64,000 bases of DNA. Source: Thermanaeromonas sp. C210 (GTDB taxonomy: Bacteria; Bacillota; DSM-521; Neomoorellales; Neomoorellaceae). The stretch is taken from positions 186,001-250,000 of the forward strand of contig NZ_BLWF01000001.1 in the NCBI RefSeq assembly GCF_013167955.1. The letters are read 5' to 3'. Every line of letters starts with the position of its first letter. The first letter of the stretch is position 1. The notes under the pieces were generated by a model. The model was not told the origin of the DNA and made no database searches. It saw nothing but the letters and a program-made list of their open reading frames with translations. Positions 1 through 64,000 of the stretch are shown piece after piece. Both the position numbers and the translations under genes were made by a program.

Positions 1-688
1 GCTGCCCTTCTACGTCTTCGAATTCGTACCCCGGTTGAAGGGTGAAAGTTACATCGTTGACTATTCCCTTCAGGTTAAACAGGTTTTCCATCACACTGTA
101 GGGTATGTACGCCACTTCAAAGGCCTGGGGGTCGGCAAAGATATTCCCGCTGTCCCTGATGGCATAAACATATTCGGGGCTCTGGCCGGTGCCAGTAATC
201 GTCAAATCTACTTTTCGGCCCTCGATGATCACAGTGATGGTTTCGCCCAGGTTAAGCCCGTGGGCGGTAAAGAATTTGTCGGCCAGGAGTATTCCGCGCT
301 CCTGTTCCTCGGGAAAGGAGCCCCGCAGCAATTTTACCCCGTTTAGAGGGTACGGCTGTCGGTCGTCGAGGGATATCAGCCTTAGGTATACGTTCTTGTC
401 TTCCGTCAGCCCCAGGACCCGGACGTCTTTTACCAGCCGTCCCCGGACTACGTGGATTCCCGGGATTTCCCTTAATTTTTCCACCTCGGGGTACGGCATG
501 GACCTTACCCCGGCAAAGCCCTCGGCCAGGTGAAATTTCTCATAGAATTCGTCTCGCGCCGTAAACAAGTTGTCCCTGGCCGTTTGCAGGGCGGTGTAGG
601 TGATTAATCCTATCGTTATCACCGCTGTACAGGCGAGATAGGCCATTTTATTGCCGGCGATGTCCCGCAGCATTTTCCTTATCAACAT
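1..688 (-). CDS. ABC exporter permease, MacB/FtsX type (C-terminal part lies outside the window)
   Basis: The minus strand is open from 688 to the window edge. It encodes a cytoplasmic start ([14 protein letters not shown]), one hydrophobic segment (about residues 14-28) and then an extracytoplasmic domain with the MacB-type core pattern (a 'LADKFFTAHGLNLGETI' stretch near residue 115). This is the usual N-terminal half of a MacB/FtsX permease. The start ATG overlaps the stop of the ATPase gene upstream (TAATG), so the two are translationally coupled. The last transmembrane helices should lie beyond base 1. The exported substrate cannot be told. Confidence 0.85.
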   Translation of the reverse strand, partial: MLIRKMLRDIAGNKMAYLACTAVITIGLITYTALQTARDNLFTARDEFYEKFHLAEGFAGVRSMPYPEVEKLREIPGIHVVRGRLVKDVRVLGLTEDKNVYLRLISLDDRQPYPLNGVKLLRGSFPEEQERGILLADKFFTAHGLNLGETITVIIEGRKVDLTITGTGQSPEYVYAIRDSGNIFADPQAFEVAYIPYSVMENLFNLKGIVNDVTFTLQPGYEFEDVEGQ

Positions 689-1392
689 TACCAGGACACC
701 TCTTCCGGAGGTACGGGAACGGCAATCTTTTCAATGCGGTCCAACCTGCCATCTTTGAGGTAAAAAACCCGGTCGGAAATTCGGGCGATGGCCGCGTTAT
801 GGGTGATGACGATCACGGTCTTTTTGTACTGCCGGTTGAAATCCTTGAGAACCTTCAACACCTGGATGCCCGTAGCGGAGTCCAGGGCTCCGGTGGGCTC
901 GTCGCACAGCAGTATATCGGGGTTCTTGGCAACGGCCCGGGCAATGGCCACCCTCTGTTGTTCTCCCCCCGACAACTGGGCCGGGAAGTGATCCGCCCGG
1001 TCGGCCAGTCCCACTTGTTGCAGCACATTTTTTACCGGCAAGGGGTTCTTGGCTATCTCCACCGCTAGGAGGACGTTTTCGTAAGCCGTGAGGTTGGGCA
1101 TGAGGTTGTAAAATTGAAACACGAACCCCACAGCATGGCGCCGGTATTCGGTGAGGGCTTTTTCCGAGGCGCGGTGGAGAGGCATGTCCCGGTAATAAAT
1201 CTCACCGGAAGTGGCCACATCTATGCCGCCGATTAAGTTCAGCAGGGTGCTTTTGCCGGAACCGCTGGGCCCCAGCACCACGATGAATTCTCCCGGGAAA
1301 ATATCAAAACTCACACCCTTTAAAGCCTCTACAGTTACTTCCCCCATTTGATAGTGCTTGGTGAGGTTGTGGGCCGTAAGAATTGTTTCCAT
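688..1392 (-). CDS. ABC transporter ATP-binding protein, MacB/LolD type
   Basis: A 234-residue ATPase starting [15 protein letters not shown]. It has a Walker [10 protein letters not shown] near residue 40, a signature LSGGEQQR and a Walker [13 protein letters not shown], the wording typical of the MacB/LolD/FtsE group that drives substrates out of the membrane. The frame stays open far upstream to 1701, but the start at 1392 is chosen because AGGAAAG lies 7 nt upstream and homologous ATPases begin here. The gene is coupled to the permease that follows. A promoter sits at 1544-1572, so the transcript has a leader of about 145 nt. Confidence 0.92.
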
Positions 1393-1543
1393 GGTCTTTC
1401 CTGCCTTCCCCGGGCCTTTTCTCAACGCCGCAATGAGAACCATACCTTTACCGCCGCCGGTGGGCATCCTCCCCAGCGGGTAATTTTCCGGCCGCGTGCC
1501 TATATTATCCCGGCTATACGGGCGGCCGGGCGTGTTCGGGATA

Positions 1544-1572
1544 ATCATATATTGAGGGGTGGCCCTTGTCAA
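1544..1572 (-). promoter_or_regulatory. Promoter of the ABC exporter operon
   Basis: On the minus strand TTGACA (1572-1567) and TATGAT (1549-1544) are separated by exactly 17 nt, a near-consensus housekeeping promoter. Transcription would begin near 1536 and read into the ATPase gene at 1392. Confidence 0.75.
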
Positions 1573-1654
1573 CGGTATAAGGCGGTCTGGGGTAAGAAAC
1601 TTTAAGGGGGCGGTGCCGGGGCGTGGACCTGAGGCCTGAGTATCCCCGGCTTTC

Positions 1655-1866
1655 AGAGGGTGATTTAGCCCGCAACCGGCTGGGGCCAGGGGGAAGACCA
1701 AACTAAGGAAAATGAGGGACGGAGGCGGGGCCGAAGCAGCAAGAGGCCTGCGGCCGGCTCCTGGGGCACGGAAGCCGGAGGAGCCGGGAACCCCGCCGTA
1801 GCCCGAAAATTGAGGGCCAGTTTGATCCGTGAGGATGGTGGTGGGAGCTGGAACTAAATCTCGGCC
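1655..1866 (+). ncRNA. Repeated structured RNA, copy A (partly degenerate)
   Basis: The segment shares its fold and much sequence with 27779-27990 and 54922-55128. Visible helices: closing GATTTAG (1662-1668) with CTAAATC (1854-1860); GACCAAACT (1696-1704) with AGTTTGATC (1819-1827), one mismatch; GGCGGGG (1724-1730) with CCCCGCC (1791-1797); and CCGGCTCC (1754-1761) with GGAGCCGG (1780-1787), which encloses a GGC-ACGGAA-GCC loop. The tandem G-A helix of the other two copies is lost here, so this copy may be decaying. It lies between the divergent exporter and the lut promoter. The plus strand is chosen because the other copies use G-U pairs on that strand. I do not recognise the family. Confidence 0.7.
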
Positions 1867-1901
1867 GGTAAAAACTGGGGACCGCTAAAGATCGAAGCCA
1901 A

Positions 1902-1953
1902 TTGAATTAGCGCTGGATAAAGGGTATAATTAAAACATTAGGTGGTCAGGCCA
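1902..1953 (+). promoter_or_regulatory. Promoter and putative GntR operator of the lut operon
   Basis: TTGAAT (1902-1907) and TATAAT (1925-1930) are separated by 17 nt. About 12 nt downstream, at 1943-1953, lies TGGTCAGGCCA. It is one mismatch from the TGGTnnnACCA operator bound by FadR/LldR-type GntR repressors, and such a regulator is encoded at 4795 in the same gene run. The promoter is seen directly. The operator role is an inference. Confidence 0.6.
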
Positions 1954-2002
1954 GACGAAATTAACAGAGCTTTCTAAACTATGCTGGGAGGAGGGAAGGC
2001 TA

Positions 2003-2539
2003 ATGGGGTCCTCGGACTTGTTAACAACCTTCTGCCGCCAGGCGGAGGCCATGGGCGCCCAGACCCTCTGCGTGGCCGAAGGGGAGAAGGCGGCGGACAG
2101 GATTATTGCCTCCATGCGGCCGCTGGGCAGCAGGGTTGCCCTGGTAGCCTCGCCCCTGGTGGAGGAAATCGGCCTGGAGGAAGCCCTGGCAGGGGCGGAA
2201 TTTGAGGTAGAGAAGGAAGGGCGGGACTTCGCCCGGCACGCCGACATCGGAATAGTGGAATTCGATCTGGGTATTGCGGAAACCGGTACTTTAGTCCACG
2301 ATGCCACCGACCTAAAAAAGCGCCTCGCCTCCATGCTTCCTTTGCACTGCGTGGCCCTGTTGCGGTCCGGGAAGGTGGTACCTGACATGGCGGAGGCCCT
2401 GAGCTTTTATCTTAAGAGCGGCCAATGGCCGGGATACTTGGCCATGGTTACCGGCCCGAGCCGTACGGCGGACATAGAGCGCAGCCTCACCATCGGCGTC
2501 CATGGCCCGGAAGGATTACTTATCGTCTTGCTCGGCTAG
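2003..2539 (+). CDS. lutC: LutC-like LUD-domain protein
   Basis: A 178-residue protein of the LUD (lactate utilisation) family. It has the characteristic 'GIVEFDLGIAETGTLV' stretch near residue 83 and an 'ADIERSLTIGVHGPE' C-terminus, both typical of LutC/YkgG. LutC is the small subunit of the LutABC iron-sulfur L-lactate oxidase complex in the cytoplasm. The ATG at 2003 has GGAGGAGG about 8 nt upstream. The LutB-LutA fusion starts 14 nt after its stop, so both are surely one operon. Confidence 0.88.
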   Translation: MGSSDLLTTFCRQAEAMGAQTLCVAEGEKAADRIIASMRPLGSRVALVASPLVEEIGLEEALAGAEFEVEKEGRDFARHADIGIVEFDLGIAETGTLVHDATDLKKRLASMLPLHCVALLRSGKVVPDMAEALSFYLKSGQWPGYLAMVTGPSRTADIERSLTIGVHGPEGLLIVLLG

Positions 2540-2552
2540 GGGAGGTGGAATA

Positions 2553-4721
2553 ATGGCCAGTAGGGATTTCCAACAGAGGCTTCAAAAGGCCCTTCAAAAT
2601 CCGAGCCTGCGCGGGGCTCTGGAGCGTTTTGCCGACTCTTATGTGGTTTCCCGGGAACAGGTTTTTGCCGGCCGGGATTTTCAAGCCCTGCGGGAGAGGA
2701 TAGCGGCCATCAAGGCGGACGCCGCCGGCCGGTATGAAGAGCTGGCCCGGGAATTTGCCCGGCAGGTTACGGAGCGGGGCGGTAAGGTTTTCTTCGCCTC
2801 CAGTGCTGCGGCGGCTAGGGACTATATTCTGAAAGTCGCCCAGGAACACAGGGTTACGGAGATAGTTAAATCCAAGTCCTTCGCCACCGAGGAAATTCAC
2901 CTGAACGAACACCTGGAGGGGCACGGCATCCGCTGCTTCGAAACCGATCTGGCCGAGTGGATACTGCAGCTCATGCCGGGAGAGCGGCCTTCCCACATGG
3001 TCATGCCGGCCATCCACCTCCCCAAGGAAGAGGTGGCCCGGGTCTTCAGCAATTACCTCGGGGAACCCGTGGAACCGGACATCAAGAATATGGTGCGCAT
3101 TGCCCGCCGGGAACTGCGGGAGCGCTTCCTCAGGGCGGGCCTCGGCATAAGCGGGGCCAACATCGCGGTGGCGGAAACGGGCACTGTGATCATCTGTACC
3201 AATGAGGGTAACGGCCGCCTGGCCACTACCGTGCCCCCCGTCCACATAGCGGTTTTCGGGTACGAAAAGCTGGTGCCTCGTATGATGGATGTGGTGCCTA
3301 TCCTGGAGGCCCTTCCCAGGAGCGGGACGGCCCAGCCCATTACCAGCTATGTCACCATGATAACCGGCCCGGTCCCGGTAGAACGGGACGGTAGGGAAGG
3401 TCCCAAGGAATTCCACGTGGTTTTGCTGGACAACGGCCGGTTGAAGATGGCGGCAGACCCCGTGTTCAAAGAGGCGCTGCAGTGCATCCGCTGTGCGGCC
3501 TGTACCAACGTATGCCCGGTCTTCCAGCTGGTGAGCGGCCAGGTATACGGCTTTATTTATTCCGGGGGAATCGGGAGCATCCTCACGGCCTTCTTTAATT
3601 CCCTGGCCGACGCGGCCGATCCCCAGAGCCTCTGCATAGGCTGCCGCCGGTGCGCGGAGGTCTGCCCGGCCCACGTTAATATTCCCGATCTGGTGCTGAG
3701 GCTGCGGGAAAGGGTGGTAAAAGAACAGGGCCTGCCGTTATCTTACCGGGCGGCCCTGCGGGGGGTAGTGGCCCACCCGGGGCGGATGTACACCCTGGTT
3801 AAAGCGGCCTCCCGGCTCCAGGGCCCCTTGAGCCGCGGCCAGCCTTTTATCCGCCGCCTGCCCTTCTTCGACAACTTCACCCGGGGGAGGAGCCTGCCGG
3901 CCCTGGCCCGGGAACCCCTGCGGGACCGCGCCAGGCGCCTGGCCCCACCGCCGGAGCGGCCGCGCCTGCGGGCCGCCTTTTACAGCGGCTGCGTAATCGA
4001 TTTTATGTACCCGGAGATAGGGGAGGCCATTTTCGCGCTCCTTCGGGAAGCCGGGGCGGAGATAGTTTTTCCCGCAGGTCAGGGATGCTGCGGTGCACCG
4101 GCCTCTTACGCCGGCGACCCCGATACAACCCTGCACCTTGCCCGGCTGAACATTGCCTCGCTGGAAGGGGCGGGGGCCGACGTGGTGGTGACGGCCTGTC
4201 CCACCTGCGCCGTGGCCCTAAAGTATGATTATCCCCGCCTCCTGGGCCGGGATGAAGTATGGTCCCGGCGGGCCCAGAGCTTGGCGGCCAAAGTCAAGGA
4301 TTTCACCGAGCTCGTCGGGGAGCTGGGACCCCTCCCGCGGCTCCAGGGGGAGGCGGAAGCTGCGGTAAAGGTTACCTATCATGACTCCTGCCACTACAAG
4401 CGCCACCTCCACCTGGATCAGGTAGCCCGGGAGGTGCTGAGAGAACAGGCCGGGGTGGAACTGGTGGAGATGGCCGAGAGCGAGCGGTGCTGTGGCTTCG
4501 GCGGTTCTTATACCCTTAAATACCCGGAAATCAGCCGGGCCCTCCTGGAGCGCAAGCTCCGGCGGATACAGGAAACCGGGGCTAAAGTGGTGGCCACGGA
4601 CTGTCCCGGGTGCCTCATACAACTGCGCGGCGGCCTGGACCAGAAGGGGAGCCCCATCCGGGTCATGCACACCGCGGAAGTTCTTTACCGGGCAGGATTT
4701 AAGGCCGAGAGAGTCGAATAA
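2553..4721 (+). CDS. LutB-LutA fusion: LUD domain, two 4Fe-4S motifs, two CCG domains
   Basis: A 722-residue protein. Residues about 1-300 form a LutB-type LUD domain (including 'NIAVAETGTVIICTNEGNG'). Next come two ferredoxin-type clusters (CIRCAACTNVCP and CIGCRRCAEVCP, about residues 313-380). The last part has two CCG cysteine-rich domains (GCVIDFMYP...GCCGAP, and SCHYKRHL...CCGFGG) as in LutA/GlpC. LutB and LutA are usually separate, so this is a fusion joining substrate and electron-transfer parts. Predicted role: lactate or another 2-hydroxyacid oxidation, with an unknown acceptor. The start at ATG 2553 follows GGAGGTGG; an upstream in-frame ATG at 2502 lies inside lutC and is not used. 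Confidence 0.88.
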   Translation: MASRDFQQRLQKALQNPSLRGALERFADSYVVSREQVFAGRDFQALRERIAAIKADAAGRYEELAREFARQVTERGGKVFFASSAAAARDYILKVAQEHRVTEIVKSKSFATEEIHLNEHLEGHGIRCFETDLAEWILQLMPGERPSHMVMPAIHLPKEEVARVFSNYLGEPVEPDIKNMVRIARRELRERFLRAGLGISGANIAVAETGTVIICTNEGNGRLATTVPPVHIAVFGYEKLVPRMMDVVPILEALPRSGTAQPITSYVTMITGPVPVERDGREGPKEFHVVLLDNGRLKMAADPVFKEALQCIRCAACTNVCPVFQLVSGQVYGFIYSGGIGSILTAFFNSLADAADPQSLCIGCRRCAEVCPAHVNIPDLVLRLRERVVKEQGLPLSYRAALRGVVAHPGRMYTLVKAASRLQGPLSRGQPFIRRLPFFDNFTRGRSLPALAREPLRDRARRLAPPPERPRLRAAFYSGCVIDFMYPEIGEAIFALLREAGAEIVFPAGQGCCGAPASYAGDPDTTLHLARLNIASLEGAGADVVVTACPTCAVALKYDYPRLLGRDEVWSRRAQSLAAKVKDFTELVGELGPLPRLQGEAEAAVKVTYHDSCHYKRHLHLDQVAREVLREQAGVELVEMAESERCCGFGGSYTLKYPEISRALLERKLRRIQETGAKVVATDCPGCLIQLRGGLDQKGSPIRVMHTAEVLYRAGFKAERVE

Positions 4722-4794
4722 TTAGGCAGAATGTAACTTAAGCAGGCGATTTAACAAGTTAGAAGCAAATTATTGAGATAGGTAGGGAGCTACT

Positions 4795-5502
4795 TTGGAG
4801 TTAAAGCCCATCCATACCAGGAAGATCTACGAAGAGATCGTCCGGCAGATTAAAGAGCTGATCGGGGACGGGAACCTGAAACCGGGAGATAGGCTGCCGT
4901 CGGAGCGGGAGCTGGCGGAGCGACTGGGTGTCAGCCGGGCTTCGGTCCGGGAGGCCCTGACGGCCCTGGCGGCCATGGGGGTCATTTCAGTGCGACCGGG
5001 GGAAGGAACCTTTGTCCAAACGGTGCGCAACGGTGCTATTGTGGAACCCCTGGCCATGGCCCTGCTAATGGACCGCCAGGCCGCCGTGGACCTTTTCGAG
5101 GCCCGGGGGGTGCTGGAAAGCGAGGCGGCGGCTTTGGCTGCCCGACGCGGCAGCAAAGAAGATATAGAAAAGCTGGGGGAAATAATAAAGGAGATGGAGC
5201 GGCAGCTGGAAGAGAACGACCTGCTGGAGGAGGAAACCGACGTCAGGTTTCACCTGATCATAGCCGAAGCCGCCCATAACAGCGTGCTGGCCCGTTTGAT
5301 GTATACGGTTTCCGAAACCATGCGCCAGGTATTGCGGGATAGCCGCCGGCGCCTGTATGAGGCCCCGGGCAATTCGGAAAAACTTTTAGAACAGCACCGG
5401 CTCATTTACCAGGCCATAGCTTCCCGCGACGGCCGCGCTGCCCGGCGGGCCATGAGCCGGCACCTCCATTTTGTAATCCGCGAGTTGAAGAGGGAAAGGT
5501 AA
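4795..5502 (+). CDS. GntR/FadR-family regulator of the lut operon
   Basis: A 235-residue repressor. It has an N-terminal winged helix (GDRLPSERELAERLGVSRAS, about residues 28-47) and a C-terminal all-helical FCD effector domain (from about residue 95) with the conserved Asp/His pattern (DVRFHLIIAEAAHNS; HRLIYQAIASRD) that normally binds a metal and a small organic acid. The start is TTG 4795 after GGTAGGGAG. By analogy with LldR, it should control the lut genes in response to lactate or a related acid. The operator candidate is at 1943-1953. Confidence 0.85.
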   Translation: MELKPIHTRKIYEEIVRQIKELIGDGNLKPGDRLPSERELAERLGVSRASVREALTALAAMGVISVRPGEGTFVQTVRNGAIVEPLAMALLMDRQAAVDLFEARGVLESEAAALAARRGSKEDIEKLGEIIKEMERQLEENDLLEEETDVRFHLIIAEAAHNSVLARLMYTVSETMRQVLRDSRRRLYEAPGNSEKLLEQHRLIYQAIASRDGRAARRAMSRHLHFVIRELKRER

Positions 5503-5513
5503 GGAACTCGCCC

Positions 5514-6380
5514 ATGGACATTATCCACCAAAGCTCCTTTTGGGTACAGGCCTGGCAGGAGGCGCGCCGGCAGTCCCTTTACGGTCGCGCGTTACCGGGA
5601 AGGCAGGGGAGCGCCTGGTGGGACCGCCGGGCGGCCGGGTTCGCCGCCCGCGGCAGGGGCGGTGAAGCCCAGAAGCGGTTGGCCAAGGTACTACACTTGT
5701 TGGGGCACCACGGCGGTCTGGAACCGGAGGCCGAAGTGCTGGATATAGGCTGCGGGCCGGGGAATTATGCCCTCGCCCTGGCCCGCCGCGTTAAAAAGGT
5801 GGTGGCCCTAGACCCCTCTCCGGCCATGCTGTCCCTTCTTAAGGCCCGGATGGAGGAAGAGGGCATCCATAATATTGAGCCGGTGCAGCTCCCCTGGGAA
5901 GAAGTGGATCTGGATGGGCTGGGCTGGCGGGGGCGCTTCCGGGTGGTGCTTGCTCTAATGACCCCGGGGATTCACGATGTGGCAACCTTAAAGAAAATGA
6001 TAGACGCCTCCGCGGGAATATGTCTCCTGGCAGGTCACCTGCGCCAGGAGGAAGAAGCCCGGCGGGAACTGTGGTCAAAGGTGATGGGCGGGCCCCTACC
6101 TTCTCTGCCGGAGGATGCCCTGTATGTTTTTTCCCTCCTTTATTCCTGGGGGTACTTACCCTCTTTGGAGCTGGAGCTCAGGTCGAGCAGCCGGGAGATA
6201 CCGGCCGGGGAGGCCGTGGAAGAATTGCTCAATTTCTTTTACCCTTACACGGAGCTGACCGAGAAGGTGCGGCAGGCGGTTGAAGATTATGTAAACGCTC
6301 GTTCCCGGGACGGGATTTACCTTCAAAAGAAAGAATTCGTGACGGCCTATCTCTGCTGGTCGGTGGAAATTTCGGGGTGA
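5514..6380 (+). CDS. Class I SAM-dependent methyltransferase
   Basis: A 288-residue protein with the SAM-binding motif I VLDIGCGPGNYAL near residue 78, followed by VVALDPSPAML, typical of class I methyltransferases. The N-terminus (Trp/Arg-rich, about 60 residues) resembles clostridial methyltransferases often found beside LutABC-type or corrinoid genes. The substrate is unknown. It starts 11 nt after the GntR stop and probably ends the operon. An insertion sequence landed 15 bp after its stop codon, so any native terminator was separated or destroyed. Confidence 0.8.
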   Translation: MDIIHQSSFWVQAWQEARRQSLYGRALPGRQGSAWWDRRAAGFAARGRGGEAQKRLAKVLHLLGHHGGLEPEAEVLDIGCGPGNYALALARRVKKVVALDPSPAMLSLLKARMEEEGIHNIEPVQLPWEEVDLDGLGWRGRFRVVLALMTPGIHDVATLKKMIDASAGICLLAGHLRQEEEARRELWSKVMGGPLPSLPEDALYVFSLLYSWGYLPSLELELRSSSREIPAGEAVEELLNFFYPYTELTEKVRQAVEDYVNARSRDGIYLQKKEFVTAYLCWSVEISG

Positions 6381-6395
6381 ATAAGGAGCGGGTTC

Positions 6396-7785
6396 GGCTC
6401 TATAATAAAAAGTGTGGGAAAGGGTTAAGTAGAGGGGGAAGAGGGGGTGAGTTAGAAGAAAAGGAGGAAAAGGACGGGGGCACATCCAATTAAAGTTAGT
6501 AACCAGAAGCCCCTAGAAGAAAGGAGTGCCCCCATGCATAAGATTAACACGTTCACTCTTGAAGGACAAGAGAATTTTGGGAAAATACTACAGACTATTT
6601 TAGAAGCACCTCGCGACCAGGGAGATATTGTGTTAAGGGTGACCATAGACCCTCCAGCCGTATGTCCGGCATGCAACGAAGGCAAATTACATAGACATGG
6701 CTTTTTAAAGGGAAGGGAGAAGAAGCCCAAAGAAAGGAAAGTTCGTCATGCTTTTTTATACGGGAGGTGGGTTATTCTCTCTTGGGTGCCGGTACGGTAT
6801 AAGTGTTATCGTTGTAAGAAGACTTATACCCTTCGTCCTCCGGGTACCAACGCCTGGGCCAGATTTACAAAATTAGGGGTGCAGATAGTAGTTTATTATG
6901 CCCAGAGGATGAGCTTTACCGGTGCTGCCCAAATATTAAACCTCACTCCTGGTAGGGTTATAAGAATAGTGGACAAGTATATCCAGCCCGGTCTTCGCGG
7001 GGATGATACTCAAGGGCCCGTAGTGTTAACCTTAGATGAGCTATCCTTTAGCGGGAAGGATTTTGTATGCGTAGTAGGGAGGTTAGCACCGGACAAGAGA
7101 CCTTTGAGTATTTTAGAGGACGTGAGAACGGCTACTATAAGGGCTTATCTAGAGGGGCTCAAAGAAGCCGGGGTGAAAGTAGAGGCGGTAGTAATTGATA
7201 TGAAAGACTCTTGGCGGAAGTTAATCAAAACGGTTTTTCCTTCAGCCAAGATAATAGTAGACCCCTTCCATGTAATTCAGGACGCCAACCGTCGCCTAAA
7301 TGAAGCCCGGAAAGTAGAACAAGAAGCAAGCAAGGAGAACATACCTCGCCTACCTTTGATTAAGGCTAAGGAGAGACTTACTCCCAGACAACGAGAGACG
7401 TTAGAAAAAATTAGAAATAAATACCCGTCCCTCTATGAACTATACCAGCTAAAGGAAGATTTGCGCCAGATCCTAAAGATGGACCGGGTAGAGGAGGCTC
7501 AAGCTGCCTTAAGCCGTTGGCTCATAAATGCCGAATGCGCCGAAGATGCAGAAGGACGGGTATGGGCGCGTACTATCAAGTCTTGGAGGTCAGAAATATT
7601 AAATTTGGTAACATATACTCAACAAGGTCGGCGGTATACTAATGGCTATATTGAAGGTAAAAACACCTTAATTAAAATGTTAAAACGCTTAAGTTTTGGC
7701 TTTGGCAATCGTACCCATTTCATCAAGAAAATGTTTCTGGGATGCTGCCCCCAAAATCTAATCCCACAACTATTGACATAGAGCC
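6396..7785 (+). mobile_element. ISL3-family insertion sequence, about 1390 bp, with intact ends and a 9-bp target duplication
   Basis: The left end begins GGCTCTATAATAAAAA. The right end, read inward, begins GGCTCTATGTCAATAG; 18 of the first 24 bases match. The same 9 bases, AGCGGGTTC, flank it on both sides (6387-6395 and 7786-7794), with a one-base uncertainty in where duplication ends and element begins; ISL3 elements usually make 8-bp duplications. The perfect flank repeat and full-length transposase indicate a recent insertion. The element is more A+T-rich than its neighbours. Confidence 0.88.
6534..7781 (+). CDS. ISL3-family transposase
   Basis: A 415-residue protein. It has a zinc-binding N-terminal region (CPACNEGKLHRHG and YKCYRCKKTY), a helix-turn-helix-like segment (TGAAQILNLTPGRVIRI), and a DDE catalytic domain ('LDELSFSGKDFVCVV', 'VVIDMKDSWRKLI', C-terminal 'GYIEGKNTLIKMLKRLSFGF'), all diagnostic of the ISL3/IS204 group. 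Length is normal and the frame is unbroken, so the element is probably active. AAGAAAGGAG lies just before the ATG. The stop sits 4 bp before the element's right end. Confidence 0.95.
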   Translation: MHKINTFTLEGQENFGKILQTILEAPRDQGDIVLRVTIDPPAVCPACNEGKLHRHGFLKGREKKPKERKVRHAFLYGRWVILSWVPVRYKCYRCKKTYTLRPPGTNAWARFTKLGVQIVVYYAQRMSFTGAAQILNLTPGRVIRIVDKYIQPGLRGDDTQGPVVLTLDELSFSGKDFVCVVGRLAPDKRPLSILEDVRTATIRAYLEGLKEAGVKVEAVVIDMKDSWRKLIKTVFPSAKIIVDPFHVIQDANRRLNEARKVEQEASKENIPRLPLIKAKERLTPRQRETLEKIRNKYPSLYELYQLKEDLRQILKMDRVEEAQAALSRWLINAECAEDAEGRVWARTIKSWRSEILNLVTYTQQGRRYTNGYIEGKNTLIKMLKRLSFGFGNRTHFIKKMFLGCCPQNLIPQLLT

Positions 7786-7794
7786 AGCGGGTTC

Positions 7795-7823
7795 TTGACA
7801 GGTGCAAAGGGATGGACTAAAAT
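7795..7823 (+). promoter_or_regulatory. Promoter of the tRNA-Gly gene
   Basis: TTGACA (7795-7800) and TAAAAT (7818-7823) are separated by 17 nt, and the tRNA begins 12 nt after the -10 box. The insertion sequence ends immediately before the -35 hexamer, so the promoter core was spared, but anything upstream of -35 (an UP element, for example) was replaced by IS sequence. Confidence 0.75.
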
Positions 7824-7835
7824 AAAGATAAACGG

Positions 7836-7910
7836 GCGGAAGTAGCTCAGTGGTAGAGCATCGGCTTCCCAAGCCGAGGGTCGCGGGTTCGAATCCCGTT
7901 TTCCGCTCCA
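7836..7910 (+). tRNA. tRNA-Gly, anticodon CCC
   Basis: A complete 75-nt cloverleaf. The acceptor GCGGAAG pairs with TTTCCGC (one G-U); the anticodon stem TCGGC/GCCGA encloses the loop TTCCCAA; the T arm GCGGG-TTCGAAT-CCCGT is standard; discriminator T is followed by an encoded CCA. The loop reads anticodon CCC, hence glycine GGG codons. A decayed integrase begins 7 bp beyond its 3' end on the opposite strand, the usual arrangement for an element integrated into the tRNA 3' end. Confidence 0.96.
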
Positions 7911-7916
7911 ACAAAA

Positions 7917-8254
7917 TCAAGGGTTCCCGGCATCGGCATCGGTGCCGGGAATTGTTTTTCGTGCCATTTCGGTGCCATAGCTAAGGAGGTTATCCGGCGT
8001 GCTGACGGCCTGCCTCTTAACCTCCATAACAACGTGCGAAAATATATCTGTTGTGGTGAATATTTTCGAGTGGCCCAGCAACTCCTCCTGGGCTCTTTTT
8101 TTGGTCGACCTATTAGGGCGGTCTTTATGTTGGCAGCCGTGCTATTGGCAACCTTGACGTTGACAACTTTGACGGGGAAGTGGCCCGGGATGCCGTGTGC
8201 TACCATGATGGAAGCGCACGTATGCCAGAGATCATGGGGACACAGTTCCGGCAC
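7917..8254 (-). pseudogene. Remnant of a tyrosine recombinase (integrase) next to tRNA-Gly
   Basis: Two out-of-frame pieces of a phage-type integrase can be read. The upstream piece carries CPHDLWHTCASIMVAHGIPG, the 'HDLRHTxAS' box with its catalytic Arg replaced by Trp. The downstream piece carries ELLGHSKIFTTTDIFSHVVM, the 'LGHSxxxTTxxxYSHV' box with the catalytic Tyr replaced by Phe. A frameshift and lost sequence separate them, and the N-terminus is missing. It ends at TGA 7919-7917, 7 bp from the tRNA. This is a fossil of an integrated element; I saw no second copy of the tRNA 3' end that would mark its other boundary. Confidence 0.8.
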
Positions 8255-8338
8255 GCCTGCTGCTTTGGCTATTTATGGCCCGGTGGACGTTCCTTTAAAT
8301 AAAGGAAGTTTCATTGGCCGTAAGGGACTGCTACAACA

Positions 8339-8378
8339 ACAAAGGCTGTTGACTTAATAACGCGTCAACAGCCTTTGT
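8339..8378 (-). terminator. 15-bp perfect inverted repeat, likely terminator
   Basis: ACAAAGGCTGTTGAC and GTCAACAGCCTTTGT form a perfect 15-bp stem around a 10-nt loop. Read on the minus strand it lies 31 bp after the stop of the gene at 8409-8768 and is followed by TGTTGTAG. It lacks a strong T-run, so termination is likely but not certain; it could also be an operator-like palindrome. Confidence 0.5.
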
Positions 8379-8408
8379 ATGGCGTAATGCTAGGCGCAGC
8401 TTCTCGGG

Positions 8409-8768
8409 TTAGGAGTCTATTTGTACGGGATTAATCTCAACAGCACAAATACGGCCTGCGGGGATTATGATGGCCCTTAAGATCTGTTGCTCGACAAGCT
8501 TGCTGCCGCTGAACACCTTCAATAAAAGGGAATCACCACGGTCCGGAAGCAGGACGGCAAAATTCTTAATAAAGAACAATTTGGACCCGTTTATGACTTT
8601 TTTGCAACAATCGCCGCACTCGAACTCAATGCCAAATTTCTTGTCTTGGTCACGTTGCAACTCGTCGAGAACGGACCCGAGTCCTTCCAATGCTGGATCC
8701 CTTTCGGGCCAACTCTCTCTAATCTTGTCAAAAATTGCATTCACATCAGCTTGAGACACCGGGATCAC
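8409..8768 (-). CDS. Uncharacterised 119-residue protein
   Basis: The GTG start is preceded by AAGGAGAGGA at good spacing, so the gene is probably expressed. The sequence has a helical N-terminal half (residues 1-45) and a central 'ECGDCCKKVINGSK' with three cysteines, followed by a beta-rich, non-membrane C-terminal half. I do not recognise the family. It stands alone in a region of mobile-element remains, with a strong inverted repeat downstream. Confidence 0.6.
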   Translation of the reverse strand: MIPVSQADVNAIFDKIRESWPERDPALEGLGSVLDELQRDQDKKFGIEFECGDCCKKVINGSKLFFIKNFAVLLPDRGDSLLLKVFSGSKLVEQQILRAIIIPAGRICAVEINPVQIDS

Positions 8769-8922
8769 TCCTCTCCTTAATCTTTAATAGTATGGGTTTA
8801 TCTGGAAAATGGTAACACAATAAGCCAACTAACTAAGCTAAAATTTGTTAATGAACGGCTATAGTGCAACCGAGTGGCCGTAGATACAGCCCGTGCCAAG
8901 TCTACCCGAGGGGGAATGTAAA

Positions 8923-9060
8923 ATGCCAGCCCCAACTGAAAGCATATGCTTTATTTATGGCAGAGAGTGGGAAGGTCCCGGCGGGGAATTGTGCCCCGAC
9001 TGCCGGCTAGACATAGCCGTTGCAGAGGTGGCCGTCGATGTTAATCTGCATGAAGGCTAG
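8923..9060 (+). CDS. Small 45-residue protein with a CPDC motif
   Basis: An ATG with a G-rich site (GAGGGGGAATG) upstream opens a 45-codon frame containing Cys9 and ELCPDCRLD, that is, one CxxC knuckle. It overlaps the next small frame by 11 bases. The size, CxxC and paired arrangement resemble small phage- or plasmid-borne zinc-ribbon proteins, but no function can be assigned. Confidence 0.4.
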   Translation: MPAPTESICFIYGREWEGPGGELCPDCRLDIAVAEVAVDVNLHEG

Positions 9061-9230
9061 CCGTGACCTCTATTATGTCGGCGAGTTTATCACCATAGAC
9101 GCCGCCACGGTCAAAAAATGGATCGCCGCCGGCGTGGCCGAGCCGGCATTGTGTCCGGAGTGCGGTAGCCAATTGGAGGCCGCCGGGATGCCGGGTGTAT
9201 TGCCCAGACTGCGGGTACAAACATAATTAA
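9050..9230 (+). pseudogene. Small zinc-ribbon gene with an apparent frameshift
   Basis: From ATG 9050 the frame encodes MKASRDLYYVGEF... up to LCPECGSQLEAAG and then drifts into an unrelated tail ending at 9226. In the next frame the sequence continues sensibly as CRVYCPDCGYKHN and stops at 9228-9230. Removing one G from the GGG at 9185-9187 joins them into a protein with CPECG and CPDCG knuckles, a classical two-knuckle zinc ribbon. So this is either a one-base frameshift mutation or a sequencing error in a G-run. Confidence 0.5.
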
Positions 9231-9243
9231 GGAGGGATAAGAG

Positions 9244-9277
9244 AAGCCCCTGGGTCTCACCGGGTCCGGGGGCTTTT
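9244..9277 (+). terminator. Rho-independent terminator after the small zinc-ribbon genes
   Basis: AAGCCCC (9244-9250) pairs with GGGGCTT (9269-9275) and runs into TTTT. It sits 14 bp after the last stop of the small gene pair. Confidence 0.65.
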
Positions 9278-9296
9278 GTGCCTATCACACACAAAC

Positions 9297-9318
9297 AGCC
9301 CCCTCGAAACAGGGGGCT
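9297..9318 (-). terminator. Hairpin after the YjcZ-like gene
   Basis: AGCCCCC and GGGGGCT pair perfectly around an 8-nt loop. On the minus strand it is followed by GTTTGTGTGTG, 26 bp after the stop of the YjcZ-like gene, so it probably ends that transcript. Confidence 0.5.
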
Positions 9319-9343
9319 AAACGACCAGGAATTTTAACAGATT

Positions 9344-9430
9344 TTAGTCATCCCCAAAGGCCAGCAGGATGAGGATTAGGAACAGTATAAAAGCAAATCT
9401 GTGGTGAAAAAAGCCAAAGCCTCCGCCCAT
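9344..9430 (-). CDS. YjcZ-like 28-residue hydrophobic mini-protein
   Basis: The short frame reads MGGGFGFFHHRFAFILFLILILLAFGDD in two halves: a Gly/Phe-rich start and a single hydrophobic helix. This is the architecture of YjcZ-type mini-proteins, many of which are induced in sporulation in Bacillus. GGAGGAG lies at good distance before the ATG. The gene lies alone on the minus strand. Assignment rests on composition and layout, since so short a protein offers little sequence to compare. Confidence 0.65.
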   Translation of the reverse strand: MGGGFGFFHHRFAFILFLILILLAFGDD

Positions 9431-9572
9431 AAAGCTCCTCCTTTCCCATTTCTTACTATATCGTATGAAACAGGCGGAGATGTGTGAATGGTATCGCCTG
9501 AATTTGGATCTCGTTGAGGACGGTGCAGGGGAGGTGGTGCCTACGGAGACTGCCTGCCTAAAATGAGAGAAG

Positions 9573-9622
9573 CCCCTGGGCCTGCGGCACTATATGCCTG
9601 TGGGTACTTTGCCCGGGGTTTT
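9573..9622 (+). terminator. Possible terminator hairpin
   Basis: CCCC-T-GGGC (9573-9581) can pair with GCCCGGGG (9611-9618), followed by TTTT. The loop is long (29 nt). The 350-base stretch 9431-9783 holds no convincing gene: a 33-codon frame from ATG 9468 lacks a ribosome site. Confidence 0.35.
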
Positions 9623-9783
9623 GCGGCGGTCGGCAACTGCTTGTACGATATAATATCCTCAAGGAGGACCGAACAAAACCCGATAACCTGTGATTGGCGG
9701 GACCGGGGCACCCTTAGAGTTCAGCCTGGAGAAGCGTGGAGTAGGTTGCCGGTTTGATGAAACTTTGGGAAAGGGGTTAGAGA

Positions 9784-10329
9784 ATGCACCGGTTGATCAC
9801 CCTGGCTGAATCTGAAGGCGCGGAAAATGTTAAGATTATCTCTGCCCAAGACGTGGTGGTTGATGAACGCACCCGGCTTAAGTGTCAAGTCCCCCTTTGC
9901 CCCAACTATAACCGCGCTTTGCTCTGCCCACCTCATCTTCCGCCTGTCTCATGGTTTAGGTCTGTGTTAGACCGATACGAGCGGGTCCTTCTGCTCCAGG
10001 TTCGAACACCGGTTGGCGAAGGAGTTTCTAACCAAGAGGAGGTACTCCAAGGCGCGGTCAAACTTCATAAAATAGTGAACAAGGTAGAGAGAGCCGCTTA
10101 TAATTTGGGATTTCGTTTTGCTGCTGGCCTCATAGGAGGACACTGCCAGCTGTGCCCGGAATGCGTTGGGGTACATTCTAATCTTCCTTGCCGGCACCCT
10201 TATAAGGCCCGTCCTTCTGTGGAGGCCATGGGGATTGATGTAGGTGAGACACTCTCTAAAATAGGCTTGACCTTAAAGCTTCCACTGGAAAAAGAGGTAT
10301 TCTGGACGGGTACGGTGCTGCTGGATTAA
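9784..10329 (+). CDS. DUF2284 predicted metal-binding protein
   Basis: A 181-residue protein rich in ordered cysteines: CQVPLCPNYNRALLCPPHLP (about residues 37-56) and, later, CQLCPECVGVHSNLPCRHP (about residues 120-138), followed by 'KARPSVEAMGIDV'. This Cys spacing and the 'RPSxEAmGIDV' tail are those of the DUF2284 family found in anaerobes, presumed to bind an iron-sulfur cluster or another metal. AAGGGG precedes the ATG. The gene stands alone, and its function is unknown. Confidence 0.85.
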   Translation: MHRLITLAESEGAENVKIISAQDVVVDERTRLKCQVPLCPNYNRALLCPPHLPPVSWFRSVLDRYERVLLLQVRTPVGEGVSNQEEVLQGAVKLHKIVNKVERAAYNLGFRFAAGLIGGHCQLCPECVGVHSNLPCRHPYKARPSVEAMGIDVGETLSKIGLTLKLPLEKEVFWTGTVLLD

Positions 10330-10480
10330 AAAACAACATCAACCCCGTGCCGAGACCCTAAACCTGGGGAGGCGACCTACTAATAACTCTTGATTAACCT
10401 TGATTTGGTTTTCTTGTAGGAGACCCACGCTGTTTTCAATTTATTGTGAGAGCGGTGACCTTAGAGATACTTACAGCCCG
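10330..10480. other. A+T-richer intergenic stretch with inverted ends
   Basis: No gene is visible. AAAACA...CGTG (10328-10349) can pair with CACG-C-TGTTTT (10426-10436), and CCTAC (10376-10380) with GTAGG (10416-10420), giving a possible 110-nt folded unit. The heptamer GAGACCC occurs twice (10352 and 10420). It did not match any RNA class I know. Confidence 0.25.
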
Positions 10481-10482
10481 GC

Positions 10483-10928
10483 GGCCGGGTAGTTGTTATC
10501 GGCGGCCAGGCAGGCATTAAAGCGGCCGAGAGACTTCGCGCCGGGGGCCTTAATGTTCACCTGGTAGTCTCCTCTGGCCGCACTTCTTTCCCAGTTTTTA
10601 GATTATACCGGCGCGGAGCTGGTGCGCCGGGTTATGACCGACGCCGGTTTTGCCATCCACCTCCAGGAAGATCTGGTGGCCCTGGAAGACGAGGATAGAG
10701 TGACCAATGCAGTCTTAAGCTCTGGGGCTTCGGTACCGGCCGAGAATACCCGCCATATAATATCCGTGGCGTTCGAGAGCATCTGGCCCCGGAATCGGCG
10801 GCCGAACAGCCCAAATCCTGGAGCTGGGTCCCTGCGATGCATTGGTCTTTCGTGGTGCCTTTTTCTTCCTAGATGAGGGCGTCCTTGGGGAGATATACCG
10901 GGTCTAGAACATGCAGCAACGCCCGGGA
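10483..10928 (+). pseudogene. 5' part of a pyridine-nucleotide disulfide oxidoreductase relic, split by IS21
   Basis: The frame at 10483 reads GRVVVIGGQAGIKAAERLRA, an FAD-binding Rossmann start with one Gly of the usual GGGxAG lost. After a frameshift the sequence continues as VRRVMTDAGFAIHLQEDLVA and VLSSGASVPAENTR (about 10621-10750), the NAD-binding part, with large deletions between. The frame is then interrupted by the IS21-type element at 10929. Past the element, 12590-12664 reads LAAAGSGDLRVVFLGDPISA, plausibly the same gene's C-terminal end. The gene was broken in several places, only one of them by the IS. Confidence 0.65.
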
Positions 10929-11068
10929 TGTGTGTGGTAAAGTAAAAAGGACCCACCTTGGGCGGGAATGGTAACAAAAAAGGGGACCACCCTTAACACA
11001 TCGAACCCCTGTTGCTGGTTGACCAAAAAAACGGCGACAGGGGGTAGAAATAGGTGTTAGGGATGGTC

Positions 11069-11960
11069 CACATCGAGTAGGAAGCCTTCTTTGAAGCACA
11101 TAAGCTGGCCTTCGAGTTTTTCGGCGGTGTACCCAAAAGGGTGATCTATGACAACCTGAAGACGGCGGTTAAAAAGGTGCTTAAGGGTATTAAGCGCGAG
11201 GAACAGGAAGCTTTTATTGCGTTACGCTGCCATTACGTCTTTGCCGCCGACTTCTGCAATGTAAGGCAGGCCCACGAGAAGGGCCAGGTGGAAAACGGCG
11301 TAGGCTTTGTCAGGCGCAACTTCCTGGTGCCCGTGCCGCAGGTGGCTTCCCTGGAGGAATTCAACGCCCTGCTTTTGGACAAGTCCCTGGCCTATGCCGG
11401 GGAGCATAAAGTTGCGGGTACCCAGAAGACCGTGGCCGAGGTCTGGGAGGAGGAAAAGAAAGCCCTCTTGGCCCTGCCGACCAAACCCTTTGCCTGCTGC
11501 CGCGAGATCGAGGGAAAAAGCGACCGCTATTCCCGGGTCTTTTTTGAGACCAACCGCTACTCGGTACCCGTGGCCTACGCCGGCTCCTTCTTAACCCTGC
11601 GGGCCTATGTGGACCGCATTGAAGTCTGGCAGGGCGGGCAATGCCTGGCTAGCCACAAGAGGAGCTACGGCCGCGGCGAAGAAATCCTCGACCCCGTGCA
11701 CTACCTGCCGGAACTGGCCAAAAAGCCGCGGGCCTGGCAGAACGCCCGGCCGCTAAAAACGGGCAAACTCCCGCCCGTCTACCACACGGGATGGTGCATC
11801 TGGCCTTAGAGGGCAAAGAAGGCATCAAAGAGTTTGCCTGCATCATGGTGCTGGAACCCCTCTTTGGCCGGGATATCCTTACCCTGGCCTTGCAGAAGGC
11901 CCTGGCGGACCATGTTCTTAAGCCTTGCCGCCGTGCGGGAATACGCGGCAAGCATTGCCC
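11069..11960 (+). pseudogene. istA remnant (IS21 transposase, C-terminal half)
   Basis: After an in-frame TAG just before 11072 the frame reads EAFFEAHKLAFEFFGGVPKR and on through the end of the DDE catalytic core ('IYDNLKTAVKK', then the 'AHEKGQVENGVGFVRR' segment with the catalytic Glu). It continues to 11809, where a frameshift breaks the C-terminal tail ('GRDILTLALQKALADH' continues in another frame to about 11960). The N-terminal helix-turn-helix and first Asp are missing, so it cannot encode an active transposase. Confidence 0.85.
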
Positions 11961-12025
11961 GAGGTAATGGCAATCTCCGTCCCTAAACAAAGCCAAGGTC
12001 CTGGCCCTAGCGCAAGGGGAATTTA

Positions 12026-12514
12026 TTGCCAGAAAAGAAACGGTTATTTTTTATCGGGAACTGTGGTACCGGGAAAACGCATCTGGCCATCGCCCTAGGG
12101 ATGTGTGCTTTGCGCAAAGGCTACAAAGTGCGGTTCTACACTGCTGCCGGGCTGGTCAACGAACTTTTGGAGGCAAGCCAGGAATACCGACTTAAGAAAC
12201 TGGAAAAGCAGTGGCTGGCCCAGGACCTGATCATCCTGGACGAAGTTGGCTACGTACCCTTCACCAAAACCGGCGCAGAACTCTTATGCCAGTTCTGTGC
12301 CAGCCGCTACGAAAGGGGCAGCGTCATCATTACCACCAATCTGGAATTTGCCCAATGGACGGAGGTGTTCGGAGACGAACGGCTGACAGGTGCGCTGCTG
12401 GACCGGCTCACCCACCGGGCGCACATCCTGGTGATGAATGGCCAAAGCTACCGGTTTCGGGAGAGCCTACGCAGGCGCGAGCAAGAGCGCGCAAATTCGC
12501 GCGAGCCCGCATAG
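12026..12514 (+). pseudogene. istB remnant (IS21 helper ATPase, N-terminally truncated)
   Basis: 162 codons encode the AAA+ core of IstB: Walker A GNCGTGKTHLA near residue 11, Walker B LIILDEVGYVP near residue 69, and the 'ERGSVIITTNLEFAQW' sensor region, ending normally. Full IstB is about 250 residues. The N-terminal DNA-binding part is absent, and the sequence just upstream (11960-12025) reads as the tail of istA, so a deletion removed the junction. A shortened ATPase could still be made. Confidence 0.82.
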
Positions 12515-12787
12515 TCTAAGACTAGGCGGGGGTGGTCCCCTTTGCGTTACCACAGCGGTCCCCTTTTCGATTGCCACAAACACCCGGGACTGGCCGCCGC
12601 CGGGTCCGGCGATCTCCGGGTGGTTTTCCTGGGCGATCCCATCTCAGCTGGGGAACTCAAAGGGTGATGGAGGTGTTGGAAAGGCAGGTATTTTTGTGGC
12701 GTTGCAAATGATGCCTTCAAATGGTGGATGTGGTATAATGCTCGATAAAGATGGCCATCATAAATACTAAAAAAGGAAAAGTAAAAT

Positions 12788-12911
12788 TTTTACTCCTCCG
12801 ATAGGTTGTGCCGGAGGGGCAATGTTGAAGGATTGGCGAGTTGAAGAAATTGGCAACAAAATGATAGCTTTAACCGCTCGGTAATATCTGTCCGGGCGGC
12901 AACGTTTCAAG
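12788..12911 (+). repeat. Two degenerate CRISPR-repeat-like hairpins separated by 36 nt
   Basis: Unit 1 (12788-12830) ends GGGGCAATGTTGAAG; unit 2 (12867-12911) begins GCTTTAACCGC and ends GGGCGGCAACGTTTCAAG. The true repeat of the array at 21346 begins GTTGTAACCGC and ends GAGGCGGCAACGTTGAAG. Unit 2 shares TAACCGC and the 12-mer GGCGGCAACGTT with it; unit 1 matches 12 of the last 13 bases. Both enclose a G+C stem, as the repeat does. The 36-nt gap equals the spacer size of the array (35-40). They lie about 450 bp before the cas promoter. Confidence 0.5.
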
Positions 12912-13009
12912 TTCTCTTGCTGGATAGGGATTAACAATTATACCCAGGGAGACAATTATTGAAAAGAGCCTGCCATGGTGTATTTGTTCTGGTAGGCTAC
13001 TTATTTTTT

Positions 13010-13182
13010 ATGCCCTCTATGCCATCGCCGTAGTCGGGGGCATGATGGAGCAGATAGGCGTCCTGGTGGAGAGCACCGCAGCCCTCCATACCGACGTGGT
13101 CAAAAGCGTCACCCGTCCGGGGGGACGCCGTCTATCGGCGGTTGTTAAGCGTAGAAAGCTGGATGATTGCCGTGCGGCGTGA
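13010..13182 (+). pseudogene. Unidentified coding remnant between the repeat-like hairpins
   Basis: One frame reads YALYAIAVVGGMMEQIGVLV and continues to a stop near 13182, without a start codon or ribosome site. The composition is protein-like. I cannot name the family. It probably is the rest of a gene destroyed by rearrangement. The remainder of 12590-13330 holds no intact gene. Confidence 0.3.
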
Positions 13183-13189
13183 CAAGATA

Positions 13190-13235
13190 GCTTTAACTTC
13201 CTAAAATATATCCTTTCGGGCAGCAACTTTTCGAG
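13190..13235 (+). repeat. Third, more diverged CRISPR-repeat-like hairpin
   Basis: It reads GCTTTAACTTCC... and ends CGGGCAGCAACTTTTCGAG, clearly a relative of the unit at 12867-12911. Both are preceded by GATA and followed closely by TCTCTTGCTGGAT, so a longer unit of about 65 bp was duplicated here. It lies about 100 bp before the cas -35 box. Confidence 0.45.
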
Positions 13236-13334
13236 GTCTCTTGCTGGATGTTTAACAGTTGTCCCCAATGGATTCTACTCAATGGAGTAAGTCAAAGAAA
13301 GAGCCCATATTATCTTTAACTCTCCAATAAATAC

Positions 13335-13363
13335 TTGACATACCCCCTGCTTTCTGCTATTTT
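13335..13363 (+). promoter_or_regulatory. Promoter of the cas operon
   Basis: TTGACA (13335-13340) and TATTTT (13358-13363) are 17 nt apart, 39 bp before the first cas start codon. No other promoter is evident between the cas genes, which are separated by 8-15 bp. Confidence 0.75.
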
Positions 13364-13402
13364 AAACTTAAAGAATCTTCGCCGGAAAGGAGAGTTATTA
13401 TC

Positions 13403-14713
13403 ATGCAAAGCGTCTCAACCCTTTACGAACGCTTAAAGGCCGACCTCTCCGACCGTGGTACAGCAGCTGGAATCACGGTGTCGCAGAAGTTAAGTCCCTT
13501 TGAGAGCGGTTTTGATGTTCAACCCCCCACATATTCTACTGGTGAGGAGGGACGGGGTGGACGGCAAACACAGACAAGGCATTTTTCTATCCGGAATATT
13601 TCGGGGAAAAGGGCGCTTACAGTTCTCCTGGATTCTATTCCCTCCCAGGCTAACCGCCTCGAGGAAATCATGCGCAACCGCGCTAAAGACCTGGACCTTC
13701 CCGTAGTGGGGGTGCGCGTAGGGGGAACAGGTTACCTCATCACCCAGTATGATGCCCCTCATCGTATCTATGATGGCTATTTTAAATTTTCTAAGCTCAA
13801 CGGGCAGCCTTTTTTTGCCTCTCCCGTAGGGCAGGATATCCTCTGGGCGGATACTTTCTATGCCACCCCCCTTTACCGCTGGTCGCCAAATACGCTCCTT
13901 TTTGGCGGGTGGGCTTCCCACGCGGACGAAGCGGTTATGCAGATTTCAGGTTCGGAAGGGCGTTTCCAGCGCGCCCAGGCCAAACTCGAACGGGCCATGG
14001 AAGCTACCATCATCGGTGTGGTGACATATTTCCAGGATCATGAACTGGACTTGGCGCGTGGCCCCGAAATAATGAAAGCCCTCAAACAACTTTTTACAGT
14101 GGGGCGCACTCAGAGCCGCTATGACCCTCTGAACCCGTCAGCACCCAAGGGGAAAGAGCCGAACAAAGAAAAACTTTCCCAACTCGGCCTCGGACACATT
14201 CTCCCTACTATTGAGGAAGACAGCGGCTACGTAAGCGTAGAGGAAATCTTCTACCAGGCCGTTTTGAAATTTGCCTCCTTACGGAAACTTTATTTTCCGC
14301 CCGGAAGCTCCGGACAAGTTCCCTATGCCCACGAGCGCGATGTTGCAGGACGGGTAGTTCTCGCTTCCCTCGGCCTCTATCTCCTGGCTATTTACTTGTC
14401 CCAGGGTGCCTTGAAGCTTCGTTCCCGCGCAACCCTCATTCCCCGGGACGGGGCTGTCAGGGCAGAGTACCTTACAACTCCCGGGCAGAGGGAGGACTTT
14501 ATGTTGGAGCCGGGAATCATGAAAGAACTTTACGAGCGGGCTAAGGACGACGCGCAGAAACACGGCCTCACTTTTGCCAAGGAGTGCCTCCTGCTCGAAC
14601 TCAACGAAAAAGAACTCATGGAAAAGACGAATTTTGTTTTCAAAGTACCCGTTGCACCCAGCTATATTTATGAGATTTGCCCGCAATTAGCCGGTGGCAC
14701 GCCGCACGAGTAG
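13403..14713 (+). CDS. csb1: Type I-G Cas7 (Csb1, GSU0053 family)
   Basis: A 436-residue protein. It has the Csb1 signature 'LLDSIPSQANRLEE' (about residues 75-88), 'LPVVGVRVG' and 'SPNTLLFGGWASHADE' (about residue 160), typical of the backbone subunit of the type I-G (formerly I-U) effector complex. Cas7 subunits line the crRNA in the interference complex. AAGGAG lies 10 nt before the ATG. It is the first gene of the operon, and its stop lies 11 bp before csb2. Confidence 0.88.
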   Translation: MQSVSTLYERLKADLSDRGTAAGITVSQKLSPFESGFDVQPPTYSTGEEGRGGRQTQTRHFSIRNISGKRALTVLLDSIPSQANRLEEIMRNRAKDLDLPVVGVRVGGTGYLITQYDAPHRIYDGYFKFSKLNGQPFFASPVGQDILWADTFYATPLYRWSPNTLLFGGWASHADEAVMQISGSEGRFQRAQAKLERAMEATIIGVVTYFQDHELDLARGPEIMKALKQLFTVGRTQSRYDPLNPSAPKGKEPNKEKLSQLGLGHILPTIEEDSGYVSVEEIFYQAVLKFASLRKLYFPPGSSGQVPYAHERDVAGRVVLASLGLYLLAIYLSQGALKLRSRATLIPRDGAVRAEYLTTPGQREDFMLEPGIMKELYERAKDDAQKHGLTFAKECLLLELNEKELMEKTNFVFKVPVAPSYIYEICPQLAGGTPHE

Positions 14714-14724
14714 GAGGGATAAAA

Positions 14725-16503
14725 GTGGCCTTTATCCTCAGGGTGGACTACTTGAACCACCTAGTCACGGGTTGCGGAGGTCAAAAGGACAAACTAGAAT
14801 ACCCGCCGCACCCGGACCGCCTCTTCATGGCACTGGTAGCGACGGCGGCCAAAACACGCGTTTACGACGCCGGCGCGAAAGAGTACGTCCCCAAGCTAAA
14901 ATACCCCCTCTACCGCCGCGCCCTGGAGTGGCTTGAAAGTCAGGAACCCCCCGCTATTTACGCGCCGCCGGAACTTTTAGATTCCGGTGTCCTTCACACC
15001 TTTGTTCCGGTGAACTACAAAATCCACAACGCAGGAAATAAAATTGTCCTTCCGCCGTACGACCCGGGGGCGCGGTATCGTGTTCCCCGCCTGCGCCCCA
15101 TCGGCATAATAGACCGGCCCCTCTTTTATGCGTGGCAATCCGACCCGGAAGGGGACATCCGGGAGGCATTGGCCGATCTGGCGAAAGATGTCCCCTACCT
15201 GGGTACGACCTGGAGTTCGGTCGCCGTGCGCGTCGTAGCGGAAATCGAGGAGCCCTACCGGAACGGGCCCTGCCTCAGGCCCCTCAAACAAACCGGCACC
15301 CCTTATGGAGGCCGACTTGCATTGCAGTCACTCCGTGTCCCTGCTCCGGGACGTATCGACGACCTCGACCGGGAGTACCGGCGGGTTATCGCCTTCCTAA
15401 GGAATACTTCAACGAAGCCCTCAGAAGCGCGCGAAATCAGCATGAGGACTTTCATCGGCGCCCCCCAGGTACGCTATATTTGGGACCGGCCCATAAAAGG
15501 AGAAGGACACGTCTTTGCACGGAGTGCGGTGGCCCGCTTTGGCGTGCGTCCTTCAATTCCCCTTATCTGGAGCGGCCTTCTTGCCGAAGCGGTACACGCC
15601 TCTTTAGCCAGTGCCGTAGCCGGCCTGGGGAAGCGTTTTCCAGACACCGATGTCGAGGGGTACGCCACGGGAAATGGGTGTTTTAAAGAGCGGCCCCATA
15701 TATTTTTCGTTCCCCTGTCGAACGTAGGCTTCCAGTATTCCGATGGAACCATCAAGGGCTTTGCTCTGCTCTTCCCGGCAAGCGAAGGGATCAGCCGCGC
15801 GGCCGTGGAGGCCATCTATTACGCCTTCAAAAATTTCCTCGCCCCCCAAAATGAACTCTACCTCGACTTCGGCCGAGTAAAAAATACCACGACCATCTGG
15901 CCGGGAGGCCGGCGTATCTCCCTCTTCGTAGAGCCCCTTGAGGATCAGCCGTACTTTGGATATGTTTTCGGTGATGACGGGCGGAGCTTTCATCCGGAAG
16001 CAAGTGGGGGAGAAGGTTACGGGCGGACGGTGCGCGTGCTCGGGCCAACAACCCTTGAATGGTGGCGCTGGCGGCAGGATTCACAGGTCTGGGCTAGCGT
16101 CACCCCGGTTATTTTGCCGCGTTTTCCCAAGAAAAATCTCTCGGTGCTCCAGATTGTAAACCATCAGTTAGAAATTCTCGGGCTTCCTCCTGCCCGGCGG
16201 GTCACATACCGTTCCCTGGGAGCCCTCAAGGGGACGCCGTCGGTTCACGAGTTTCGCGCCTTCGGCACGCGGTACTTTGAGAACGTCTGGATGCACCTCG
16301 TCCTCGAGTTTGGGGAACCGGTTCGGGGGCCGCTCCTCCTCGGGAGGGGGATGTATTTCGGCTACGGCTTTCTAGCACCCATGCTGCCTGGCGAGGACGA
16401 GAACTTCGGAAGGCATGCGCATTACGCTGCTTCGGAGGAGAATCCGGGACTCGAAGATGTAGGCGCCAAACAGCCATTCCAGAACAGTCAGGGCCTGGTT
16501 TAA
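14725..16503 (+). CDS. csb2: Type I-G Csb2 (Cas5-Cas6 fusion, GSU0054 family)
   Basis: A 592-residue protein whose N-terminus (VAFILRVDYLNHLVTGCGGQ, then 'EYPPHPDRLFMALVATAA') is diagnostic of Csb2. It combines a Cas5-like half, which caps the 5' end of the crRNA, with a Cas6-like half, which cleaves the pre-crRNA in the repeat stem. The glycine-rich 'LLLGRGMYFGYGFL' near residue 537 matches the Cas6-type G-rich loop. The GTG start at 14725 has AGGAGGG upstream; the frame is open further, but only within csb1. Confidence 0.86.
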   Translation: MAFILRVDYLNHLVTGCGGQKDKLEYPPHPDRLFMALVATAAKTRVYDAGAKEYVPKLKYPLYRRALEWLESQEPPAIYAPPELLDSGVLHTFVPVNYKIHNAGNKIVLPPYDPGARYRVPRLRPIGIIDRPLFYAWQSDPEGDIREALADLAKDVPYLGTTWSSVAVRVVAEIEEPYRNGPCLRPLKQTGTPYGGRLALQSLRVPAPGRIDDLDREYRRVIAFLRNTSTKPSEAREISMRTFIGAPQVRYIWDRPIKGEGHVFARSAVARFGVRPSIPLIWSGLLAEAVHASLASAVAGLGKRFPDTDVEGYATGNGCFKERPHIFFVPLSNVGFQYSDGTIKGFALLFPASEGISRAAVEAIYYAFKNFLAPQNELYLDFGRVKNTTTIWPGGRRISLFVEPLEDQPYFGYVFGDDGRSFHPEASGGEGYGRTVRVLGPTTLEWWRWRQDSQVWASVTPVILPRFPKKNLSVLQIVNHQLEILGLPPARRVTYRSLGALKGTPSVHEFRAFGTRYFENVWMHLVLEFGEPVRGPLLLGRGMYFGYGFLAPMLPGEDENFGRHAHYAASEENPGLEDVGAKQPFQNSQGLV

Positions 16504-16517
16504 AAGGAGGGCACAGG

Positions 16518-19500
16518 ATGACCAGAGAGATTCCAGCTGTAGGCGGGCTCGGCCCCGGGGATTTTGAGACCTTTTTCGCCGAAATAATGGCAAGGGTTTC
16601 AGGGGAGAGACATTCTCCCTACCCATGGCAAAAGCGCCTTCTGGCAAGGGTCCTTAAGGAAGGCTGGCCGGAAGCATTGAAGCTGCCCACCGGAACGGGG
16701 AAAACTTCCGTCCTTCTTATCTCCATCTTTCTTCTCGCCCTCGATGCCGGTAAATCGGTGACCGAGAGGAAAACCGGTTTAAGGCTCTTTTATGTCGTAG
16801 ACCGGAGGTTAATTGTCGACCAGGCGGAACGCCTGGCGCTAGAAATGATGAAGGCTATTAACAACGCTGACGAAAACGACGGGAGCATTTTGGGCCGCGT
16901 TAAGGGTGCCCTTCTTACCTACGGCGGAGAAAAACCCTTAGATGTCCTCAAGCTGCGCGGCGGGCTCTACAGCCGCCTGCCGTGGATACGCGAACCGAAC
17001 CAGCCGACAATAGTGCTTACCACAGTCGACCAGATCGGTTCACGGCTCCTTTTTCGCGGCTACGGTACCAGCCCGTTACAGTGGCCGGTCCAGGCGGGAC
17101 TTGCTGCCCTCGATGCTCTCTATTTCCTGGACGAAGTGCACCTCTCCTGGTCCTTTGCCCGGACGCTCCAACGCCTGCGGGAGTTACTTCAACGAGAGCC
17201 CCTTGTTGAGGCCGGCCTTCCCCCTCTTCACCCGGTGATCATGAGCGGGACGCTTCCCGAAACAGGCACGATTGCCCCCGGGAATATCTTCGAGCTTGCA
17301 GAAGAGGATTGGGAAGAAGAGCGACTAAAAAAACGCCTCAATGCGAAACGCTATGTGCGTATTGTGGAGAGGAGGCTGGGCGGGAAGCCGGGTGCGCCGG
17401 TAGCCCCATCAGAGAGCGGCGGGTCCATAGAAACAGAAGAGACTGGGGAAGGGGAAGAAGGAGCCGACCTTACCTTTTTGGCCCGGGGAGAGATGGAGGG
17501 AGAAACCGGTGATGTCCCGGCCCAAAGGGCTTCTGTTCCTGTCAGCGACGGGCAAGACCTCGAGGCGGTTAAAGAGATTGCCGAAGCACTGGCCGAAGAA
17601 GCGCGTGAACTTTTGCGACAGGTTGAGGGGCCCATTGCCGTCATTGCCAACCGCGTGGCTACGGCAAGGCTCGTCTTTGATAAGCTCAGACGGCACCTCC
17701 GGTCTACCGGCGAAAATGACCTCGTCGGGGTAACGGCAGGGGTGGAAACACCCGGTGGGGAAGAGCAGGCCAGGGTTTTGGAGGATGAAGATATCACGAG
17801 TAGCGACATCCTGCTTTTGACGGGTCGGGTGCGACCCTTTGACCGCGAACGGCTCAACAAACGGCTTTTAGACGGCAATAGACCTTTTCCTCGGGTTGTC
17901 GTGGCGACCCAGACCATTGAGGTAGGGTTTGATTTTTCCTTCGCAGCCATGGTGACGGAAGTGGCGCCCTGCGACGCCCTTATTCAGCGGCTTGGCCGTT
18001 TAAACCGCGACGGAAAATTTGACGGAGACAACTTTCCTCGCTGCATTGTGGTGGTGCCGAAGGGCAAGAGCTATCGGCCTTATCCCTACGGGGAAGAAGA
18101 AATTGAAAAATGCGTGCAGGTCCTGGAAAGTCTTCCGTCTACCGAAGACATCGCTGAGGAGGGGACAGGGGCGCAAGGACCGAAACAGCGAAGGAAGAAA
18201 AATGCAAACAAAACCCGGGACAAATGGCATGACGTCTCTCACCGGGTGTTGCGTGCCATGGAACCGGAGTTGCCTTTGCCAGAGCCGGGGGATACACCGC
18301 CCCTGACCCATGTGGAGATCGAACGCCTTGCCCAGACAAGCTTCGCCGGGGTAGAACCCGACATTTCTCCCTACCTCCACGGGTACGAAAGCCGCCCTCT
18401 GGATGTCTACATAGTCTGGCGCGAAGACTTGCATGAGGCTGACCTCGCCGATGCGTCGCCGGACAACCTGCGCCGGCTCAAGGATTATTTCTCATTCATG
18501 CCGCCTATGGCCTACGAGATGCTACCTTTGCCTTTTTACACGGCATTAAAATGGCTCCGGCGGGAATGGGCCGACGCCGGTGATGTAGAAGGCGGTGCTT
18601 CGACGGATACGCCCCGGATTTCGGGCTTGCGTCCGGCGTACCTCTGGCGTCCCGGCGCCGAAGATTTAAACGTCCTCCTTTCCCAAAGAGAAGCACAGGC
18701 CTTATCCGGGAGACCTGAATCTTTCCTTCTTAAACCCGGCGATGTTGTCGTCGTACCTGCCTCTTATGGTGGGGTTGACGCTTTTGGTTGGCGCCCTCCC
18801 CGTTCCCTGCGGGGCAAAGGAGGGGGAGAAGCGCTTTCCAGGTACACCGCTGTGTATGCAGCAGGCATCCGCCAAGGACTGGAGTACGTTCCCAGGACAA
18901 TTTACCTTCCCCTTACGCCGCGCCACATCGAGCGCTATGTAACGGACGAAGAGACCAAGCGCGCCCTCGTCTACGAACTGCGGGAACTTGTGGGCTCCCT
19001 GGAACATCTTTCACCCGACGAATTGAAGAAGATACGCATTAAGGACGTAGGGGCTGTTGACGGGCAAGAGGAGGACCCCAAAACTGCCGGCCAGCCTCCC
19101 GGCGTCTCCGGGGAGACAACCGGGGCGGGGGCGCTTGCCCGGCGCCTTGCCGCGTTCTTAGAGACTCTTACCCGGGAAGAGGGTGCCGTTCCAGAGTTCA
19201 GGGAACTAGCCGGTTTTCTCAGGAAGAGATCTGGTGGCGTGGCCCTGCATCCTTTTCTCGATGCTGGCGTCGACGAAGAGGAAGTTCCGCGCGGTATCCT
19301 TTTTGCCGTTTATGCGGAAGATTATCATCCTGATTCCCCGGGATACGAAAGCGAAAGCTTCGACGAGACGGATGAAGAAGCGGGGGTGGTACGGGAGGTG
19401 GAGCTGGAAAAGCACCTCGGGGACGTAGAAAAACTGGTGACCCGCTACGTCGAGGATCTGAAGATAGACATGCTCAAAGGATGGGGTGCGCTTCTTACCC

Positions 19501-20099
19501 GGGCGCTGCCCCTTGCAGCCCGCTACCACGACCTGGGGAAATTAGACCCGCGCCTGCAAAAGATACTTTACGGGGAAGTGGGAATAAGCGCCACAGCAGT
19601 CCCTCTGGCAAAATCCGGGAAAGTTACGCGCAACTACAGGGAACGGGAAAGATTCTATCGTAAAGTGGACTATCCCTTCGGCAAGCGCCACGAGTACACG
19701 TCTGTTGTCCTCCTCACATCCCCTGCTTCCATTACGGCTCTTGCCCGGGAAACTAATGAAGTTCGGGAGCTTGTCTTATACCTTATCGGCACGCACCATG
19801 GCCACGGCCGTCCTTTCTTTCCACCCCTCCGCTGGCGTCCGGATGAGCCCTGGCAACCTGTGGATGCCCGGCTCTTTGATTCTGAAGTTATAAGCTTCGG
19901 GCCTGAATTTTTTGCCGGCCTGGCCGAAGCAACTTCCCTCAAGTCTGCGTGGCCGGAACGCTTTTTTGAGCACCTTGAGCGTTACGGCTGTTACGGCCTG
20001 GCCTACCTGGAAGCCCTTTTGCGCCTGGCTGACTGGCAGGCATCCAGGAAGGATGGAACCCCTAAACAAAAGCCGAGAGTCAGGAAACGTGAATTTTAA
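16518..20099 (+). CDS. cas3: Type I-G Cas3 helicase with a C-terminal HD nuclease
   Basis: A 1193-residue protein. It has Walker A LPTGTGKTS (about residue 56), a DEVH box LDEVHLSW (about 204), motif VI QRLGRLNRDGK (about 490) and, at the C-terminus, the HD nuclease (YHDLGKLD near 1002, GTHHGHG near 1095). The HD domain at the C-terminus, not the N-terminus, is characteristic of type I-G Cas3. It unwinds and degrades DNA recruited by the effector complex. The acidic low-complexity stretch at about 290-345 is probably a linker. The catalytic motifs appear intact. Confidence 0.92.
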   Translation: MTREIPAVGGLGPGDFETFFAEIMARVSGERHSPYPWQKRLLARVLKEGWPEALKLPTGTGKTSVLLISIFLLALDAGKSVTERKTGLRLFYVVDRRLIVDQAERLALEMMKAINNADENDGSILGRVKGALLTYGGEKPLDVLKLRGGLYSRLPWIREPNQPTIVLTTVDQIGSRLLFRGYGTSPLQWPVQAGLAALDALYFLDEVHLSWSFARTLQRLRELLQREPLVEAGLPPLHPVIMSGTLPETGTIAPGNIFELAEEDWEEERLKKRLNAKRYVRIVERRLGGKPGAPVAPSESGGSIETEETGEGEEGADLTFLARGEMEGETGDVPAQRASVPVSDGQDLEAVKEIAEALAEEARELLRQVEGPIAVIANRVATARLVFDKLRRHLRSTGENDLVGVTAGVETPGGEEQARVLEDEDITSSDILLLTGRVRPFDRERLNKRLLDGNRPFPRVVVATQTIEVGFDFSFAAMVTEVAPCDALIQRLGRLNRDGKFDGDNFPRCIVVVPKGKSYRPYPYGEEEIEKCVQVLESLPSTEDIAEEGTGAQGPKQRRKKNANKTRDKWHDVSHRVLRAMEPELPLPEPGDTPPLTHVEIERLAQTSFAGVEPDISPYLHGYESRPLDVYIVWREDLHEADLADASPDNLRRLKDYFSFMPPMAYEMLPLPFYTALKWLRREWADAGDVEGGASTDTPRISGLRPAYLWRPGAEDLNVLLSQREAQALSGRPESFLLKPGDVVVVPASYGGVDAFGWRPPRSLRGKGGGEALSRYTAVYAAGIRQGLEYVPRTIYLPLTPRHIERYVTDEETKRALVYELRELVGSLEHLSPDELKKIRIKDVGAVDGQEEDPKTAGQPPGVSGETTGAGALARRLAAFLETLTREEGAVPEFRELAGFLRKRSGGVALHPFLDAGVDEEEVPRGILFAVYAEDYHPDSPGYESESFDETDEEAGVVREVELEKHLGDVEKLVTRYVEDLKIDMLKGWGALLTRALPLAARYHDLGKLDPRLQKILYGEVGISATAVPLAKSGKVTRNYRERERFYRKVDYPFGKRHEYTSVVLLTSPASITALARETNEVRELVLYLIGTHHGHGRPFFPPLRWRPDEPWQPVDARLFDSEVISFGPEFFAGLAEATSLKSAWPERFFEHLERYGCYGLAYLEALLRLADWQASRKDGTPKQKPRVRKREF

Positions 20100-20113
20100 C
20101 GGGAGGTGTGACA

Positions 20114-21154
20114 ATGGGCGATTGTGAACTTCATCTAACTTCCCTTCGCCTTGCCGACGCTCCCATGAGCGCCATGGCAGCGTACGGAATTTTACGCCTC
20201 GCCGCCGAAGAACCGGAGTTTCAGGGCTCCCCTTTTGTGGGTGCCGATATGTCCCCCGGGGCGAATTTCAAGCATAAAGTGTTTTTGAAATGGGTGCAGG
20301 ATTCCCGGCGAAGAGATCATTACGCCGTTCTTGTCTTTCGTGGCGGGAATTTACCCCCGGACTGCCGGGCGAACTTTCTCCAGGCGTTGCATCAGGTCCT
20401 TGAGCGGCGCGCTAAATACCCCCTGAGTTTGTTTACCGCCATGGCTCCTTATAATTTACAGATCCCCGGGGAGATTAAAGAAATATCAAAAAGGGAGAGG
20501 CAGGGGGTGTACGACAGGCTCTTTGGTGCCCTTACAACTTCTCATGCCCCTCTATACGCCCTTCTTGCCCTGGGCCGATGGATAATTGGGAGAAAGGGAG
20601 AGAAAAAATTTCAGGATACGCCGCTTTTAACCTATGCCGGACAAATTGATCCTTTTGGCACCTATAAAAGTGTACTGGATTATTTAGAAAAGGAGGCAAA
20701 GGAAAACCCGCAAAAACTAAGCGATTCCCTTTTCGGTGGGCCCTGGCCTTTTCTCGACAGGGTTAAATCCTTCCGCTTTCACCCCGCTATTGTTCAAGAA
20801 GACGCGTACATCAGCTATGAGGCTTCGGGGAAAAAAATGCCCACCGAAGCAGTAGGAGAGTGGCTGGCCTTTGAATCCCTCCCGCTCTATGTTACGTACC
20901 TTGGGCGGAGTGGCCGGGATATAGTACTGCCCGGCGTTGTAATGAGAAACGGGGAGGTCATTTTTCGTTTTCCTGTGTGGCACGACCCTATAAGTTTGCC
21001 GGTTTTAAGAAGCCTTTTGCACTTCGTTGTGACCGAAAATCTTGCTCTGGAGCAATTCGGCCAGTATGGCATTACCGGTATCTACGAGATCGCCCAGTAC
21101 AGGGTTGGTAGGGGGGAATACAGGAGCGTTGCCACACCTGTTGTTGTATTGTAA
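20114..21154 (+). CDS. csb3: Type I-G Csb3 / Cas8-like subunit
   Basis: A 346-residue protein in the position where Geobacter-type I-G operons carry csb3. The N-terminal 'MSAMAAYGILRLAAE' and the C-terminal half with 'WLAFESLPLYV' and 'FRFPVWHDPISLPVLRSLL' fit the Csb3 pattern (W-L-A-x-E, then a PVW motif). It is the candidate large-subunit (Cas8) equivalent that recognises the PAM. The ATG at 20114 has GGGAGG 7 nt upstream; an in-frame GTG at 20108 is too close to that site. The family assignment is by pattern and position, so less sure than for its neighbours. Confidence 0.7.
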   Translation: MGDCELHLTSLRLADAPMSAMAAYGILRLAAEEPEFQGSPFVGADMSPGANFKHKVFLKWVQDSRRRDHYAVLVFRGGNLPPDCRANFLQALHQVLERRAKYPLSLFTAMAPYNLQIPGEIKEISKRERQGVYDRLFGALTTSHAPLYALLALGRWIIGRKGEKKFQDTPLLTYAGQIDPFGTYKSVLDYLEKEAKENPQKLSDSLFGGPWPFLDRVKSFRFHPAIVQEDAYISYEASGKKMPTEAVGEWLAFESLPLYVTYLGRSGRDIVLPGVVMRNGEVIFRFPVWHDPISLPVLRSLLHFVVTENLALEQFGQYGITGIYEIAQYRVGRGEYRSVATPVVVL

Positions 21155-21345
21155 AGTAAAGTTGCATTTTCTTACCAGCGCGAACTTCCAGCGGCGTCGT
21201 TTTTACAGGGGGATTCGCGATTCAGCATTATCAAGGCTTCCCGGGCTTTTTTTATGAATTTATGCCTGCAGCTTATCAAGGTGAAAACCGGGTTCGCGAA
21301 AACACCTTCGGAAACGCTTGTCTTTCAAAGGATAGCAAGGCCAGA
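21155..21345 (+). other. Probable CRISPR leader
   Basis: 191 bases between the csb3 stop and the first repeat, without a gene. The array is probably transcribed on the plus strand (the repeat ends GTTGAAG, like the 5' handle of type I crRNAs), so this side is the leader. It contains a CTTTTTTTATGAATTTATG A+T-rich block (21247-21265) but no clear -10/-35 pair. Confidence 0.55.
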
Positions 21346-22328
21346 GTTGTAACCGCCTCTAAAGAGGCGGCAACGTTGAAGGAATGCCGGCCGCCACTTT
21401 CCAAACGCCCTTTACCCCGTTGTAACCGCCTCTAAAGAGGCGGCAACGTTGAAGGGTGGTTTGAGGAAGTGGCGCCCACAGGGAGCCCGGAACCGTTGTA
21501 ACCGCCTCTAAAGAGGCGGCAACGTTGAAGCCACATCACCTACAGCCGCCGTATCTGCGGTGTTACGTTGTAACCGCCTCTAAAGAGGCGGCAACGTTGA
21601 AGCCACATCACCTACAGCCGCCGTATCTGCGGTGTTACGTTGTAACCGCCTCTAAAGAGGCGGCAACGTTGAAGCATGTTCGATGCCGATTGTTACTTTA
21701 TTCGGATTTGTGCCGTTGTAACCGCCTCTAAAGAGGCGGCAACGTTGAAGCCCGAACATAAATGTTTTTGGTCGGCATTTTTTTATGTTGTAACCGCCTC
21801 TAAAGAGGCGGCAACGTTGAAGCCAAGGAGAGTGTATCAAAAATGGCTAAAGCAAGCAGTTGTAACCGCCTCTAAAGAGGCGGCAACGTTGAAGCTCTAC
21901 AAAAAAGCCGACCAGAGGGCCGAGAGAACGGTTGTAACCGCCTCTAAAGAGGCGGCAACGTTGAAGCTATTGAAGCCGTCACCAAAGCGGGCCTCATGAG
22001 CGGGTTGTAACCGCCTCTAAAGAGGCGGCAACGTTGAAGCACCTCATTGCAGAAGTTTTCAAGAGCCTCGATACGTTGTAACCGCCTCTAAAGAGGCGGC
22101 AACGTTGAAGCTTCAAGGATGCGGCTTTCATTTGAAGGCCTGGTATGTTGTAACCGCCTCTAAAGAGGCGGCAACGTTGAAGCGTCTCCCTGGCCGATGA
22201 TGAGTATGCTGCTTTGCTTGTTGTAACCGCCTCTAAAGAGGCGGCAACGTTGAAGCTTGTATAATCAACCTAGAGGTGAGAACATGAAGAATGTTGTAAC
22301 CGCCTCTAAAGAGGCGGCAACGTTGAAG
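21346..22328 (+). CRISPR. CRISPR array, 14 identical 36-bp repeats, 13 spacers
   Basis: The repeat begins GTTGTAACCGCCTC, has the loop TAAA and ends GAGGCGGCAACGTTGAAG; its core CCGCCTC/GAGGCGG is a perfect 7-bp stem. Repeat starts: 21346, 21419, 21495, 21567, 21639, 21715, 21787, 21859, 21931, 22004, 22075, 22147, 22220 and 22293. Spacers are 35-40 nt. Spacers 3 and 4 are identical (21531-21566 and 21603-21638), so 12 are unique. Eleven of 13 spacers begin with C; the two nearest the presumed leader begin with G. All repeats appear identical, including the last, so the array is not visibly decaying. Confidence 0.98.
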
Positions 22329-22399
22329 TGTAGCTCCTACTTGAGCAGGATTTTACCCAGTGATTTTCGAGGCAAAAGCCTGCCCGGCGGACCGGAGTA

Positions 22400-22408
22400 T
22401 GCTATAAT
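22400..22408 (+). promoter_or_regulatory. Extended -10 promoter
   Basis: TGCTATAAT at 22400-22408 is a perfect extended -10 element (TG-n-TATAAT). There is no good -35 hexamer, which is usual for this promoter class. Transcription would start near 22415 and read a 250-nt leader into the UPF0316 gene. Confidence 0.6.
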
Positions 22409-22414
22409 TTTGCC

Positions 22415-22665
22415 ATGCTTCCGGAAGGCTTCCCAGCGGGGCAGGTTAGTCCTGCCCCCAAAGCCTGCCCCGGCCGGATTTCATTTTGTGGTGCTTATCC
22501 CCCGAGGACAGCAGCAGGTCGGGGTGACCGGCGGAGGCCGGTCGGGGGCGAGCCTTGTAGGCTGCTGAGAAGACCGATCCCGGGGGCGGGCTTAAGGGTA
22601 ATGAATGCCCGAGGCCGTCACAGAAAGAGGATGTCGGGCATCAAAGGGTACAGGGGGGACGGCAG
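22415..22665 (+). ncRNA. Structured leader RNA of unknown class before the UPF0316 gene
   Basis: Several stable hairpins follow the promoter: GGGGCAGG/CCTGCCCC (22438-22458); CAGCAGC (22509-22515) with GCTGCTG (22561-22567) enclosing GACCGGC/GCCGGTC (22526-22543); and TGCCCGA (22606-22612) with TCGGGCA (22634-22640). AGCCT/AGGCT (22551-22563) competes with the second helix, which suggests a switch. I could not match it to a known riboswitch, RNase P, SRP or tmRNA. It may be a regulatory leader or an independent RNA. Confidence 0.4.
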
Positions 22666-23193
22666 GTGTGGGCCGTTGTAGGCGGATATTTGCTCATGTT
22701 CTTGGCCAGGGTGACCGACGTGACCTTGGCTACCCTGCGGATGTTGTTTCTCGTCAGGGGGAAGCGCTTTCATGCTGCCGCAATTGGGCTTTTTGAGGTT
22801 TCCATTTATATAATAGCATTAAAATACGTCATGGAGCGCCTAGACGAGCCGGTAAGCCTGATTTTTTATGCCCTCGGTTTTGCAACGGGCAATATCGTGG
22901 GCAGTATGATAGAGGAAAAGGTGGCCCTCGGCCAGGTGAGCGTGCAGGTCATCACGTTGCATCAACCCCTGGAACTGGCCGAAGTTTTTCGCTCTGCTGG
23001 TTACGGGGTAACGGTGACCGAGGGATACGGCCGGGAGGGCGTTCACCTTATCCTTAATCTCAGCCTCCCCCGCAAGCGGTTGAGCGAGGTACAGGAGCAG
23101 GTGAGGGCATGGGACCCCCAGGCCTTTATGGTTATTAACGAAGTGCGGAGCGTCTACGGCGGCTTTTGCCGGTCCGGGAGGAAGGGTAAATAG
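22666..23193 (+). CDS. UPF0316 (DUF5698/DUF2179) membrane protein
   Basis: A 175-residue protein with three N-terminal hydrophobic segments (about residues 3-20, 37-52 and 60-78; 'FLARVTDVTLATLRMLFLVRG' spans the first loop) and a soluble C-terminal domain with 'GYGVTVTEGYGREG', the layout of the UPF0316 family. It acts in the membrane; its function is unknown. The start is GTG 22666 after GGGGGAC. A structured leader precedes it, and a thermonuclease gene follows 16 bp later. Confidence 0.82.
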   Translation: MWAVVGGYLLMFLARVTDVTLATLRMLFLVRGKRFHAAAIGLFEVSIYIIALKYVMERLDEPVSLIFYALGFATGNIVGSMIEEKVALGQVSVQVITLHQPLELAEVFRSAGYGVTVTEGYGREGVHLILNLSLPRKRLSEVQEQVRAWDPQAFMVINEVRSVYGGFCRSGRKGK

Positions 23194-23209
23194 GGGAAGG
23201 AAGTTTTTG

Positions 23210-23758
23210 ATGGGTTACCGCAGGAGGCGTAAAACAACTGGGAAAAAATTTAGCCGGAGGATACTAAGTCTGCTGGTCATGGCCTTCTTGAGCCTGGCCG
23301 GTTACCTCGCTTGGGCCCCCGAAGGGGATTTTCACCCGGCCCGGGTAACGGAAGTGGTGGACGGCGACACCCTCGATGTGGTTCTGCCCGGCGGCAGGGA
23401 AGAAAGGGTCCGTTTCATCGGTGTAAACACTCCCGAGAGCCGGGGCAAGGTTGAGCCCTACGGCAAGGAAGCGTCGGCCTATACGGAGAAACGCTTGCGA
23501 GGCCGGACCGTGTATCTGGAGATGGATGCAGGGGAGCGGGATAAATACGGCCGCCTTCTGGCCTATGTCTGGCTGGAACGGCCCCGGGACGCCTCGGAGG
23601 ATGAAGTAAGGGCCAAGATGTTTAATGCCGAGCTCTTGCTCGAAGGTTATGCCCAGGTGATGACGGTGCCCCCCAACGTGAAATACTCCTCCCTTTTTGT
23701 CGAATTCCAGCGGGAGGCCCGGGATAAGGGCAAGGGGCTGTGGGGATTGCAGGACTAA
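23210..23758 (+). CDS. Thermonuclease (SNase family), secreted or membrane-anchored
   Basis: A 182-residue protein. A basic N-terminus and a hydrophobic segment (about residues 19-38) form a signal or anchor, followed by the staphylococcal-nuclease fold: VVDGDTLDVVLPGG, VRFIGVNTPES, EKRLRGRTVYLE and DKYGRLLAYVWL. The catalytic Arg/Asp/Glu positions are visible in 'RFIGVNTPE' and 'DKYGRLLA'. It degrades DNA or RNA outside the membrane with calcium. The ATG at 23210 follows AGGGGAAGG. Its stop lies 2 bp from the stop of the convergent ABC permease. Confidence 0.9.
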   Translation: MGYRRRRKTTGKKFSRRILSLLVMAFLSLAGYLAWAPEGDFHPARVTEVVDGDTLDVVLPGGREERVRFIGVNTPESRGKVEPYGKEASAYTEKRLRGRTVYLEMDAGERDKYGRLLAYVWLERPRDASEDEVRAKMFNAELLLEGYAQVMTVPPNVKYSSLFVEFQREARDKGKGLWGLQD

Positions 23759-23760
23759 GG

Positions 23761-24555
23761 TTAATCCTGCCGGCTGAAGGACCAGGTGCCCAGGATAACC
23801 AGGCCGATGGTTACGAGGAGGAGGATGGAAAGGTCGGTCGTAAGGTTGTAGCGAACGAGAAAGGCCGTTACCCGGGGATCGGCACCGGTGTAGATGACGC
23901 GTCGCAAAGCGTCTACCCCGTAGGTCAGGGGATCCAGGCGCATGAGCAAAGCCATCCAGGGGGGCGCGCCCTGCATGGGGAACATGGCCCCGCTAAGGAA
24001 GTAGAGGGGCATAACCAGGAAGTTCATGATCATCTGGAAACCTTCCATGGTTTGCATGTGGCTGGCTATGGCCACGCCGAAAGAGGTCAAAGCCAGGGAT
24101 ATGAGGAACAGGATGGCCAGCAGTTTCAGGACCATGATGAAGTTTAAGGAAACCTGGGCTACGGGGGCCAGGCAAAGGAGGATACACGCCTGGGCCATGG
24201 CTACGGTGCTGCCGCCTAAAACTTTGCCCAGGGCAGTGGCCCAGCGGGGTACAGGGGCCACCAGGACTTCCTTCAAAAAGCCGAATTCCCGGTCCCAGAT
24301 GATGGAGATGCCGGAAGAAACGGAAGTAAAGAGAACGGACATGGCCAGGATGCCGGGATACATAAACTGGACGTAATTAAGGGGGAGCCCGGCAGGAGCC
24401 CCGCGGAAACCCATGGCGGACGAGATGCCCTGGCCCACGACGAGGAGATACAGGAGGGGCTGGCCTATCATCCCGAAGAGGCGGCTTCGCTCCCGAACAA
24501 GGCGTAGGGATTCGCGGTACCACACGGTGTAGATGGCCCGAAGGGCGGCCTCCAT
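23761..24555 (-). CDS. ABC-2 type permease (DrrB-like)
   Basis: A 264-residue integral membrane protein with about six hydrophobic segments. It has the ABC-2 landmarks 'PGILAMSVLFTSVSSGISII' and 'FLKEVLVAPVPRWATALGKV' after the second helix, and the conserved 'P.YFLSGAMFPM' before the last. It pairs with the ATPase encoded 31 bp upstream to form a DrrAB-type exporter of lipophilic compounds. AAAGGGG lies 12 nt before the ATG. Confidence 0.9.
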   Translation of the reverse strand: MEAALRAIYTVWYRESLRLVRERSRLFGMIGQPLLYLLVVGQGISSAMGFRGAPAGLPLNYVQFMYPGILAMSVLFTSVSSGISIIWDREFGFLKEVLVAPVPRWATALGKVLGGSTVAMAQACILLCLAPVAQVSLNFIMVLKLLAILFLISLALTSFGVAIASHMQTMEGFQMIMNFLVMPLYFLSGAMFPMQGAPPWMALLMRLDPLTYGVDALRRVIYTGADPRVTAFLVRYNLTTDLSILLLVTIGLVILGTWSFSRQD

Positions 24556-24586
24556 AGGCAGAGCATACCCCTTTCTACCTAAAGCT

Positions 24587-25570
24587 TTAGTGCCGGCGGC
24601 GCAGGTGCCCGCGGGGGCTGAAGTGCATGCGGTCGGCGGCCGACACCTTTTCTTCTCGGATGGCGCGGCCCGTAAGACTTAAGAAGACGTCGTCCAGGGT
24701 GGGACGGCGCAGGTTGATGCTCTTTATCCGGCCGCGCAAATCGGCAGCCAGTTGGGGAATGAAGGCAGCCCCATCGGCTACCTGCAGGCGCAGCCCCTCC
24801 TCGTCGGGTTGGGGCTGCAGGCCGTAACGCTCACCTATGAGGGGGGCGAGGTCTGCGCCGTCCGCAGGTGTAATGATCAGGACGTCTCCGCCCAGCCGCT
24901 GCTTTAAATTGGCGGGCGTATCCAGGGCCTGTATGCGGCCGTGGTCTATGATGGCGATCCGGTCGCAGTTTTCGGCTTCTTCCATATAATGGGTGGTCAT
25001 AAAGATGGTTATGTTCTTCTCCTTCCGCAGGCCGTGAATGTGCTCCCAGATGGCCTTGCGGGTCTGGGGGTCCAGCCCGACGGTAGGCTCGTCCAGGAAG
25101 AGGATGCGGGGATGGTGAAGAAGGCCTCGCGCTATTTCCAGGCGGCGCCGCATACCCCCGGAAAAATTGCGGACGAGGTCCTTCTTCCGCCCGGCCAGGT
25201 CCACCATCTCCAGGACCTCGTTCATGCGCTGTTTGAGAAGGCGACGGGGAAGGCCGTAGAGAAGGCCGTGAAGGTATAGATTTTCCGCGGCCGTTAAGCG
25301 GTCGTCCAGGGAGTTCTCCTGGAAGACTATACCGATGGAGCGGCGGACGGCTTCCGACTCCCGTACCACGTCGAAGCCCGCCAGGAGGGCCCGGCCGCCC
25401 GTAGGCCGCAGTAGGGTACAGAGAATTTTGATGGTTGTAGACTTGCCCGCACCGTTGGGCCCCAAGAAGCCGAAAATTTCTCCTTCTTTTACCTCAAAGG
25501 ATATGTTGTCTACGGCTACTACAGAATGAAAGACCTTCTTCAGGTCGTACACCTCGATAACGGCGCTCAT
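24587..25570 (-). CDS. ABC transporter ATPase (DrrA-like)
   Basis: A 327-residue ATPase. It has Walker A GPNGAGKSTT near residue 36, signature FSGGMRRRLEIARGL near 137 and Walker B ILFLDEPTVGLDP near 158, followed by about 100 extra residues ('LKQRLGGDVLIIT', 'RRPTLDDVFLSLTG') typical of DrrA-type drug or lipid exporters. Its ATG overlaps the stop of the CBS-GGDEF gene by ATGA, so translation is coupled to that signalling gene. Confidence 0.93.
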   Translation of the reverse strand: MSAVIEVYDLKKVFHSVVAVDNISFEVKEGEIFGFLGPNGAGKSTTIKILCTLLRPTGGRALLAGFDVVRESEAVRRSIGIVFQENSLDDRLTAAENLYLHGLLYGLPRRLLKQRMNEVLEMVDLAGRKKDLVRNFSGGMRRRLEIARGLLHHPRILFLDEPTVGLDPQTRKAIWEHIHGLRKEKNITIFMTTHYMEEAENCDRIAIIDHGRIQALDTPANLKQRLGGDVLIITPADGADLAPLIGERYGLQPQPDEEGLRLQVADGAAFIPQLAADLRGRIKSINLRRPTLDDVFLSLTGRAIREEKVSAADRMHFSPRGHLRRRH

Positions 25571-26457
25571 CCTTCTACCCCCGTAGGAGGCCGCCGTTCC
25601 GGCAGGCGGTCGGTGTTGGCGACCATTACCGGCACCTTCAGCCTCTTGGCCGTGGTAGAAGCTAAACTGGCCTGGTTTACCAGCTTCTCGGCCAGTTCCT
25701 TAAGATCGCGCACCGTATCCATACCATCAACCCGGCGACCTCCCGCTATACCGGCGGAAAGGGTAATATGGATGGGAAGGGACCATTTTTCTCCCTGGAC
25801 GGCTTTCACCATTTCCCTGGCCAGGCCTTCTGCTGCGGCCAAGGATTGGGGAGTGAGGACGGCAAACTCATCCCCGCCGTAGCGGCACAAAGTGTCCCGT
25901 CCCTCCACGGTAAGGCCCTTTAAAATCTGGGCCGTGCGCACCAGGATGTGATCGCCGTGGACATGGCCGTACTGCTTATTAAGGCGGCCGAAGTCGTCCA
26001 GATCCAGGAAAATAACGGAGATTTCGCAACCCTTCGTCAACAGCTGTACAGCTCTTTCATAGAGGATTTCTGCTTTATGTAAATTGGTAAGGGAATCCAC
26101 GTACTTGCCCAGCTCGGCCATGACCTTGGTCCCGGTGATTATACCTATAACCTGCTGGCCTTCCATTACCACCAGCCTTTCCAGATTATGGGTGACCATT
26201 AAATGGTGGGCTTCCCAAAGGGAAGCGGAAGGGTTGATGGTAATAACTTGGCGGCTCATGGCATCGGCGACCAGCCGGTTGGGGTGGGAGCCCTTGATAT
26301 CCCTGGAGGTTATTATTCCCACCAGTTTACCCTCTTCGTCAATTACGGCTAAAGAGCCGATTCCGTGGTATTCCATAACGGCGCCCGCCCGGCGGACGCT
26401 GGCCCAGGGCTCAATGGTATAGAGGGCGGTGCTTAAAAGGTCCTCCACCGTGGGCAT
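25567..26457 (-). CDS. Diguanylate cyclase with two CBS domains
   Basis: A 296-residue protein. Two CBS repeats (about residues 1-120: 'IGSLAVIDEEGKLVGIITSR' and 'LERLVVMEGQQVIGIITG') are followed by a GGDEF domain with an intact catalytic CRYGGDEFAVL. The inhibitory I-site RxxD is not conserved (EGRD at that place), so product inhibition may be absent. CBS pairs usually bind adenine nucleotides, suggesting c-di-GMP made in response to energy state. The ATG at 26457 overlaps the upstream stop (TAATG); the frame extends further but only out of phase with the upstream gene. Confidence 0.88.
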   Translation of the reverse strand: MPTVEDLLSTALYTIEPWASVRRAGAVMEYHGIGSLAVIDEEGKLVGIITSRDIKGSHPNRLVADAMSRQVITINPSASLWEAHHLMVTHNLERLVVMEGQQVIGIITGTKVMAELGKYVDSLTNLHKAEILYERAVQLLTKGCEISVIFLDLDDFGRLNKQYGHVHGDHILVRTAQILKGLTVEGRDTLCRYGGDEFAVLTPQSLAAAEGLAREMVKAVQGEKWSLPIHITLSAGIAGGRRVDGMDTVRDLKELAEKLVNQASLASTTAKRLKVPVMVANTDRLPERRPPTGVEG

Positions 26458-26822
26458 TACAGGTCCACCGTCCGGGATACCTGGACGGAGATATTCACCT
26501 GGGCCTTGATAACCATGTTGGCGTCGGCAATGCGGTTCCCCTCTTCGATTACTACCGGGAGGAGTTTGTCCTTGGGAAGCAGGGTGAGCAGGGATTTCTT
26601 TACCACTATAGCTTCGAAAATTTCGTGGTCGAGGGAAATGATCTCGTATTGTTCCGGGGATACCGCATCGACCATGCGCCGGGCGGCTTCCGGTCCGATG
26701 GGCGCCTTCCGGCCCACCAGGAGAATATCCTGGGTAGGCGGGATCTCGAATTCGGAGAGTTTGATGACCAGTTCTGCCTTGCGGCTGGGCTCGGGCGACG
26801 AGAGTATTTCCCGCGGTGTCAC
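26457..26822 (-). CDS. Uncharacterised 121-residue protein, first gene of the GGDEF-ABC operon
   Basis: The GTG start is preceded by GGGGGT at 9 nt. The protein is soluble, alternates helix and strand, and contains 'ILLVGRKAPIGPEAARRMVD' and a C-terminal 'VNISVQVSRTVDL'. I do not recognise the family. Overlap with the next gene (TAATG) means it is made together with the CBS-GGDEF protein, so it may be its partner or sensor. The opposite frame over the same DNA is taken as a shadow. Confidence 0.55.
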   Translation of the reverse strand: MTPREILSSPEPSRKAELVIKLSEFEIPPTQDILLVGRKAPIGPEAARRMVDAVSPEQYEIISLDHEIFEAIVVKKSLLTLLPKDKLLPVVIEEGNRIADANMVIKAQVNISVQVSRTVDL

Positions 26823-27053
26823 CGTGTATACCCCCTTTTTGGCCGCGGAGCAATCTTTAAGGCAACAGTCAATTCAAACAACATTATAAACTAATCTTAC
26901 CTCTTCCAACAGCGTAGGAGCAAAATATTAATGGATAATTTCGCCTGATTACTCGGGCCTGCGGTTGCTTGAAGAGGCGAAAAGCGAGGAAATTGTTGGC
27001 TGGCCTATTAAGTTCACCACTTTCATATGCATAAGGCAGGGGGTTGGAAGGGG

Positions 27054-27755
27054 ATGGCCGGTCGCCGGAGACGCAAAAATCTTAAGGCCGCAGCGCTAAT
27101 TTTGCTGACTCTTATACTTTTCGCGGCTGCAACTTATGTTTATGTTGGTAGAGCGTACCGAGAGCGCCAAAGCGTGGAAGCTCTATCCTGGGCGGTGGCC
27201 GGCCAGGTGGTGGTGGTGGACCCCGGTCATGGCGGCATCGATGTGGGAGCCCGGGGACCCGGCGGCACCAACGAATCGGAGGTCGTTCTGGCCATAAGCC
27301 GGCACCTGGCGGAGTTCCTGCAGCAGGGAGGGGCGCGGGTGTTTCTCACCCGCCAGGATGACAGCGTGACGGAAGGGGAGAGCGGAGACGACCTGTTGGA
27401 GCGGGTGAGGTTGGCCCAGAAGGTTAAGGCCGACCTGTTCATATCCGTCCATGCCAATGCCTTCGATGACCGGGAACGGGGCGCCCAGGTATTCTTCGAC
27501 CCCGCCTCTCAAGAGGGCAGGAAGCTGGCCGAAGCCATCCAGGCCGAAATACGCCGCCTCCTCAAGAACACCGACCGGGAAGCCCTGGGTTTAGATGCCT
27601 TCGTTTTACGCACGCAAGAAATTCCGGCCGTGATCGTGGAGGTCGGCTTTCTCTCCAACCCGCAGGAGGAAAAGCTCCTGGCCGATCCTTCCTACCAGCG
27701 AGAGATGGCCTTTGCCATTTATGCGGGCATAGCCTCCTACCTGGGAGGATCTTAA
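27054..27755 (+). CDS. N-acetylmuramoyl-L-alanine amidase (Amidase_3, CwlD-like)
   Basis: A 233-residue protein. A basic start and one hydrophobic helix (about residues 10-28) serve as an anchor. The Amidase_3 domain follows: VVVDPGHGGIDVGARG (first zinc His), then ESEVVLAISRHLAEFL (metal Glu), DLFISVHANAFDD (second zinc His) and 'PAVIVEVGFLSNPQEEKLL' with the catalytic Glu. It cleaves the amide between muramic acid and the peptide stem; CwlD-type enzymes act on spore cortex. The ATG at 27054 is preferred to the one at 27027, which lacks a ribosome site. Confidence 0.9.
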   Translation: MAGRRRRKNLKAAALILLTLILFAAATYVYVGRAYRERQSVEALSWAVAGQVVVVDPGHGGIDVGARGPGGTNESEVVLAISRHLAEFLQQGGARVFLTRQDDSVTEGESGDDLLERVRLAQKVKADLFISVHANAFDDRERGAQVFFDPASQEGRKLAEAIQAEIRRLLKNTDREALGLDAFVLRTQEIPAVIVEVGFLSNPQEEKLLADPSYQREMAFAIYAGIASYLGGS

Positions 27756-27778
27756 ATTATCCCCCTTTTTACGGGAGA

Positions 27779-27990
27779 GGCCTGCCTTGGCTTGAAAGCG
27801 AGCGACTAAACCCGAGCGGCTGCCAAACTTCACGAATATGATAAGCGGAGGCGGACCCGAGGCCATGGAGGGCCGAGGCCGGCAACTGAGACAGGATGTC
27901 GAATTTGCCGGGAAGTCCGCCTCAAGCTTTCAGGCTGAGTGAAAGTTTGGCCCGCGAGGGTTTCTGGAGCGAGCGCAAGCCAAACAGGCC
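27779..27990 (+). ncRNA. Repeated structured RNA, copy B
   Basis: The best-preserved fold of the three. Closing helix GGCCTGCCTTGGCTTG (27779-27794) with CAAGCCAAACAGGCC (27976-27990). GCGAGC (27798-27803) faces GCGAGC (27970-27975), G-A/A-G in the middle. AAACCC-GA-GCGG (27808-27819) with CCGC-GA-GGGTTT (27952-27963) forms a second tandem G-A module. GCCAAACTT-CAC (27822-27833) pairs with GTG-A-AAGTTTGGC (27939-27951), GAGGCGGAC (27848-27856) with GTCCGCCTC (27915-27923), CCGGCAA (27879-27885) with TTGCCGG (27905-27911), and GACA with TGTC inside. It lies between the amidase and the Memo-AMMECR1 gene. The remaining bases to 28134 show no gene. Confidence 0.75.
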
Positions 27991-28134
27991 TAGGCTGGGA
28001 TGCGCTGGGGCAGAATCCCCTGACGAAGGGAGCGGCGATGTGGTAAATTAAGCTTGAAAGCATTACATTAAAGATGGGGTCTTGAGCCATATTAAGGAAT
28101 AGTTCCGGACCCCGAAACCCTAAGGAGAAAAGGG

Positions 28135-29541
28135 ATGATGGACATGGGCCAATTACTGGACATCGCCTTCCTCCCCCACCCGCCCATAATGGTACCGGAA
28201 GTGGGGCGCGGCGAGCTGGCCGGAGTTGCGGCCACGGTTAAGTCCGCCAGGGAATTGGCCGCCAAGCTCGCGGCCCGCGGCCCCGAAGCGGTGGTCATAA
28301 TTTCCCCCCACGGCCCGGTCTTCCGGGATGCAGTGGGGCTGTGGGCCGTACCCGAATTAAAGGGTCATTTGGGAGCCTTCGGCGCCCGGGAGGTCGCCTT
28401 CCGCTATCCCCTGGACTTGGAATTGACCCGGGCCGTAGCCGATGCCGCCCGGGAGGACGGGATTCCCGTGGCCTGGTTGGATGAAAAGGCCGGCCGGCGG
28501 TACGGCCTGGCCCCAGAGCTGGACCACGGCATGATGGTCCCCCTCTATTATCTCCGGGAGGCGGGCATAGAGGTTCCCCTGGTGGCCATGGGTATGGCCC
28601 TTCTGGACCGGATGGAGCTTTACGCCTTTGGAGCCGCCCTGGGAAGGGCCATCCGTTCCGGACGCCGCAAGGTGTTGCTATTGGCTAGCGGGGATCTCTC
28701 CCACCGCCTCCTCCCGGGAGCGCCCGCCGGCTACGATCCGGCAGGCAGGGTCTTCGACGAACGGCTGAGGGATTCGGTGGCCGCCCTGGATGTGGAGGGC
28801 CTGCTGAACCTGCCGGAAGACCTGGCCGAGCGGGCCGGAGAATGCGGGCTGCGCTCCTTTATCATGGCCGTGGGAGCCCTGGACGGATACCGGATTTCGG
28901 GGGAGGTCTTATCCTATGAGGGCCCCTTTGGTGTGGGCTATCTGGTGGCCAGGCTTACCCCGGAGAAGGAAGAACCCGGCCGTAGCCTACTTAAGGATAA
29001 GGCAAAACCGGAGCTTCCCTTGCCCGTTCGCCTGGCCAGGGACAGCCTGGAGCATTACCTGTTGACGGGACAAGTTCTCCCGGCGCCCGATCCCCCTCCG
29101 CCGGGTCTGGACCGCCGGGCCGGAGTCTTTGTATCCATAAAAAAGGGAGGAGAGCTCCGGGGGTGTATCGGCACCATCAGTCCTACCCGCTCTAACATTG
29201 CCGAAGAAATCATCTATAACGCCCTGAGCGCCGGGCTGGAAGATCCCCGGTTCCCGCCGGTTACCAGAGAAGAGCTGCCCTTGCTGGAGTATTCCGTGGA
29301 TATCCTGGAGGAACCCGAACCGGTGAAGGGCCTGAAAGACCTGGACCCCCGCACCTACGGCGTTATTGTCTCCCACGGCTACAAGAGAGGCTTGTTGCTG
29401 CCCGACCTGGAGGGGGTGGACACTCCGGAGGAGCAGGTAGCCATTGCCAAGTGCAAGGCCGGCATTGCCCCCGGGGAACCCTGCCGCCTCGAGAGGTTTC
29501 GGGTAACCCGATACCGCCAGGAACGCCGTGACCGTGCCTGA
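28135..29541 (+). CDS. AmmeMemoRadiSam fusion: Memo-like (LigB fold) plus AMMECR1 domain
   Basis: A 468-residue fusion. The N-terminal half (about 1-270) has the LigB/Memo pattern: [36 protein letters not shown] and [11 protein letters not shown], with the metal-binding histidines. The C-terminal half (about 300-468) is an AMMECR1 domain: [27 protein letters not shown], '[11 protein letters not shown]'. Together with the radical SAM gene 5 bp downstream this is the three-part AmmeMemoRadiSam system, whose reaction is thought to be a radical-based modification. An AAGGAG-type site precedes the start ATGATG. Confidence 0.92.
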
Positions 29542-29546
29542 AGGGG

Positions 29547-30548
29547 GTGAGGGTCATACGAGAGGCGAAGTATTATGTTAAGTTAGACGAGGATAGGGTG
29601 GAGTGCCGCCTCTGCCCCCACACTTGTATACTGGCCCCCGGGCGCCGGGGCCTCTGCCGGGTGCGGGAAAACCGGGAAGGCCGCCTGTACAGCCGCAATT
29701 ACGGCCTGTGTTCTTCCCTGGCCGTAGACCCCATCGAAAAGAAACCCCTCTATCATTTCCATCCCGGCCGCCTCATCCTGTCGGTGGGGACCGTGGGGTG
29801 CAATTTCGCCTGCCAGTTCTGCCAGAACTGGGAGATCGCCCACGGTGAGCCGGAAGTGGTGCCCCTCACCCCCGAGGTGCTGGTGGAAAAGGCCCGTGAC
29901 CTGGATACGGTGGGCATAGCCTACACCTACTCGGAGCCGGTGGTATGGTTTGAATTCGTCCTGGATACGGCCGGGCTGGCCCGGGAAAGGGGTTTAAAGA
30001 ACGTCCTGGTGACCAACGGGTTTATCCGGCCGGAACCTCTCCGGGAATTGCTGCCGGTCATCGATGCCCTGAACATAGATGTTAAGGGATACAATAAGGA
30101 ATTTTACCGCCGGGTGATCCGTGGCGATTATGAACCGGTACTGCAGACGGCCCGCCTGGCGCGGGAGGCCGGCTGCCATATAGAATTGACCACCCTCCTG
30201 GTGACCGGAATGAACGACGACCTGGGGGAACTGGAGGAGCTGGTGAAACGCATAAGGGACGAACTGGGGGAAAGCACACCCCTCCACTTTTCCCGCTATT
30301 TTCCCCACTACAAGCTCCATCTGCCGCCCACTCCCCGGGAGACCATGGAGCGCGCCTGGGAAATGGCCCGCGCCCGTCTACATTATGTTTATCTCGGCAA
30401 TATAGAGCATCCCCGGGCCAGCAATACTTACTGTCCCCGCTGCGGCAGCCTGGTTATAAGAAGGAGGGGCTATACGGTTTCCCCGGCGGGTTTGACGGGA
30501 GAAGGGGCCTGCGGCCGGTGCGGCGAGAAGCTGGCGGTAATCATGTAG
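29547..30548 (+). CDS. AmmeMemoRadiSam radical SAM enzyme
   Basis: A 333-residue radical SAM protein. It has an N-terminal Cys motif CRLCPHTCILAPGRRGLCRV, then the SAM-cluster motif GCNFACQFCQNWEIA near residue 87, followed by 'DTVGIAYTYSEPVVWFEF' and 'LNIDVKGYNKEFYR'. The C-terminus has a zinc-knuckle (YCPRCGSL ... CGRCGEK). This is the AmrS/PflA-like enzyme always paired with Memo and AMMECR1 proteins. The GTG start follows AAGGGG and directly abuts the fusion gene. Confidence 0.93.
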   Translation: MRVIREAKYYVKLDEDRVECRLCPHTCILAPGRRGLCRVRENREGRLYSRNYGLCSSLAVDPIEKKPLYHFHPGRLILSVGTVGCNFACQFCQNWEIAHGEPEVVPLTPEVLVEKARDLDTVGIAYTYSEPVVWFEFVLDTAGLARERGLKNVLVTNGFIRPEPLRELLPVIDALNIDVKGYNKEFYRRVIRGDYEPVLQTARLAREAGCHIELTTLLVTGMNDDLGELEELVKRIRDELGESTPLHFSRYFPHYKLHLPPTPRETMERAWEMARARLHYVYLGNIEHPRASNTYCPRCGSLVIRRRGYTVSPAGLTGEGACGRCGEKLAVIM

Positions 30549-30550
30549 AA

Positions 30551-30703
30551 TTACCCTAAGGGAAATCCCTCCCGGCGGTTCCCCGGGGCCTCGAGGGGCC
30601 GCCGGGGGCAGAAGGCGGGCAATCCCAAGTCCATAGCCTTGTCCAGTTCGCACTGGCCATCGCGGCCGAATTTACACTGGCAGTCACAAACTATAAGGGG
30701 CAT
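30551..30703 (-). CDS. 50-residue Cys-rich protein
   Basis: The frame starts MPLIVCDCQCKFGRDGQCEL and ends at TAA 30553-30551, 2 bp from the end of the radical SAM gene on the other strand. GGAGGAG lies 9 nt before the ATG. Cysteines at 6, 8, 10, 18 and 32 (C-x-C-x-C, then C) suggest metal or cluster binding. The pattern recalls small DUF1540-like proteins but does not match closely. It is divergent from the M20 gene, with 74 bp between them. Confidence 0.6.
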   Translation of the reverse strand: MPLIVCDCQCKFGRDGQCELDKAMDLGLPAFCPRRPLEAPGNRREGFPLG

Positions 30704-30777
30704 GGGCGGCTGTCTCCTCCTCGATATGGTATCCTTATCGAATCTATTATGCCCGGGAGGTACAGAGGTAATAATCC

Positions 30778-31959
30778 ATGGCAGACCGTCTTAAGGAGCG
30801 CATAGCCCGGGCCATCCGGGAGCGCCGGGAAGAAATTGCCCGCGTGGCGGAGGAAATTTTCGATCACCCGGAGGTGGGCCACCAGGAATTTTTCGCTTCG
30901 GACCTGTTAACCCGTATCCTGGCCCGCAACGGTTATGAGGTTACCCGGCCATGGCCCGCCCTCCCTACCGGTTTTTGCGCCGTTCTGAGGGGCGGGGCAC
31001 CGGGTCCCCGGGTGGCCCTGCTGGCCGAATACGATGCCCTGCCCGGGCTGGGCCATGCCTGCGGGCATAATTTGATTGCCGCCGGGGTGCTGGGGGCAGC
31101 TCTGGGCCTTGCGGCCGGCCGGGATGAATTGCCGGGAGAAGTCATCGTCTTCGGCACGCCCGCCGAGGAGAGCAACGGCGGCAAAGTAACCCTGGTGGAA
31201 GAAGGGGCCCTGGCCGGAGTCCATGCGGCCCTCATGTTCCATCCGGGGGATGCCAATGTACTGGAGGTATCCTCCCTGGCCCTGGACGCCCTGGAATTTG
31301 TTTTTAAAGGTAGACCGACCCATGCCTCTTCCGGACCCCAGGAGGGCATCAACGCCCTGGATGCCGTTGTCCAGTTCTTTAACCTCATTAACAGCCTCCG
31401 GCCCTATCTAAAAAATAACGTGCATATAAACGGCATTATTACCGAGGGAGGAGTCACACCCAACATCATTCCCGAGCGGGCGGTGGCCCGCTTTTACATC
31501 CGGGCCGAAAACCGGCGGGACCTGAAGGAAGCGATCCGGCGGGTAGAAAACTGTGCCCGGGCGGCGGCCCTGGCCGTGGGGGCCACCTTCACCTACCACC
31601 GGTATGAGCTTTCCTATGAGGCCATGGTCACCAATAGGGCCCTGGCCGGAGCCTTCAGGGAAAACCTCCTGGCCCTGGGGGTGACGGAACTCGCCCCTCC
31701 CCGGCGCATCCGAGGTTCCCTGGATATGGGCAACGTGAGCCGGGTGGTCCCTTCCATTCATCCCTATTTGGCCCTGGGCCGGGACAAGGTGATTCCCCAT
31801 ACCGGGGAATTTGCCCGGGCTGCCCGGGGAGAAGAAGGGAAGGAGCTGGCCCTTCTGGCCGCCCAGGCCCTGGCCTGGACGGCCGCCGATGTCTTGCTGG
31901 ACGCGGGTCTCCTTAGCCGGATTCAGGCCGAGTTTCGCGCATACTGCTCCGAAGATTAA
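30778..31959 (+). CDS. M20-family amidohydrolase / metallopeptidase
   Basis: A 393-residue enzyme. It has the M20 motifs: VALLAEYDALPGLGHACGHN (metal Asp and His), FGTPAEESNGGKV (catalytic Glu pair), 'FKGRPTHASSGPQEGINALD' dimerisation-domain entry, and 'SLDMGNVSRVVPSIHPYL' with the last metal ligands. The set resembles the PM20D2/AbgB-like subgroup that cleaves N-acyl or dipeptide amides in the cytoplasm. ATG 30778 follows CGGGAGG. It probably forms its own transcript. Confidence 0.9.
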   Translation: MADRLKERIARAIRERREEIARVAEEIFDHPEVGHQEFFASDLLTRILARNGYEVTRPWPALPTGFCAVLRGGAPGPRVALLAEYDALPGLGHACGHNLIAAGVLGAALGLAAGRDELPGEVIVFGTPAEESNGGKVTLVEEGALAGVHAALMFHPGDANVLEVSSLALDALEFVFKGRPTHASSGPQEGINALDAVVQFFNLINSLRPYLKNNVHINGIITEGGVTPNIIPERAVARFYIRAENRRDLKEAIRRVENCARAAALAVGATFTYHRYELSYEAMVTNRALAGAFRENLLALGVTELAPPRRIRGSLDMGNVSRVVPSIHPYLALGRDKVIPHTGEFARAARGEEGKELALLAAQALAWTAADVLLDAGLLSRIQAEFRAYCSED

Positions 31960-32058
31960 GGGCCCCCCGCCCCCACCTTTGCCTATCCTTTTTAGGCTTT
32001 CCCCGGAATAAGTATTGAAGTAAGAAGAACGGGCGCAGGCCCGACGGGAGGGAGCCCT

Positions 32059-33021
32059 ATGGCGAAAAGGCGTTTGATCCGGGCGGCGGGACTGCTCTTC
32101 CTGGCCCTGGCCTTGCTAGGGGGCCTTTTTTTTGTCCGCGCGCCCCTTCTCGTACCGCCCACGGCCTACGAGGCCCGGGCCCTGGCTGTCATGGCGTCCG
32201 AAGGGGCGGCCACGGAGGAGCTCCTGGAGCAGATCCTGCGGGGGGAAAGGGAGGAAGGAGGCCATTTTCGCGTGGAGGGAGATGTGGCGCCGGAGCCCGG
32301 ACGGGAAATCATTGTCGGCGCGAGCCTTTCTAAAGACCGGGGTGCCGTGGGCATCTTTTCCATGGCCGGAGAGCAGCCGCGACTTCTGGCCTCCCTCGCC
32401 ACCCTGCCCTTACAGGAGATTAAAGTGGTGGAGATAGAGCCTGGCCTTTGCGGTATCCTGTTGCGCGAACTTTTAGATGAGCGTTTCGGCGCCTATTTTT
32501 ATACCGTCTTTTACACCCTGTACACGTACGAAGAAGGAGCATGCCGGGAGATCTGGCGGAAGGTGGTAAGTAATGAGGAGTCCTGGCAGAAGAAGTGGTT
32601 GGGTGGGGGTGAGGGGTGGCAGGGGGTAAAGGACACGGCGGAAGTGGAATTCGCCCGGGAAGACGGAAGACTGGTCATCAAGACCCGGGAGACGCGGGTC
32701 CTGTGGGAGGGGCCGGAGCCCGGCGGTTCCCCTACGGGAACCCGCGAGCGGTCGTGGGCCCGGGTGTACCGCTGGGAACCCCGCTGGAAGGCCATGATCC
32801 TGGGAGAAGGCGTGGTGGAAGAGGATACCTTCCTGCAGGCCAGGCAGGGTAACCGGTATGTACCTTTAGAGAAGCTGGCGGCCGGCGAAAGGCTGGCCAT
32901 TCTTGATGAAGAGGAAGTCTGGGATGCCATGGGCGGGGCGGCTGCCGAGTTTTACCGGGTAAAGACAGCGGCCGGCTCAGTTGGCTTTGTGGGCAAGGAG
33001 GCGGTGTCATTCCGGCGGTAA
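32059..33021 (+). CDS. Membrane-anchored or secreted protein of unknown family
   Basis: A 320-residue protein with a basic start and one hydrophobic segment (about residues 8-27), probably an uncleaved anchor or signal peptide. The remainder is outside the membrane, rich in Glu and Arg, with no cysteine cluster. The C-terminal 60 residues ('YVPLEKLAAGERLAILDEEE' and 'FYRVKTAAGSVGFVGKEAVS') look like a bacterial SH3-type fold. ATG 32059 has GACGGGAGGG upstream. I cannot assign a function; it ends 10 bp before the argC promoter. Confidence 0.65.
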   Translation: MAKRRLIRAAGLLFLALALLGGLFFVRAPLLVPPTAYEARALAVMASEGAATEELLEQILRGEREEGGHFRVEGDVAPEPGREIIVGASLSKDRGAVGIFSMAGEQPRLLASLATLPLQEIKVVEIEPGLCGILLRELLDERFGAYFYTVFYTLYTYEEGACREIWRKVVSNEESWQKKWLGGGEGWQGVKDTAEVEFAREDGRLVIKTRETRVLWEGPEPGGSPTGTRERSWARVYRWEPRWKAMILGEGVVEEDTFLQARQGNRYVPLEKLAAGERLAILDEEEVWDAMGGAAAEFYRVKTAAGSVGFVGKEAVSFRR

Positions 33022-33030
33022 AAATTTCTC

Positions 33031-33066
33031 TTGCATTTTTATGCAAGTAGGATGTATAATTATACA
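33031..33066 (+). promoter_or_regulatory. argC promoter covered by two ARG boxes
   Basis: The -35 TTGCAT (33031-33036) and -10 TATAAT (33055-33060) are 18 nt apart. Over them lie two palindromes of the ArgR consensus TGnATwwwwATnCA: TGCATTTTTATGCA (33032-33045) and TGTATAATTATACA (33053-33066). Their centres are 21 bp apart, the classical spacing for one ArgR hexamer. The arginine repressor should shut the whole arg run when arginine is plentiful. No argR gene lies in the window. Confidence 0.85.
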
Positions 33067-33253
33067 AAACCGGGGCGCCCGGAGGCCTGCCTACCTTGTG
33101 CCGGGGCAGGCCGGCCTGACGGCCGGAGAGCTTGCCGCGGGTCGGTCAGGAGGTGCTCCGGCAGACGGGCATTTTTGGTCAGAGGTTAAAGCCCGGGCAG
33201 GCCGGGTATCTCAGGTTACGGCCCGGGAACCCGGCTCTTTAGGAGGGTTGCAG

Positions 33254-34294
33254 TTGGTCAAAGTTGCTGTCATCGGTGCTACCGGTTATACGGGGGCGGA
33301 GCTCGTCCGGCTGCTGGCAAGGCATCCCCACGTCGAACTCGCGGCCCTTACCTCCCATAGTTTTGCCGGCCAGAATATGGATCGGGTGTATCCCTCCCTG
33401 CGGGGTTTTACCAGGGCCGCCTGCGAGGACCTGGATCCGGTAGAGGCCCTATCCCGGGCGGAGGTGGTCTTCCTGGCCCTGCCCCACGGCCATGCCGTGG
33501 TGGTGGCCGAAGAGGCGGAGAAGCGCGGGGTAAGGGTTATCGACCTGGGAGCCGATTTGCGTTTCCGGGACGCCCGGGTTTATGAAGAGTGGTACGGCTT
33601 AAAGCATCCCAATCCCGCCCTGTCGGCCCGGGCGGTGTACGGGCTGCCGGAAATCTACGGCCGGGAAATCGCAGGGGCCCGCGTGGTGGCCAACCCTGGA
33701 TGTTACCCTACCAGCGCCATCTTGGCCCTGGCGCCCTTGCTGAAGTCGGGCTATGCCGAAATCGGCAGCATTATCATCGATGCCAAATCTGGAGTTTCTG
33801 GAGCCGGCCGCAAGGCTCAGCTCACCAGCCTTTTTGTGGAGTGCAATGAGAACGTCCATCCCTACGGCGTGGCCGCCCATCGCCACACCCCCGAAATCGA
33901 ACAGGAATTGAGCCGCCTGGCGGGAGAAGCGGTGCGGATTTCCTTTACCCCTCACCTTCTCCCTATGAGCCGGGGCATCCTGTGTACTGTTTATGTCAAC
34001 TTAAAAGAAGGGGTGGAGGAAGAGGAACTGCGGCGGCTTTATGAGGAGTTTTACCGGGAGGCGCCCTTCGTGCACCTGCTACCGCGAGATCAGTGGCCCC
34101 ATACCCGTTGGGTTTACGGCAGTAACTTGTGCCATTTAAACTTGAAGGTCGACCGCCGGACCCGCAGGGTGATTATAGCTTCGGCCATTGATAATTTGAC
34201 CAAAGGGGCTTCGGGGCAGGCCGTTCAGAACCTAAACCTCATGTTCGGATGGCCGGAAACCACGGGCCTCGAACACCCGGGACTTTGCCCTTAG
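33254..34294 (+). CDS. argC: N-acetyl-gamma-glutamyl-phosphate reductase
   Basis: A 346-residue enzyme (usual length). VAVIGATGYTGAELVRLL (NADP-binding) starts at residue 3, and 'VVANPGCYPTSAILAL' holds the catalytic Cys; 'HRHTPEIEQEL' follows. It reduces N-acetylglutamyl phosphate to the semialdehyde. The start is taken as TTG 33254, 6 nt after AGGAGGG; the frame upstream to 32981 is open but contains the promoter and is not coding. The transcript has a G+C-rich leader of about 185 nt. Confidence 0.95.
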   Translation: MVKVAVIGATGYTGAELVRLLARHPHVELAALTSHSFAGQNMDRVYPSLRGFTRAACEDLDPVEALSRAEVVFLALPHGHAVVVAEEAEKRGVRVIDLGADLRFRDARVYEEWYGLKHPNPALSARAVYGLPEIYGREIAGARVVANPGCYPTSAILALAPLLKSGYAEIGSIIIDAKSGVSGAGRKAQLTSLFVECNENVHPYGVAAHRHTPEIEQELSRLAGEAVRISFTPHLLPMSRGILCTVYVNLKEGVEEEELRRLYEEFYREAPFVHLLPRDQWPHTRWVYGSNLCHLNLKVDRRTRRVIIASAIDNLTKGASGQAVQNLNLMFGWPETTGLEHPGLCP

Positions 34295-34379
34295 AGGATT
34301 CGGCGGCTGCCCGACGGCGGGAACCGGGGAGGAACTTATCCTTATTTTAGCTTCTGGAGAAGGAGGACCGGATGACTTT

Positions 34380-35591
34380 ATGGAGTGGGATGTGGTACCG
34401 GGCGGTATAACGGCACCCCGGGGTTTCCGGGCGGCCGGGGTGCATGCCGGGTTAAAGAAGGCCAGGAAGGACCTTGCCCTTATCGTAAGCGATAATCTGG
34501 CCGCCGCAGCAGCGGTCTATACCACCAATAAGGTGCAGGCGGCGCCCCTGGTGGTGACTAGGGAACACCTCGCCGGCGGCTATGCCAGGGCCGTCGTGGT
34601 AAATAGCGGCAATGCCAATGCCTGTACCGGCGAGGAGGGCCTCCGCGATGCCCGCTGTATGGCGGAGGTTACGGCCCGGGAAGTAGGCTGCCGGCCCGAG
34701 GAAGTGGTGGTGGCCTCTACCGGGGTAATCGGCGTACCCCTGCCCATGGAGAAGGTAACCTCAGGAATCCGCCAGGCGGCCCGCAACCTCTCGGTGGAGG
34801 GCAGCCGGGATGCGGCGGAGGCTATCATGACTACGGACCGGCGGGTAAAGGAAATAGCCGTCCGGTTTAACCTGGGGGGCCGCCAGGTAACCATAGGCGG
34901 GGTAGCCAAGGGATCGGGCATGATCCATCCCAACATGGCGACCATGCTGGCCTTCATCACCACGGATGTGGAGATGACCCCGGCCGACCTGAGGAGGGCC
35001 CTGGTGGCCGCCGTGGACGCTACTTTCAATATGGTAACCGTGGACGGCGACACCAGTACCAATGACATGGTGGTTATCCTGGCTAATGGTCAGGCCGGTG
35101 CCGGGCCGACGGACGACAAGGAGTATGCCTTGTTTGCCGGCGCCCTGGAGTATGTCTGCCGCTACCTGGCCCGGCTCATTGCCCGCGATGGAGAAGGGGC
35201 CACCCGCCTTATAGAAGTGGAGGTGCACGGTGCCAGGACCCGGGAGGACGCTCGCACCATTGCCCGGGCCATTGCCCGGTCCAACCTGGTAAAGAGCGCC
35301 GTCCACGGGGCCGACGCCAATTGGGGCCGCATCCTCTGCGCCGCGGGGTATTCCGAAGCCGAGCTGGATCCGGAAAAGGTCGATATTTTCATCCAGAGCC
35401 CGGCCGGCCGGGAGCAGCTGGCCGCCGGGGGCCGACCCTTCCCCTTCAGCGAGGGAAAGGCCAGGGATATTCTAGCGGCCGAAGAAGTAAAGATCATAGT
35501 TTATCTTAACCAGGGTTCGGCCGCAGCCGAAGCCTACGGGTGCGATTTGACATGTGAATATGTTACCATCAATGCCTCCTACCGGACCTGA
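34380..35591 (+). CDS. argJ: Bifunctional ornithine acetyltransferase / N-acetylglutamate synthase
   Basis: A 403-residue protein with the ArgJ autocleavage region 'GMIHPNMATMLAFITT' (cleavage between Ala and Thr, near residue 186) and 'TVDGDTSTNDMVVI'. It makes N-acetylglutamate and recycles the acetyl group from N-acetylornithine. Presence of the bifunctional enzyme explains the absence of argA and argE here. The ATG at 34380 is 13 nt after AGGAGG; an ATG 8 nt closer is out of frame. Confidence 0.95.
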   Translation: MEWDVVPGGITAPRGFRAAGVHAGLKKARKDLALIVSDNLAAAAAVYTTNKVQAAPLVVTREHLAGGYARAVVVNSGNANACTGEEGLRDARCMAEVTAREVGCRPEEVVVASTGVIGVPLPMEKVTSGIRQAARNLSVEGSRDAAEAIMTTDRRVKEIAVRFNLGGRQVTIGGVAKGSGMIHPNMATMLAFITTDVEMTPADLRRALVAAVDATFNMVTVDGDTSTNDMVVILANGQAGAGPTDDKEYALFAGALEYVCRYLARLIARDGEGATRLIEVEVHGARTREDARTIARAIARSNLVKSAVHGADANWGRILCAAGYSEAELDPEKVDIFIQSPAGREQLAAGGRPFPFSEGKARDILAAEEVKIIVYLNQGSAAAEAYGCDLTCEYVTINASYRT

Positions 35592-35636
35592 TCCTTACAG
35601 CCTTCTTACCGCGGAGTGGAGGGAGGTGCCTCAGCC

Positions 35637-36500
35637 TTGGAGCTTTCTCCTTTAGAGAAAACCGGTATCCTCATTGAAGCCCTGCCTTATATTCGCCAAT
35701 TTTACGGCCAGACGGTAGTTATAAAGTACGGCGGCCACGCCATGTTAAACTGCGAGCTGAAACAGGCAGTCATGCAGGATGTGGTCCTCATGCACCTGGT
35801 GGGCATGAGGCCGGTCCTGGTGCACGGCGGGGGCCCGGAGATCACCCATATGCTGGAGCGCCTGGGGAAAAAGTCCGAATTCGTCCAGGGCCAGCGGGTG
35901 ACCGATGCGGAAACCATGGAAATTGTGGAGATGGTCCTGGCAGGCAAGGTGAATAAGGAAATCGTGGCCCAGCTCAACCGCATTGGGGGCAAAGCCATAG
36001 GCCTGTGCGGCAAGGACGGCAACCTCATCGAAGCGGCCAAACAGGACGACGGTGGTCAGGACCTGGGCTTTGTCGGCAGGGTGAAGCGGATCAACCCCGA
36101 TATCATCGAAACGGTGATTGCCGAGGGGTATATACCGGTGGTGGCCCCCGTAGGTGTCGGAGCGGAGGGGGAAAGCTACAACATCAATGCTGATTATGTA
36201 GCCGGTGAGCTGGCCATAGCCCTGAAGGCCCACAAGCTGGTGCTGCTCACCGACGTAGAAGGGATCCTGGCCGACCCCCGCGACCCCTCTTCCCTCATCC
36301 CCACCGTGGAGGTGGCCAGGGTGCCGGAACTCATCGAAGCCGGTACCATTTCCGGGGGGATGATCCCCAAGGTGCAGTGCTGCGTGCGGGCGCTGGAAGG
36401 CGGTGTGGCCACCACCCACATTATAGACGGCCGCCTGCCCCATGCCATACTGCTGGAAATCTTTACAGATAAAGGGATAGGCACCATGGTGGTTTCCTAG
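35637..36500 (+). CDS. argB: N-acetylglutamate kinase
   Basis: A 287-residue amino-acid kinase. [10 protein letters not shown] (about residue 25) and [11 protein letters not shown] (about 60) bind phosphate and substrate; '[14 protein letters not shown]' and '[16 protein letters not shown]' are standard ArgB. The length fits and it lacks the N-terminal extension associated with arginine feedback in some bacteria, though that cannot be settled here. The TTG at 35637 is preferred to GTG 35616 because GGGAGG lies about 11 nt before it and ArgB proteins begin '[17 protein letters not shown]'. Confidence 0.95.
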
Positions 36501-36593
36501 GTAGCCCCACCGTTGCGTTGACCCGCGGTATACCTTCGTGGCGCGGACCCGGGAAGGGTCTCATGCAAAGTCTGCCTTAGGGGAGTGTCGCCC

Positions 36594-37796
36594 GTGAACA
36601 ATGCTGAGATTATGGCCCTGGGCCAGCAGTACGTGATGCACACCTACAGCCGGTACCCGGTGGCCCTGGTGCGGGGCGAGGGAGTCAGAGTATGGGATGC
36701 CGACGGCCGCGAGTACCTTGATTTTGTAGGCGGGCTAGCGGTGAATTCCTTGGGGCACTGCCACCCCCGGGTGGTGGCGGCTGTACGGGAGCAGGCGGGA
36801 AGGCTTTTGCATTGCTCCAACCTCTACTGGATCGAACCCCAGGTGAAGCTGGCTCGGCTCCTGGTGGAAAACTCGGATCTGGATAAGGTTTTCTTCTGCA
36901 ATAGCGGGGCTGAGGCCAACGAGGCGGCCATTAAGCTCGCCCGCAAGTATGCCAAGCTGCACAGGGGAGAGGACTGTTACGAGATCATAACTATGCGCCG
37001 CTCTTTTCACGGCCGGACCCTGGCCACCCTTACGGCTACGGGACAGGAGAAATTCCAGCGGGGATTTGAGCCCCTTCCCTCCGGCTTCCGCTATGTACCC
37101 TTTAACGATCTGCAAGCCCTGCGGGAGGCCGTTAATGCCCAAACCTGTGCCGTCATGCTGGAGCCGGTACAGGGCGAAGGGGGGGTGTACCCGGCGGACC
37201 CCCAGTACCTGCGGGCGGTGGCCGAATTGTGCCGTAAAGAAGGACTGCTCCTGATCTTTGACGAGGTCCAGTGCGGCCTGGGCCGAACCGGCTACCTCTT
37301 TGCCTACCAGTATTACGGCGTGCAGCCGGACATCATGACCCTGGCCAAGGCCCTGGCCGGCGGAGTGCCCATCGGCGCCATGCTCGCCCGGGAAGAAGTG
37401 GCCGCAGCCTTCGCTCCGGGCGATCACGCCTCCACCTTCGGCGGCAATCCCCTGGCGGCGGCGGCCGGGGTGGCCGCCTTGGAGGCCCTCCTGGAGGAGG
37501 GGCTGGTGGAAAACGCGGCCCAACAGGGGGAATACTTAATAACGCGGCTGAAATCCCTGGCTTCTGCCTTCTCTCAGGTAGTGGATATAAGGGGTCGGGG
37601 CCTTATGGTGGGCATGGAAATCGAGGGCCCCGCCGACGCAATAGCCGGGGCCTGCCTGGAACGGGGTCTGCTGATCAACTCCTGTCACGGACGGGTGTTG
37701 CGCTTCCTGCCTCCCCTGACGGTTAAAAAAGAAGAGATTGACGCCGCCCTGGCCATCCTGGAAGCCGTTATGAAGGAATTCCTTCAGGGCCCGTAA
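36594..37796 (+). CDS. argD: Acetylornithine aminotransferase
   Basis: A 400-residue class III PLP aminotransferase. 'FFCNSGAEANEAAIKLARKY' binds the cofactor phosphate, 'LLIFDEVQCGLGRTG' holds the PLP-ring Asp, and 'TLAKALAGGVPIGAM' the Schiff-base Lys near residue 250. The start is taken at GTG 36594 after GGGGAG; GTG 36585 in the same frame overlaps that site. It lies 93 bp after argB and belongs to the same run. Confidence 0.93.
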   Translation: MNNAEIMALGQQYVMHTYSRYPVALVRGEGVRVWDADGREYLDFVGGLAVNSLGHCHPRVVAAVREQAGRLLHCSNLYWIEPQVKLARLLVENSDLDKVFFCNSGAEANEAAIKLARKYAKLHRGEDCYEIITMRRSFHGRTLATLTATGQEKFQRGFEPLPSGFRYVPFNDLQALREAVNAQTCAVMLEPVQGEGGVYPADPQYLRAVAELCRKEGLLLIFDEVQCGLGRTGYLFAYQYYGVQPDIMTLAKALAGGVPIGAMLAREEVAAAFAPGDHASTFGGNPLAAAAGVAALEALLEEGLVENAAQQGEYLITRLKSLASAFSQVVDIRGRGLMVGMEIEGPADAIAGACLERGLLINSCHGRVLRFLPPLTVKKEEIDAALAILEAVMKEFLQGP

Positions 37797-37931
37797 GGGA
37801 CGGGAGGCGAGGGACGCCTTCGGCAGCCCGCCGGGTTTTCGCTGGGGCCGGCCACGGCTGTAGGTTGTCAAGGCGGCAGTAAGACGAGTAAAATAGTCTC
37901 GACAGATACTTCGAGGAAGGGAGCGGTAGAG

Positions 37932-38873
37932 GTGACAGAGGCGGCCTCCCCCCTGAAGGGGCGCGATTTTCTTTCTTTAAAACATTTCACCCGCGAAGAA
38001 ATCATCTACCTTCTCGACCTGGCGGCCGACCTAAAGGGTAAGCAAAAGCGGGGCGAGCCCCATCCCCTGCTGGCCGGTAAGACTCTGGGCATGATTTTTA
38101 CCAAGCCCTCCACCCGCACCCGGGTGGCCTTTGAGGTGGCCATGTACCAGCTGGGCGGTTATGCCCTTTACCTCAGCAGGAACGATCTCCAGCTGGGCCG
38201 GGGAGAGACCATCGGCGACACGGCCAGGGTGCTGTCCCGGTACCTGGACGGCATCATGATCCGCACCTATTCCCACGAAGAGGTAGAGGAGCTGGCCCGT
38301 TTTGCCACTATCCCGGTCATCAACGGCCTAACGGATTTTCTCCACCCGAGCCAGGTCCTGGCCGACCTGCTTACCATCAGGGAATGGAAGGGGACCCTCC
38401 AGGGGTTAAACCTGACCTTCATCGGCGACGGCAACAATGTGGCCCATTCCCTCATGTACGGCGGGGCCCGGGTGGGTATTAATGTTACCATCGCCTGCCC
38501 CGCGGGCTACGAACCCCTGCCCCAGGTGGTGGAAGAAGCCAGGCGCATGGCCGCCGACAACGGGAGCAACATTGCGGTGACCAACGATCCTCGGGAGGCG
38601 GCCGTGGGGGCCGACATCCTCTATACGGACGTGTGGGCCAGTATGGGCCAGGAGGGGGAGGCCGAAAAACGGCGCCAGGCCTTCCGCGGCTTCCAGTTAA
38701 ATGCCGAGATACTTAAATTGGCCCAACCGGAAGCCATGGTCCTCCACTGTCTGCCGGCCCACCGGGGAGAAGAGATTACCGACGAAGTCATAGACGGTCC
38801 CCAGTCGGCGGTGTGGGACCAGGCGGAAAACCGCCTCCATGCCCATAAGGCCATCCTGGCGGCCTTGCTCTAA
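37932..38873 (+). CDS. argF: Ornithine carbamoyltransferase
   Basis: A 313-residue enzyme with carbamoyl-phosphate motif KPSTRTRVAFE near residue 58, LHPSQVLADLL near 140, 'FIGDGNNVAHSL' (ornithine) and HCLPAHRGEEI near 275, the complete OTC set. It makes citrulline from ornithine. The GTG start lies after GGAAGGGAGCGGTAGAG. The 135 bases before it contain no gene. Confidence 0.95.
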   Translation: MTEAASPLKGRDFLSLKHFTREEIIYLLDLAADLKGKQKRGEPHPLLAGKTLGMIFTKPSTRTRVAFEVAMYQLGGYALYLSRNDLQLGRGETIGDTARVLSRYLDGIMIRTYSHEEVEELARFATIPVINGLTDFLHPSQVLADLLTIREWKGTLQGLNLTFIGDGNNVAHSLMYGGARVGINVTIACPAGYEPLPQVVEEARRMAADNGSNIAVTNDPREAAVGADILYTDVWASMGQEGEAEKRRQAFRGFQLNAEILKLAQPEAMVLHCLPAHRGEEITDEVIDGPQSAVWDQAENRLHAHKAILAALL

Positions 38874-39026
38874 CGGCTTAATCTTCCATTACCGGCCGGT
38901 TCTGGCGACCGGATTCCTCCCGCGCGGCCGGAGCAGAAGCCGGTCTGGCGAGGGAGGATGGAGCCTCCGGATTGTAGGGGCAGGATGGGCTAAAGCTTAT
39001 ACCAAAAAACGAGGGAGGATGCTGTA

Positions 39027-40241
39027 GTGGCAGAGAAGGTAGTGCTCGCCTATTCCGGCGGCCTGGATACTTCCATCATTATCCCCTGGCTCAAGGAAAC
39101 TTACCGCTATGAAGTCATCGCCGTGGCCGTAGACCTGGGACAGGGCGAAGAGCTGGCACCCCTGGAGGAAAAGGCCTTGAAGAGCGGGGCCAGCAAAGTC
39201 TACATACTGGATAAGAAACGGGAGTTTGTAGTAGATTTTATCTGGCCCACTTTGAAGGCCGGGGCCGTATACGAAGGGAAATACCTCCTGGGCACTTCCT
39301 TTGCCCGGCCCCTCATAGCCAAGTGCCTGGTGGAGGTGGCGGAAAAGGAAGGGGCCACGGCTGTGGCCCATGGGGCCACGGGCAAGGGCAATGACCAGGT
39401 GCGGTTTGAGCTCGCCATCAAAGCCCTGAAGCCGGAACTCAAGGTAATTGCTCCCTGGCGCGTCTGGTCCATACGGTCCCGGGAGGAAGCCATTGATTAT
39501 GCTCAGGCCCGGGGCATCCCGGTGCCGGTGGGGAAAGATCGGCCTTACAGCATGGACCGGAACCTGTGGCACTTGAGCCACGAGGGCGCCGACCTGGAAG
39601 ACCCCTGGAACGAGCCCGGGGAAGACCTGTATTTCATCATCACACCGCCGGAGAAGGCTCCGGATAAGCCCACCTACGTTACCGTTGATTTTGAAAAAGG
39701 GGTGCCGGTGGCCGTGGACGGAGAGCGGCTGGACCCCGTTTCCCTGGTGGAAAAACTCAATGAGGTGGCGGCGGCCAACGGCGTGGGCATCGTGGACATA
39801 GTAGAAAACCGGCTGGTGGGACTGAAATCCCGCGGGGTCTACGAGTGCCCCGGCGGCACCGTCCTCTATACCGCCCACCGGGAACTGGAGCACCTGACCC
39901 TGGACCGCATGACCATGCATTTTAAAGAAATAGTGGCCGCCAAGTACGCCGAACTGGTCTACGACGGGAACTGGTATTCCCCCCTCAAGAAAGCCCTCGA
40001 TGCCTTTGTGGACAGCACCCAGGAGACGGTAACGGGCACCGTGCGCCTTAAACTCTATAAAGGCAACTGCACCCCGGCGGGAGTAAGGTCGCCCTACTCA
40101 ATTTACAGTGAAGAACTGGTGACCTTTGGCGCCGGCGGGGACTACGACCACAAGGATGCTACCGGGTTTATCAACCTCTTCGGACTGCCCCTTAAAGTTA
40201 GGGCTATGATGGAGGCCAGGACGGGGCTGAGGAAGGGATGA
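39027..40241 (+). CDS. argG: Argininosuccinate synthase
   Basis: A 404-residue enzyme with the PP-loop ATP motif [16 protein letters not shown] near residue 8, '[18 protein letters not shown]' near 112 and '[20 protein letters not shown]' near 175, all standard. GTG 39027 has GAGGGAGG upstream. Its last codons overlap the argH start (GGATGA). The 153 bases between argF and argG hold no gene. Confidence 0.97.
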
Positions 40242-41617
40242 AGCTCTGGGGCGGCCGTTTTCGCAAAGAAACCGACAGGCTGGTGGAGGATTTTCATTCC
40301 TCCCTTTCTTTTGATCGGCGCCTTTACCGCCAGGATATAAGGGGTTCCATGGCCCACGCCCGCATGCTGGCTGCGGTGGGGCTCATCAGCCCCGAGGAAG
40401 CCGGGGAAATAGTCCGCGGCCTGGAGGAGCTCCTGGCCGATATCGAGGCCGGCCGGGCATCCTTCGAGGTCGGCGCGGAAGACATCCATATGAACATTGA
40501 GAAGCTCCTCACGGAGAAAATCGGGGAAGCCGGCAAGAAGCTCCACACCGCCCGCAGCCGCAACGACCAGGTGGCCCTGGACCTGCGCCTCTATCTCAAA
40601 GATGAGATCCGGGAAATATCCCGCCTCCTGGCCCGGCTGCAGGAGGTCCTGGTGGATCTGGCGGAGAAACACCTTTTTACCTTGATGCCCGGTTACACCC
40701 ACCTGCAGAAGGCCCAGCCGGTCACCCTGGCCCATCATCTCTTGGCCTATTTTGAAATGTTTGAGCGCGACCAGGGTCGCCTGGAGGACTGCCTGAAGCG
40801 GCTGGATGTATGCCCCCTGGGCTCGGGCGCCCTGGCGGGCACTACTCTGCCCATAGACCGCCGGCTGGTGGCCACGGAGTTGGGGTTTAAGGATATTTCC
40901 GCCAATTCCCTGGATGCGGTGAGCGACCGGGATTTTGCCGTAGAATTTTTGGCCGCTGCCAGCCTCATCATGATGCATTTGAGCCGCTTGGGCGAGGAGA
41001 TAGTCCTCTGGTGTACGGAGGAATTCGGGTTTCTCGAGCTGGACGATGCCTACAGCACCGGCTCCAGCATGATGCCCCAGAAGAAAAATCCCGATGTGGC
41101 CGAACTCGTCCGGGGGAAAACCGGGCGGGTTTACGGCCACCTCATGGGACTTTTGACGGTCCTGAAAGGCCTTCCCCTGGCCTACAACAAGGACCTGCAG
41201 GAAGATAAAGAGGCCGTCTTCGACACCGTGGACACCCTGAAGGGATGCCTCCTCGTCATGGCCCCCCTGCTGGCTACGGCCCGCTTTAAGGAGGAGCGCC
41301 TGGGGGAGGCCGCCCGGCAGGGCTTCAGTAATGCTACCGACGTGGCCGAATACCTGGTAATGAAGGGGGTACCTTTCCGGGAGGCCCATCGCATAGTGGG
41401 ATCCCTGGTCCTTTACTGCCTGGATAAGGGCTGCGCCCTCAACGACCTGAGCTTGGAAGAGCTCCGGAGATACTCGCCGGCCTTTGAAGAAGACATCTCC
41501 GATTACTTGACGGTTGAAGCCTGCGTAAAGCGCCGCAAGGTGCCCGGAGGTCCTGCCCCCGAGGCGGTGCGGGAGGCCCTGGCCCGCGCCCGGAGTATTC
41601 TGGCGAGGCGCGAGTAG
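40238..41617 (+). CDS. argH: Argininosuccinate lyase
   Basis: A 459-residue fumarase/aspartase-type enzyme. The family signature [20 protein letters not shown] is at about residue 278, with '[18 protein letters not shown]' near 105 and '[16 protein letters not shown]' near 148. It releases arginine and fumarate. It overlaps argG by ATGA and completes the arginine route from glutamate apart from carbamoyl-phosphate synthase, which is not in the window. Confidence 0.97.
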
Positions 41618-41724
41618 CGGCCGGCCGGCGTATTGTGCGGAGGAGCCCAGGAAGAGAATAGGAGGCAGGGGATAACTGCCGTGGTCCCCCAGTCGGTGGG
41701 ATACGGCTAAACAAGAGGCTGGGA

Positions 41725-41764
41725 CCGGGCCGTAAGGGACCTTTTCTGCATCCCTCCGGCCCGG
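41725..41764. terminator. Hairpin between convergent argH and osmC
   Basis: CCGGGCCG (41725-41732) and CGGCCCGG (41757-41764) pair perfectly, with AGGGA/TCCCT continuing inside. It lies between the two convergent genes and probably serves both strands. T-runs are weak. Confidence 0.5.
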
Positions 41765-41776
41765 GAGCCCGGCCCT

Positions 41777-42220
41777 TTACTTATCGACCTCGGGAATCTT
41801 AACAACCTTGACGCCCTTCAAGGTGTCGGATACCGGGCAGCGTTCCTCGATCAAATCCAAGAGCCGCTTAATATTGCGCTCCGGAGATGGGGATTCGATG
41901 TAAATGCGGTACCTGATCTCCTGGTAACCCTTACGGACGTCCGGGTTTTTCCCCAGGAACCCGTCGGGATCCAGGTCGCCTTCCAGCTCCACCCGGAAAT
42001 CCTTGAGCTCCACATGGCAGGCCGGGGCAAAGGCGGCGGCACAGATGGACATGCAGCCTCCCAAGGCGCAGAGGAGGAGTTCCACGGGGTTCATGGCTTT
42101 ATCGGTACCTCCCAACTCTGGGGGCTCGTCTACGGCCACCTTGAATCCCCGCGCTTCCCCCTCGCAATAAAGTCCTTGACCGGACCAGCGGACGGTCGCC
42201 GAGAAAGTGGTTTTAGCCAT
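41777..42220 (-). CDS. OsmC-family protein
   Basis: A 147-residue protein with the OsmC fold pattern: 'MNPVELLLCALGGCMSICAA' with the first redox Cys, and 'IKRLLDLIEERCPVSDTLKG' with the second. OsmC/YhfA proteins are cytoplasmic and several reduce organic peroxides. AGGAAAGGAATG precedes the ATG, and a near-consensus promoter lies at 42274-42302. Confidence 0.92.
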   Translation of the reverse strand: MAKTTFSATVRWSGQGLYCEGEARGFKVAVDEPPELGGTDKAMNPVELLLCALGGCMSICAAAFAPACHVELKDFRVELEGDLDPDGFLGKNPDVRKGYQEIRYRIYIESPSPERNIKRLLDLIEERCPVSDTLKGVKVVKIPEVDK

Positions 42221-42273
42221 GTCGACATTCCTTTCCTAAGATGATTTGGTGTGCTGTAAATGGTGCACTGTAA

Positions 42274-42302
42274 AAGATATTACAATCGCTTACCGGTGTC
42301 AA
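42274..42302 (-). promoter_or_regulatory. Promoter of the OsmC gene
   Basis: On the minus strand TTGACA (42302-42297) and TATCTT (42279-42274) are 17 nt apart. The start codon follows 54 bp downstream of the -10 box. Confidence 0.65.
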
Positions 42303-42334
42303 ATAACGCACGGCATGGGCAGTCAGGCAGCTTT

Positions 42335-42361
42335 CGTAAACTGTTTACGGTATGGTATAAT
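42335..42361 (+). promoter_or_regulatory. Promoter with an overlapping 15-bp palindrome, before the dehydratase genes
   Basis: CGTAAACTGTTTACG (42335-42349) is a perfect palindrome. It ends 6 bp before TATAAT (42356-42361), itself preceded by TG to make an extended -10 (TGGTATAAT). A protein bound there would block RNA polymerase. The regulator is unknown; no candidate is adjacent. Confidence 0.55.
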
Positions 42362-42429
42362 CTACCTTGGACCTCATGGGTGGTTAATTACCGCATTATA
42401 AACGGGAGGCTGGCAGCAGGCAATCTTTT

Positions 42430-43392
42430 ATGGGCGAAGCGAGGAAGGAATTAATCGGCTGGTTTTGCAGCTACACCCCGGTGGAACTGATCCGGGCTCT
42501 GGGGTTAACACCCCTGCGCTTGTTGCCCCCGCCGGGCAAAACGCCGAGGGCCGACGCCTACTTTACAGGTAATCTATGCCCCTATGTTAAAGCCATCCTG
42601 GAGACCGCCCTGGCCGGAGAATTTCCCGCCCCGGCCGGTATTCTTTTTGTGGCCTCCTGTAACGCCATGATCCATCTGAGCAATATCTGGCGTTCCCTGA
42701 AGCTAACGCCCCGGGTGTGGATTCTGGATGTGCCCCGGCGAGCGGACTCCTTGGCAGTGAACTACTGGGCCCGGCGCCTCAAGGAACTGGGAGGGGAGTT
42801 GTCCGCCTCTTTTAGCCGTCCCCTGGAAGAAGAGGCTTTATGGCGGGCCCTGGAGGAAGAAAGCCACGGACCCCGGCAGGACGGGTCTCGGGGGGAGCGA
42901 GGGCGGGAACGGAATGGCCTTTCCCCGGGACGGAAGACTTCCCGGCCGCGCCTGCTCCTGGTCGGCAGTGTCTTGCCCGACGTCCTCCGGGACATGGTAG
43001 AGGAGGCAGGGATGTCCGTGGTCTACGAGGATGCCTGCAATGGCGGGCGGCTGGTGGGGGAGAGAAACGTCACCGGAGCGGGTGAAAGGTCGGGTGGAGA
43101 CCCCTACCTCTACCTGGCGCAACGGTACCTGTACAAGCCGCCCTGCCCGCGCATGGTTGCCGATAGGGACCGGCGGAGGATCTATTTGCGGGAGGTTGTG
43201 AAGACCTATGAGGTTCAGGGCGCGGTTTACCATGCCATGAAGTTCTGCGACCTGGCCATGGTGGATTTTACCCTGGTAAAGGATGAATTGGAAGGGATGG
43301 GCATCCCCGTGCTCAAGCTGGAAGGGGATTACGCCGGTGGCAACCGGGGCCAGTGGGCTACCCGCCTTGAAGCCCTGCGGGAGATGCTGTGA
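42430..43392 (+). CDS. 2-hydroxyacyl-CoA dehydratase / benzoyl-CoA reductase family subunit (short)
   Basis: A 320-residue member of the HgdB/BcrBC family. It starts 'WFCSYTPVELIRALGLTPLR' (the usual 'tYTPvEll.AaGl.P' opening). Cys residues at 'GNLCPYVKA', 'VASCNAMIH' and 'MKFCDLAMVD' match the three cluster ligands. The C-terminal 'LKLEGDYAGGNRGQWATRLE' is typical. Members carry a 4Fe-4S or double-cubane cluster and receive electrons from the ATP-driven activator. About 50 residues shorter than usual. ATG 42430 has no strong ribosome site. Substrate not determinable. Confidence 0.78.
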   Translation: MGEARKELIGWFCSYTPVELIRALGLTPLRLLPPPGKTPRADAYFTGNLCPYVKAILETALAGEFPAPAGILFVASCNAMIHLSNIWRSLKLTPRVWILDVPRRADSLAVNYWARRLKELGGELSASFSRPLEEEALWRALEEESHGPRQDGSRGERGRERNGLSPGRKTSRPRLLLVGSVLPDVLRDMVEEAGMSVVYEDACNGGRLVGERNVTGAGERSGGDPYLYLAQRYLYKPPCPRMVADRDRRRIYLREVVKTYEVQGAVYHAMKFCDLAMVDFTLVKDELEGMGIPVLKLEGDYAGGNRGQWATRLEALREML

Positions 43393-43404
43393 GGTGTAGA
43401 AGAA

Positions 43405-44670
43405 TTGGACCTTTACCCGAAGCTGCGCTCGGTCCTGGCAGAGCCCTTAAAGCGCAGGGCCCTGCATTCACCTCTGGTGGTTAAGCTGGTAAGACAAATC
43501 ATCTCCGCCCAGAAACGCGCCTTCCCCTGGGAGGCCTCGCACCGGCTGGCCCTTAAGGCCATCGACCAGGCGGCCGATGCCTTCTTGCGGCGCGGACCGG
43601 TGGTATGGCATAATGTGTTTTTCCCCTCCGAGCTGCTCTACGGCCTTGGAGTCGTACCCTTTGCGCCGGAAGCGGCCGCGGCGGTGGCCGTAGGCCTGGG
43701 TTTGGTCGACGAAGCCTTCCGGGCGGCCGATGGCCGCTGGTTCGGAAGCGACGGGTGTTCCTTTCACCGGCTGGCCCTGGGCTGTGAACTGGCGGGCTAC
43801 TTCCCCCGGCCGGATGCGGTGGTCTGTACTTCCCACCTGTGTGATATAGCTCCCCAGTCCCTGGCCCTGACCGCTGCCCGCCACGAGCGGCCCTTCCACC
43901 TGGTGGACGTCCCCCGGCGGGCCGGGGTATCGGAAGCCCATTATGTGGCCCGCCAGCTGAAGGGGATATTTTTTTCCCTGGCCGAGGAGCTGGGCCTCAA
44001 GCCCGATATGGCAAGGCTGGAGGCGGCCCTGCGCCGGTCCAACGAAGCCCGGGAAGGCCTGCTGCGCGTTTCCCGGCTGCGCCGGGAGGCCCCGGCCGTC
44101 ATCCGGGGGGAAGAGGCCCATGGCTTTCTTTATCTTATGTTAACCAGCTTCGGCTCCCCGTGGGCGGCGGGGGTATACGATAAGTGGTATGAAGAATTAA
44201 GGTACCGCCGGGAGCAGGGCGATTGGGCGGTCCCCCGGGAAAAGGTCCGCCTCCTGTGGCTCCACCTGCGGCCCTATTATGCCAACGATATCTTTAAAAT
44301 ACTGGAACGTGAGGGCGGTGCGGTGGTGGTCTTTGAAGAGATGAACCACGTTTACTGGGAGGAACTGGATCCCCGACATCCCTTCTTCAGCCTGGCCCGT
44401 AAAGTGCTGAGCCATCACGGGCTGGGTCCCCTGGAACGGCGCATCGGGGCGCTCATGCAGATGGTGGAAGATTTTAGGACACAGGGGGTTGTCCACTTCG
44501 CCCACTGGGGTTGTCGCCAGAGCACGGCGGGAGTGGCCCTCCTGCAGCAGGCCCTCCGGGAACAGGGTATCGCTTTTCTAAATTTGGACGGCGACTGTGT
44601 GGACCGACAGAAATATGCTCCGGGGGCCGTGCGCACCCGGCTGGAAGGGTTCCTGGAATTGTTGACATAA
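43405..44670 (+). CDS. 2-hydroxyacyl-CoA dehydratase family subunit (long)
   Basis: A 421-residue second HgdB-family subunit, 12 bp after the first. Cysteines occur in 'GSDGCSFHRLALGC', 'VVCTSHLCDIAPQSL' and 'FAHWGCRQSTAGV', consistent with cluster ligation, and 'FLNLDGDCVDRQ' closes the domain. Start is TTG 43405 after GAGGTG. Two subunits plus an activator form a complete two-component dehydratase or reductase, either of the phenyllactyl/2-hydroxyglutaryl type or of the double-cubane type. Confidence 0.8.
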   Translation: MDLYPKLRSVLAEPLKRRALHSPLVVKLVRQIISAQKRAFPWEASHRLALKAIDQAADAFLRRGPVVWHNVFFPSELLYGLGVVPFAPEAAAAVAVGLGLVDEAFRAADGRWFGSDGCSFHRLALGCELAGYFPRPDAVVCTSHLCDIAPQSLALTAARHERPFHLVDVPRRAGVSEAHYVARQLKGIFFSLAEELGLKPDMARLEAALRRSNEAREGLLRVSRLRREAPAVIRGEEAHGFLYLMLTSFGSPWAAGVYDKWYEELRYRREQGDWAVPREKVRLLWLHLRPYYANDIFKILEREGGAVVVFEEMNHVYWEELDPRHPFFSLARKVLSHHGLGPLERRIGALMQMVEDFRTQGVVHFAHWGCRQSTAGVALLQQALREQGIAFLNLDGDCVDRQKYAPGAVRTRLEGFLELLT

Positions 44671-44726
44671 AATTCCCGGCCGCGGCCGGCGGGCTTCGCG
44701 GGAAAATTTGGGGAGGTGAGGTGCGG

Positions 44727-45497
44727 GTGACTGTTACGGCAGGACTGGACCTGGGTTCCCTTTCCACCAAGGCGGCCATCGTCAGGGAGGGGCAGCTCAT
44801 ATCCTTTGCCGTGCTGCCGACAGGCCGGGGAGGGGCCCCGGTGGCCGAGAGGGCCCTGGAAGAAGCCCTGGCCAGGGCCGGCTTAGAGAGGAGCGAAGTT
44901 CGCAGTATCGTAGCCACCGGTTACGGTCGCATAAGCGTACCCTTTGCCCACCGCCGGGTGACGGAGATAACCTGCCACGCCCGCGGCGTTTATCATTTAT
45001 GGCCGGATACGGCCACGGTCATAGACATTGGAGGGCAGGATAGCAAGGTTATACGGTTGGGACCGGGCGGTAAAGTCATGGACTTTGTGATGAATGAGAA
45101 GTGTGCGGCCGGGACCGGGCGCTTCTTAGAGGTTATGGCCCGGGCCCTGGAGGTGGACATCGAAGAGATGGGGGAACTTTCCCTAAAGGCCCGCAGGGGA
45201 GCGGCCATAAGCAATACCTGTACGGTCTTCGCCGAATCCGAAGTGGTGTCCCTTTTGGCTGAGGGCAGGCCGGTAGAGGAAATCATCCGGGGATTGCACG
45301 AGGCGGTAGCCGAAAGGGTGGCGTCCATGGCCGAGAGGGTAGGATGGCAGGAACCCGTGGCTATGACCGGCGGGGTGGCCAAGAACCTGGGGGTGGTTAG
45401 GAGCCTGGAAGAGAGATTGGCCACTTCCCTGCGCCTGCCGGAAGAACCCCAGATCATGGGGGCCCTGGGTGCCGCCCTGCTGGCCGCCGAAACTTAA
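44727..45497 (+). CDS. ATP-dependent activator of 2-hydroxyacyl-CoA dehydratase (BadF/BcrA type)
   Basis: About 256 residues with the ASKHA ATPase opening AGLDLGSLSTKAAIV, 'DIGGQDSKVIRL' and 'MNEKCAAGTGRFLEVMARAL' with the bridging-cluster Cys, then 'NTCTVFAESEVVSLLAEG' and 'MTGGVAKNLGVV'. It hydrolyses ATP to push an electron into the dehydratase. The start is GTG 44727 or GTG 44721, both after GGGAGG. It belongs to the HgdB-like pair upstream. Confidence 0.93.
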   Translation: MTVTAGLDLGSLSTKAAIVREGQLISFAVLPTGRGGAPVAERALEEALARAGLERSEVRSIVATGYGRISVPFAHRRVTEITCHARGVYHLWPDTATVIDIGGQDSKVIRLGPGGKVMDFVMNEKCAAGTGRFLEVMARALEVDIEEMGELSLKARRGAAISNTCTVFAESEVVSLLAEGRPVEEIIRGLHEAVAERVASMAERVGWQEPVAMTGGVAKNLGVVRSLEERLATSLRLPEEPQIMGALGAALLAAET

Positions 45498-45604
45498 AGG
45501 GGGCTAGGTTGAGGCCAAAATATCATGCAGCAGCAGGATTTTGAGCTACCATGTGGAATATGTTAAGTTGTTGACAAGGGATTTCAGGACGGGAGGACGG
45601 CAGG

Positions 45605-47122
45605 ATGAAATTCGTAATTTTAGGCCTCTATATTGCCACCATGGTGCTGATAGGCTTTTTTAGTCTGAAGCGCTCCCGCGATGTCGGAGGCTTTTTTTTG
45701 GGCAATCGCGCCATCGGCCCCTGGGTTTCGGCCTTCGCCTACGGCACCACTTATTTTTCGGCCGTCATTTTCATCGGCTACGCAGGCAAGGTAGGATGGA
45801 CTTTCGGACTGTCGGGTTTGTGGATCGCCCTGGGCAATGCCCTGGTGGGGACTTTTCTCGCCTGGAAGGTACTGGCGCGGCCTACACGGGCCATGACGGT
45901 ACGGCTTAACGCCATGACCATGCCGGAGTTTTTGGCCGCCCGTTATGATAGCCCGGCCTTAAGAACGGCCGCGGCGTTTCTCATCTTTATTTTTTTGGTC
46001 CCTTATTCCGCTTCGGTCTACCTGGGACTAAGCTACCTTTTCGAGCAAGTCTTTCACCTAGACTTTCACCTGGCCCTATTTTTGATGGCCGGGCTCACCG
46101 CCCTCTACCTCGTCCTGGGCGGCTACTTTGCCGTTACCCTTACCGACTTTATCCAAGGCCTGATAATGCTGGTGGGAGTGGCCCTGCTTATTTTTTACGT
46201 GGTTACCAGCGAACCGGTGGGGGGCTTGAGGCAGGGGATCGAAAGTCTACGGGCCATTAACCCCCTGCTGGCCTCCCCCGTGGGACCCGACTGGATGTCC
46301 CTGCTCTCCCTCGTTATCCTGACCAGCCTGGGGCCCTGGGGGCTTCCCCAAATGGTCCAGAAGTTTTACGCTATCAAGGATGAGCGCTCCATCTGGCCGG
46401 CCACCATCGTTTCCACCCTCTTTGCCCTGGTTATTGCTTTCGGCGCTTATTTTTCCGGCGCCTTTGGCCGCCTGTTCTTTAATAACCAGATGCCCCTTTT
46501 GAACGGGACCCCCAACCCGGACCTGATTATGCCCTTAATTGTTGACCGGTTCTTGCCGGCTGGCGTAGGTATCATCCTCCTTCTCCTAGTTTTGGCCGCT
46601 TCCATGTCCACCCTGGCTTCCCTGGTATTGGTCTCCAGCTCGGCCGTGGCCATAGATCTGCTCCAGGGAGTGGCGCCGCAAATTTCGCGGAGAGCGGTGC
46701 TTTTCTGGCTCCGCTTTTTATGCGTCATCTTTATCGGGCTATCCGTATATATCGCCTTAAAACCCACCATCATCCTGGTGCTTATGTCCCTTTCCTGGGG
46801 TACGGTGGCCGGGGGCTTCCTGGCGCCCTACCTTTACGGCCTCTACTGGCGCCGGACCACCAAGGCGGGCGCCTGGGCGGGAATGCTAACGGGAGTGGCC
46901 CTTTCCCTGGGGCTGTCCTTTTACTATCGCCTGGACGGCGGTCTCATCCCCCTTATCGGTTCCTTGGCCATAATCGTTCCCCTGGCCGTGGTTCCCCTGG
47001 TGAGCCTGCTGACTCCCGCCTTTTCCCGGGAACACTTGCAGCAGGTTTTCGGGGAAGAACCCGGCGGGCCTTTCGCCGCCCTTGGGGAGCTGGCCCGCAG
47101 CCCTTCGGCCAGTTTAGATTAA
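45605..47122 (+). CDS. Sodium:solute symporter (SSS family)
   Basis: A 505-residue membrane protein with about 13 hydrophobic segments. It has the SSS pattern: 'FFLGNRAIGPWVSAFAYGTT', 'YFSAVIFIGYAGKVGW' and 'LGGYFAVTLTDFIQGLIMLV' near residue 176, typical of PutP/PanF-like carriers. The solute is unknown, but the neighbours suggest a carboxylate such as an aryl acid. ATG 45605 follows GGGAGGACGG. Confidence 0.9.
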   Translation: MKFVILGLYIATMVLIGFFSLKRSRDVGGFFLGNRAIGPWVSAFAYGTTYFSAVIFIGYAGKVGWTFGLSGLWIALGNALVGTFLAWKVLARPTRAMTVRLNAMTMPEFLAARYDSPALRTAAAFLIFIFLVPYSASVYLGLSYLFEQVFHLDFHLALFLMAGLTALYLVLGGYFAVTLTDFIQGLIMLVGVALLIFYVVTSEPVGGLRQGIESLRAINPLLASPVGPDWMSLLSLVILTSLGPWGLPQMVQKFYAIKDERSIWPATIVSTLFALVIAFGAYFSGAFGRLFFNNQMPLLNGTPNPDLIMPLIVDRFLPAGVGIILLLLVLAASMSTLASLVLVSSSAVAIDLLQGVAPQISRRAVLFWLRFLCVIFIGLSVYIALKPTIILVLMSLSWGTVAGGFLAPYLYGLYWRRTTKAGAWAGMLTGVALSLGLSFYYRLDGGLIPLIGSLAIIVPLAVVPLVSLLTPAFSREHLQQVFGEEPGGPFAALGELARSPSASLD

Positions 47123-47166
47123 CATAATATGTGCTGGTAGAATTTATGCTTTAAGGAAGGATAGCT

Positions 47167-48462
47167 ATGATCTGGGATCCAACTAATGAGTGCCGCCCCC
47201 GGGAGGAGATCAGGGCTTTGCAGCTGGAGCGGCTCCAAGCCCTGGTACAGTATGTTTACGAACGCGTTCCCTTTTACCGGCAGGCCATGGACGAAAGGGG
47301 CCTGCGTCCCAGCGACATCCGCACCCTGGACGACGTCCGCCTTTTGCCCATGACCACTAAAGAGGATTTTCGCCGCCATTATCCCTTCGGTCTTTTCGCC
47401 GTTCCCCTGAAGGAGGTAGTGCGCCTGCATGCCTCTTCCGGTACCACCGGGAAGCCGGTGGTGGTGGGTTACACCCGTCGGGATATGGAGACGTGGACGG
47501 AAGTGGTGGCCCGTATGGTGACCTGTGCCGGTGTAGAAGAGGGCGATGTGGCTCAGGTGGTGTTTAGCTACGGCCTTTTCACCGGGGGCTTCGGGCTCCA
47601 TTACGGCCTGGAGAGGGTGGGAGCCACCGTGGTTCCCGCGGCGGCGGGCAATTCCAAGAGGCACATCATGCTCATGCAGGACTTCGGCACCACCGTCCTG
47701 GTCGGCACCCCCTCCTACGTACTCCACCTGGCGGAGGTGGCCGAGGAGGAAGGAATAGATCCGCGCTCCCTCCCCGTCCGCCTCGGGCTTTTCGGGGGCG
47801 AGGCCTCCAGCCGGGAAATGCTGCGGGAGATCGAGCGCCGCTGGGGTATGCTGGCCACGGATAATTACGGGCTGTCGGAGGTGATGGGCCCGGGAGTTTC
47901 CGGCGAGTGCCAGTACCAGGACGGCCAGCATATTGCCGAGGATCATTTCCTGGTGGAGATACTGGACCCCGCTACCGGAGAGCCGTGCCCGCCGGGCGTG
48001 CCCGGGGAAGTGGTCATCACCACCTTGACGAAAGAAGCGGTACCGGTCCTGCGCTACCGCACGCGGGATATTTCCTCCATTAATTACGAACCGTGCCGTT
48101 GCGGGCGTACCTCAGCCCGCCTGGGCAAGATCCAGGGCCGGACCGATGATATGCTTATCATCCGGGGCATCAACGTCTTCCCCTCCCAGGTAGAAAGCGT
48201 TTTGATGGATATCGAAGGGGTGGCACCCCATTATCAGCTGGTGGTATCGCGCCGCGGCTTTTTGGATGAGTTGGAAGTGAGGGTGGAGGTGGATGAACGC
48301 TTCTTTACCGACCGCTTCCGGGAGCTGGAAGAACTGGAGGAGAAGGTGGTTGAGCGGCTTCATACTATCCTCCAGCTTAAAGCCCGGGTGCGGCTGGTAG
48401 AACCCCACTCCATTGAGCGCAGCGAAGGCAAGGCCCGGCGCATAATAGATTTAAGGCAGTAA
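47167..48462 (+). CDS. paaK: Phenylacetate-CoA ligase
   Basis: A 431-residue adenylate-forming enzyme. The AMP-binding signature LHASSGTTGKPVVVGYT is near residue 90. Other landmarks: 'GTPSYVLHLAEVAEEEG', 'DNYGLSEVMGPGVSGEC' near 235, the hinge 'GRTDDMLIIRGINVFPSQVE' near 327, and a C-terminal 'ERSEGKARRIIDLR' with the catalytic Lys. It makes aryl-CoA from phenylacetate-like acids; beside IorAB it is expected to work with arylpyruvate-derived aryl acids. AAGGAAGG precedes the ATG. Confidence 0.93.
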   Translation: MIWDPTNECRPREEIRALQLERLQALVQYVYERVPFYRQAMDERGLRPSDIRTLDDVRLLPMTTKEDFRRHYPFGLFAVPLKEVVRLHASSGTTGKPVVVGYTRRDMETWTEVVARMVTCAGVEEGDVAQVVFSYGLFTGGFGLHYGLERVGATVVPAAAGNSKRHIMLMQDFGTTVLVGTPSYVLHLAEVAEEEGIDPRSLPVRLGLFGGEASSREMLREIERRWGMLATDNYGLSEVMGPGVSGECQYQDGQHIAEDHFLVEILDPATGEPCPPGVPGEVVITTLTKEAVPVLRYRTRDISSINYEPCRCGRTSARLGKIQGRTDDMLIIRGINVFPSQVESVLMDIEGVAPHYQLVVSRRGFLDELEVRVEVDERFFTDRFRELEELEEKVVERLHTILQLKARVRLVEPHSIERSEGKARRIIDLRQ

Positions 48463-48495
48463 AGTTTAAGGCAATAAGGCTTAAGGCAATTAAGG
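48451..48495 (+). repeat. Three tandem 15-bp repeats at the paaK stop codon
   Basis: TTAAGGCA recurs at 48451, 48466 and 48481, an exact 15-bp period. The first copy contains the last codons and TAA of paaK. It looks like replication slippage; no function is evident. Confidence 0.6.
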
Positions 48496-48521
48496 GGTCC
48501 GGCTCTGCCGGGCCTTTTTTT
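48496..48521 (+). terminator. Rho-independent terminator after paaK
   Basis: GGTCCGGC (48496-48503) pairs with GCCGGGCC (48507-48514) and is followed by seven T. It separates the paaK transcript from iorAB, although some read-through is possible. Confidence 0.85.
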
Positions 48522-48657
48522 GGCCTCTTAGGCCGGCCGGGACAGGCAGGAATTCCGGTTGGCGGTGGCGAAATAGCACAACAAGGCCTAAAAGCACGGG
48601 ACGGCTCAGGTTCAGCCTTGTTATTGCGTTATTATAGAGGGGAGCGAAGAAGAAGCT

Positions 48658-50436
48658 ATGCAGCAACTTATGCTGGGCAATCACGCAGTAGCCCGGGGAG
48701 CCTGGGAGGCGGGCGTGCGAGTCGCGGCAGCCTATCCGGGTACGCCTAGTACGGAGATCATCGAAGCTTTAGCCCGGTACCCGGAAGTATATGCCGAATG
48801 GTCGGTGAACGAAAAGGTGGCCCTGGAAGTGGCCATCGGTTCCTCCATCGCCGGGGGGAGGGCCCTGGCGGCCATGAAACACGTGGGGGTCAATGTGGCC
48901 GCCGATCCTCTTATGACCCTGGCCTACACCGGGGTAAATGCCGGCCTAGTACTGGTTTCCGCCGACGATCCCAACCTTTACAGTTCCCAGAATGAACAGG
49001 ACAATCGCTTTTACGCCCGTTTCGCCCAGATTCCCTGTCTGGAGCCCTCCGACAGCCAGGAAGCCAAGGAAATGATCAAGGAGGCCTTTGTCTTAAGCGA
49101 AACCTTTGATACAGCGGTAATGCTGCGCCTTACCACCAGGGTGGCCCATTCCCAAGGTGTGGTAGAACTGGGAGAACGGCGGGAAGTGCCCCTCAGGGAG
49201 TACATCAAGGCACCTGCCAAATACGTAATGCTGCCCGCCCACGGTCGCGAGCGCCACAAGGCAGTGGAAGAAAGGCGCCGCAGATTAGAGGACTACGTGG
49301 AGACGGCTCCTTGGAACCGGGTGGAGTGGGGCGACCGGCGGGTAGGGGTTATTACCTCGGGGATAGCTTACCACTATGTTAAGGAGGCTTTACCAGGGGT
49401 CTCAGTTTTGAAATTGGGCGTTTCCTATCCCCTGCCGGCACGGCTGATCCGCGATTTCATCTCTGCGGTGGAAGTATGCTATGTGGTAGAAGAGCTGGAA
49501 CCCTTCCTGGAAGACCAGATCCGGGCATGGGGCCTAAAAGTTACTGGTAAGGAGCTTCTGCCGCGGATCGGAGAACTGAGCCCCCGCATCGTGGCCGAAG
49601 GCATAGGGAGGAAAGTGGCGGCAGTGGACTCCTCCCTGGTGAATTCGTCCCTGTTGCAGGAGCCCGCCTTTAAACCGGCGGCGGGCCTGCCAGGTCGCCC
49701 GCCCCTTATGTGCCCCGGCTGTCCCCACCGCGGTGTGTTTTATACCCTGCGGGAATTGAGTTTGACGGTGGCCGGGGATATCGGCTGTTATACCCTGGGC
49801 GCCTCACCGCCTCTAAACTCCATGGATACCTGCATCTGCATGGGGGCCAGTGTTGGCGTGGCCCTGGGGATGGAAAAGGCCCGGGGAGGGGAATTTGCCC
49901 GCCGCCTGGTGTCCGTTATCGGCGATTCCACCTTCCTGCACTCCGGCATGACCGGCCTCCTGGATATGGTCTACAACCGGGGGACCGGTACCCTCATTAT
50001 CCTGGATAACGGGACCACGGCCATGACCGGTCACCAGGATCACCCGGGGACGGGCTTTACTGCTGCCCACGACCCCACTTTTAAGGCCGACCTGGAACAG
50101 GTTGTCCGGGGCCTGGGAATTAAGCGGGTAAGGGTGGTGGACCCCTATAACCTGGAAGAGACCCGGCAGGCCATAAGCGAGGAAACGGCGGCACCGGAGC
50201 CCTCGGTCATTATTGCCCGCAGGAAGTGTGCCCTGCTCACCGGGGGAAGCGGGACCTACGAGGTAGAAAAAGCGGTCTGCGTATCTTGCGGCTCCTGTTT
50301 GGAGCTGGGCTGCCCGGCCATTTCCATGGAAGAAGAAGGGGCCCTCATCGACCAGGTGCAGTGCAACGGATGCGGGCTGTGCAGCCAGGTGTGCCCGGCA
50401 GAAGCCATAGTAAAGGTAGGTGCCGGTAATGAATAG
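48658..50436 (+). CDS. iorA: Indolepyruvate:ferredoxin oxidoreductase, alpha subunit
   Basis: A 592-residue enzyme. An N-terminal pyrimidine-binding domain (AYPGTPSTEIIEALARYPEV near residue 25) is followed by a C-terminal thiamine-diphosphate domain ('MCPGCPHRGVFYTL', 'GDIGCYTLGASPPL', 'GDSTFLHSGMTGLLD') and a bi-cluster ferredoxin end (CVSCGSCLELGCP and CNGCGLCSQVCP). It oxidises arylpyruvates from Trp, Phe and Tyr to aryl-CoA, reducing ferredoxin. The start ATG 48658 has GAGGGGAGCGAAG before it. Confidence 0.96.
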   Translation: MQQLMLGNHAVARGAWEAGVRVAAAYPGTPSTEIIEALARYPEVYAEWSVNEKVALEVAIGSSIAGGRALAAMKHVGVNVAADPLMTLAYTGVNAGLVLVSADDPNLYSSQNEQDNRFYARFAQIPCLEPSDSQEAKEMIKEAFVLSETFDTAVMLRLTTRVAHSQGVVELGERREVPLREYIKAPAKYVMLPAHGRERHKAVEERRRRLEDYVETAPWNRVEWGDRRVGVITSGIAYHYVKEALPGVSVLKLGVSYPLPARLIRDFISAVEVCYVVEELEPFLEDQIRAWGLKVTGKELLPRIGELSPRIVAEGIGRKVAAVDSSLVNSSLLQEPAFKPAAGLPGRPPLMCPGCPHRGVFYTLRELSLTVAGDIGCYTLGASPPLNSMDTCICMGASVGVALGMEKARGGEFARRLVSVIGDSTFLHSGMTGLLDMVYNRGTGTLIILDNGTTAMTGHQDHPGTGFTAAHDPTFKADLEQVVRGLGIKRVRVVDPYNLEETRQAISEETAAPEPSVIIARRKCALLTGGSGTYEVEKAVCVSCGSCLELGCPAISMEEEGALIDQVQCNGCGLCSQVCPAEAIVKVGAGNE

Positions 50437-51013
50437 GGAAGTAACCAGCATTCTCTTGGTAGGTGTAGGAGGTCAGGGCACGGTGCTGGCCGGCCGGGTG
50501 CTCGCGCGGGCCGCCATGTCCCTGGGCGGTGAGGTCAAGGTATCCGACATACACGGTATGGCCCAGAGGGGCGGGAGCGTGGTTACCCAGGTCCGCTTCG
50601 GTCCTAAAGTCTATGCCCCGGTAGTGGAAACGGGTACGGCGGATTATCTGGTGGCCTTCGAAAAGCTGGAAGCATGCCGTTGGCTGCCCTACCTGCGGGA
50701 GGACGGCCAGCTTATAGTCAACAACCAGGAGATACCTCCCCTCCCGGTCCTGACGGGGGCGGCAGTTTACCCCCCAAACCTGCTGGCCGAAATGGGAAAA
50801 AGGGTAAAGAACATCTCGGTCATCGATGCCCTGAATTTTGCCCGGCGGGCGGGGAATGTGAAGACCCTCAATATGGTCCTCATGGGTGTCCTGGCCAGGC
50901 ACCTGCCCATGGACCGGGAGGCCTGGGAAGAAGCCCTGGCGGAATCCGTACCGGAGAGATTTCTTGAAGTAAACAAAAGGGCCTTCCAACTGGGGTGGGA
51001 GGCCGCCCTTTAA
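50429..51013 (+). CDS. iorB: Indolepyruvate:ferredoxin oxidoreductase, beta subunit
   Basis: A 194-residue gamma-type 2-oxoacid oxidoreductase subunit with 'LLVGVGGQGTVLAGRVLARA' near residue 9 and 'VSDIHGMAQRGGSVVTQVRF' near 40, the standard IorB opening. Its ATG overlaps the iorA end by 8 bases, so translation is coupled. A terminator follows at 51056. Confidence 0.95.
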   Translation: MNREVTSILLVGVGGQGTVLAGRVLARAAMSLGGEVKVSDIHGMAQRGGSVVTQVRFGPKVYAPVVETGTADYLVAFEKLEACRWLPYLREDGQLIVNNQEIPPLPVLTGAAVYPPNLLAEMGKRVKNISVIDALNFARRAGNVKTLNMVLMGVLARHLPMDREAWEEALAESVPERFLEVNKRAFQLGWEAAL

Positions 51014-51055
51014 AGGCAAGGGCGGCAGCCCCGGGGAAGGCCGGTATTTCTAAGG

Positions 51056-51078
51056 AGCCCCTACGGGGCTTATTTTTT
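51056..51078 (+). terminator. Terminator after iorAB
   Basis: AGCCCC-TAC-GGGGCT is followed by TATTTTTTT. Its 3' part overlaps the end of the convergent chemoreceptor gene, whose final Lys codons supply the T-run. Confidence 0.75.
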
Positions 51079-52476
51079 TACCGCTACCTCCCTTTGTAAC
51101 TGTTCCAGGAGCTCGATAACCCGGCCCGAGGCCTGCTTTAACTGCTCCTGCAGGCGGTCGGCTGTATCCCGGTGGCCATCACGGGCGGCCTGGATGATCT
51201 GCCGCGCAAGGTCATGAACCTGGCGGTGGGGTTCATCCAATTGCTTAAAGGCCCGGTGATTGGTCAGGACAGGGTCTTGTTCGGAATGGTACCAGCGGCC
51301 CAGGCGACATTCATAGGGGGAGAGCACGGCTTCCGGCGTCAGTTTTTCGCGACCCTGCAGGAAATTATAAACCCGCTGTATCCACAGCAAATGGTCGGTC
51401 TTGGCCAGTTCCAGGAGATCCCATGTGCTCAGGTTGAGGCGCAAGCGACCGAGGGACCGGCGCAGGTCTTCTGCCTGGTGGGTGACGCTGACCACCTGGT
51501 CCACGGTCCGGCCGGCATCATCGGCCACCCGGTCGGCCAGGGCGGCGATATTGCTGATGGTGTTGGCCAGTTCTTCCACCGTAGAGGCCGTTTCCTCCAC
51601 CCCGGTGGAAATATGCTGGGTGGCGGCGTTGATTCCTTCAAAAACGGCCAGCATTTCTTCCAGACGGCCGTTAGCATCCTCGGCCAGCCCCGCGCCCCGG
51701 CCCGCGGCCTGTACGGCGTTATGGACCATAGCCGTTGCCTCTTCCGCAGTAGAAACCATAGCATTAATGCGGGCGTCGATATCAACGGCCGCGCCGGCCG
51801 TGGCCTCGGCCAGCTTTTTGACTTCTTCCGCTACTACGGTAAAGGTTCTTCCGGCCGTTCCGGCCCGGGCGGCTTCGATACTGGCATTGAAGGCCAGCAA
51901 CCGGGTCTGGGACGCAATATTACTAATAACGGTGATTATCTGCCGGGCGGCTTCGGCCTGTTGCTGCCAGGCCTGTACTCGGTCGGAGAGCTTGGCCATT
52001 TCCTGTTTCAGGTTCATAAACTCCTCGAGGGCGGCCCGGATTACCTGGATATTAGCGGCCAGGATTTTTTGCCCTTTTTGTCCTTGCTGGGCCAGGGCCG
52101 CGGCCCGGTTGGCTAGGTCGTCGGTGTTGGCCGCTATCTCTTCTACGGCTGCTGTAGCCTCCTGGAGCTGCTCTGCCTGGTCGGCGGCAGCGGAGGCCAT
52201 TTCGCCGGCAAAAAGATTGACCCTGGCGGCGAAATTAACAATCTGGCTGAGGGCCAGGGCTACTTCGATGAACAGTTTGTTCATGCGTTCCCGGCAGCTC
52301 TGGATTCCTTTATATATTCCTTCCAGAGGGCCGCTGGACTCCGGGAAGGAAAGACTTTCGCGGAAGTCACCCTTGTGTACGGTGGACAGGGCTTCCTCGA
52401 TGAATGTTAAGGTAGCAGAATCAACAGCCGGAAGAGTTTGGTAGGTGCGAGTGCCCTTTCCGGTAAATAAACCCAT
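51070..52476 (-). CDS. Soluble methyl-accepting chemotaxis protein with a C-terminal zinc-binding CZB domain
   Basis: A 468-residue chemoreceptor without any hydrophobic transmembrane segment. The signalling helix hairpin ('[20 protein letters not shown]' near residue 215) is standard. The C-terminal 110 residues form a CZB domain: [19 protein letters not shown] and two later His ([15 protein letters not shown]). CZB domains bind zinc and can sense metal or oxidants such as hypochlorite. It acts in the cytoplasm. No che genes are nearby. Confidence 0.9.
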
Positions 52477-52570
52477 TGCTGACCTTGCCCCCTGTTCTGG
52501 TGGATTCTTTCATTAATTATAGGTTAATAATAATAATCACTTCAATATCCACCTCGTAATTGTCCCACTC

Positions 52571-52755
52571 TGGGCCGGTCGGGTTCGTTGGACCGGCATC
52601 GCCAATTCCAAGGGCGGGGTTCGCCTCGATACCCTAAAGCGTCTTCTGGGAGAAGAACGGTGTTGGTATCAAGAAGAGGCAGGCGGGCCGGACCGGGGGC
52701 CTAAGGAGCAACGCTCCGACCCCTAATGGTGCGCCGGATTCGGCCCGCGAGATGG
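52571..52755. other. Intergenic region with three successive hairpins
   Basis: GCCGGTC/GACCGGC (52574-52597); GATACC/GGTATC (52628-52670); and GCGGGCCG (52683-52690) with CGGCCCGC (52741-52748), which encloses GGGG/CCCC and GGAGC-AAC-GCTCC (52705-52717). No gene fits. It lies between divergent transcripts of the chemoreceptor and LacI regulator and differs from the three-copy RNA. Confidence 0.4.
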
Positions 52756-52815
52756 GGAGGGGGCAGGGGGCAAGATACGACAGGCGAAAAAATGAGAATA
52801 ATCGGCATTAGTGTA

Positions 52816-52867
52816 TTGACAGGTCACCCTTCTCGATGGTATACTGACCCTTAGGAAAACGTTTTCC
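52816..52867 (+). promoter_or_regulatory. lacI-type promoter with operator
   Basis: TTGACA (52816-52821) and TATACT (52840-52845) are 18 nt apart. Just downstream, over the start of transcription, lies GGAAAACGTTTTCC (52854-52867), a perfect 14-bp palindrome with the central CG typical of LacI-family operators. The regulator probably represses itself. I saw no second copy before 54010. Confidence 0.8.
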
Positions 52868-52880
52868 GCGGAGTGAATTC

Positions 52881-53876
52881 ATGGTTACCATCAAAGACGT
52901 TGCCAGGAAAGCCGGAGTATCCGTAACTACCGTCTCACGCGTACTTAACAATAGTCCCCACCCTATAAGTCCGGAGACACGGCAACGGGTTTTAGAAGCG
53001 GTCGCCGAGTTGGGCTTCCTCCCTAACGCGGCGGCCCGCAGCCTGCAGCTGCAGGAGACCAAGACCATCGGCTTGATGCTGCCGGACATTGCCAACCCCT
53101 ATTATCCCGGTATTGTTAGAGGGATCGAAGATGTAGCCCATGAAGAGGGTTATACCATCATCCTGTGTAACACCGACCGCTCCCGCGAGCGCACTTCCAG
53201 GTACCTCCGGGTTTTGCGGGAGAAGAGGGTGGACGGGATCATCTTTACCGGAGGAGGTGTGGTGGAGGACGCCTGCCGGGACCGGTTTTTCTGGCGGGAG
53301 GAGGAAATACCTACCGTCGTTATCGGGCGGCATTCCGCCGATTTTCCTTCCGTCCAGATCGACAACGTAGCGGCAGCCAAGGGGGCCATAGCCCACTTGA
53401 TCTCTCAGGGTCACCGGTATATTGCCTGTATTACCGGCCCGGAAACCTCTACTACCGCCCGGGACCGCCTCCAGGGATACCGGGAGGCCCTGGCGGAGGC
53501 GGGGCTGGAGTACGACGCCGCAATGGTAGTAGCAGGGGATTTTAGCCCGGCCGGGGGATACAGGGCGTTGGAGGAGCTCCTGGCCCGACCCAGGCTAAAG
53601 TTTACCGCCCTCTTCACCCACAACGACCTCATGGCCGTCGGGGCGCTGAAGGCCCTGGCCGACAACGGCCTATCGGTACCCCGGGATGTAGCCGTGGTGG
53701 GCTTTGACGATATACCCCTGGCTTCCTACGTGCTGCCGCGCTTGACAACGGTGGCGGTACCCGTGTATGACCTGGGGGTGACGGCCATGCGCCTGCTGCG
53801 GGATCTGTTGCAAGGCCGCGAGGTGGCGCCTGTTACAACCCTGCCTACGGAGCTGGTAGTCAGAGAGTCGGGCTAA
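52881..53876 (+). CDS. LacI-family transcriptional regulator
   Basis: A 331-residue repressor. The LacI helix-turn-helix (MVTIKDVARKAGVSVTTVSR) opens it, with hinge residues at about 50-60, then a periplasmic-binding-protein-like effector domain ('IGLMLPDIANPYYPGIVRGI', 'ALFTHNDLMAVGALKALADN', 'VAVVGFDDIPLASYV'). The effector is probably a sugar or sugar acid used by the operon starting at 54010. ATG 52881, with CGGAGTG upstream. Confidence 0.94.
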   Translation: MVTIKDVARKAGVSVTTVSRVLNNSPHPISPETRQRVLEAVAELGFLPNAAARSLQLQETKTIGLMLPDIANPYYPGIVRGIEDVAHEEGYTIILCNTDRSRERTSRYLRVLREKRVDGIIFTGGGVVEDACRDRFFWREEEIPTVVIGRHSADFPSVQIDNVAAAKGAIAHLISQGHRYIACITGPETSTTARDRLQGYREALAEAGLEYDAAMVVAGDFSPAGGYRALEELLARPRLKFTALFTHNDLMAVGALKALADNGLSVPRDVAVVGFDDIPLASYVLPRLTTVAVPVYDLGVTAMRLLRDLLQGREVAPVTTLPTELVVRESG

Positions 53877-54009
53877 TAGGGGAGCGAGCGGCTGGAAAGT
53901 GATGCAAGGGGAAGCAGAAAAAGGGGCGAACATCAGGTAGCGAATGTAAAGGCATTCAACATTTTAAACATTATTCCATAAAACAATATGATTCTGGAGG
54001 TTCGCAGTT

Positions 54010-54861
54010 ATGGCTAAACGGTACAACCTGTTGGAATGCTCCTTTGTGGAGGCCCAGGAATGGTTTAAAGAAACGGATGTAGTGCTGGTACCCGTGGGAA
54101 GCTGTGAAAAACACGGGGCCCACGTTCCCCTCGGAACGGACAGCTTTACCACTATTTCGGTGACGGAGAGGGCGGCCCGGCTGGCCAACGTGCCCTACAC
54201 GCCCTTACTGCCCTTCGGCTATTCGCCCCACCATATGGGAGAAGTGGGGGAGGGTTGCGGTACCATTACCCTGGCGGCCGAAACCTTCCGGCGGGTCCTT
54301 TACGATATAGCCCGCAGCTTGATCTATCACGGCGCCAACAAGGTGGTTTACGTATCCCACCACGGTTCCAACACTAAACCCATTGACGAGCTCCTGCGCA
54401 AGATTCGCTACCAGACGGGAGCCTTCGTGGCCTGGTACAAAACGCCCACCGAAAGGGAATGTGAAGTGGTTAAAGGCATCCTGGAAGGGCCGCCGGAGGA
54501 GACCCCCGGTTGGCACGCCGGGGAAATGGAGACGGCCCAGGTTATGGCCTACGATGAGAGCCTGGTGGACATGAGCCGCGCGGTCCGGGACACGGCCCAT
54601 GCACCGCGGTGGATGGGGCCGGAATTCTCCAAGATCGACGGCACCGCTACCGTCAAGTTCCGGGGCTCGGAAAACATAATCGTCCCCATGGAACACCATG
54701 AGTACTCCGATCACGCCACCATCGGGAATCCCTTCCGCGGCACCAAGGAGAAGGGCCTGAAGCTCTTCGAAAAGGAAGCCGAACACCTGGCGGCCTTCAT
54801 CAATGAGGTTAAGAAGTTCCCCTTCCAGGTCAAGAACCGGGATTTCCCCGAGAGGGCCTAG
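54010..54861 (+). CDS. Creatininase-family amidohydrolase
   Basis: A 283-residue protein with the creatininase metal motif 'VPVGSCEKHGAHVPLGTDSF' (Glu, His and Asp ligands near residues 32-47), 'GEVGEGCGTITLAAETFRRV' and 'VVYVSHHGSNTKPIDELL' with a further His, and 'HAGEMETAQVMAYDESLV'. The family opens cyclic amides and includes enzymes acting on lactam or formamide rings. In this operon a ring-opening or deformylating hydrolase step is likely. CTGGAGG precedes the ATG. Confidence 0.88.
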   Translation: MAKRYNLLECSFVEAQEWFKETDVVLVPVGSCEKHGAHVPLGTDSFTTISVTERAARLANVPYTPLLPFGYSPHHMGEVGEGCGTITLAAETFRRVLYDIARSLIYHGANKVVYVSHHGSNTKPIDELLRKIRYQTGAFVAWYKTPTERECEVVKGILEGPPEETPGWHAGEMETAQVMAYDESLVDMSRAVRDTAHAPRWMGPEFSKIDGTATVKFRGSENIIVPMEHHEYSDHATIGNPFRGTKEKGLKLFEKEAEHLAAFINEVKKFPFQVKNRDFPERA

Positions 54862-54921
54862 AGGTGACGGGGCGCAGGCCTAAAGGGCCTACCGGGCTGG
54901 CTATCCCCTGCTTTGGTGAGG

Positions 54922-55128
54922 GTGATTTAGCTCGTAAGCGAGCGACTTGAGCCGAGCGGAAGACCAAACTTAGCGAAATTGAGGCCGGAGGCGGGGTCGA
55001 GGCCATGGACGGCCGAGGCCGGCTCCTGAGGCACGGAAGCCGAATGAGCCGGGAACCCCGCCGGAGGCCGAAAATTGAGCTTAAGTATTGGTCCGCGAGG
55101 TTCACGGAGCGAGCGAGAGCTAAATCGC
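54922..55128 (+). ncRNA. Repeated structured RNA, copy C, inside the catabolic operon
   Basis: Helices: GTGATTTAGCTC (54922-54933) with GAGCTAAATCGC (55117-55128); GCGAGC facing GCGAGC (54938-54943, 55109-55114 area); TGAGCC-GA-GCGG with CCGC-GA-GGTTCA; GACCAAACTTA (54962-54972) with TAAGTATTGGTC (55082-55093); GGCGGGGT (54990-54997) with ACCCCGCC (55055-55062); CCGGCTC (55019-55025) with GAGCCGG (55046-55052); GGC-ACGGAA-GCC inside. It lies between the creatininase and aldolase genes, 61 bp after one and 118 bp before the other. The flanks hold no gene. Confidence 0.75.
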
Positions 55129-55245
55129 GCCCAGCTAAAAGGTGGGGATACGGCAGCCTTCAGGGGGCCTGCGCCCCGAGCTTACCCTTTCGCCGGCACA
55201 CGGATGGGAGTTAAACTCCGCAATTCTTAGAAGAGGTGCGTTACA

Positions 55246-55851
55246 TTGTTCCCTGACCCAGATTTGGAGCTCCTCAGAAAAGAACTTGTTAATATAACCC
55301 GCCGGTTATACCAACGGGGGCTGTCTTCGGGCACCAGCGGGAATACCAGCGCCCGGCTGCCGGATAGGCCCGACCTCGTTTGGATCAAAGCCAGCGGCCG
55401 TTGCTTCGGCGAGGTGGAGGAAAAGGACTTTCTGCTGGTAGACCTGGAGGGAAATATATTGGAGGGCCAGGGCCGCCCGTCCAAGGAGATCAGGTTTCAC
55501 CTGGGCATTTACCGGGAGCGGCCCGAGATCAACGCCGTGATCCACGGCCACTCTCCTTATGCCACGGCTTACGCCACCGCCTTCGGCCGGTTGCCCGTGG
55601 TGACGGCCGCGGCGGAAGCGGGGTTAAGCCGTATCGCCGTAGTGGGTTACGAGCTCCCGGGTTCGGAAGAACTGGCCCGCCTGGTGGTAGCTGCCTTCCG
55701 GGATAAGGAAGTTAAGGCGGCGGTGCTTATGAAACACGGCTTTGTCACCGTGGGACCCGATATACGGAAGGCCTATTATCTGGCCGATGTGCTGGAGGAT
55801 AATGCCCGCGTGGCATCTCTGATGGTCCAGTTGAAGGCCGGGCCGGAGTGA
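55246..55851 (+). CDS. Class II aldolase / adducin family protein
   Basis: A 201-residue FucA-like protein: LSSGTSGNTSARLPDRPDLV (phosphate/substrate loop, about residue 25), 'IKASGRCFGEVEEKDFLLVD', and the zinc site 'AVIHGHSPYATAYATAF' (HGH, about residue 98) with a later His in 'MKHGFVTVG'. Such enzymes cleave or epimerise sugar phosphates. Start is TTG 55246 after GAGGTG. The upstream RNA separates it from the creatininase gene. Confidence 0.9.
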   Translation: MFPDPDLELLRKELVNITRRLYQRGLSSGTSGNTSARLPDRPDLVWIKASGRCFGEVEEKDFLLVDLEGNILEGQGRPSKEIRFHLGIYRERPEINAVIHGHSPYATAYATAFGRLPVVTAAAEAGLSRIAVVGYELPGSEELARLVVAAFRDKEVKAAVLMKHGFVTVGPDIRKAYYLADVLEDNARVASLMVQLKAGPE

Positions 55852-55925
55852 AGAAATTAGTTTATAACATATGTCCAGAATTGCCAATTATTAAAATAAT
55901 TTTTATACAAAGAGGGGTCGGCACC

Positions 55926-56843
55926 ATGCAGGGCTCTATCTACGAGTACATGAAGGTGGGTATCATCCATTTTAAGGCCTTTCCCGCTACGGTTTACGGC
56001 ACGGGACCCATTCTGGAAACCCTGCGGCGGATTGCGGAGGACGACTTTTTTACTGCCGTGGAGGTGGGCTGGATAAGGGATGTCCAAACGCGCTTGGAGG
56101 CCGCCCAGATGCTCAAGGTGGCCCATATGGAGGTCTGCTATGCTACCCAGCCGGCCATGTTCAGCCAGAAGCTCAACCTCAATTCCTTTGATCCCCAGGA
56201 ACGCAAGAGGGCCATTAAACAAGTTATGAATTGTCTTAAGGAAGCCCTGGATTTGGGGGCCACGTCGGTGCGGATTCCTGCCGGTAAGGACCCGGGACCG
56301 GAGAAAAGGGAGGAGGCCAAAAAGTTGCTGGTAGATTCCCTGGCCCAGATCTGCTCCTACGCCCGGGAGATGGGGGATCCCCAGATCACCTTGAAAATCT
56401 TTGACCGGGATATCGATAAGGAATCCCTCATCGGCCATTTCCAGGACGCCCTGGACGTGGCCCGCCAGCTCCGGCCGGACTTTCCCCAATTCGGCCTCCT
56501 GGCCGATCTTTCCCACTTCCCCCTGCTAAGGGAAAAACCGGAGGACGCCCTGCCCCTGGTCAAGGACTATTTGCAGTCTTTTCACATCGGCAACTGTGTT
56601 ATGAAAGATCCGCGTCATCCCCTGTATGGCGATCTGCAGCCGCGCTTCGGCGTGGAAGACGGCGAGGTTGGCGTAGAGGATGTCAGTGCTTATTTCCGGC
56701 TGTTGGCGGAGTTGGGATTGATCGGCCGGGAGAAGCGGCCGGTGGTGAGCGCCGAGGTGCGACCCCTCCTCCCGGGAGAGACCCCGGAATTGGTCATCGC
56801 CAATACCAAGCGGGTGATCAGGGAAGCCTGGGCCCTGGCCTAA
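55926..56843 (+). CDS. TIM-barrel sugar isomerase/epimerase-like protein
   Basis: A 305-residue protein of the xylose-isomerase-like TIM-barrel group: 'ALDLGATSVRIPAGKDPG', 'ITLKIFDRDIDKESLIGHFQ', 'FGLLADLSHFPLLREKP' and 'DYLQSFHIGNCVM' carry the Glu/Asp/His metal positions of that fold. It probably interconverts a keto and an aldo sugar acid. The ATG at 55926 has GAGGGGT upstream; the frame is open to 55848 but the earlier codons overlap the aldolase end. Confidence 0.8.
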   Translation: MQGSIYEYMKVGIIHFKAFPATVYGTGPILETLRRIAEDDFFTAVEVGWIRDVQTRLEAAQMLKVAHMEVCYATQPAMFSQKLNLNSFDPQERKRAIKQVMNCLKEALDLGATSVRIPAGKDPGPEKREEAKKLLVDSLAQICSYAREMGDPQITLKIFDRDIDKESLIGHFQDALDVARQLRPDFPQFGLLADLSHFPLLREKPEDALPLVKDYLQSFHIGNCVMKDPRHPLYGDLQPRFGVEDGEVGVEDVSAYFRLLAELGLIGREKRPVVSAEVRPLLPGETPELVIANTKRVIREAWALA

Positions 56844-56858
56844 GGGAGGACGGAAACA

Positions 56859-58100
56859 ATGCCCGTTCCGGCCATCGCCGTTATAGCCACCGTGGATACC
56901 AAGGAAGCGGAAACGCGCTTTTTGCGGGATTTTATCAGGGCCCGGGGGTTTGCCGCTCCTGTACTGGACGTAAGCACCTATCTTCCCCATGGTTTGGAGG
57001 CCGAATATCCCCGGGAAACCATAAGCCAGTTGGGCGGGGCGGCCTTTGCCGACCTGGGGAAGCTCCGGCGGGACGCCATGATGGAGGCCATGGGACGGGG
57101 AGCCGCCCGCGTCCTCCAGGATCTTTATCGCCGCGGCGAACTCCGGGGAGTGCTGGGCATCGGAGGCAACCAGGGCACGGCTATCGCTTCCATCGCCATG
57201 CAGGGCCTGCCCATAGGGGTGCCCAAGGTCATCGTGTCCACCGTGGCCTCCGGCAATGTCCGGCCCTATGTAAAGTACAAAGATATTGTTATGTTTTTCT
57301 CGGTAGCCGACCTGCTGGGCGGCCCCAATACCGTTAGCCGCACAATTTTGAGCAATGCGGCGGCGGCGGTCATAGGGATGGCCCGGGACGGGTTGCCCCT
57401 TGAGCGGGGGCAAAAATCGGTCATTGCCGTCACGGCCTTCGGCAACACCAACGCCGCCGTCGCCGCGGCCAGGGAGCTCCTGGAAGAAAAGGGCTATGAG
57501 GTCATCGCCTTTCATGCCTCGGGGGCCTGCGGTTCGGCCATGGAGGAGCTTATTGAGGAGGGATGGATACAGGGGGTTCTGGACCTGACCACCCATGAGC
57601 TCATAGGAGAGGTTTTCGGAGATGACATTTATACGCCCTTAAGGCCCAGGCTGGAAGCGGCGGGCAAAAGGGGCGTTCCCCAGGTGGTGGCGCCCGGGGG
57701 CCTGGATTATTTCTGCTTCGGACCGCCGGAGAGCATTCCTCCTAAGTACCGGGGAAGGCCGACCCACTACCATAACCCTTACAACACCAACGTCCGGGCC
57801 ACGGCCGCTGAACTGGAGCGGGTGGGAAGGGTCATGGCCGCCAAGCTTAACGGGGCCCGGGGACCGGTGGCCGTCCTCATCCCCCTCCGGGGATGGTCGG
57901 AGAACGGCAGGGCAGGGGGTCCCCTTTACGATCCGGAAGCGGATGCAGCCCTGATGAGGGCCCTGGAGGAAAACCTGGAGGCCGGCATCGGGCTGGTCAA
58001 GGTAGATGCCCATATTAACGATCCGGAGTTTGTGGATACGGCAGTAAGAATTTTGGATGAAATGATGGCTCAGGTGAAGAAAGGGCAAGAACAGGGTTAA
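56859..58100 (+). CDS. UPF0261 / Tm-1-like ATP-binding domain protein
   Basis: A 413-residue protein whose opening 'AVIATVDTKEAETRFLRDFI' and later 'GVLGIGGNQGTAIASIAMQG', 'VSTVASGNVRPYVKYKDIVM' and 'VVAPGGLDYFCFGPPESIP' are hallmarks of UPF0261. The family is widespread in carbohydrate-acid operons, usually beside a TIM-barrel partner, and its reaction is not settled. GGGAGGA lies before the ATG. Confidence 0.92.
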   Translation: MPVPAIAVIATVDTKEAETRFLRDFIRARGFAAPVLDVSTYLPHGLEAEYPRETISQLGGAAFADLGKLRRDAMMEAMGRGAARVLQDLYRRGELRGVLGIGGNQGTAIASIAMQGLPIGVPKVIVSTVASGNVRPYVKYKDIVMFFSVADLLGGPNTVSRTILSNAAAAVIGMARDGLPLERGQKSVIAVTAFGNTNAAVAAARELLEEKGYEVIAFHASGACGSAMEELIEEGWIQGVLDLTTHELIGEVFGDDIYTPLRPRLEAAGKRGVPQVVAPGGLDYFCFGPPESIPPKYRGRPTHYHNPYNTNVRATAAELERVGRVMAAKLNGARGPVAVLIPLRGWSENGRAGGPLYDPEADAALMRALEENLEAGIGLVKVDAHINDPEFVDTAVRILDEMMAQVKKGQEQG

Positions 58101-58144
58101 CTCTGGCGAAGGATTAAATCTTGCGAAAGGAGCATGAGGCCTCT

Positions 58145-59221
58145 ATGGAATTCGCCATTCCGGAAAAAATGAAAGCCCTGGTATTGTTCGGGCCCAACGA
58201 CGTACGCCTGGTGGAAAAACCGGTGCCCAAGCCCGGCCCGGGAGAGGTCTTGGTCAGGGTAGCCGCCTGCGGTATATGCGGCACCGATGTCAAGATTATA
58301 ACTAAAGGAATGCCCAAGATGCCCCCCTACGGCGAGTTCACCTTCGGCCATGAGTGGGCCGGTACGGTGGTGGCCGTCGGGGAGACGGTGGACGAATTTA
58401 AGGTAGGGGACCGGGTGGCCATCGAAGCCCACAAGGGGTGCGGGCGGTGTGAGAACTGCATTGACGGCAAATATACCGCCTGTTTGAACTACGGCCGCCT
58501 GGATAAAGGCCACAGGGCGGCCGGCATGACGGTGGACGGCGGATTTGCCGAGTATGCTGTGCAGCACGTTAATTCGGTCTATAAAATTCCGGACAATATT
58601 TCTTTTAATGAAGCCACTTATGTTACTACCGCCGGGTGTGCCCTGTACGCCATTGATGTGAGCGGGGGATACATTGCCGGGGACACAGTGCTGGTTATCG
58701 GGCCCGGCCCCATTGGCCTCTCCGTCGTCCAGGGAGCCCGGGCCCTGGGAGCGGAAAAGATTATCCTGGTGGGAACCCGGGAGGATCGTCTCGCCAAGGG
58801 GCGGCAGCTCGGGGCCACCCATACCATCAATGTGCGGGAGGAGGCTGCGCCCCTGGAGAAGATCCTGGCCCTGACGGGGGGTAAGGGAGCCGAGCGGGTT
58901 TTTGAATGCGCCGGTACTTCGGAGAGCCTGGAGCTGGCCATAAAGTCGGCCAAAAAAGGCGGGGTGGTGGTGCTGGTTTCCTTCTATAAAGAGCCGGTGA
59001 CCGTCAACCTGGATCATGCGGTAATAAATCAGATCAGCCTTTTGAGCGTGCGGGGGGAAGGCAACCGCAACTGCCAGCGCGCCCTGTCCCTGATGGCCCA
59101 GGGCAAGATCGATGCCAAGCCCATCATGACCCACGCCTTTCCCCTGGAGGAATTCCACAAGGCCCTGGATTATTTTGTAAATCGCAAAGACGGGGCTATG
59201 AAGGTGGTGATCAATCCTTAA
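58145..59221 (+). CDS. Zinc-dependent medium-chain dehydrogenase (sorbitol/threonine dehydrogenase-like)
   Basis: A 358-residue MDR enzyme: 'VAACGICGTDVKIITKG' (catalytic Zn Cys), 'FTFGHEWAGTVVAVG' (Zn Glu/His), structural-zinc cysteines in GCGRCENCIDGKYTAC, and an NAD-binding 'VLVIGPGPIGLSVVQGARAL' near residue 178. It should oxidise a secondary alcohol of a sugar or sugar acid. The ATG at 58145 lies 12 nt after AAGGAG; earlier codons from TTG 58121 overlap that site. Confidence 0.92.
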   Translation: MEFAIPEKMKALVLFGPNDVRLVEKPVPKPGPGEVLVRVAACGICGTDVKIITKGMPKMPPYGEFTFGHEWAGTVVAVGETVDEFKVGDRVAIEAHKGCGRCENCIDGKYTACLNYGRLDKGHRAAGMTVDGGFAEYAVQHVNSVYKIPDNISFNEATYVTTAGCALYAIDVSGGYIAGDTVLVIGPGPIGLSVVQGARALGAEKIILVGTREDRLAKGRQLGATHTINVREEAAPLEKILALTGGKGAERVFECAGTSESLELAIKSAKKGGVVVLVSFYKEPVTVNLDHAVINQISLLSVRGEGNRNCQRALSLMAQGKIDAKPIMTHAFPLEEFHKALDYFVNRKDGAMKVVINP

Positions 59222-59294
59222 TGACCGTAAAACAAAGCTCATAGTTTCAAGGTTCACCCTCAAGCTAAATGAGAATTCTTAAGGAGGTCGGGAT

Positions 59295-60308
59295 GTGCTT
59301 ATGGGTAAGAATTCCCGGATAATGTTCATAGTGGTCCTGATCCTGGCGGGTTTGTTGGTGGCGGGCGGCTGTGGAGGGGGGCAGGCTGCCCAGGGAGAAG
59401 GGGCTCAGGAACAAAAAATAGATTTTCCCACCAAGCCTATAGAAATGACCGTCCTTTTTGCTTCAGGAAGTGGAGCCGACCTTTTGGCCCGTAAAGTGGC
59501 GGAGCTGGCCAGTAAAGAGCTGGGGCAGCCTATTAGCGTTGTTAACCGGACCGGTGCCGGCGGCGCCGTAGGATACAGTTATGTAAAGGAACAGAAACCG
59601 GACGGTTATTCCATCGTGTGGAACTCCAATTCTATCAATACTGCTTATCATGCGGGGAATATGAATTTCAACTATACTGCCTTCAGTGGGGTGGCCGAAC
59701 TAACCACCGAACCGGTGAGCATTGCCGTGAGAGCCGATGCACCCTGGAAGGATATAAATGAGTTTGTAGAGTATGCCAAGCAAAACCCCGGTAAAGTACG
59801 AATCGGGAATTCGGGCAACGGTAGTTTTACCCACCTGGTAGCGGTGGCCCTGGAAAATGAGACGGGTGCTAAATTCACCCATGTACCCTTTGGTCAGGGA
59901 GGATTGGCTATTTCCAGCGTGTTAGGGGGTCAGATCGAAGCCAGCTCCCAGCTGCCGGCAGAGATTATGTCTCAGGTAAAGGCCGGCCAGGTAAGGATCC
60001 TGGCTATTACAGGGGAGGAAAGGCTTAAGATTTTACCCGATGTACCGACGTTCCAAGAAAAAGGTATACCCCTTACCCTTTCCTTGTGGCGCGGTATTGC
60101 GGTACCGGCTGGTACGCCCGAACCGGTTATTCAAAAGCTGGAGGAAGCCTTCAGGAAGGTTACGGAGAATCCCGAGTTCAGGCAATTTGCCGAGGAGATG
60201 GGTGCCAATATCGAGTTCCGCGGAGCCAAGGAATTTGACGAATTCATTGCGGAACAGGATGTTGCACTGGCCAACTTGATGGAACAGATCGGTATGAAAA
60301 AGCAGTAG
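59295..60308 (+). CDS. tctC: TctC-type solute-binding lipoprotein
   Basis: A 337-residue protein. The signal peptide (about residues 8-27) ends in a lipobox-like VAGGC. The mature part has the Bug/TctC pattern: 'IEMTVLFASGSGADLLARKV' near residue 53 and 'VVNRTGAGGAVGYSYVKEQK' near 82, which bind the carboxylate. It is the external receptor of a tripartite tricarboxylate transporter. GTG 59295 (7 nt after AAGGAGG) is preferred; ATG 59301 is possible. Confidence 0.93.
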   Translation: MLMGKNSRIMFIVVLILAGLLVAGGCGGGQAAQGEGAQEQKIDFPTKPIEMTVLFASGSGADLLARKVAELASKELGQPISVVNRTGAGGAVGYSYVKEQKPDGYSIVWNSNSINTAYHAGNMNFNYTAFSGVAELTTEPVSIAVRADAPWKDINEFVEYAKQNPGKVRIGNSGNGSFTHLVAVALENETGAKFTHVPFGQGGLAISSVLGGQIEASSQLPAEIMSQVKAGQVRILAITGEERLKILPDVPTFQEKGIPLTLSLWRGIAVPAGTPEPVIQKLEEAFRKVTENPEFRQFAEEMGANIEFRGAKEFDEFIAEQDVALANLMEQIGMKKQ

Positions 60309-60383
60309 CACCTTGGACGATGACCAGGTAAGTCAGGGGGACATCCTCAGGGGTGTCCCCCTGAACGACCGGGGGGTGGTAAA

Positions 60384-60839
60384 TTGGCCAAGGGAGCTGC
60401 CGACAGCCTGGTGGTAGCGGGTATTGGGCTATTTTTCCTGGTTTACTCTTTGCAGTACAATTTAGGCACCCTGGACTCTCCGGGGGAAGGCATTTTCCCC
60501 TTGTTGGTAGCCGTGGCGGTTACGGCCATGGCGGGCTGGCTACTGATTACTAGTTTATTGTCTAAAGAATTACAACAGCCGGCCGCAACCAAGGGGGAAA
60601 AGGAAGGCCCCCAAGGCAGGATAATAACCCTGATATTGGTGAATGCCGCAGTGCTTTGGGCCATGAAATTGGTGGGTTTTTTCACCGGAAGCTTTGTCCT
60701 GGTATGCCTATGCTGTAGATTGCTGGGAGTCAAGGAGTGGGCTAAAGCCATCGGCATAGCTGCCGGAGCCGTCCTGGGAGCTTATCTGATTTTTGCTGTC
60801 TGGCTCCAAGTCTCGTTCCCCAAAGGCCTTTTCATTTGA
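60384..60839 (+). CDS. tctB: TctB-type small membrane subunit
   Basis: A 151-residue protein with four hydrophobic segments (about 10-26, 38-58, 78-100 and 118-140) and the typical 'SPGEGIFPLLVAVAVTAMAG' loop. It is the small membrane partner of TctA. Start is TTG 60384 after GGGGGGTGG. Confidence 0.88.
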   Translation: MAKGAADSLVVAGIGLFFLVYSLQYNLGTLDSPGEGIFPLLVAVAVTAMAGWLLITSLLSKELQQPAATKGEKEGPQGRIITLILVNAAVLWAMKLVGFFTGSFVLVCLCCRLLGVKEWAKAIGIAAGAVLGAYLIFAVWLQVSFPKGLFI

Positions 60840-60857
60840 AGGAGGCGCCCTCTGATT

Positions 60858-62339
60858 ATGTCGCTCTTTTCGGCGTTGGAAATAGCCCTTACCCCCTATA
60901 ACCTTTTTGCTTGCTTTATAGGGGTAGTGGTGGGAACCTTGACCGGAGTTTTGCCGGGTCTGGGCCCTGCTGCAGCCATGGCCCTCTTATTACCTTTAAC
61001 GGTAAAAATGGGGCCCACCGCCGGTTTGATCATGTTGGCGGGCATCTACTACGGTGCCATGTACGGCGGTTCCACTACCTCTATACTGGTAAACGTGCCC
61101 GGAGAGCCGGCCAGTGTAGTTACTTGTTTAGAAGGATATAAGATGGCTAAAAAAGGCAGGGCCGGTGCAGCCCTGGCCGTCAGCGCTATAGGCTCCTTTG
61201 TGGCCGGAACTATCGGAATAATCCTACTGCAGGTCTTCGCTCCTCCCCTGGCTAAGGCAGCCTTGGCCTTCGGGCCGGCGGAGTTCTTCGCCTTGACTGT
61301 AGTGGGTATTATTTTGCTTTCCAATCTTTCGGGCAAGGGTGGAATAAAAGGGTTCCTGATGATAGCTCTAGGGGTCCTGCTATCTACTGTGGGGTTGGAT
61401 CCTCTGGGTGGGGTTAATAGATTTACCTTTAACCAGGCTCTGGCGGGTACCGGCTTAAGTTTTATAGCTATTGCTGCTGGTTTGTTCGGAGTGGGCGAAA
61501 TCCTGTGGTTGGCCAGCCGGCCGGAGGAGAAAGCAGAGGTCGTGGCCCGTGTGCGCTTGCGGGACCTTTATCCGACGAAGGAAGAAATTAAGAGGGCCTT
61601 GCCCCCTATCTTTAGGGGAAGCTTTCTGGGTTTCTTAATAGGCCTAATTCCGGGGCCGAGTGCCACCATTGCCTCTTTTACTTCTTATAGTTTAGAAAAA
61701 AGTGTTTCTAAACACCGCCGGGAGTTCGGCGACGGCGCCATCGAAGGCGTAGCGGGCCCGGAAGCGGCCAACAATGGTGCCAGTGCCGGGGCCATGGTAC
61801 CCTTGCTCTCCCTGGGGATACCTTTCTCCCCGGCCATTGCCGTCCTTTTGAGCGGCATGCTGTTGGTGGGGGTTACCCCCGGGCCCCTGTTCCTGCAGGA
61901 ACATCCCCAGGCCTTTTGGGGGGTCATCGGCAGCATGTATGTGGGCAATATGATGCTGCTGGTTCTAAACCTGCCCTTGGTGGGGATATGGGCCAGCATA
62001 ACCCGCATCCCCTCCAAATATTTAATGCCGGTGGTCTTGCTCTTCTGCATTGTAGGGGCCTATGCCGATAATAACAACATTTTTGATGTATGGGTTATGT
62101 TAGGCGCGGGAGCAGCGGGATATTTAATGCGAAAATACGAATACGATCCTGCTCCCCTCCTCATCGGCCTGGTAATGGGCCCCATCATGGAACGCTCTCT
62201 CCGGCAGGCCCTGATTATGGGCCGCGGCGATCTGGCCATCTTTACGGCGTCGCCCATTTCCCTCATAATGTACGGCATGGCGCTGGCCCTGGTTATTTTC
62301 ATGGCCGTTAAGAAGCCCAGGGTGCTAAGGGCTGACTGA
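60858..62339 (+). CDS. tctA: TctA-type large membrane subunit
   Basis: A 493-residue membrane protein with about 12 segments. 'LTGVLPGLGPAAAMALLLPL' and 'IYYGAMYGGSTTSILVNVPG' near residue 73 are signature TctA loops; 'GLIPGPSATIASFTSYSLEK' repeats the glycine-proline turn. It transports a carboxylate using a sodium or proton gradient. GGAGGCG precedes the ATG. Confidence 0.95.
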   Translation: MSLFSALEIALTPYNLFACFIGVVVGTLTGVLPGLGPAAAMALLLPLTVKMGPTAGLIMLAGIYYGAMYGGSTTSILVNVPGEPASVVTCLEGYKMAKKGRAGAALAVSAIGSFVAGTIGIILLQVFAPPLAKAALAFGPAEFFALTVVGIILLSNLSGKGGIKGFLMIALGVLLSTVGLDPLGGVNRFTFNQALAGTGLSFIAIAAGLFGVGEILWLASRPEEKAEVVARVRLRDLYPTKEEIKRALPPIFRGSFLGFLIGLIPGPSATIASFTSYSLEKSVSKHRREFGDGAIEGVAGPEAANNGASAGAMVPLLSLGIPFSPAIAVLLSGMLLVGVTPGPLFLQEHPQAFWGVIGSMYVGNMMLLVLNLPLVGIWASITRIPSKYLMPVVLLFCIVGAYADNNNIFDVWVMLGAGAAGYLMRKYEYDPAPLLIGLVMGPIMERSLRQALIMGRGDLAIFTASPISLIMYGMALALVIFMAVKKPRVLRAD

Positions 62340-62353
62340 GCTGGGGCAGGCGG

Positions 62354-63652
62354 ATGGGGAGGCAGAGTGCTTTGCAGGGGAGAACAAGCCTTGGGCTTTA
62401 CGCCCTTCAGTGGGTGGTCTTCCACCTGGGGGTCATGGTTTCCGTACCTGTGATCGTGGGCCCTGCCCTGGGCATGAACACCTTGGAAATAGCCAGGTTA
62501 AGCCAGACGATTTTTTTCCTCACCGGCCTGGCGAGTTTGCTGCAGGTCAAGTTCGGCCATGGGGTATTGCTGGTGGAAGGGCCGGCGGCTCCCTGGTGGG
62601 TCGCCTATGTGCTTTTGGGCGGTATGGCGGCGGAAATGGGAAGACCACCGGCATTGGTCCGGACCGATATTGGAGGCGCCATGATGGCCGTGGGCCTTAT
62701 CTTTACCCTTATGGGGTGGGCACGGTTGATCACCAGGTGGCGTTTCTTTTTTACCCCCCGCATCACCGGGGTGCTCCTCACACTATTGGGATTACAGATG
62801 GGGGGCGTGGGAGTTAGAGGCCTTGTCGGCGGGGGAACAAAGCTTTTTATAATCGGGCTTCTGACTCTACTAACGGTGATCTACCTCGCCCTGAAGGGCA
62901 GGGGCATCCTCAAACAAGGGGCCTTTGTGGCAGGTGTAGCCCTGGGATGGTTGTTGAGCCTGGTGACGGGCTCTTCTTTCATACCACCCGTGAAAGATGT
63001 GGCGCTGATGTCCCTACCTTCTCTTTTTCCCTGGGGCCCTCCTACTTTTGATTGGGGAACCCTATTTTCCCTGGTCCTGCTGGGTATACTTCTGGTACCA
63101 AACGTAATTGGCAGCCTCTCGGCCTGGGAAGCCGCTGCAGGTGACGGGTTGCCCGCTAACAAATATGACCGGGCCCTGGCCGCCAGCGGTGCGGCGAACC
63201 TCCTGAGTGGGGTGGGGGGCGGTGTCGGGACCATTCCCTTTGCCATCTCCGCCGGCCTGGTATCCGTTACGGGGAATACGGAAAAGCGGCCCTTTATCCT
63301 GGCCTGCATATTGTTTATGGCCATGGGGTTATTTCCTCCCCTGGGAGGGCTCATAGGAAGTATTCCCCAGCCGGTGGCGGCGGCGGTGTTGCTGGTTTCC
63401 GGCAGTTCCTTGGTCGAGATCGGCCTTAAAGACCTGTTGCGGGAGGAAGGTGGCTTGCGGGGGACCTTCATAATTGGATTAAGTCTTTTGTCCGGTGTGG
63501 GGGTCATGTTATTACCTGCATCCTACTGGGCAAGGGTGCCGGCCTGGGCGGCGGGGGCCCTGAGCAATGCGGTTATCGTGGGCACGCTGGCCGGTATTTT
63601 ACTGGAACACGTTGTCCTCAGGGAAAAGGGAGAAAGGAGCCGGGCGACTTAA
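62354..63652 (+). CDS. NCS2-type (xanthine/uracil) permease family protein
   Basis: A 432-residue protein with about 12-14 hydrophobic segments and the NCS2-like opening 'YALQWVVFHLGVMVSVPVIV', then 'LASLLQVKFGHGVLLVEGPA' and 'SAWEAAAGDGLPANKYDRAL'. NCS2 carriers move purines, pyrimidines or ascorbate. It lies 14 bp after tctA, so the operon has two carriers for possibly different substrates. ATG 62354 has GGGGCAGGCGG before it. Confidence 0.82.
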   Translation: MGRQSALQGRTSLGLYALQWVVFHLGVMVSVPVIVGPALGMNTLEIARLSQTIFFLTGLASLLQVKFGHGVLLVEGPAAPWWVAYVLLGGMAAEMGRPPALVRTDIGGAMMAVGLIFTLMGWARLITRWRFFFTPRITGVLLTLLGLQMGGVGVRGLVGGGTKLFIIGLLTLLTVIYLALKGRGILKQGAFVAGVALGWLLSLVTGSSFIPPVKDVALMSLPSLFPWGPPTFDWGTLFSLVLLGILLVPNVIGSLSAWEAAAGDGLPANKYDRALAASGAANLLSGVGGGVGTIPFAISAGLVSVTGNTEKRPFILACILFMAMGLFPPLGGLIGSIPQPVAAAVLLVSGSSLVEIGLKDLLREEGGLRGTFIIGLSLLSGVGVMLLPASYWARVPAWAAGALSNAVIVGTLAGILLEHVVLREKGERSRAT

Positions 63653-63667
63653 AGTCCCTTTTCTCGA

Positions 63668-63757
63668 CTAGCCGGCACCGCCCAGGGCAGTTACCCGGGC
63701 GTCACCAGCAGATAAGGGTGCGTCCGGGCCCTGCCCTGGCCGGTGCTTTATTTTTGC
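63668..63757 (+). terminator. Terminator of the catabolic operon
   Basis: GCCGGCACCGCCCAGGGCAG pairs with CTGCCCTGGCCGGTGC (16 of 16 after one bulge), across a long loop, and is followed by TTTATTTTT. It ends the run from 54010 to 63652. Confidence 0.8.
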
Positions 63758-63832
63758 TGCCGGCTCAAGTAGGGGTATAAATGGCGGCTTTGACGGAAAT
63801 ACTCAAAAACACATGACCATCCTTGCCAATGC

Positions 63833-63860
63833 TTGCCTTATGTTGGGATAGTAGTATAAT
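63833..63860 (+). promoter_or_regulatory. Promoter of the last, partial gene
   Basis: TTGCCT (63833-63838) and TATAAT (63855-63860) are 16 nt apart, 26 bp before the GTG start. It follows the terminator, so a new transcript begins here. Confidence 0.55.
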
Positions 63861-63886
63861 TAGGCTTAGCAAGGGGGTGACGCAGA

Positions 63887-64000
63887 GTGGCATGTCGAAT
63901 AGGTATACCGCGAGGGCTGGCCTACTATTATTTTTTTCCCTTTATAGAGGGTTTCCTTAAGGCTTTGGGGGCGGAGGTGGTGGTTTCTCCCCCCAGCGAC
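63887..64000 (+). CDS. 5' part of an activase-related 2-hydroxyacyl-CoA dehydratase-family protein (DUF2229-like)
   Basis: The visible 38 residues read VACRIGIPRGLAYYYFFPFI and then EGFLKALGAEVVVSPPS, the standard N-terminus of the 'CoA protein activase' (DUF2229) group in anaerobes ('IGIPRxLxYYxxYPFW..FFxxLGxEVVxSPPT'). These proteins belong with the double-cubane/2-hydroxyacyl-CoA dehydratase system. The GTG start has AAGGGGG 10 nt upstream. The remainder lies outside the window. Confidence 0.8.
   Translation, partial: MACRIGIPRGLAYYYFFPFIEGFLKALGAEVVVSPPSD

Follow-up and report, generated by a model that had tools for sequence, protein, structure and literature searches.

Type I-G is the least understood of the type I CRISPR-Cas subtypes, and its effector does not use a Cas5 subunit to hold the 5' handle. 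Type I effectors in general flip out guide bases 6 and 12 and leave them unpaired. A class of RNAs known as CreR reportedly regulates cas genes, as described by Shu et al. under the title 'Widespread RNA-based cas regulation monitors crRNA abundance and anti-CRISPR proteins'.

The CreR types named in a 2026 review are I-B, I-E and V-A (PMC13131331). Three further kinds of guide RNA are relevant here. The CreA RNAs of CreTA modules, known from type I-B systems of haloarchaea (PMC8501985, PMC9458426) and type I-F systems of Acinetobacter (PMC10097628), are built from degenerate repeats in a psi-R1, psi-S, psi-R2 layout and target the promoter of a toxin gene. Pairing of the haloarchaeal type I-B CreA involves positions 1-5 and 7-11 beside a TTC PAM (PMC8501985). 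In Francisella, scaRNA is a degenerate repeat RNA that redirects Cas9 and represses chromosomal transcription (PMC9458426). Lastly, ordinary type I-G crRNAs have been studied in Thioalkalivibrio sulfidiphilus, where Csb2 cuts 4 nt below the hairpin, the handle is 8 nt long and the PAM is TTN (PMC9638904).

The locus considered here lies in a 64-kb stretch of DNA, hereafter the window, from the 2.68-Mb genome of Thermanaeromonas sp. C210. Like CreR, it has a mini-CRISPR array beside a cas operon, a guide partly complementary to the cas promoter, a PAM and no toxin; it differs in its type I-G effector (with the Cas5-Cas6 fusion Csb2 and a short Cas8g) and in the longer loops of its hairpins. Those CreR hallmarks that can be read from sequence are all found, namely degenerate cognate repeats, a PAM-flanked guide against the cas promoter, and effector-type pairing with co-variation. 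The layout and the degenerate repeats are shared with CreTA, but the guide in the window targets the cas promoter and no creT is supported, and because of this target the locus does not belong to CreTA. It shares the TTN PAM, the expected cut 4 nt below the hairpin and the 8-nt handle with ordinary I-G crRNAs. However, these lie inside an array and carry fully matched spacers that lead to destruction, whereas the repeats of the mini-array are degenerate and its guide matches only over the first ~16 nt. The scaRNA system differs in its type (II), its effector (Cas9) and its target genes.

We regard the mini-array as almost certainly functional and propose, with a probability of about 0.86, that psi-R1, psi-S and psi-R2 encode a CreR-type guide RNA that would autoregulate the adjacent type I-G cas genes. 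The predicted guide RNA fits the promoter of its own cas genes, so the immune system probably turns itself down; three bacterial lineages that are unrelated to one another share this arrangement. An earlier, sequence-only reading of this DNA had raised the same idea and held that no type I-G case was known to have been reported. Indeed, none was found in the literature searched, with the primary CreR paper and its supplement outside that search, and an earlier in silico mention is possible.

The type I-G locus and its mini-array

The window carries a type I-G CRISPR-Cas locus comprising csb1, csb2, cas3g, cas8g and an array (Table 1). A csx17 model, run without a positive control, had no match in the genome. 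The locus lacks cas1, and two cas1 genes sit on other contigs. Within the main array, two successive repeat-spacer units at 21494-21637 are identical (72 nt, 100%), representing a duplicated spacer. Upstream of csb1, ~820 bp of non-coding DNA separates the cas operon from an IS21-type element (11141 to ~12580; an istA fragment and istB), the right end of which abuts the mini-array region. A search of the whole window against Rfam returned one tRNA and nothing else.

Table 1. Coordinates of the mini-array, its predicted target and the surrounding type I-G features, numbered from the first letter of the window.
Feature	Position	Strand	Remarks
Extended -10 element TGG-TATAAT of the predicted guide RNA	12731-12739	+	Predicted start ~12746; from sequence, kept in Moorella
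psi-R1, degenerate I-G repeat	12788-12831	+	Stem 12793-12800/12812-12819, CAAT, 8-nt handle GTTGAAGG at 12824-12831
psi-S, spacer-like guide ATTGGCGAGTTGAAGAAATTGGCAACAAAATGATA	12832-12866	+	Positions 1-5, 7-11 and 13-16 pair with the cas promoter
psi-R2, degenerate I-G repeat	12867-12911	+	Stem 12874-12881/12892-12899, CAAC, handle decayed (GTTTCAAG)
Intrinsic terminator of the predicted guide transcript, AGCCTGCCA..TGGTAGGCT and T-tract	12966-13009	+	Fold z -3.6
ABC-2-type permease gene remnant	13012-13144	+	An intact Moorella gene is 79% identical over 136 nt; plays no role in the mechanism
R3, decayed duplicate of psi-R2	13191-13235	+	No hairpin
Predicted target (protospacer) of psi-S	13293-13328	-	14 of the 16 bases 13328-13313 match; guide positions 6 and 12 do not
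PAM TTT (I-G PAM is TTN, PMC9638904)	13329-13331	-	3 bp from the -35 TTGACA (13335-13340)
cas promoter TTGACA-17-TATTTT	13335-13363	+	Homologous promoter upstream of csb1 in Moorella
csb1 / Cas7g	13403-14713	+	Start of the cas operon
csb2 / Cas5-6g	14677-16503	+	Expected processing nuclease
cas3g	16518-20099	+	
Short Cas8g-like large subunit, 348 aa	20108-21154	+	PADLOC Cas8g E 7e-23; NCBIfam NF049934
Main CRISPR array, 14 repeats GTTGTAACCGCCTCTAAAGAGGCGGCAACGTTGAAGC	21346-22328	+	

The mini-array consists of two degenerate I-G repeats, 35-36 nt apart, which form 8-bp hairpins and enclose the 35-nt spacer-like sequence. These ectopic repeats lie 8.5 kb from the main array and have low sequence identity to it, with the structure kept (8-bp stem, 4 nt, handle). 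The stem arms are CTCCTCCG/CGGAGGGG in psi-R1 and CCGCTCGG/CCGGGCGG in psi-R2, and their loops measure 10-11 nt as against 2 nt in the main array; psi-R2 folds with -14.6 kcal/mol (z -3.3). The psi-R1 handle GTTGAAGG is that of the first two array repeats, and the 3' part of psi-R1 is kept as GGGGCAATGTTGAAGG where the main array has GGCGGCAACGTTGAAGG/C. In 20 kb, psi-R1 is the sole non-array site that combines at least 10/12 tag matches on the cas strand with a perfect adjoining 8-bp stem.

The sequence-only reading had described two hairpins ~36 nt apart, a third further on, and a 5' TAACCGC and 3' part shared with the repeat. The pair of hairpins is borne out. The shared motifs apply in full to psi-R2, which keeps TAACCGC and GGCGGCAACGTT..AAG, while psi-R1 keeps the 3' part only. 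The third element is not a hairpin: R3, at a distance of 324 nt, is a diverged copy of psi-R2 and the 3' flank of psi-R2, with 83% identity across 42 nt. It does not fold (-2.1 kcal/mol, z +0.6), and it is probably a non-functional relic. The same relic also precedes csb1 in Moorella. For the guide-like sequences that follow psi-R2 and R3, there is no significant PAM-flanked target in the 64 kb (best 11-12/15, none near a local promoter).

The mini-array is bracketed by a promoter-like extended -10 element upstream and a terminator hairpin downstream, both of which are kept in Moorella (-10 element, GAATGTGGTACAAT against GATGTGGTATAAT; terminator counterpart, fold z -8.6). The promoter has no good -35, and a consensus promoter scan did not flag it because the scan requires one. 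Similarly, the terminator has too long a loop for the consensus scan, which missed it. The minimum-energy structure of the full transcript (12746-13008) does not resolve neatly into two separate hairpins; these appear with the repeats folded alone, and psi-R2 and the terminator also appear in the centroid of the long transcript.

The guide matches the promoter of its own cas genes

Because the published I-G register was applied to psi-R1, the start of the guide is fixed at 12832, with no free choice. Read from this position, the guide is ATTGGCGAGTTGAAGA. It finds its partner on the minus strand at 13328-13313, in the cas promoter (ATTGGAGAGTTAAAGA), with a match at 14 of 15 scored positions, the score ignoring positions 6, 12 and 18. 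The alignment reads ATTGG-C-GAGTT-G-AAGA in the guide and ATTGG-A-GAGTT-A-AAGA in the target. The mismatches at positions 6 and 12 are not independent proof of effector-type pairing because the score ignores these positions; the compensatory changes described below are independent.

The cas promoter site is the best non-self hit in the 64 kb, with 14/15 against 12/15 for the runner-up. It is also the single exact match, in the 2.68-Mb genome, to the PAM-flanked pattern TTNATTGGNGAGTTNAA. A score of 14 against the cas promoter was reached by none of 294,229 random 18-mers from the window and by none of 200,000 shuffled guides. The check put forward in the sequence-only reading, a short seed beside a I-G PAM at the cas promoter, thus returned a PAM-flanked match (14/15, TTT).

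The counterpart in Moorella

Moorella thermoacetica DSM 21394 is the only searched relative with a close system. Its Csb1 is 89% identical, and a Csb1 search of genome contigs found this strain alone, with no match among viral contigs. The hairpin of psi-R2 is conserved in Moorella, one pair being kept as G-U. The best hit of the Moorella guide, ATTAGCGAGTTAAAGA, in 16 kb is ATTAGTGAATTAAAGA, which lies beside TTT at a promoter. Compared with the window, position 4 has changed from G to A in both guide and target.

The Moorella target lies 3 nt from the -35 of a TTGACA-17-TATTTT promoter, ~535 bp upstream of csb1. Between this promoter and csb1 there are a truncated permease ORF (67 codons, membrane) and an R3 relic, and no terminator was found. 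Since csb1 keeps a second promoter without a guide target, the transcript regulated in Moorella may be cas, by read-through, or only the relic ORF. Further single ectopic repeats, one of them nearly intact, lie upstream of the Moorella mini-array (12450-13010 of locus L005, minus strand). These repeats lie ~885-1400 bp upstream of csb1, and no local target exists for the sequences that follow them.

Guide and target pairs in other type I-G loci

The collection of Csb2 homologues covered 398 genomes (the phylum, two of its classes, plasmids), and the loci of these homologues were fetched. Guide candidates defined by handle and stem were then scanned, without bias, against TTN-flanked sites in the cas promoters of ~50 other I-G loci. 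Scores of 13-14/15 are confined to the window, L034, L036 and the Thermus loci L052, L075 and L077, while every other guide candidate at any locus, real array spacers included, scores at most 10/15 in promoters. Among 22 csb1-first loci, such scores occur in 6/461 promoter tests versus 1/15,121 elsewhere, the single exception being the promoter site of Moorella.

L034 and L036 belong to two sister species of one genus of Bacillota, both of which carry a guide and cas-promoter pair. Their mini-arrays have the opposite orientation and lie ~870 bp upstream of csb1; a second hairpin follows after ~36 nt, and the targets cover the probable -35 of the csb1 promoter. Between the two species there are six compensatory changes (positions 1, 11, 14, 15, 16 and 17), with pairing kept at each. 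In the Thermus thermophilus plasmids (L052, L075, L077), one degenerate repeat is followed by a guide and then by a GC-rich terminator. Strains with the plasmid I-G locus include SG0.5JP17-16 and JL-18. In the Thermus plasmids, 2 bp separate the PAM from the -35, and the csb1 promoter is targeted directly, as it is in L034 and L036. A second Thermus haplotype (HB5018, TF27; L076, L078, L107-L109) has a handle lengthened by a 4-nt insertion, a T-to-C change that guide and target share at position 11, and an 18-bp deletion that includes the -35 and the PAM-side match.

When the five distinct guide/target pairs are taken together, 66/70 bases match within positions 1-16 if 6 and 12 are set apart, and 1/10 match at 6 and 12 (Fisher p 3e-8, under the assumption of independent positions and with guides preselected by the 15-position score). 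No pair was found in the Rhodothermus, Azotobacter, Methylomagnum and Streptomyces plasmid loci or in most of the Bacillota loci surveyed, and the pair is therefore not universal in type I-G. The expectation of the sequence-only reading that a functional element would be conserved in relatives is nevertheless supported, as Moorella, two further Bacillota and Thermus all retain the mini-array and its pairing.

Proposed mechanism

The guide transcript would start at ~12746 and end at the terminator near 13005. Csb2 may recognise both degenerate hairpins and cut 4 nt below each, with the cut in psi-R2 expected after 12903, to give a crRNA-like RNA of ~80 nt (12824-12903) with the handle GTTGAAGG. 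This processing step is suggested by published I-G biochemistry together with the kept sequence features. Cascade loaded with this RNA would bind the cas promoter through 14 bp within the first 16 positions, beside the TTT PAM, while the bases at positions 6 and 12 would be flipped out and stay unpaired; the pairing is sequence-based, whereas the binding is what we infer from it. Because pairing ends after ~16 nt, Cas3 is probably not activated. Positioned 3 bp from the -35, Cascade would block RNA polymerase. In this way csb1-csb2-cas3-cas8g would come under negative feedback, which ordinary crRNAs or anti-CRISPRs would lift by drawing Cascade away.

Alternative explanations

The locus could instead be an addiction module like CreTA or CrePA, in which the guide mainly silences a toxic gene or RNA between the mini-array and csb1 and the match to cas is secondary. 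We regard this as unlikely. It draws on Moorella, where the guide targets a promoter just before the 67-codon membrane ORF, the position where creT would sit. However, this ORF, considered as a toxin, is an N-terminal piece of a permease with intact Moorella homologues, and hence a decayed gene. The window no longer has the Moorella-type ORF promoter, and its target is fused to the promoter of csb1 itself. A tiny hydrophobic ORF at 12959-13033 (24 codons, TTG start, ribosome-site-like GGGAG) was likewise rejected as a toxin, as it overlaps the terminator and is absent from Moorella. The direct targeting of the csb1 promoter by the Thermus and L034/L036 guides also argues against such a module, and no toxin gene is supported in the window.

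The permease fragments have a history of their own. The window (12587-12648, 13012-13144) and Moorella (L005, 11700-12044) hold different surviving pieces of one ABC-2-type permease gene, and therefore an ancestral insert has decayed differently in the two lineages. An intact permease copy lies near the Moorella cas locus, and a related gene occurs elsewhere in the Thermanaeromonas sp. C210 genome.

The main alternative in the sequence-only reading was that the mini-array is what remains of an old CRISPR array and no longer functions. This suits only the third element, R3, which no longer folds. The degenerate repeats could be read in the same way, and the permease fragments and the IS21-type element nearby point to decay and rearrangement. 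For psi-R1 and psi-R2, this explanation is improbable. The stretch from psi-R1 to the terminator is as conserved between the window and Moorella as the csb1 coding DNA (88.9% versus 87.6% identity), while the flanking DNA does not align. Moreover, the two hairpins have been retained along with the terminator, there is co-variation between guide and target, and the design recurs in other lineages.

It is more improbable still that the guide RNA brings Cascade to the promoter to activate or fine-tune transcription instead of repressing it. In the window, Moorella and Thermus, the site is found on the upstream side of the -35, a place where an activator could bind, but in L034 and L036 the target covers the probable -35 itself, and to our knowledge all published cases of CreA and CreR are repressors. 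Finally, a chance match or a decaying, accidentally self-targeting spacer, in keeping with a match confined to the first ~16 nt, can practically be set aside given the significance, the PAM, the flipped-base register and the compensatory changes in several lineages, and given that there is no near-full-length 36-nt match, which recent acquisition would show. The reading as a CreR-like guide RNA that represses its own cas promoter is thus supported by the PAM-flanked seed match and by its conservation.

Implications for type I-G systems

A broader scenario is tentative, and we think it rather less probable than its negation. In this scenario, csb1-first I-G systems would have evolved cas-autoregulating guide RNAs several times, and orientation and promoter geometry would differ between these cases. 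Within Moorellaceae, one guide/target cassette would be common to the cas promoter and to that of an inserted cargo gene, so that an autoregulator and a CreTA-like cargo-silencing module could interconvert by the movement of one promoter.

A simple recognition rule, comprising an 8-nt handle, a TTN PAM and pairing at positions 1-5, 7-11 and 13-16, picks out cases almost without background, and the Thermus thermophilus plasmids offer a testable natural system. If the proposed autoregulation is true, cas expression should rise in response to anti-CRISPRs against type I-G or to loss of the array. RNA-guided autorepression of cas genes would then extend to type I-G, and CreR would be a general feature of type I effectors and not one confined to a few subtypes.

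Follow-up and report, generated by a model that had tools for sequence, protein, structure and literature searches.

The three structured segments in the analysed window (the whole 64-kb stretch of Thermanaeromonas sp. C210 DNA) are almost certainly copies of a MITE, considering their terminal inverted repeats, 9-bp target duplications, partner transposase, unoccupied sites and number in this genome, about 59. The cargo of this MITE is very probably a structured sequence related to TwoAYGGAY. We further consider it moderately likely that the cargo acts as a putative CsrA-binding RNA; to the complete reading, in which copies of a non-autonomous IS4-family transposon carry a TwoAYGGAY-related RNA that would titrate CsrA and/or place its transcript under CsrA control, we give the same moderate preference.

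The initial annotation had described one fold shared by three segments, with helices kept by compensating changes. We found that the segments and helices it quoted lie where they were reported, that the helix differences between copies are genuine, and that the three segments form one covarying fold (table 1). A covariance model (R1) whose training set comprised 49 copies, drawn from nine genera, matched exactly these three copies in the window, where the next-best match reached 6 bits, and found further copies in the same genome and in relatives. The fold is a long stem, or rod, in which tandem G·A mismatches interrupt the short, covarying helices at about eight places, and it ends in a two-hairpin tip with GGA loops. 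The consensus structure comprised 60 pairs (partition-function consensus, alignment A2); 88.0% of the cells were paired over the 49 copies, and 44 of the 60 pairs showed double changes, so that covariation lies far above chance. The covariation score was 0.346 versus a shuffled mean of 0.156 and was reached by none of 500 shuffles; it was at most 0.114 when the partners were slid, a comparison that favors the actual structure because the consensus was taken from the same sequences as those tested. The minimum free energy of the plus strand was 11-15 kcal/mol below that of the minus strand (P < 1e-6 in each group: own copies, Moorella copies and others), because tandem G·A mismatches alternate with short helices on the plus strand. 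Tandem-GA internal loops numbered 4.5-5.6 per copy on the plus strand versus 0-0.03 on the minus strand, and each of the eight rod positions carried tandem G·A in 34-44 of the 49 copies.

Table 1. Features of the three element copies in the 64-kb window
Feature	Position	Strand	Remarks
MITE copy 1, old and degraded	1636..1889	+	CTGAGTATCCCC...GGGGACCGCTAAA
Conserved RNA rod, copy 1	1671..1857	+	R1 122.5 bits; R2 52.0 bits, E 4.7e-13
Hairpin 2 GGA, copy 1	1770..1772	+	
Left 9-bp target duplication, copy 2 (L029)	27743..27751	.	GGGAGGATC, 7/9 identical to the right one
MITE copy 2, whole	27752..28008	+	Ends TTAAATTATCCCCC...GGGATGCGCTGG
Conserved RNA rod, copy 2	27797..27983	+	R1 176.2 bits, E 2.9e-43
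Rod of copy 2, R2 match	27824-27947	+	90.3 bits, E 1.3e-24
Hairpin 1 GGA, copy 2	27867..27869	+	Loop GGCC-AUGGAG-GGCC, CsrA-site-like
Hairpin 2 GGA, copy 2	27894..27896	+	Loop GAC-AGGAU-GUC, CsrA-site-like
Right 9-bp target duplication, copy 2 (L029)	28009..28017	.	GGCAGAATC
Left target duplication, copy 3	54888..54896	.	CCTACCGGG, 7/9 match; by eye
MITE copy 3, whole	54897..55156	+	CTGGCTATCCCC...GGGGATACGGCAG
Conserved RNA rod, copy 3	54937..55123	+	R1 205.2 bits, E 1.4e-50; nearest of the three to the consensus
Rod of copy 3, R2 match	54965-55087	+	114.3 bits, E 7.6e-32
Hairpin 1 GGA, copy 3	55007..55009	+	Loop GGCC-AUGGAC-GGCC
Hairpin 2 GGA, copy 3	55035..55037	+	Loop GGC-ACGGAA-GCC
Right target duplication, copy 3	55157..55165	.	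CCTTCAGGG; by eye

The count of three was too low and reflected the extent of the window. Plain DNA similarity with 54920-55135 as the query located 40 places in the genome, and R1 raised this number to 59. The unit of about 210 nt proposed earlier contains the structured core, but the repeated unit exceeds these limits and measures about 260 bp with its terminal inverted repeats. When oriented copies and their flanks were compared, the well-kept ones started near CTGRCGTATCCCC and ended with its inverse, GGGGATACGYCAG. Both ends were present in 34 of 41 copies, mostly 257-268 bp apart; they are of the IS4 type, and no transposase gene lies between them. Direct repeats of 9 bp stand outside the ends, eight of them exact (e.g., GGTACTTAG, TACTGCCAC and GATAATAAT), and pairs matching at seven or more of nine bases flanked 19 of the 34 copies, versus a mean of 0.84 and a maximum of 4 with shuffled flanks. 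The statistics on duplications and orientation cover 41 of the approximately 59 copies, and the consensus of the inverted repeats was derived from 34. In the window, the automatic count missed the left end of copy 3, whose duplication was identified by eye, and no target duplication is left at the ends of copy 1. The upstream amidase gene ends at a TAA codon that belongs to copy 2. Thus, the suggestion of a known long repeat family was partly right, in that a MITE carries the RNA in Thermanaeromonas sp. C210. There are also mini-MITEs of about 105-115 bp with the same ends and without the RNA tip (L137 1416-1529, L142 1526-1629 and L145 1425-1535); because these shorter derivatives keep the inverted repeats, the tip is dispensable for transposition.

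Among the 15 DDE_Tnp_1 (PF01609) matches in the genome, a single one has MITE-like ends (L075 1217-2336; ends CTGGCGAATCCCC...GGGGATGCGCCAG), and a perfect 9-bp duplication, CCTGCCGGC, is present on both sides of it. Its transposase scored above the cut-off of NCBIfam NF033591 (IS4 family), with a degraded N-terminal part. Three multicopy IS families were rejected as the partner on comparison of all PF01609 transposases of the genome, since their ends are different. Homologues of the L075 transposase were found in only three of 20 relatives (G018, G002 and G019); the one in G018 (L148) is a fuller copy, with an open frame of 405 amino acids, both ends present and no clear target duplication, and MITE-like ends also occur on copies in G002 and G018. 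The gene 3' of copy 2 encodes a LigB-AMMECR1 fusion and served to find orthologous loci. The order amidase-AMMECR1 exists without the element in five relatives (L206, L208, L210, L211 and L212, none with an R1 match), and the gap between the two genes is about 130 nt in L206 versus 380 nt in Thermanaeromonas sp. C210. This evidence comes from one site, whose gap sequences are too diverged for an exact junction or a base-level reconstruction.

It had been stated that the fold matches no known class. This was correct insofar as no Rfam family reached its threshold, a tRNA being the only match in the window at the gathering threshold; nevertheless, the fold is distantly related to TwoAYGGAY (Rfam RF01731, clan CL00106; Weinberg et al. 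2010, PMC2864571). Direct membership by score was rejected for the window copies, the best of which (copy 2) scored 17.5 bits versus a threshold of 43. The distant R1 matches L131, L132, L120 and L118 scored 52.5, 48.3, 42.7 and 39.2 bits against RF01731, each coinciding with its R1 match in strand and coordinates, and L131 and L132 alone passed the threshold; these scores were obtained with permissive filters, and L132 was not reported with default ones. A second model (R2) was built from six sequences scoring 31-52 bits to TwoAYGGAY, none of them from this genome or from Moorella. R2 found exactly the three copies in the window, and 51 places in the whole genome. Because R2 recovers them, the window copies are regarded as remote TwoAYGGAY homologues, although their own scores stay below the threshold. 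Two adjacent hairpins with GGA-type loops topping a long stem, and tandem G·A in the stem, are common to both, with copy 1 keeping one GGA loop. The family in the window differs in that its rod is longer and has about eight tandem G·A motifs, that tens of copies occur in a genome and that a MITE carries the RNA here.

The tip is where a CsrA partner is suggested. GGA was present in the two tip-hairpin loops of 41 and 46 of the 49 copies, usually as AUGGAC, AGGAU, AAGGAU or ACGGAA, while the stems of these hairpins varied freely (GC, CG or AU). Distant members had 64 predicted hairpin loops, 50 of them with GGA. ANGGA thus stands in closed hairpin loops and as paired sites, as is expected of a CsrA-binding RNA, and in copies 2 and 3 a distance of 27-28 nt separates the two sites. 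Copy 1 has lost GGA from hairpin 1 and retained it in hairpin 2; since several copies in this genome are without one GGA loop, many of them may be dead. As for the protein, the genome has two csrA genes, and the CsrA adjoining fliW reads ...VPVFREEIY..., which keeps the RNA-binding residues known as V42 and R44. The host therefore encodes a CsrA with the residues that such an RNA would need. The region of this gene is fliW-csrA-fliD-fliT-flaG-fliS, and one copy of the element (L275 2493-2677; G000:C4:420992-421176) lies there in sense orientation between fliD and the fliT-like gene, 3' of csrA. The second, short csrA (L276 1064-1252; G000:C1:797366-797509) has a gene similar to that of a phage N-acetylmuramoyl amidase nearby and is perhaps part of a prophage remnant.

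A sample of 299 genomes from the phylum included 61 with the RNA. We found csrA in 56 of these 61 genomes versus 157 of the 238 others (Fisher P = 2.7e-5, a statistic that ignores phylogeny). In the family of Thermanaeromonas itself, the four genomes without csrA (G001, G003, G005 and G007) have zero copies, and one family member without csrA and without copies belongs to the same genus as a genome with both. csrA is known to travel with flagella, which bears on this co-occurrence. Together, the GGA loops and the co-occurrence with csrA support the predicted binding. In the proposed mechanism, the copies would be transcribed, usually within a neighboring mRNA; tandem G·A pairs would stiffen the rod into which the plus strand folds; the two ANGGA-loop hairpins on this rod, about 27 nt apart, could be clamped by a CsrA dimer; and the copies would then titrate CsrA and/or place the host transcript under CsrA control.

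R1 copies were also numerous in other genomes, with 42 in G018, 56 in G002, 62 in G020 and 36 in G021; genomes of the genus that contains Moorella (g7) had up to 43 each. IS4-type transposon ends were not found on the Moorella copies in a search by eye. Many of them are located just 5' of a start codon and end in ATTTTCGGAGGAGG, which resembles a ribosome-binding site for the gene that follows. The Moorella form (among L171-L205, e.g., L172, L177, L181, L183 and L194) often ends with GTTATTTTCGGAGGAGG directly before the start codon, so the element seems to bring the following gene its ribosome-binding site; the genes after such copies resemble purQ, a phosphohexomutase, hisH and uvrC. In this form, GAAAATAAC at the left could pair with GTTATTTTC. 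A divergent Moorella variant occurs in G006 and G011 (L105, L106 and L195-L197), up to 43 per genome, and its tip is changed, larger and, in the predicted fold, without the two GGA hairpins. Within tandem gene arrays, as called by a simple longest-ORF method, same-sense copies outnumbered antisense copies by 38 to 14 in this genome and Moorella combined (P = 0.0012). The ratio was 19:8 in this genome, where the bias is weak (P = 0.05), and 19:6 in Moorella; no bias was seen in the mixed other genera (13:12). More tentatively, and as a possibility that we hold with some reserve, the element may be a mobile regulatory-RNA module: a transposon family would have taken up a CsrA-binding RNA and would distribute it next to dozens of genes, transposition would set the CsrA pool and regulon of the host, and in Moorella the module would act in cis as a leader, standing before genes and often directly 5' of their ribosome-binding sites.

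Selection for structure had been offered as the simplest reading of the compensating changes. The sequence is indeed structured and covarying, but its helix mismatches differ from those of a normal RNA: among helix mismatches in the 49 copies, G-U (96) and A-C (106) were equally frequent. The G-U excess expected of RNA helices was absent from these copies, the plus strand being inconsistent, with more G-U in own copies and fewer in Moorella, while tRNAs from the same loci showed one (2.4 vs. 1.3 per molecule). This missing excess is an objection to purely RNA-level selection. The fold might then matter as DNA only, as a transposon palindrome with arms that stay complementary through template-switch correction of quasi-palindromes or selection for a DNA hairpin, and the RNA would be functionless. 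The numerous clean double changes, the scarcity of intermediates and the demonstrated mobility agree with this. In this genome, neutral decay among dead copies of the MITE accounts for the lacking excess, but it does so less well in Moorella; for this reason, DNA-level maintenance of the palindrome keeps some weight. Against it, the tandem G·A motifs and the GGA loops are strand-specific, the copies follow the direction of transcription in this genome and in Moorella, the Moorella copies do without the terminal repeats of the MITE and often end at a ribosome-binding site, and the tip-less derivatives have the terminal repeats, leaving the tip unneeded for transposition. A DNA-only role is therefore judged distinctly improbable, and a plus-strand RNA is still indicated by the strand-specific tandem G·A, the GGA loops and the gene-orientation bias, despite the equality of G-U and A-C.

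If the RNA is functional, its partner need not be CsrA. It could be an mRNA-stabilizing, RNase III or terminator rod, for example, with GGA loops for another protein, and a rod with periodic tandem G·A is far bigger than a CsrA site requires. The RNA also occurs in five genomes of the phylum sample in which csrA was not detected, two of them less than 80% complete. The best counterexample is G021, with 36 copies and no csrA found, although its assembly is in 590 contigs and csrA may have been missed. On the other hand, the ANGGA loops with their closing pairs are the best-conserved loops while the stems covary, and the RNA is associated with csrA, so we regard another partner as unlikely, somewhat less so than the DNA-only role. 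The size and complexity of the fold, and the lack of an Rfam match at threshold, would also suit a stand-alone riboswitch or ribozyme class; this is made highly improbable by the dozens of copies, which stand beside unrelated genes and have transposon ends and target duplications, and by gene contexts in which no theme was seen.

A CsrA-binding role, our preferred reading, can be compared with known systems. In Gammaproteobacteria, CsrA is controlled by sponge RNAs. The CsrB/RsmZ-type sRNAs likewise have repeated ANGGA hairpins fit for dimeric CsrA, and titration is a candidate role here; the present RNA differs in having two sites per molecule on a rigid rod and in being dispersed beside genes, and the likeness implies no sequence homology. 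The Firmicutes equivalents of such sponges are only predicted. For TwoAYGGAY, tandem G·A and a pair of strong matches to the CsrA site were described, and CsrA binding was proposed without a test (Gardner and Eldai 2015, PMC4333381); the prediction was untested as of 2015. QMITE1 and QMITE2 of Coxiella burnetii are MITEs that give rise to sRNAs (PMC5896051). They resemble our element in their approximately 50 copies of a few hundred base pairs and their very stable RNA fold, and some are transcribed; here, the cargo is instead a conserved RNA family that is free of MITE ends in other genera, and the ends and target duplication are of the IS4 type. With IS4-family insertion sequences (NF033591) the element shares terminal inverted repeats, the 9-bp duplication and a matching partner transposase, but it has no transposase gene, and its interior RNA family also exists elsewhere without these ends. 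Of the papers on TwoAYGGAY listed by a literature search, none dealt with transposons, and the literature on MITEs in Moorella and on CsrA sponges in Firmicutes and Clostridia gave nothing on this element. TwoAYGGAY, its CsrA prediction and MITE-derived sRNAs were already known, while the very large unannotated branch, the eightfold tandem G·A rod and the carriage on a transposon are new. The known extent of the TwoAYGGAY family grows: several genera have tens of copies in a genome, and about one-fifth of the phylum's sampled genomes have the RNA. The family also gains a strong architecture for testing and a transposon that can spread the RNA. If CsrA binding proves true, mobile elements would here, in a clear bacterial example, spread the binding sites of a global post-transcriptional regulator.

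Beside copy 2, a conserved stretch, ATTACATgAAAGGAtgGG...GGGCTATATTAA, was observed 5' of the LigB-AMMECR1 gene, at 28040-28100 of the window and in L206, L208, L210 and L211. It is perhaps a leader or promoter element.
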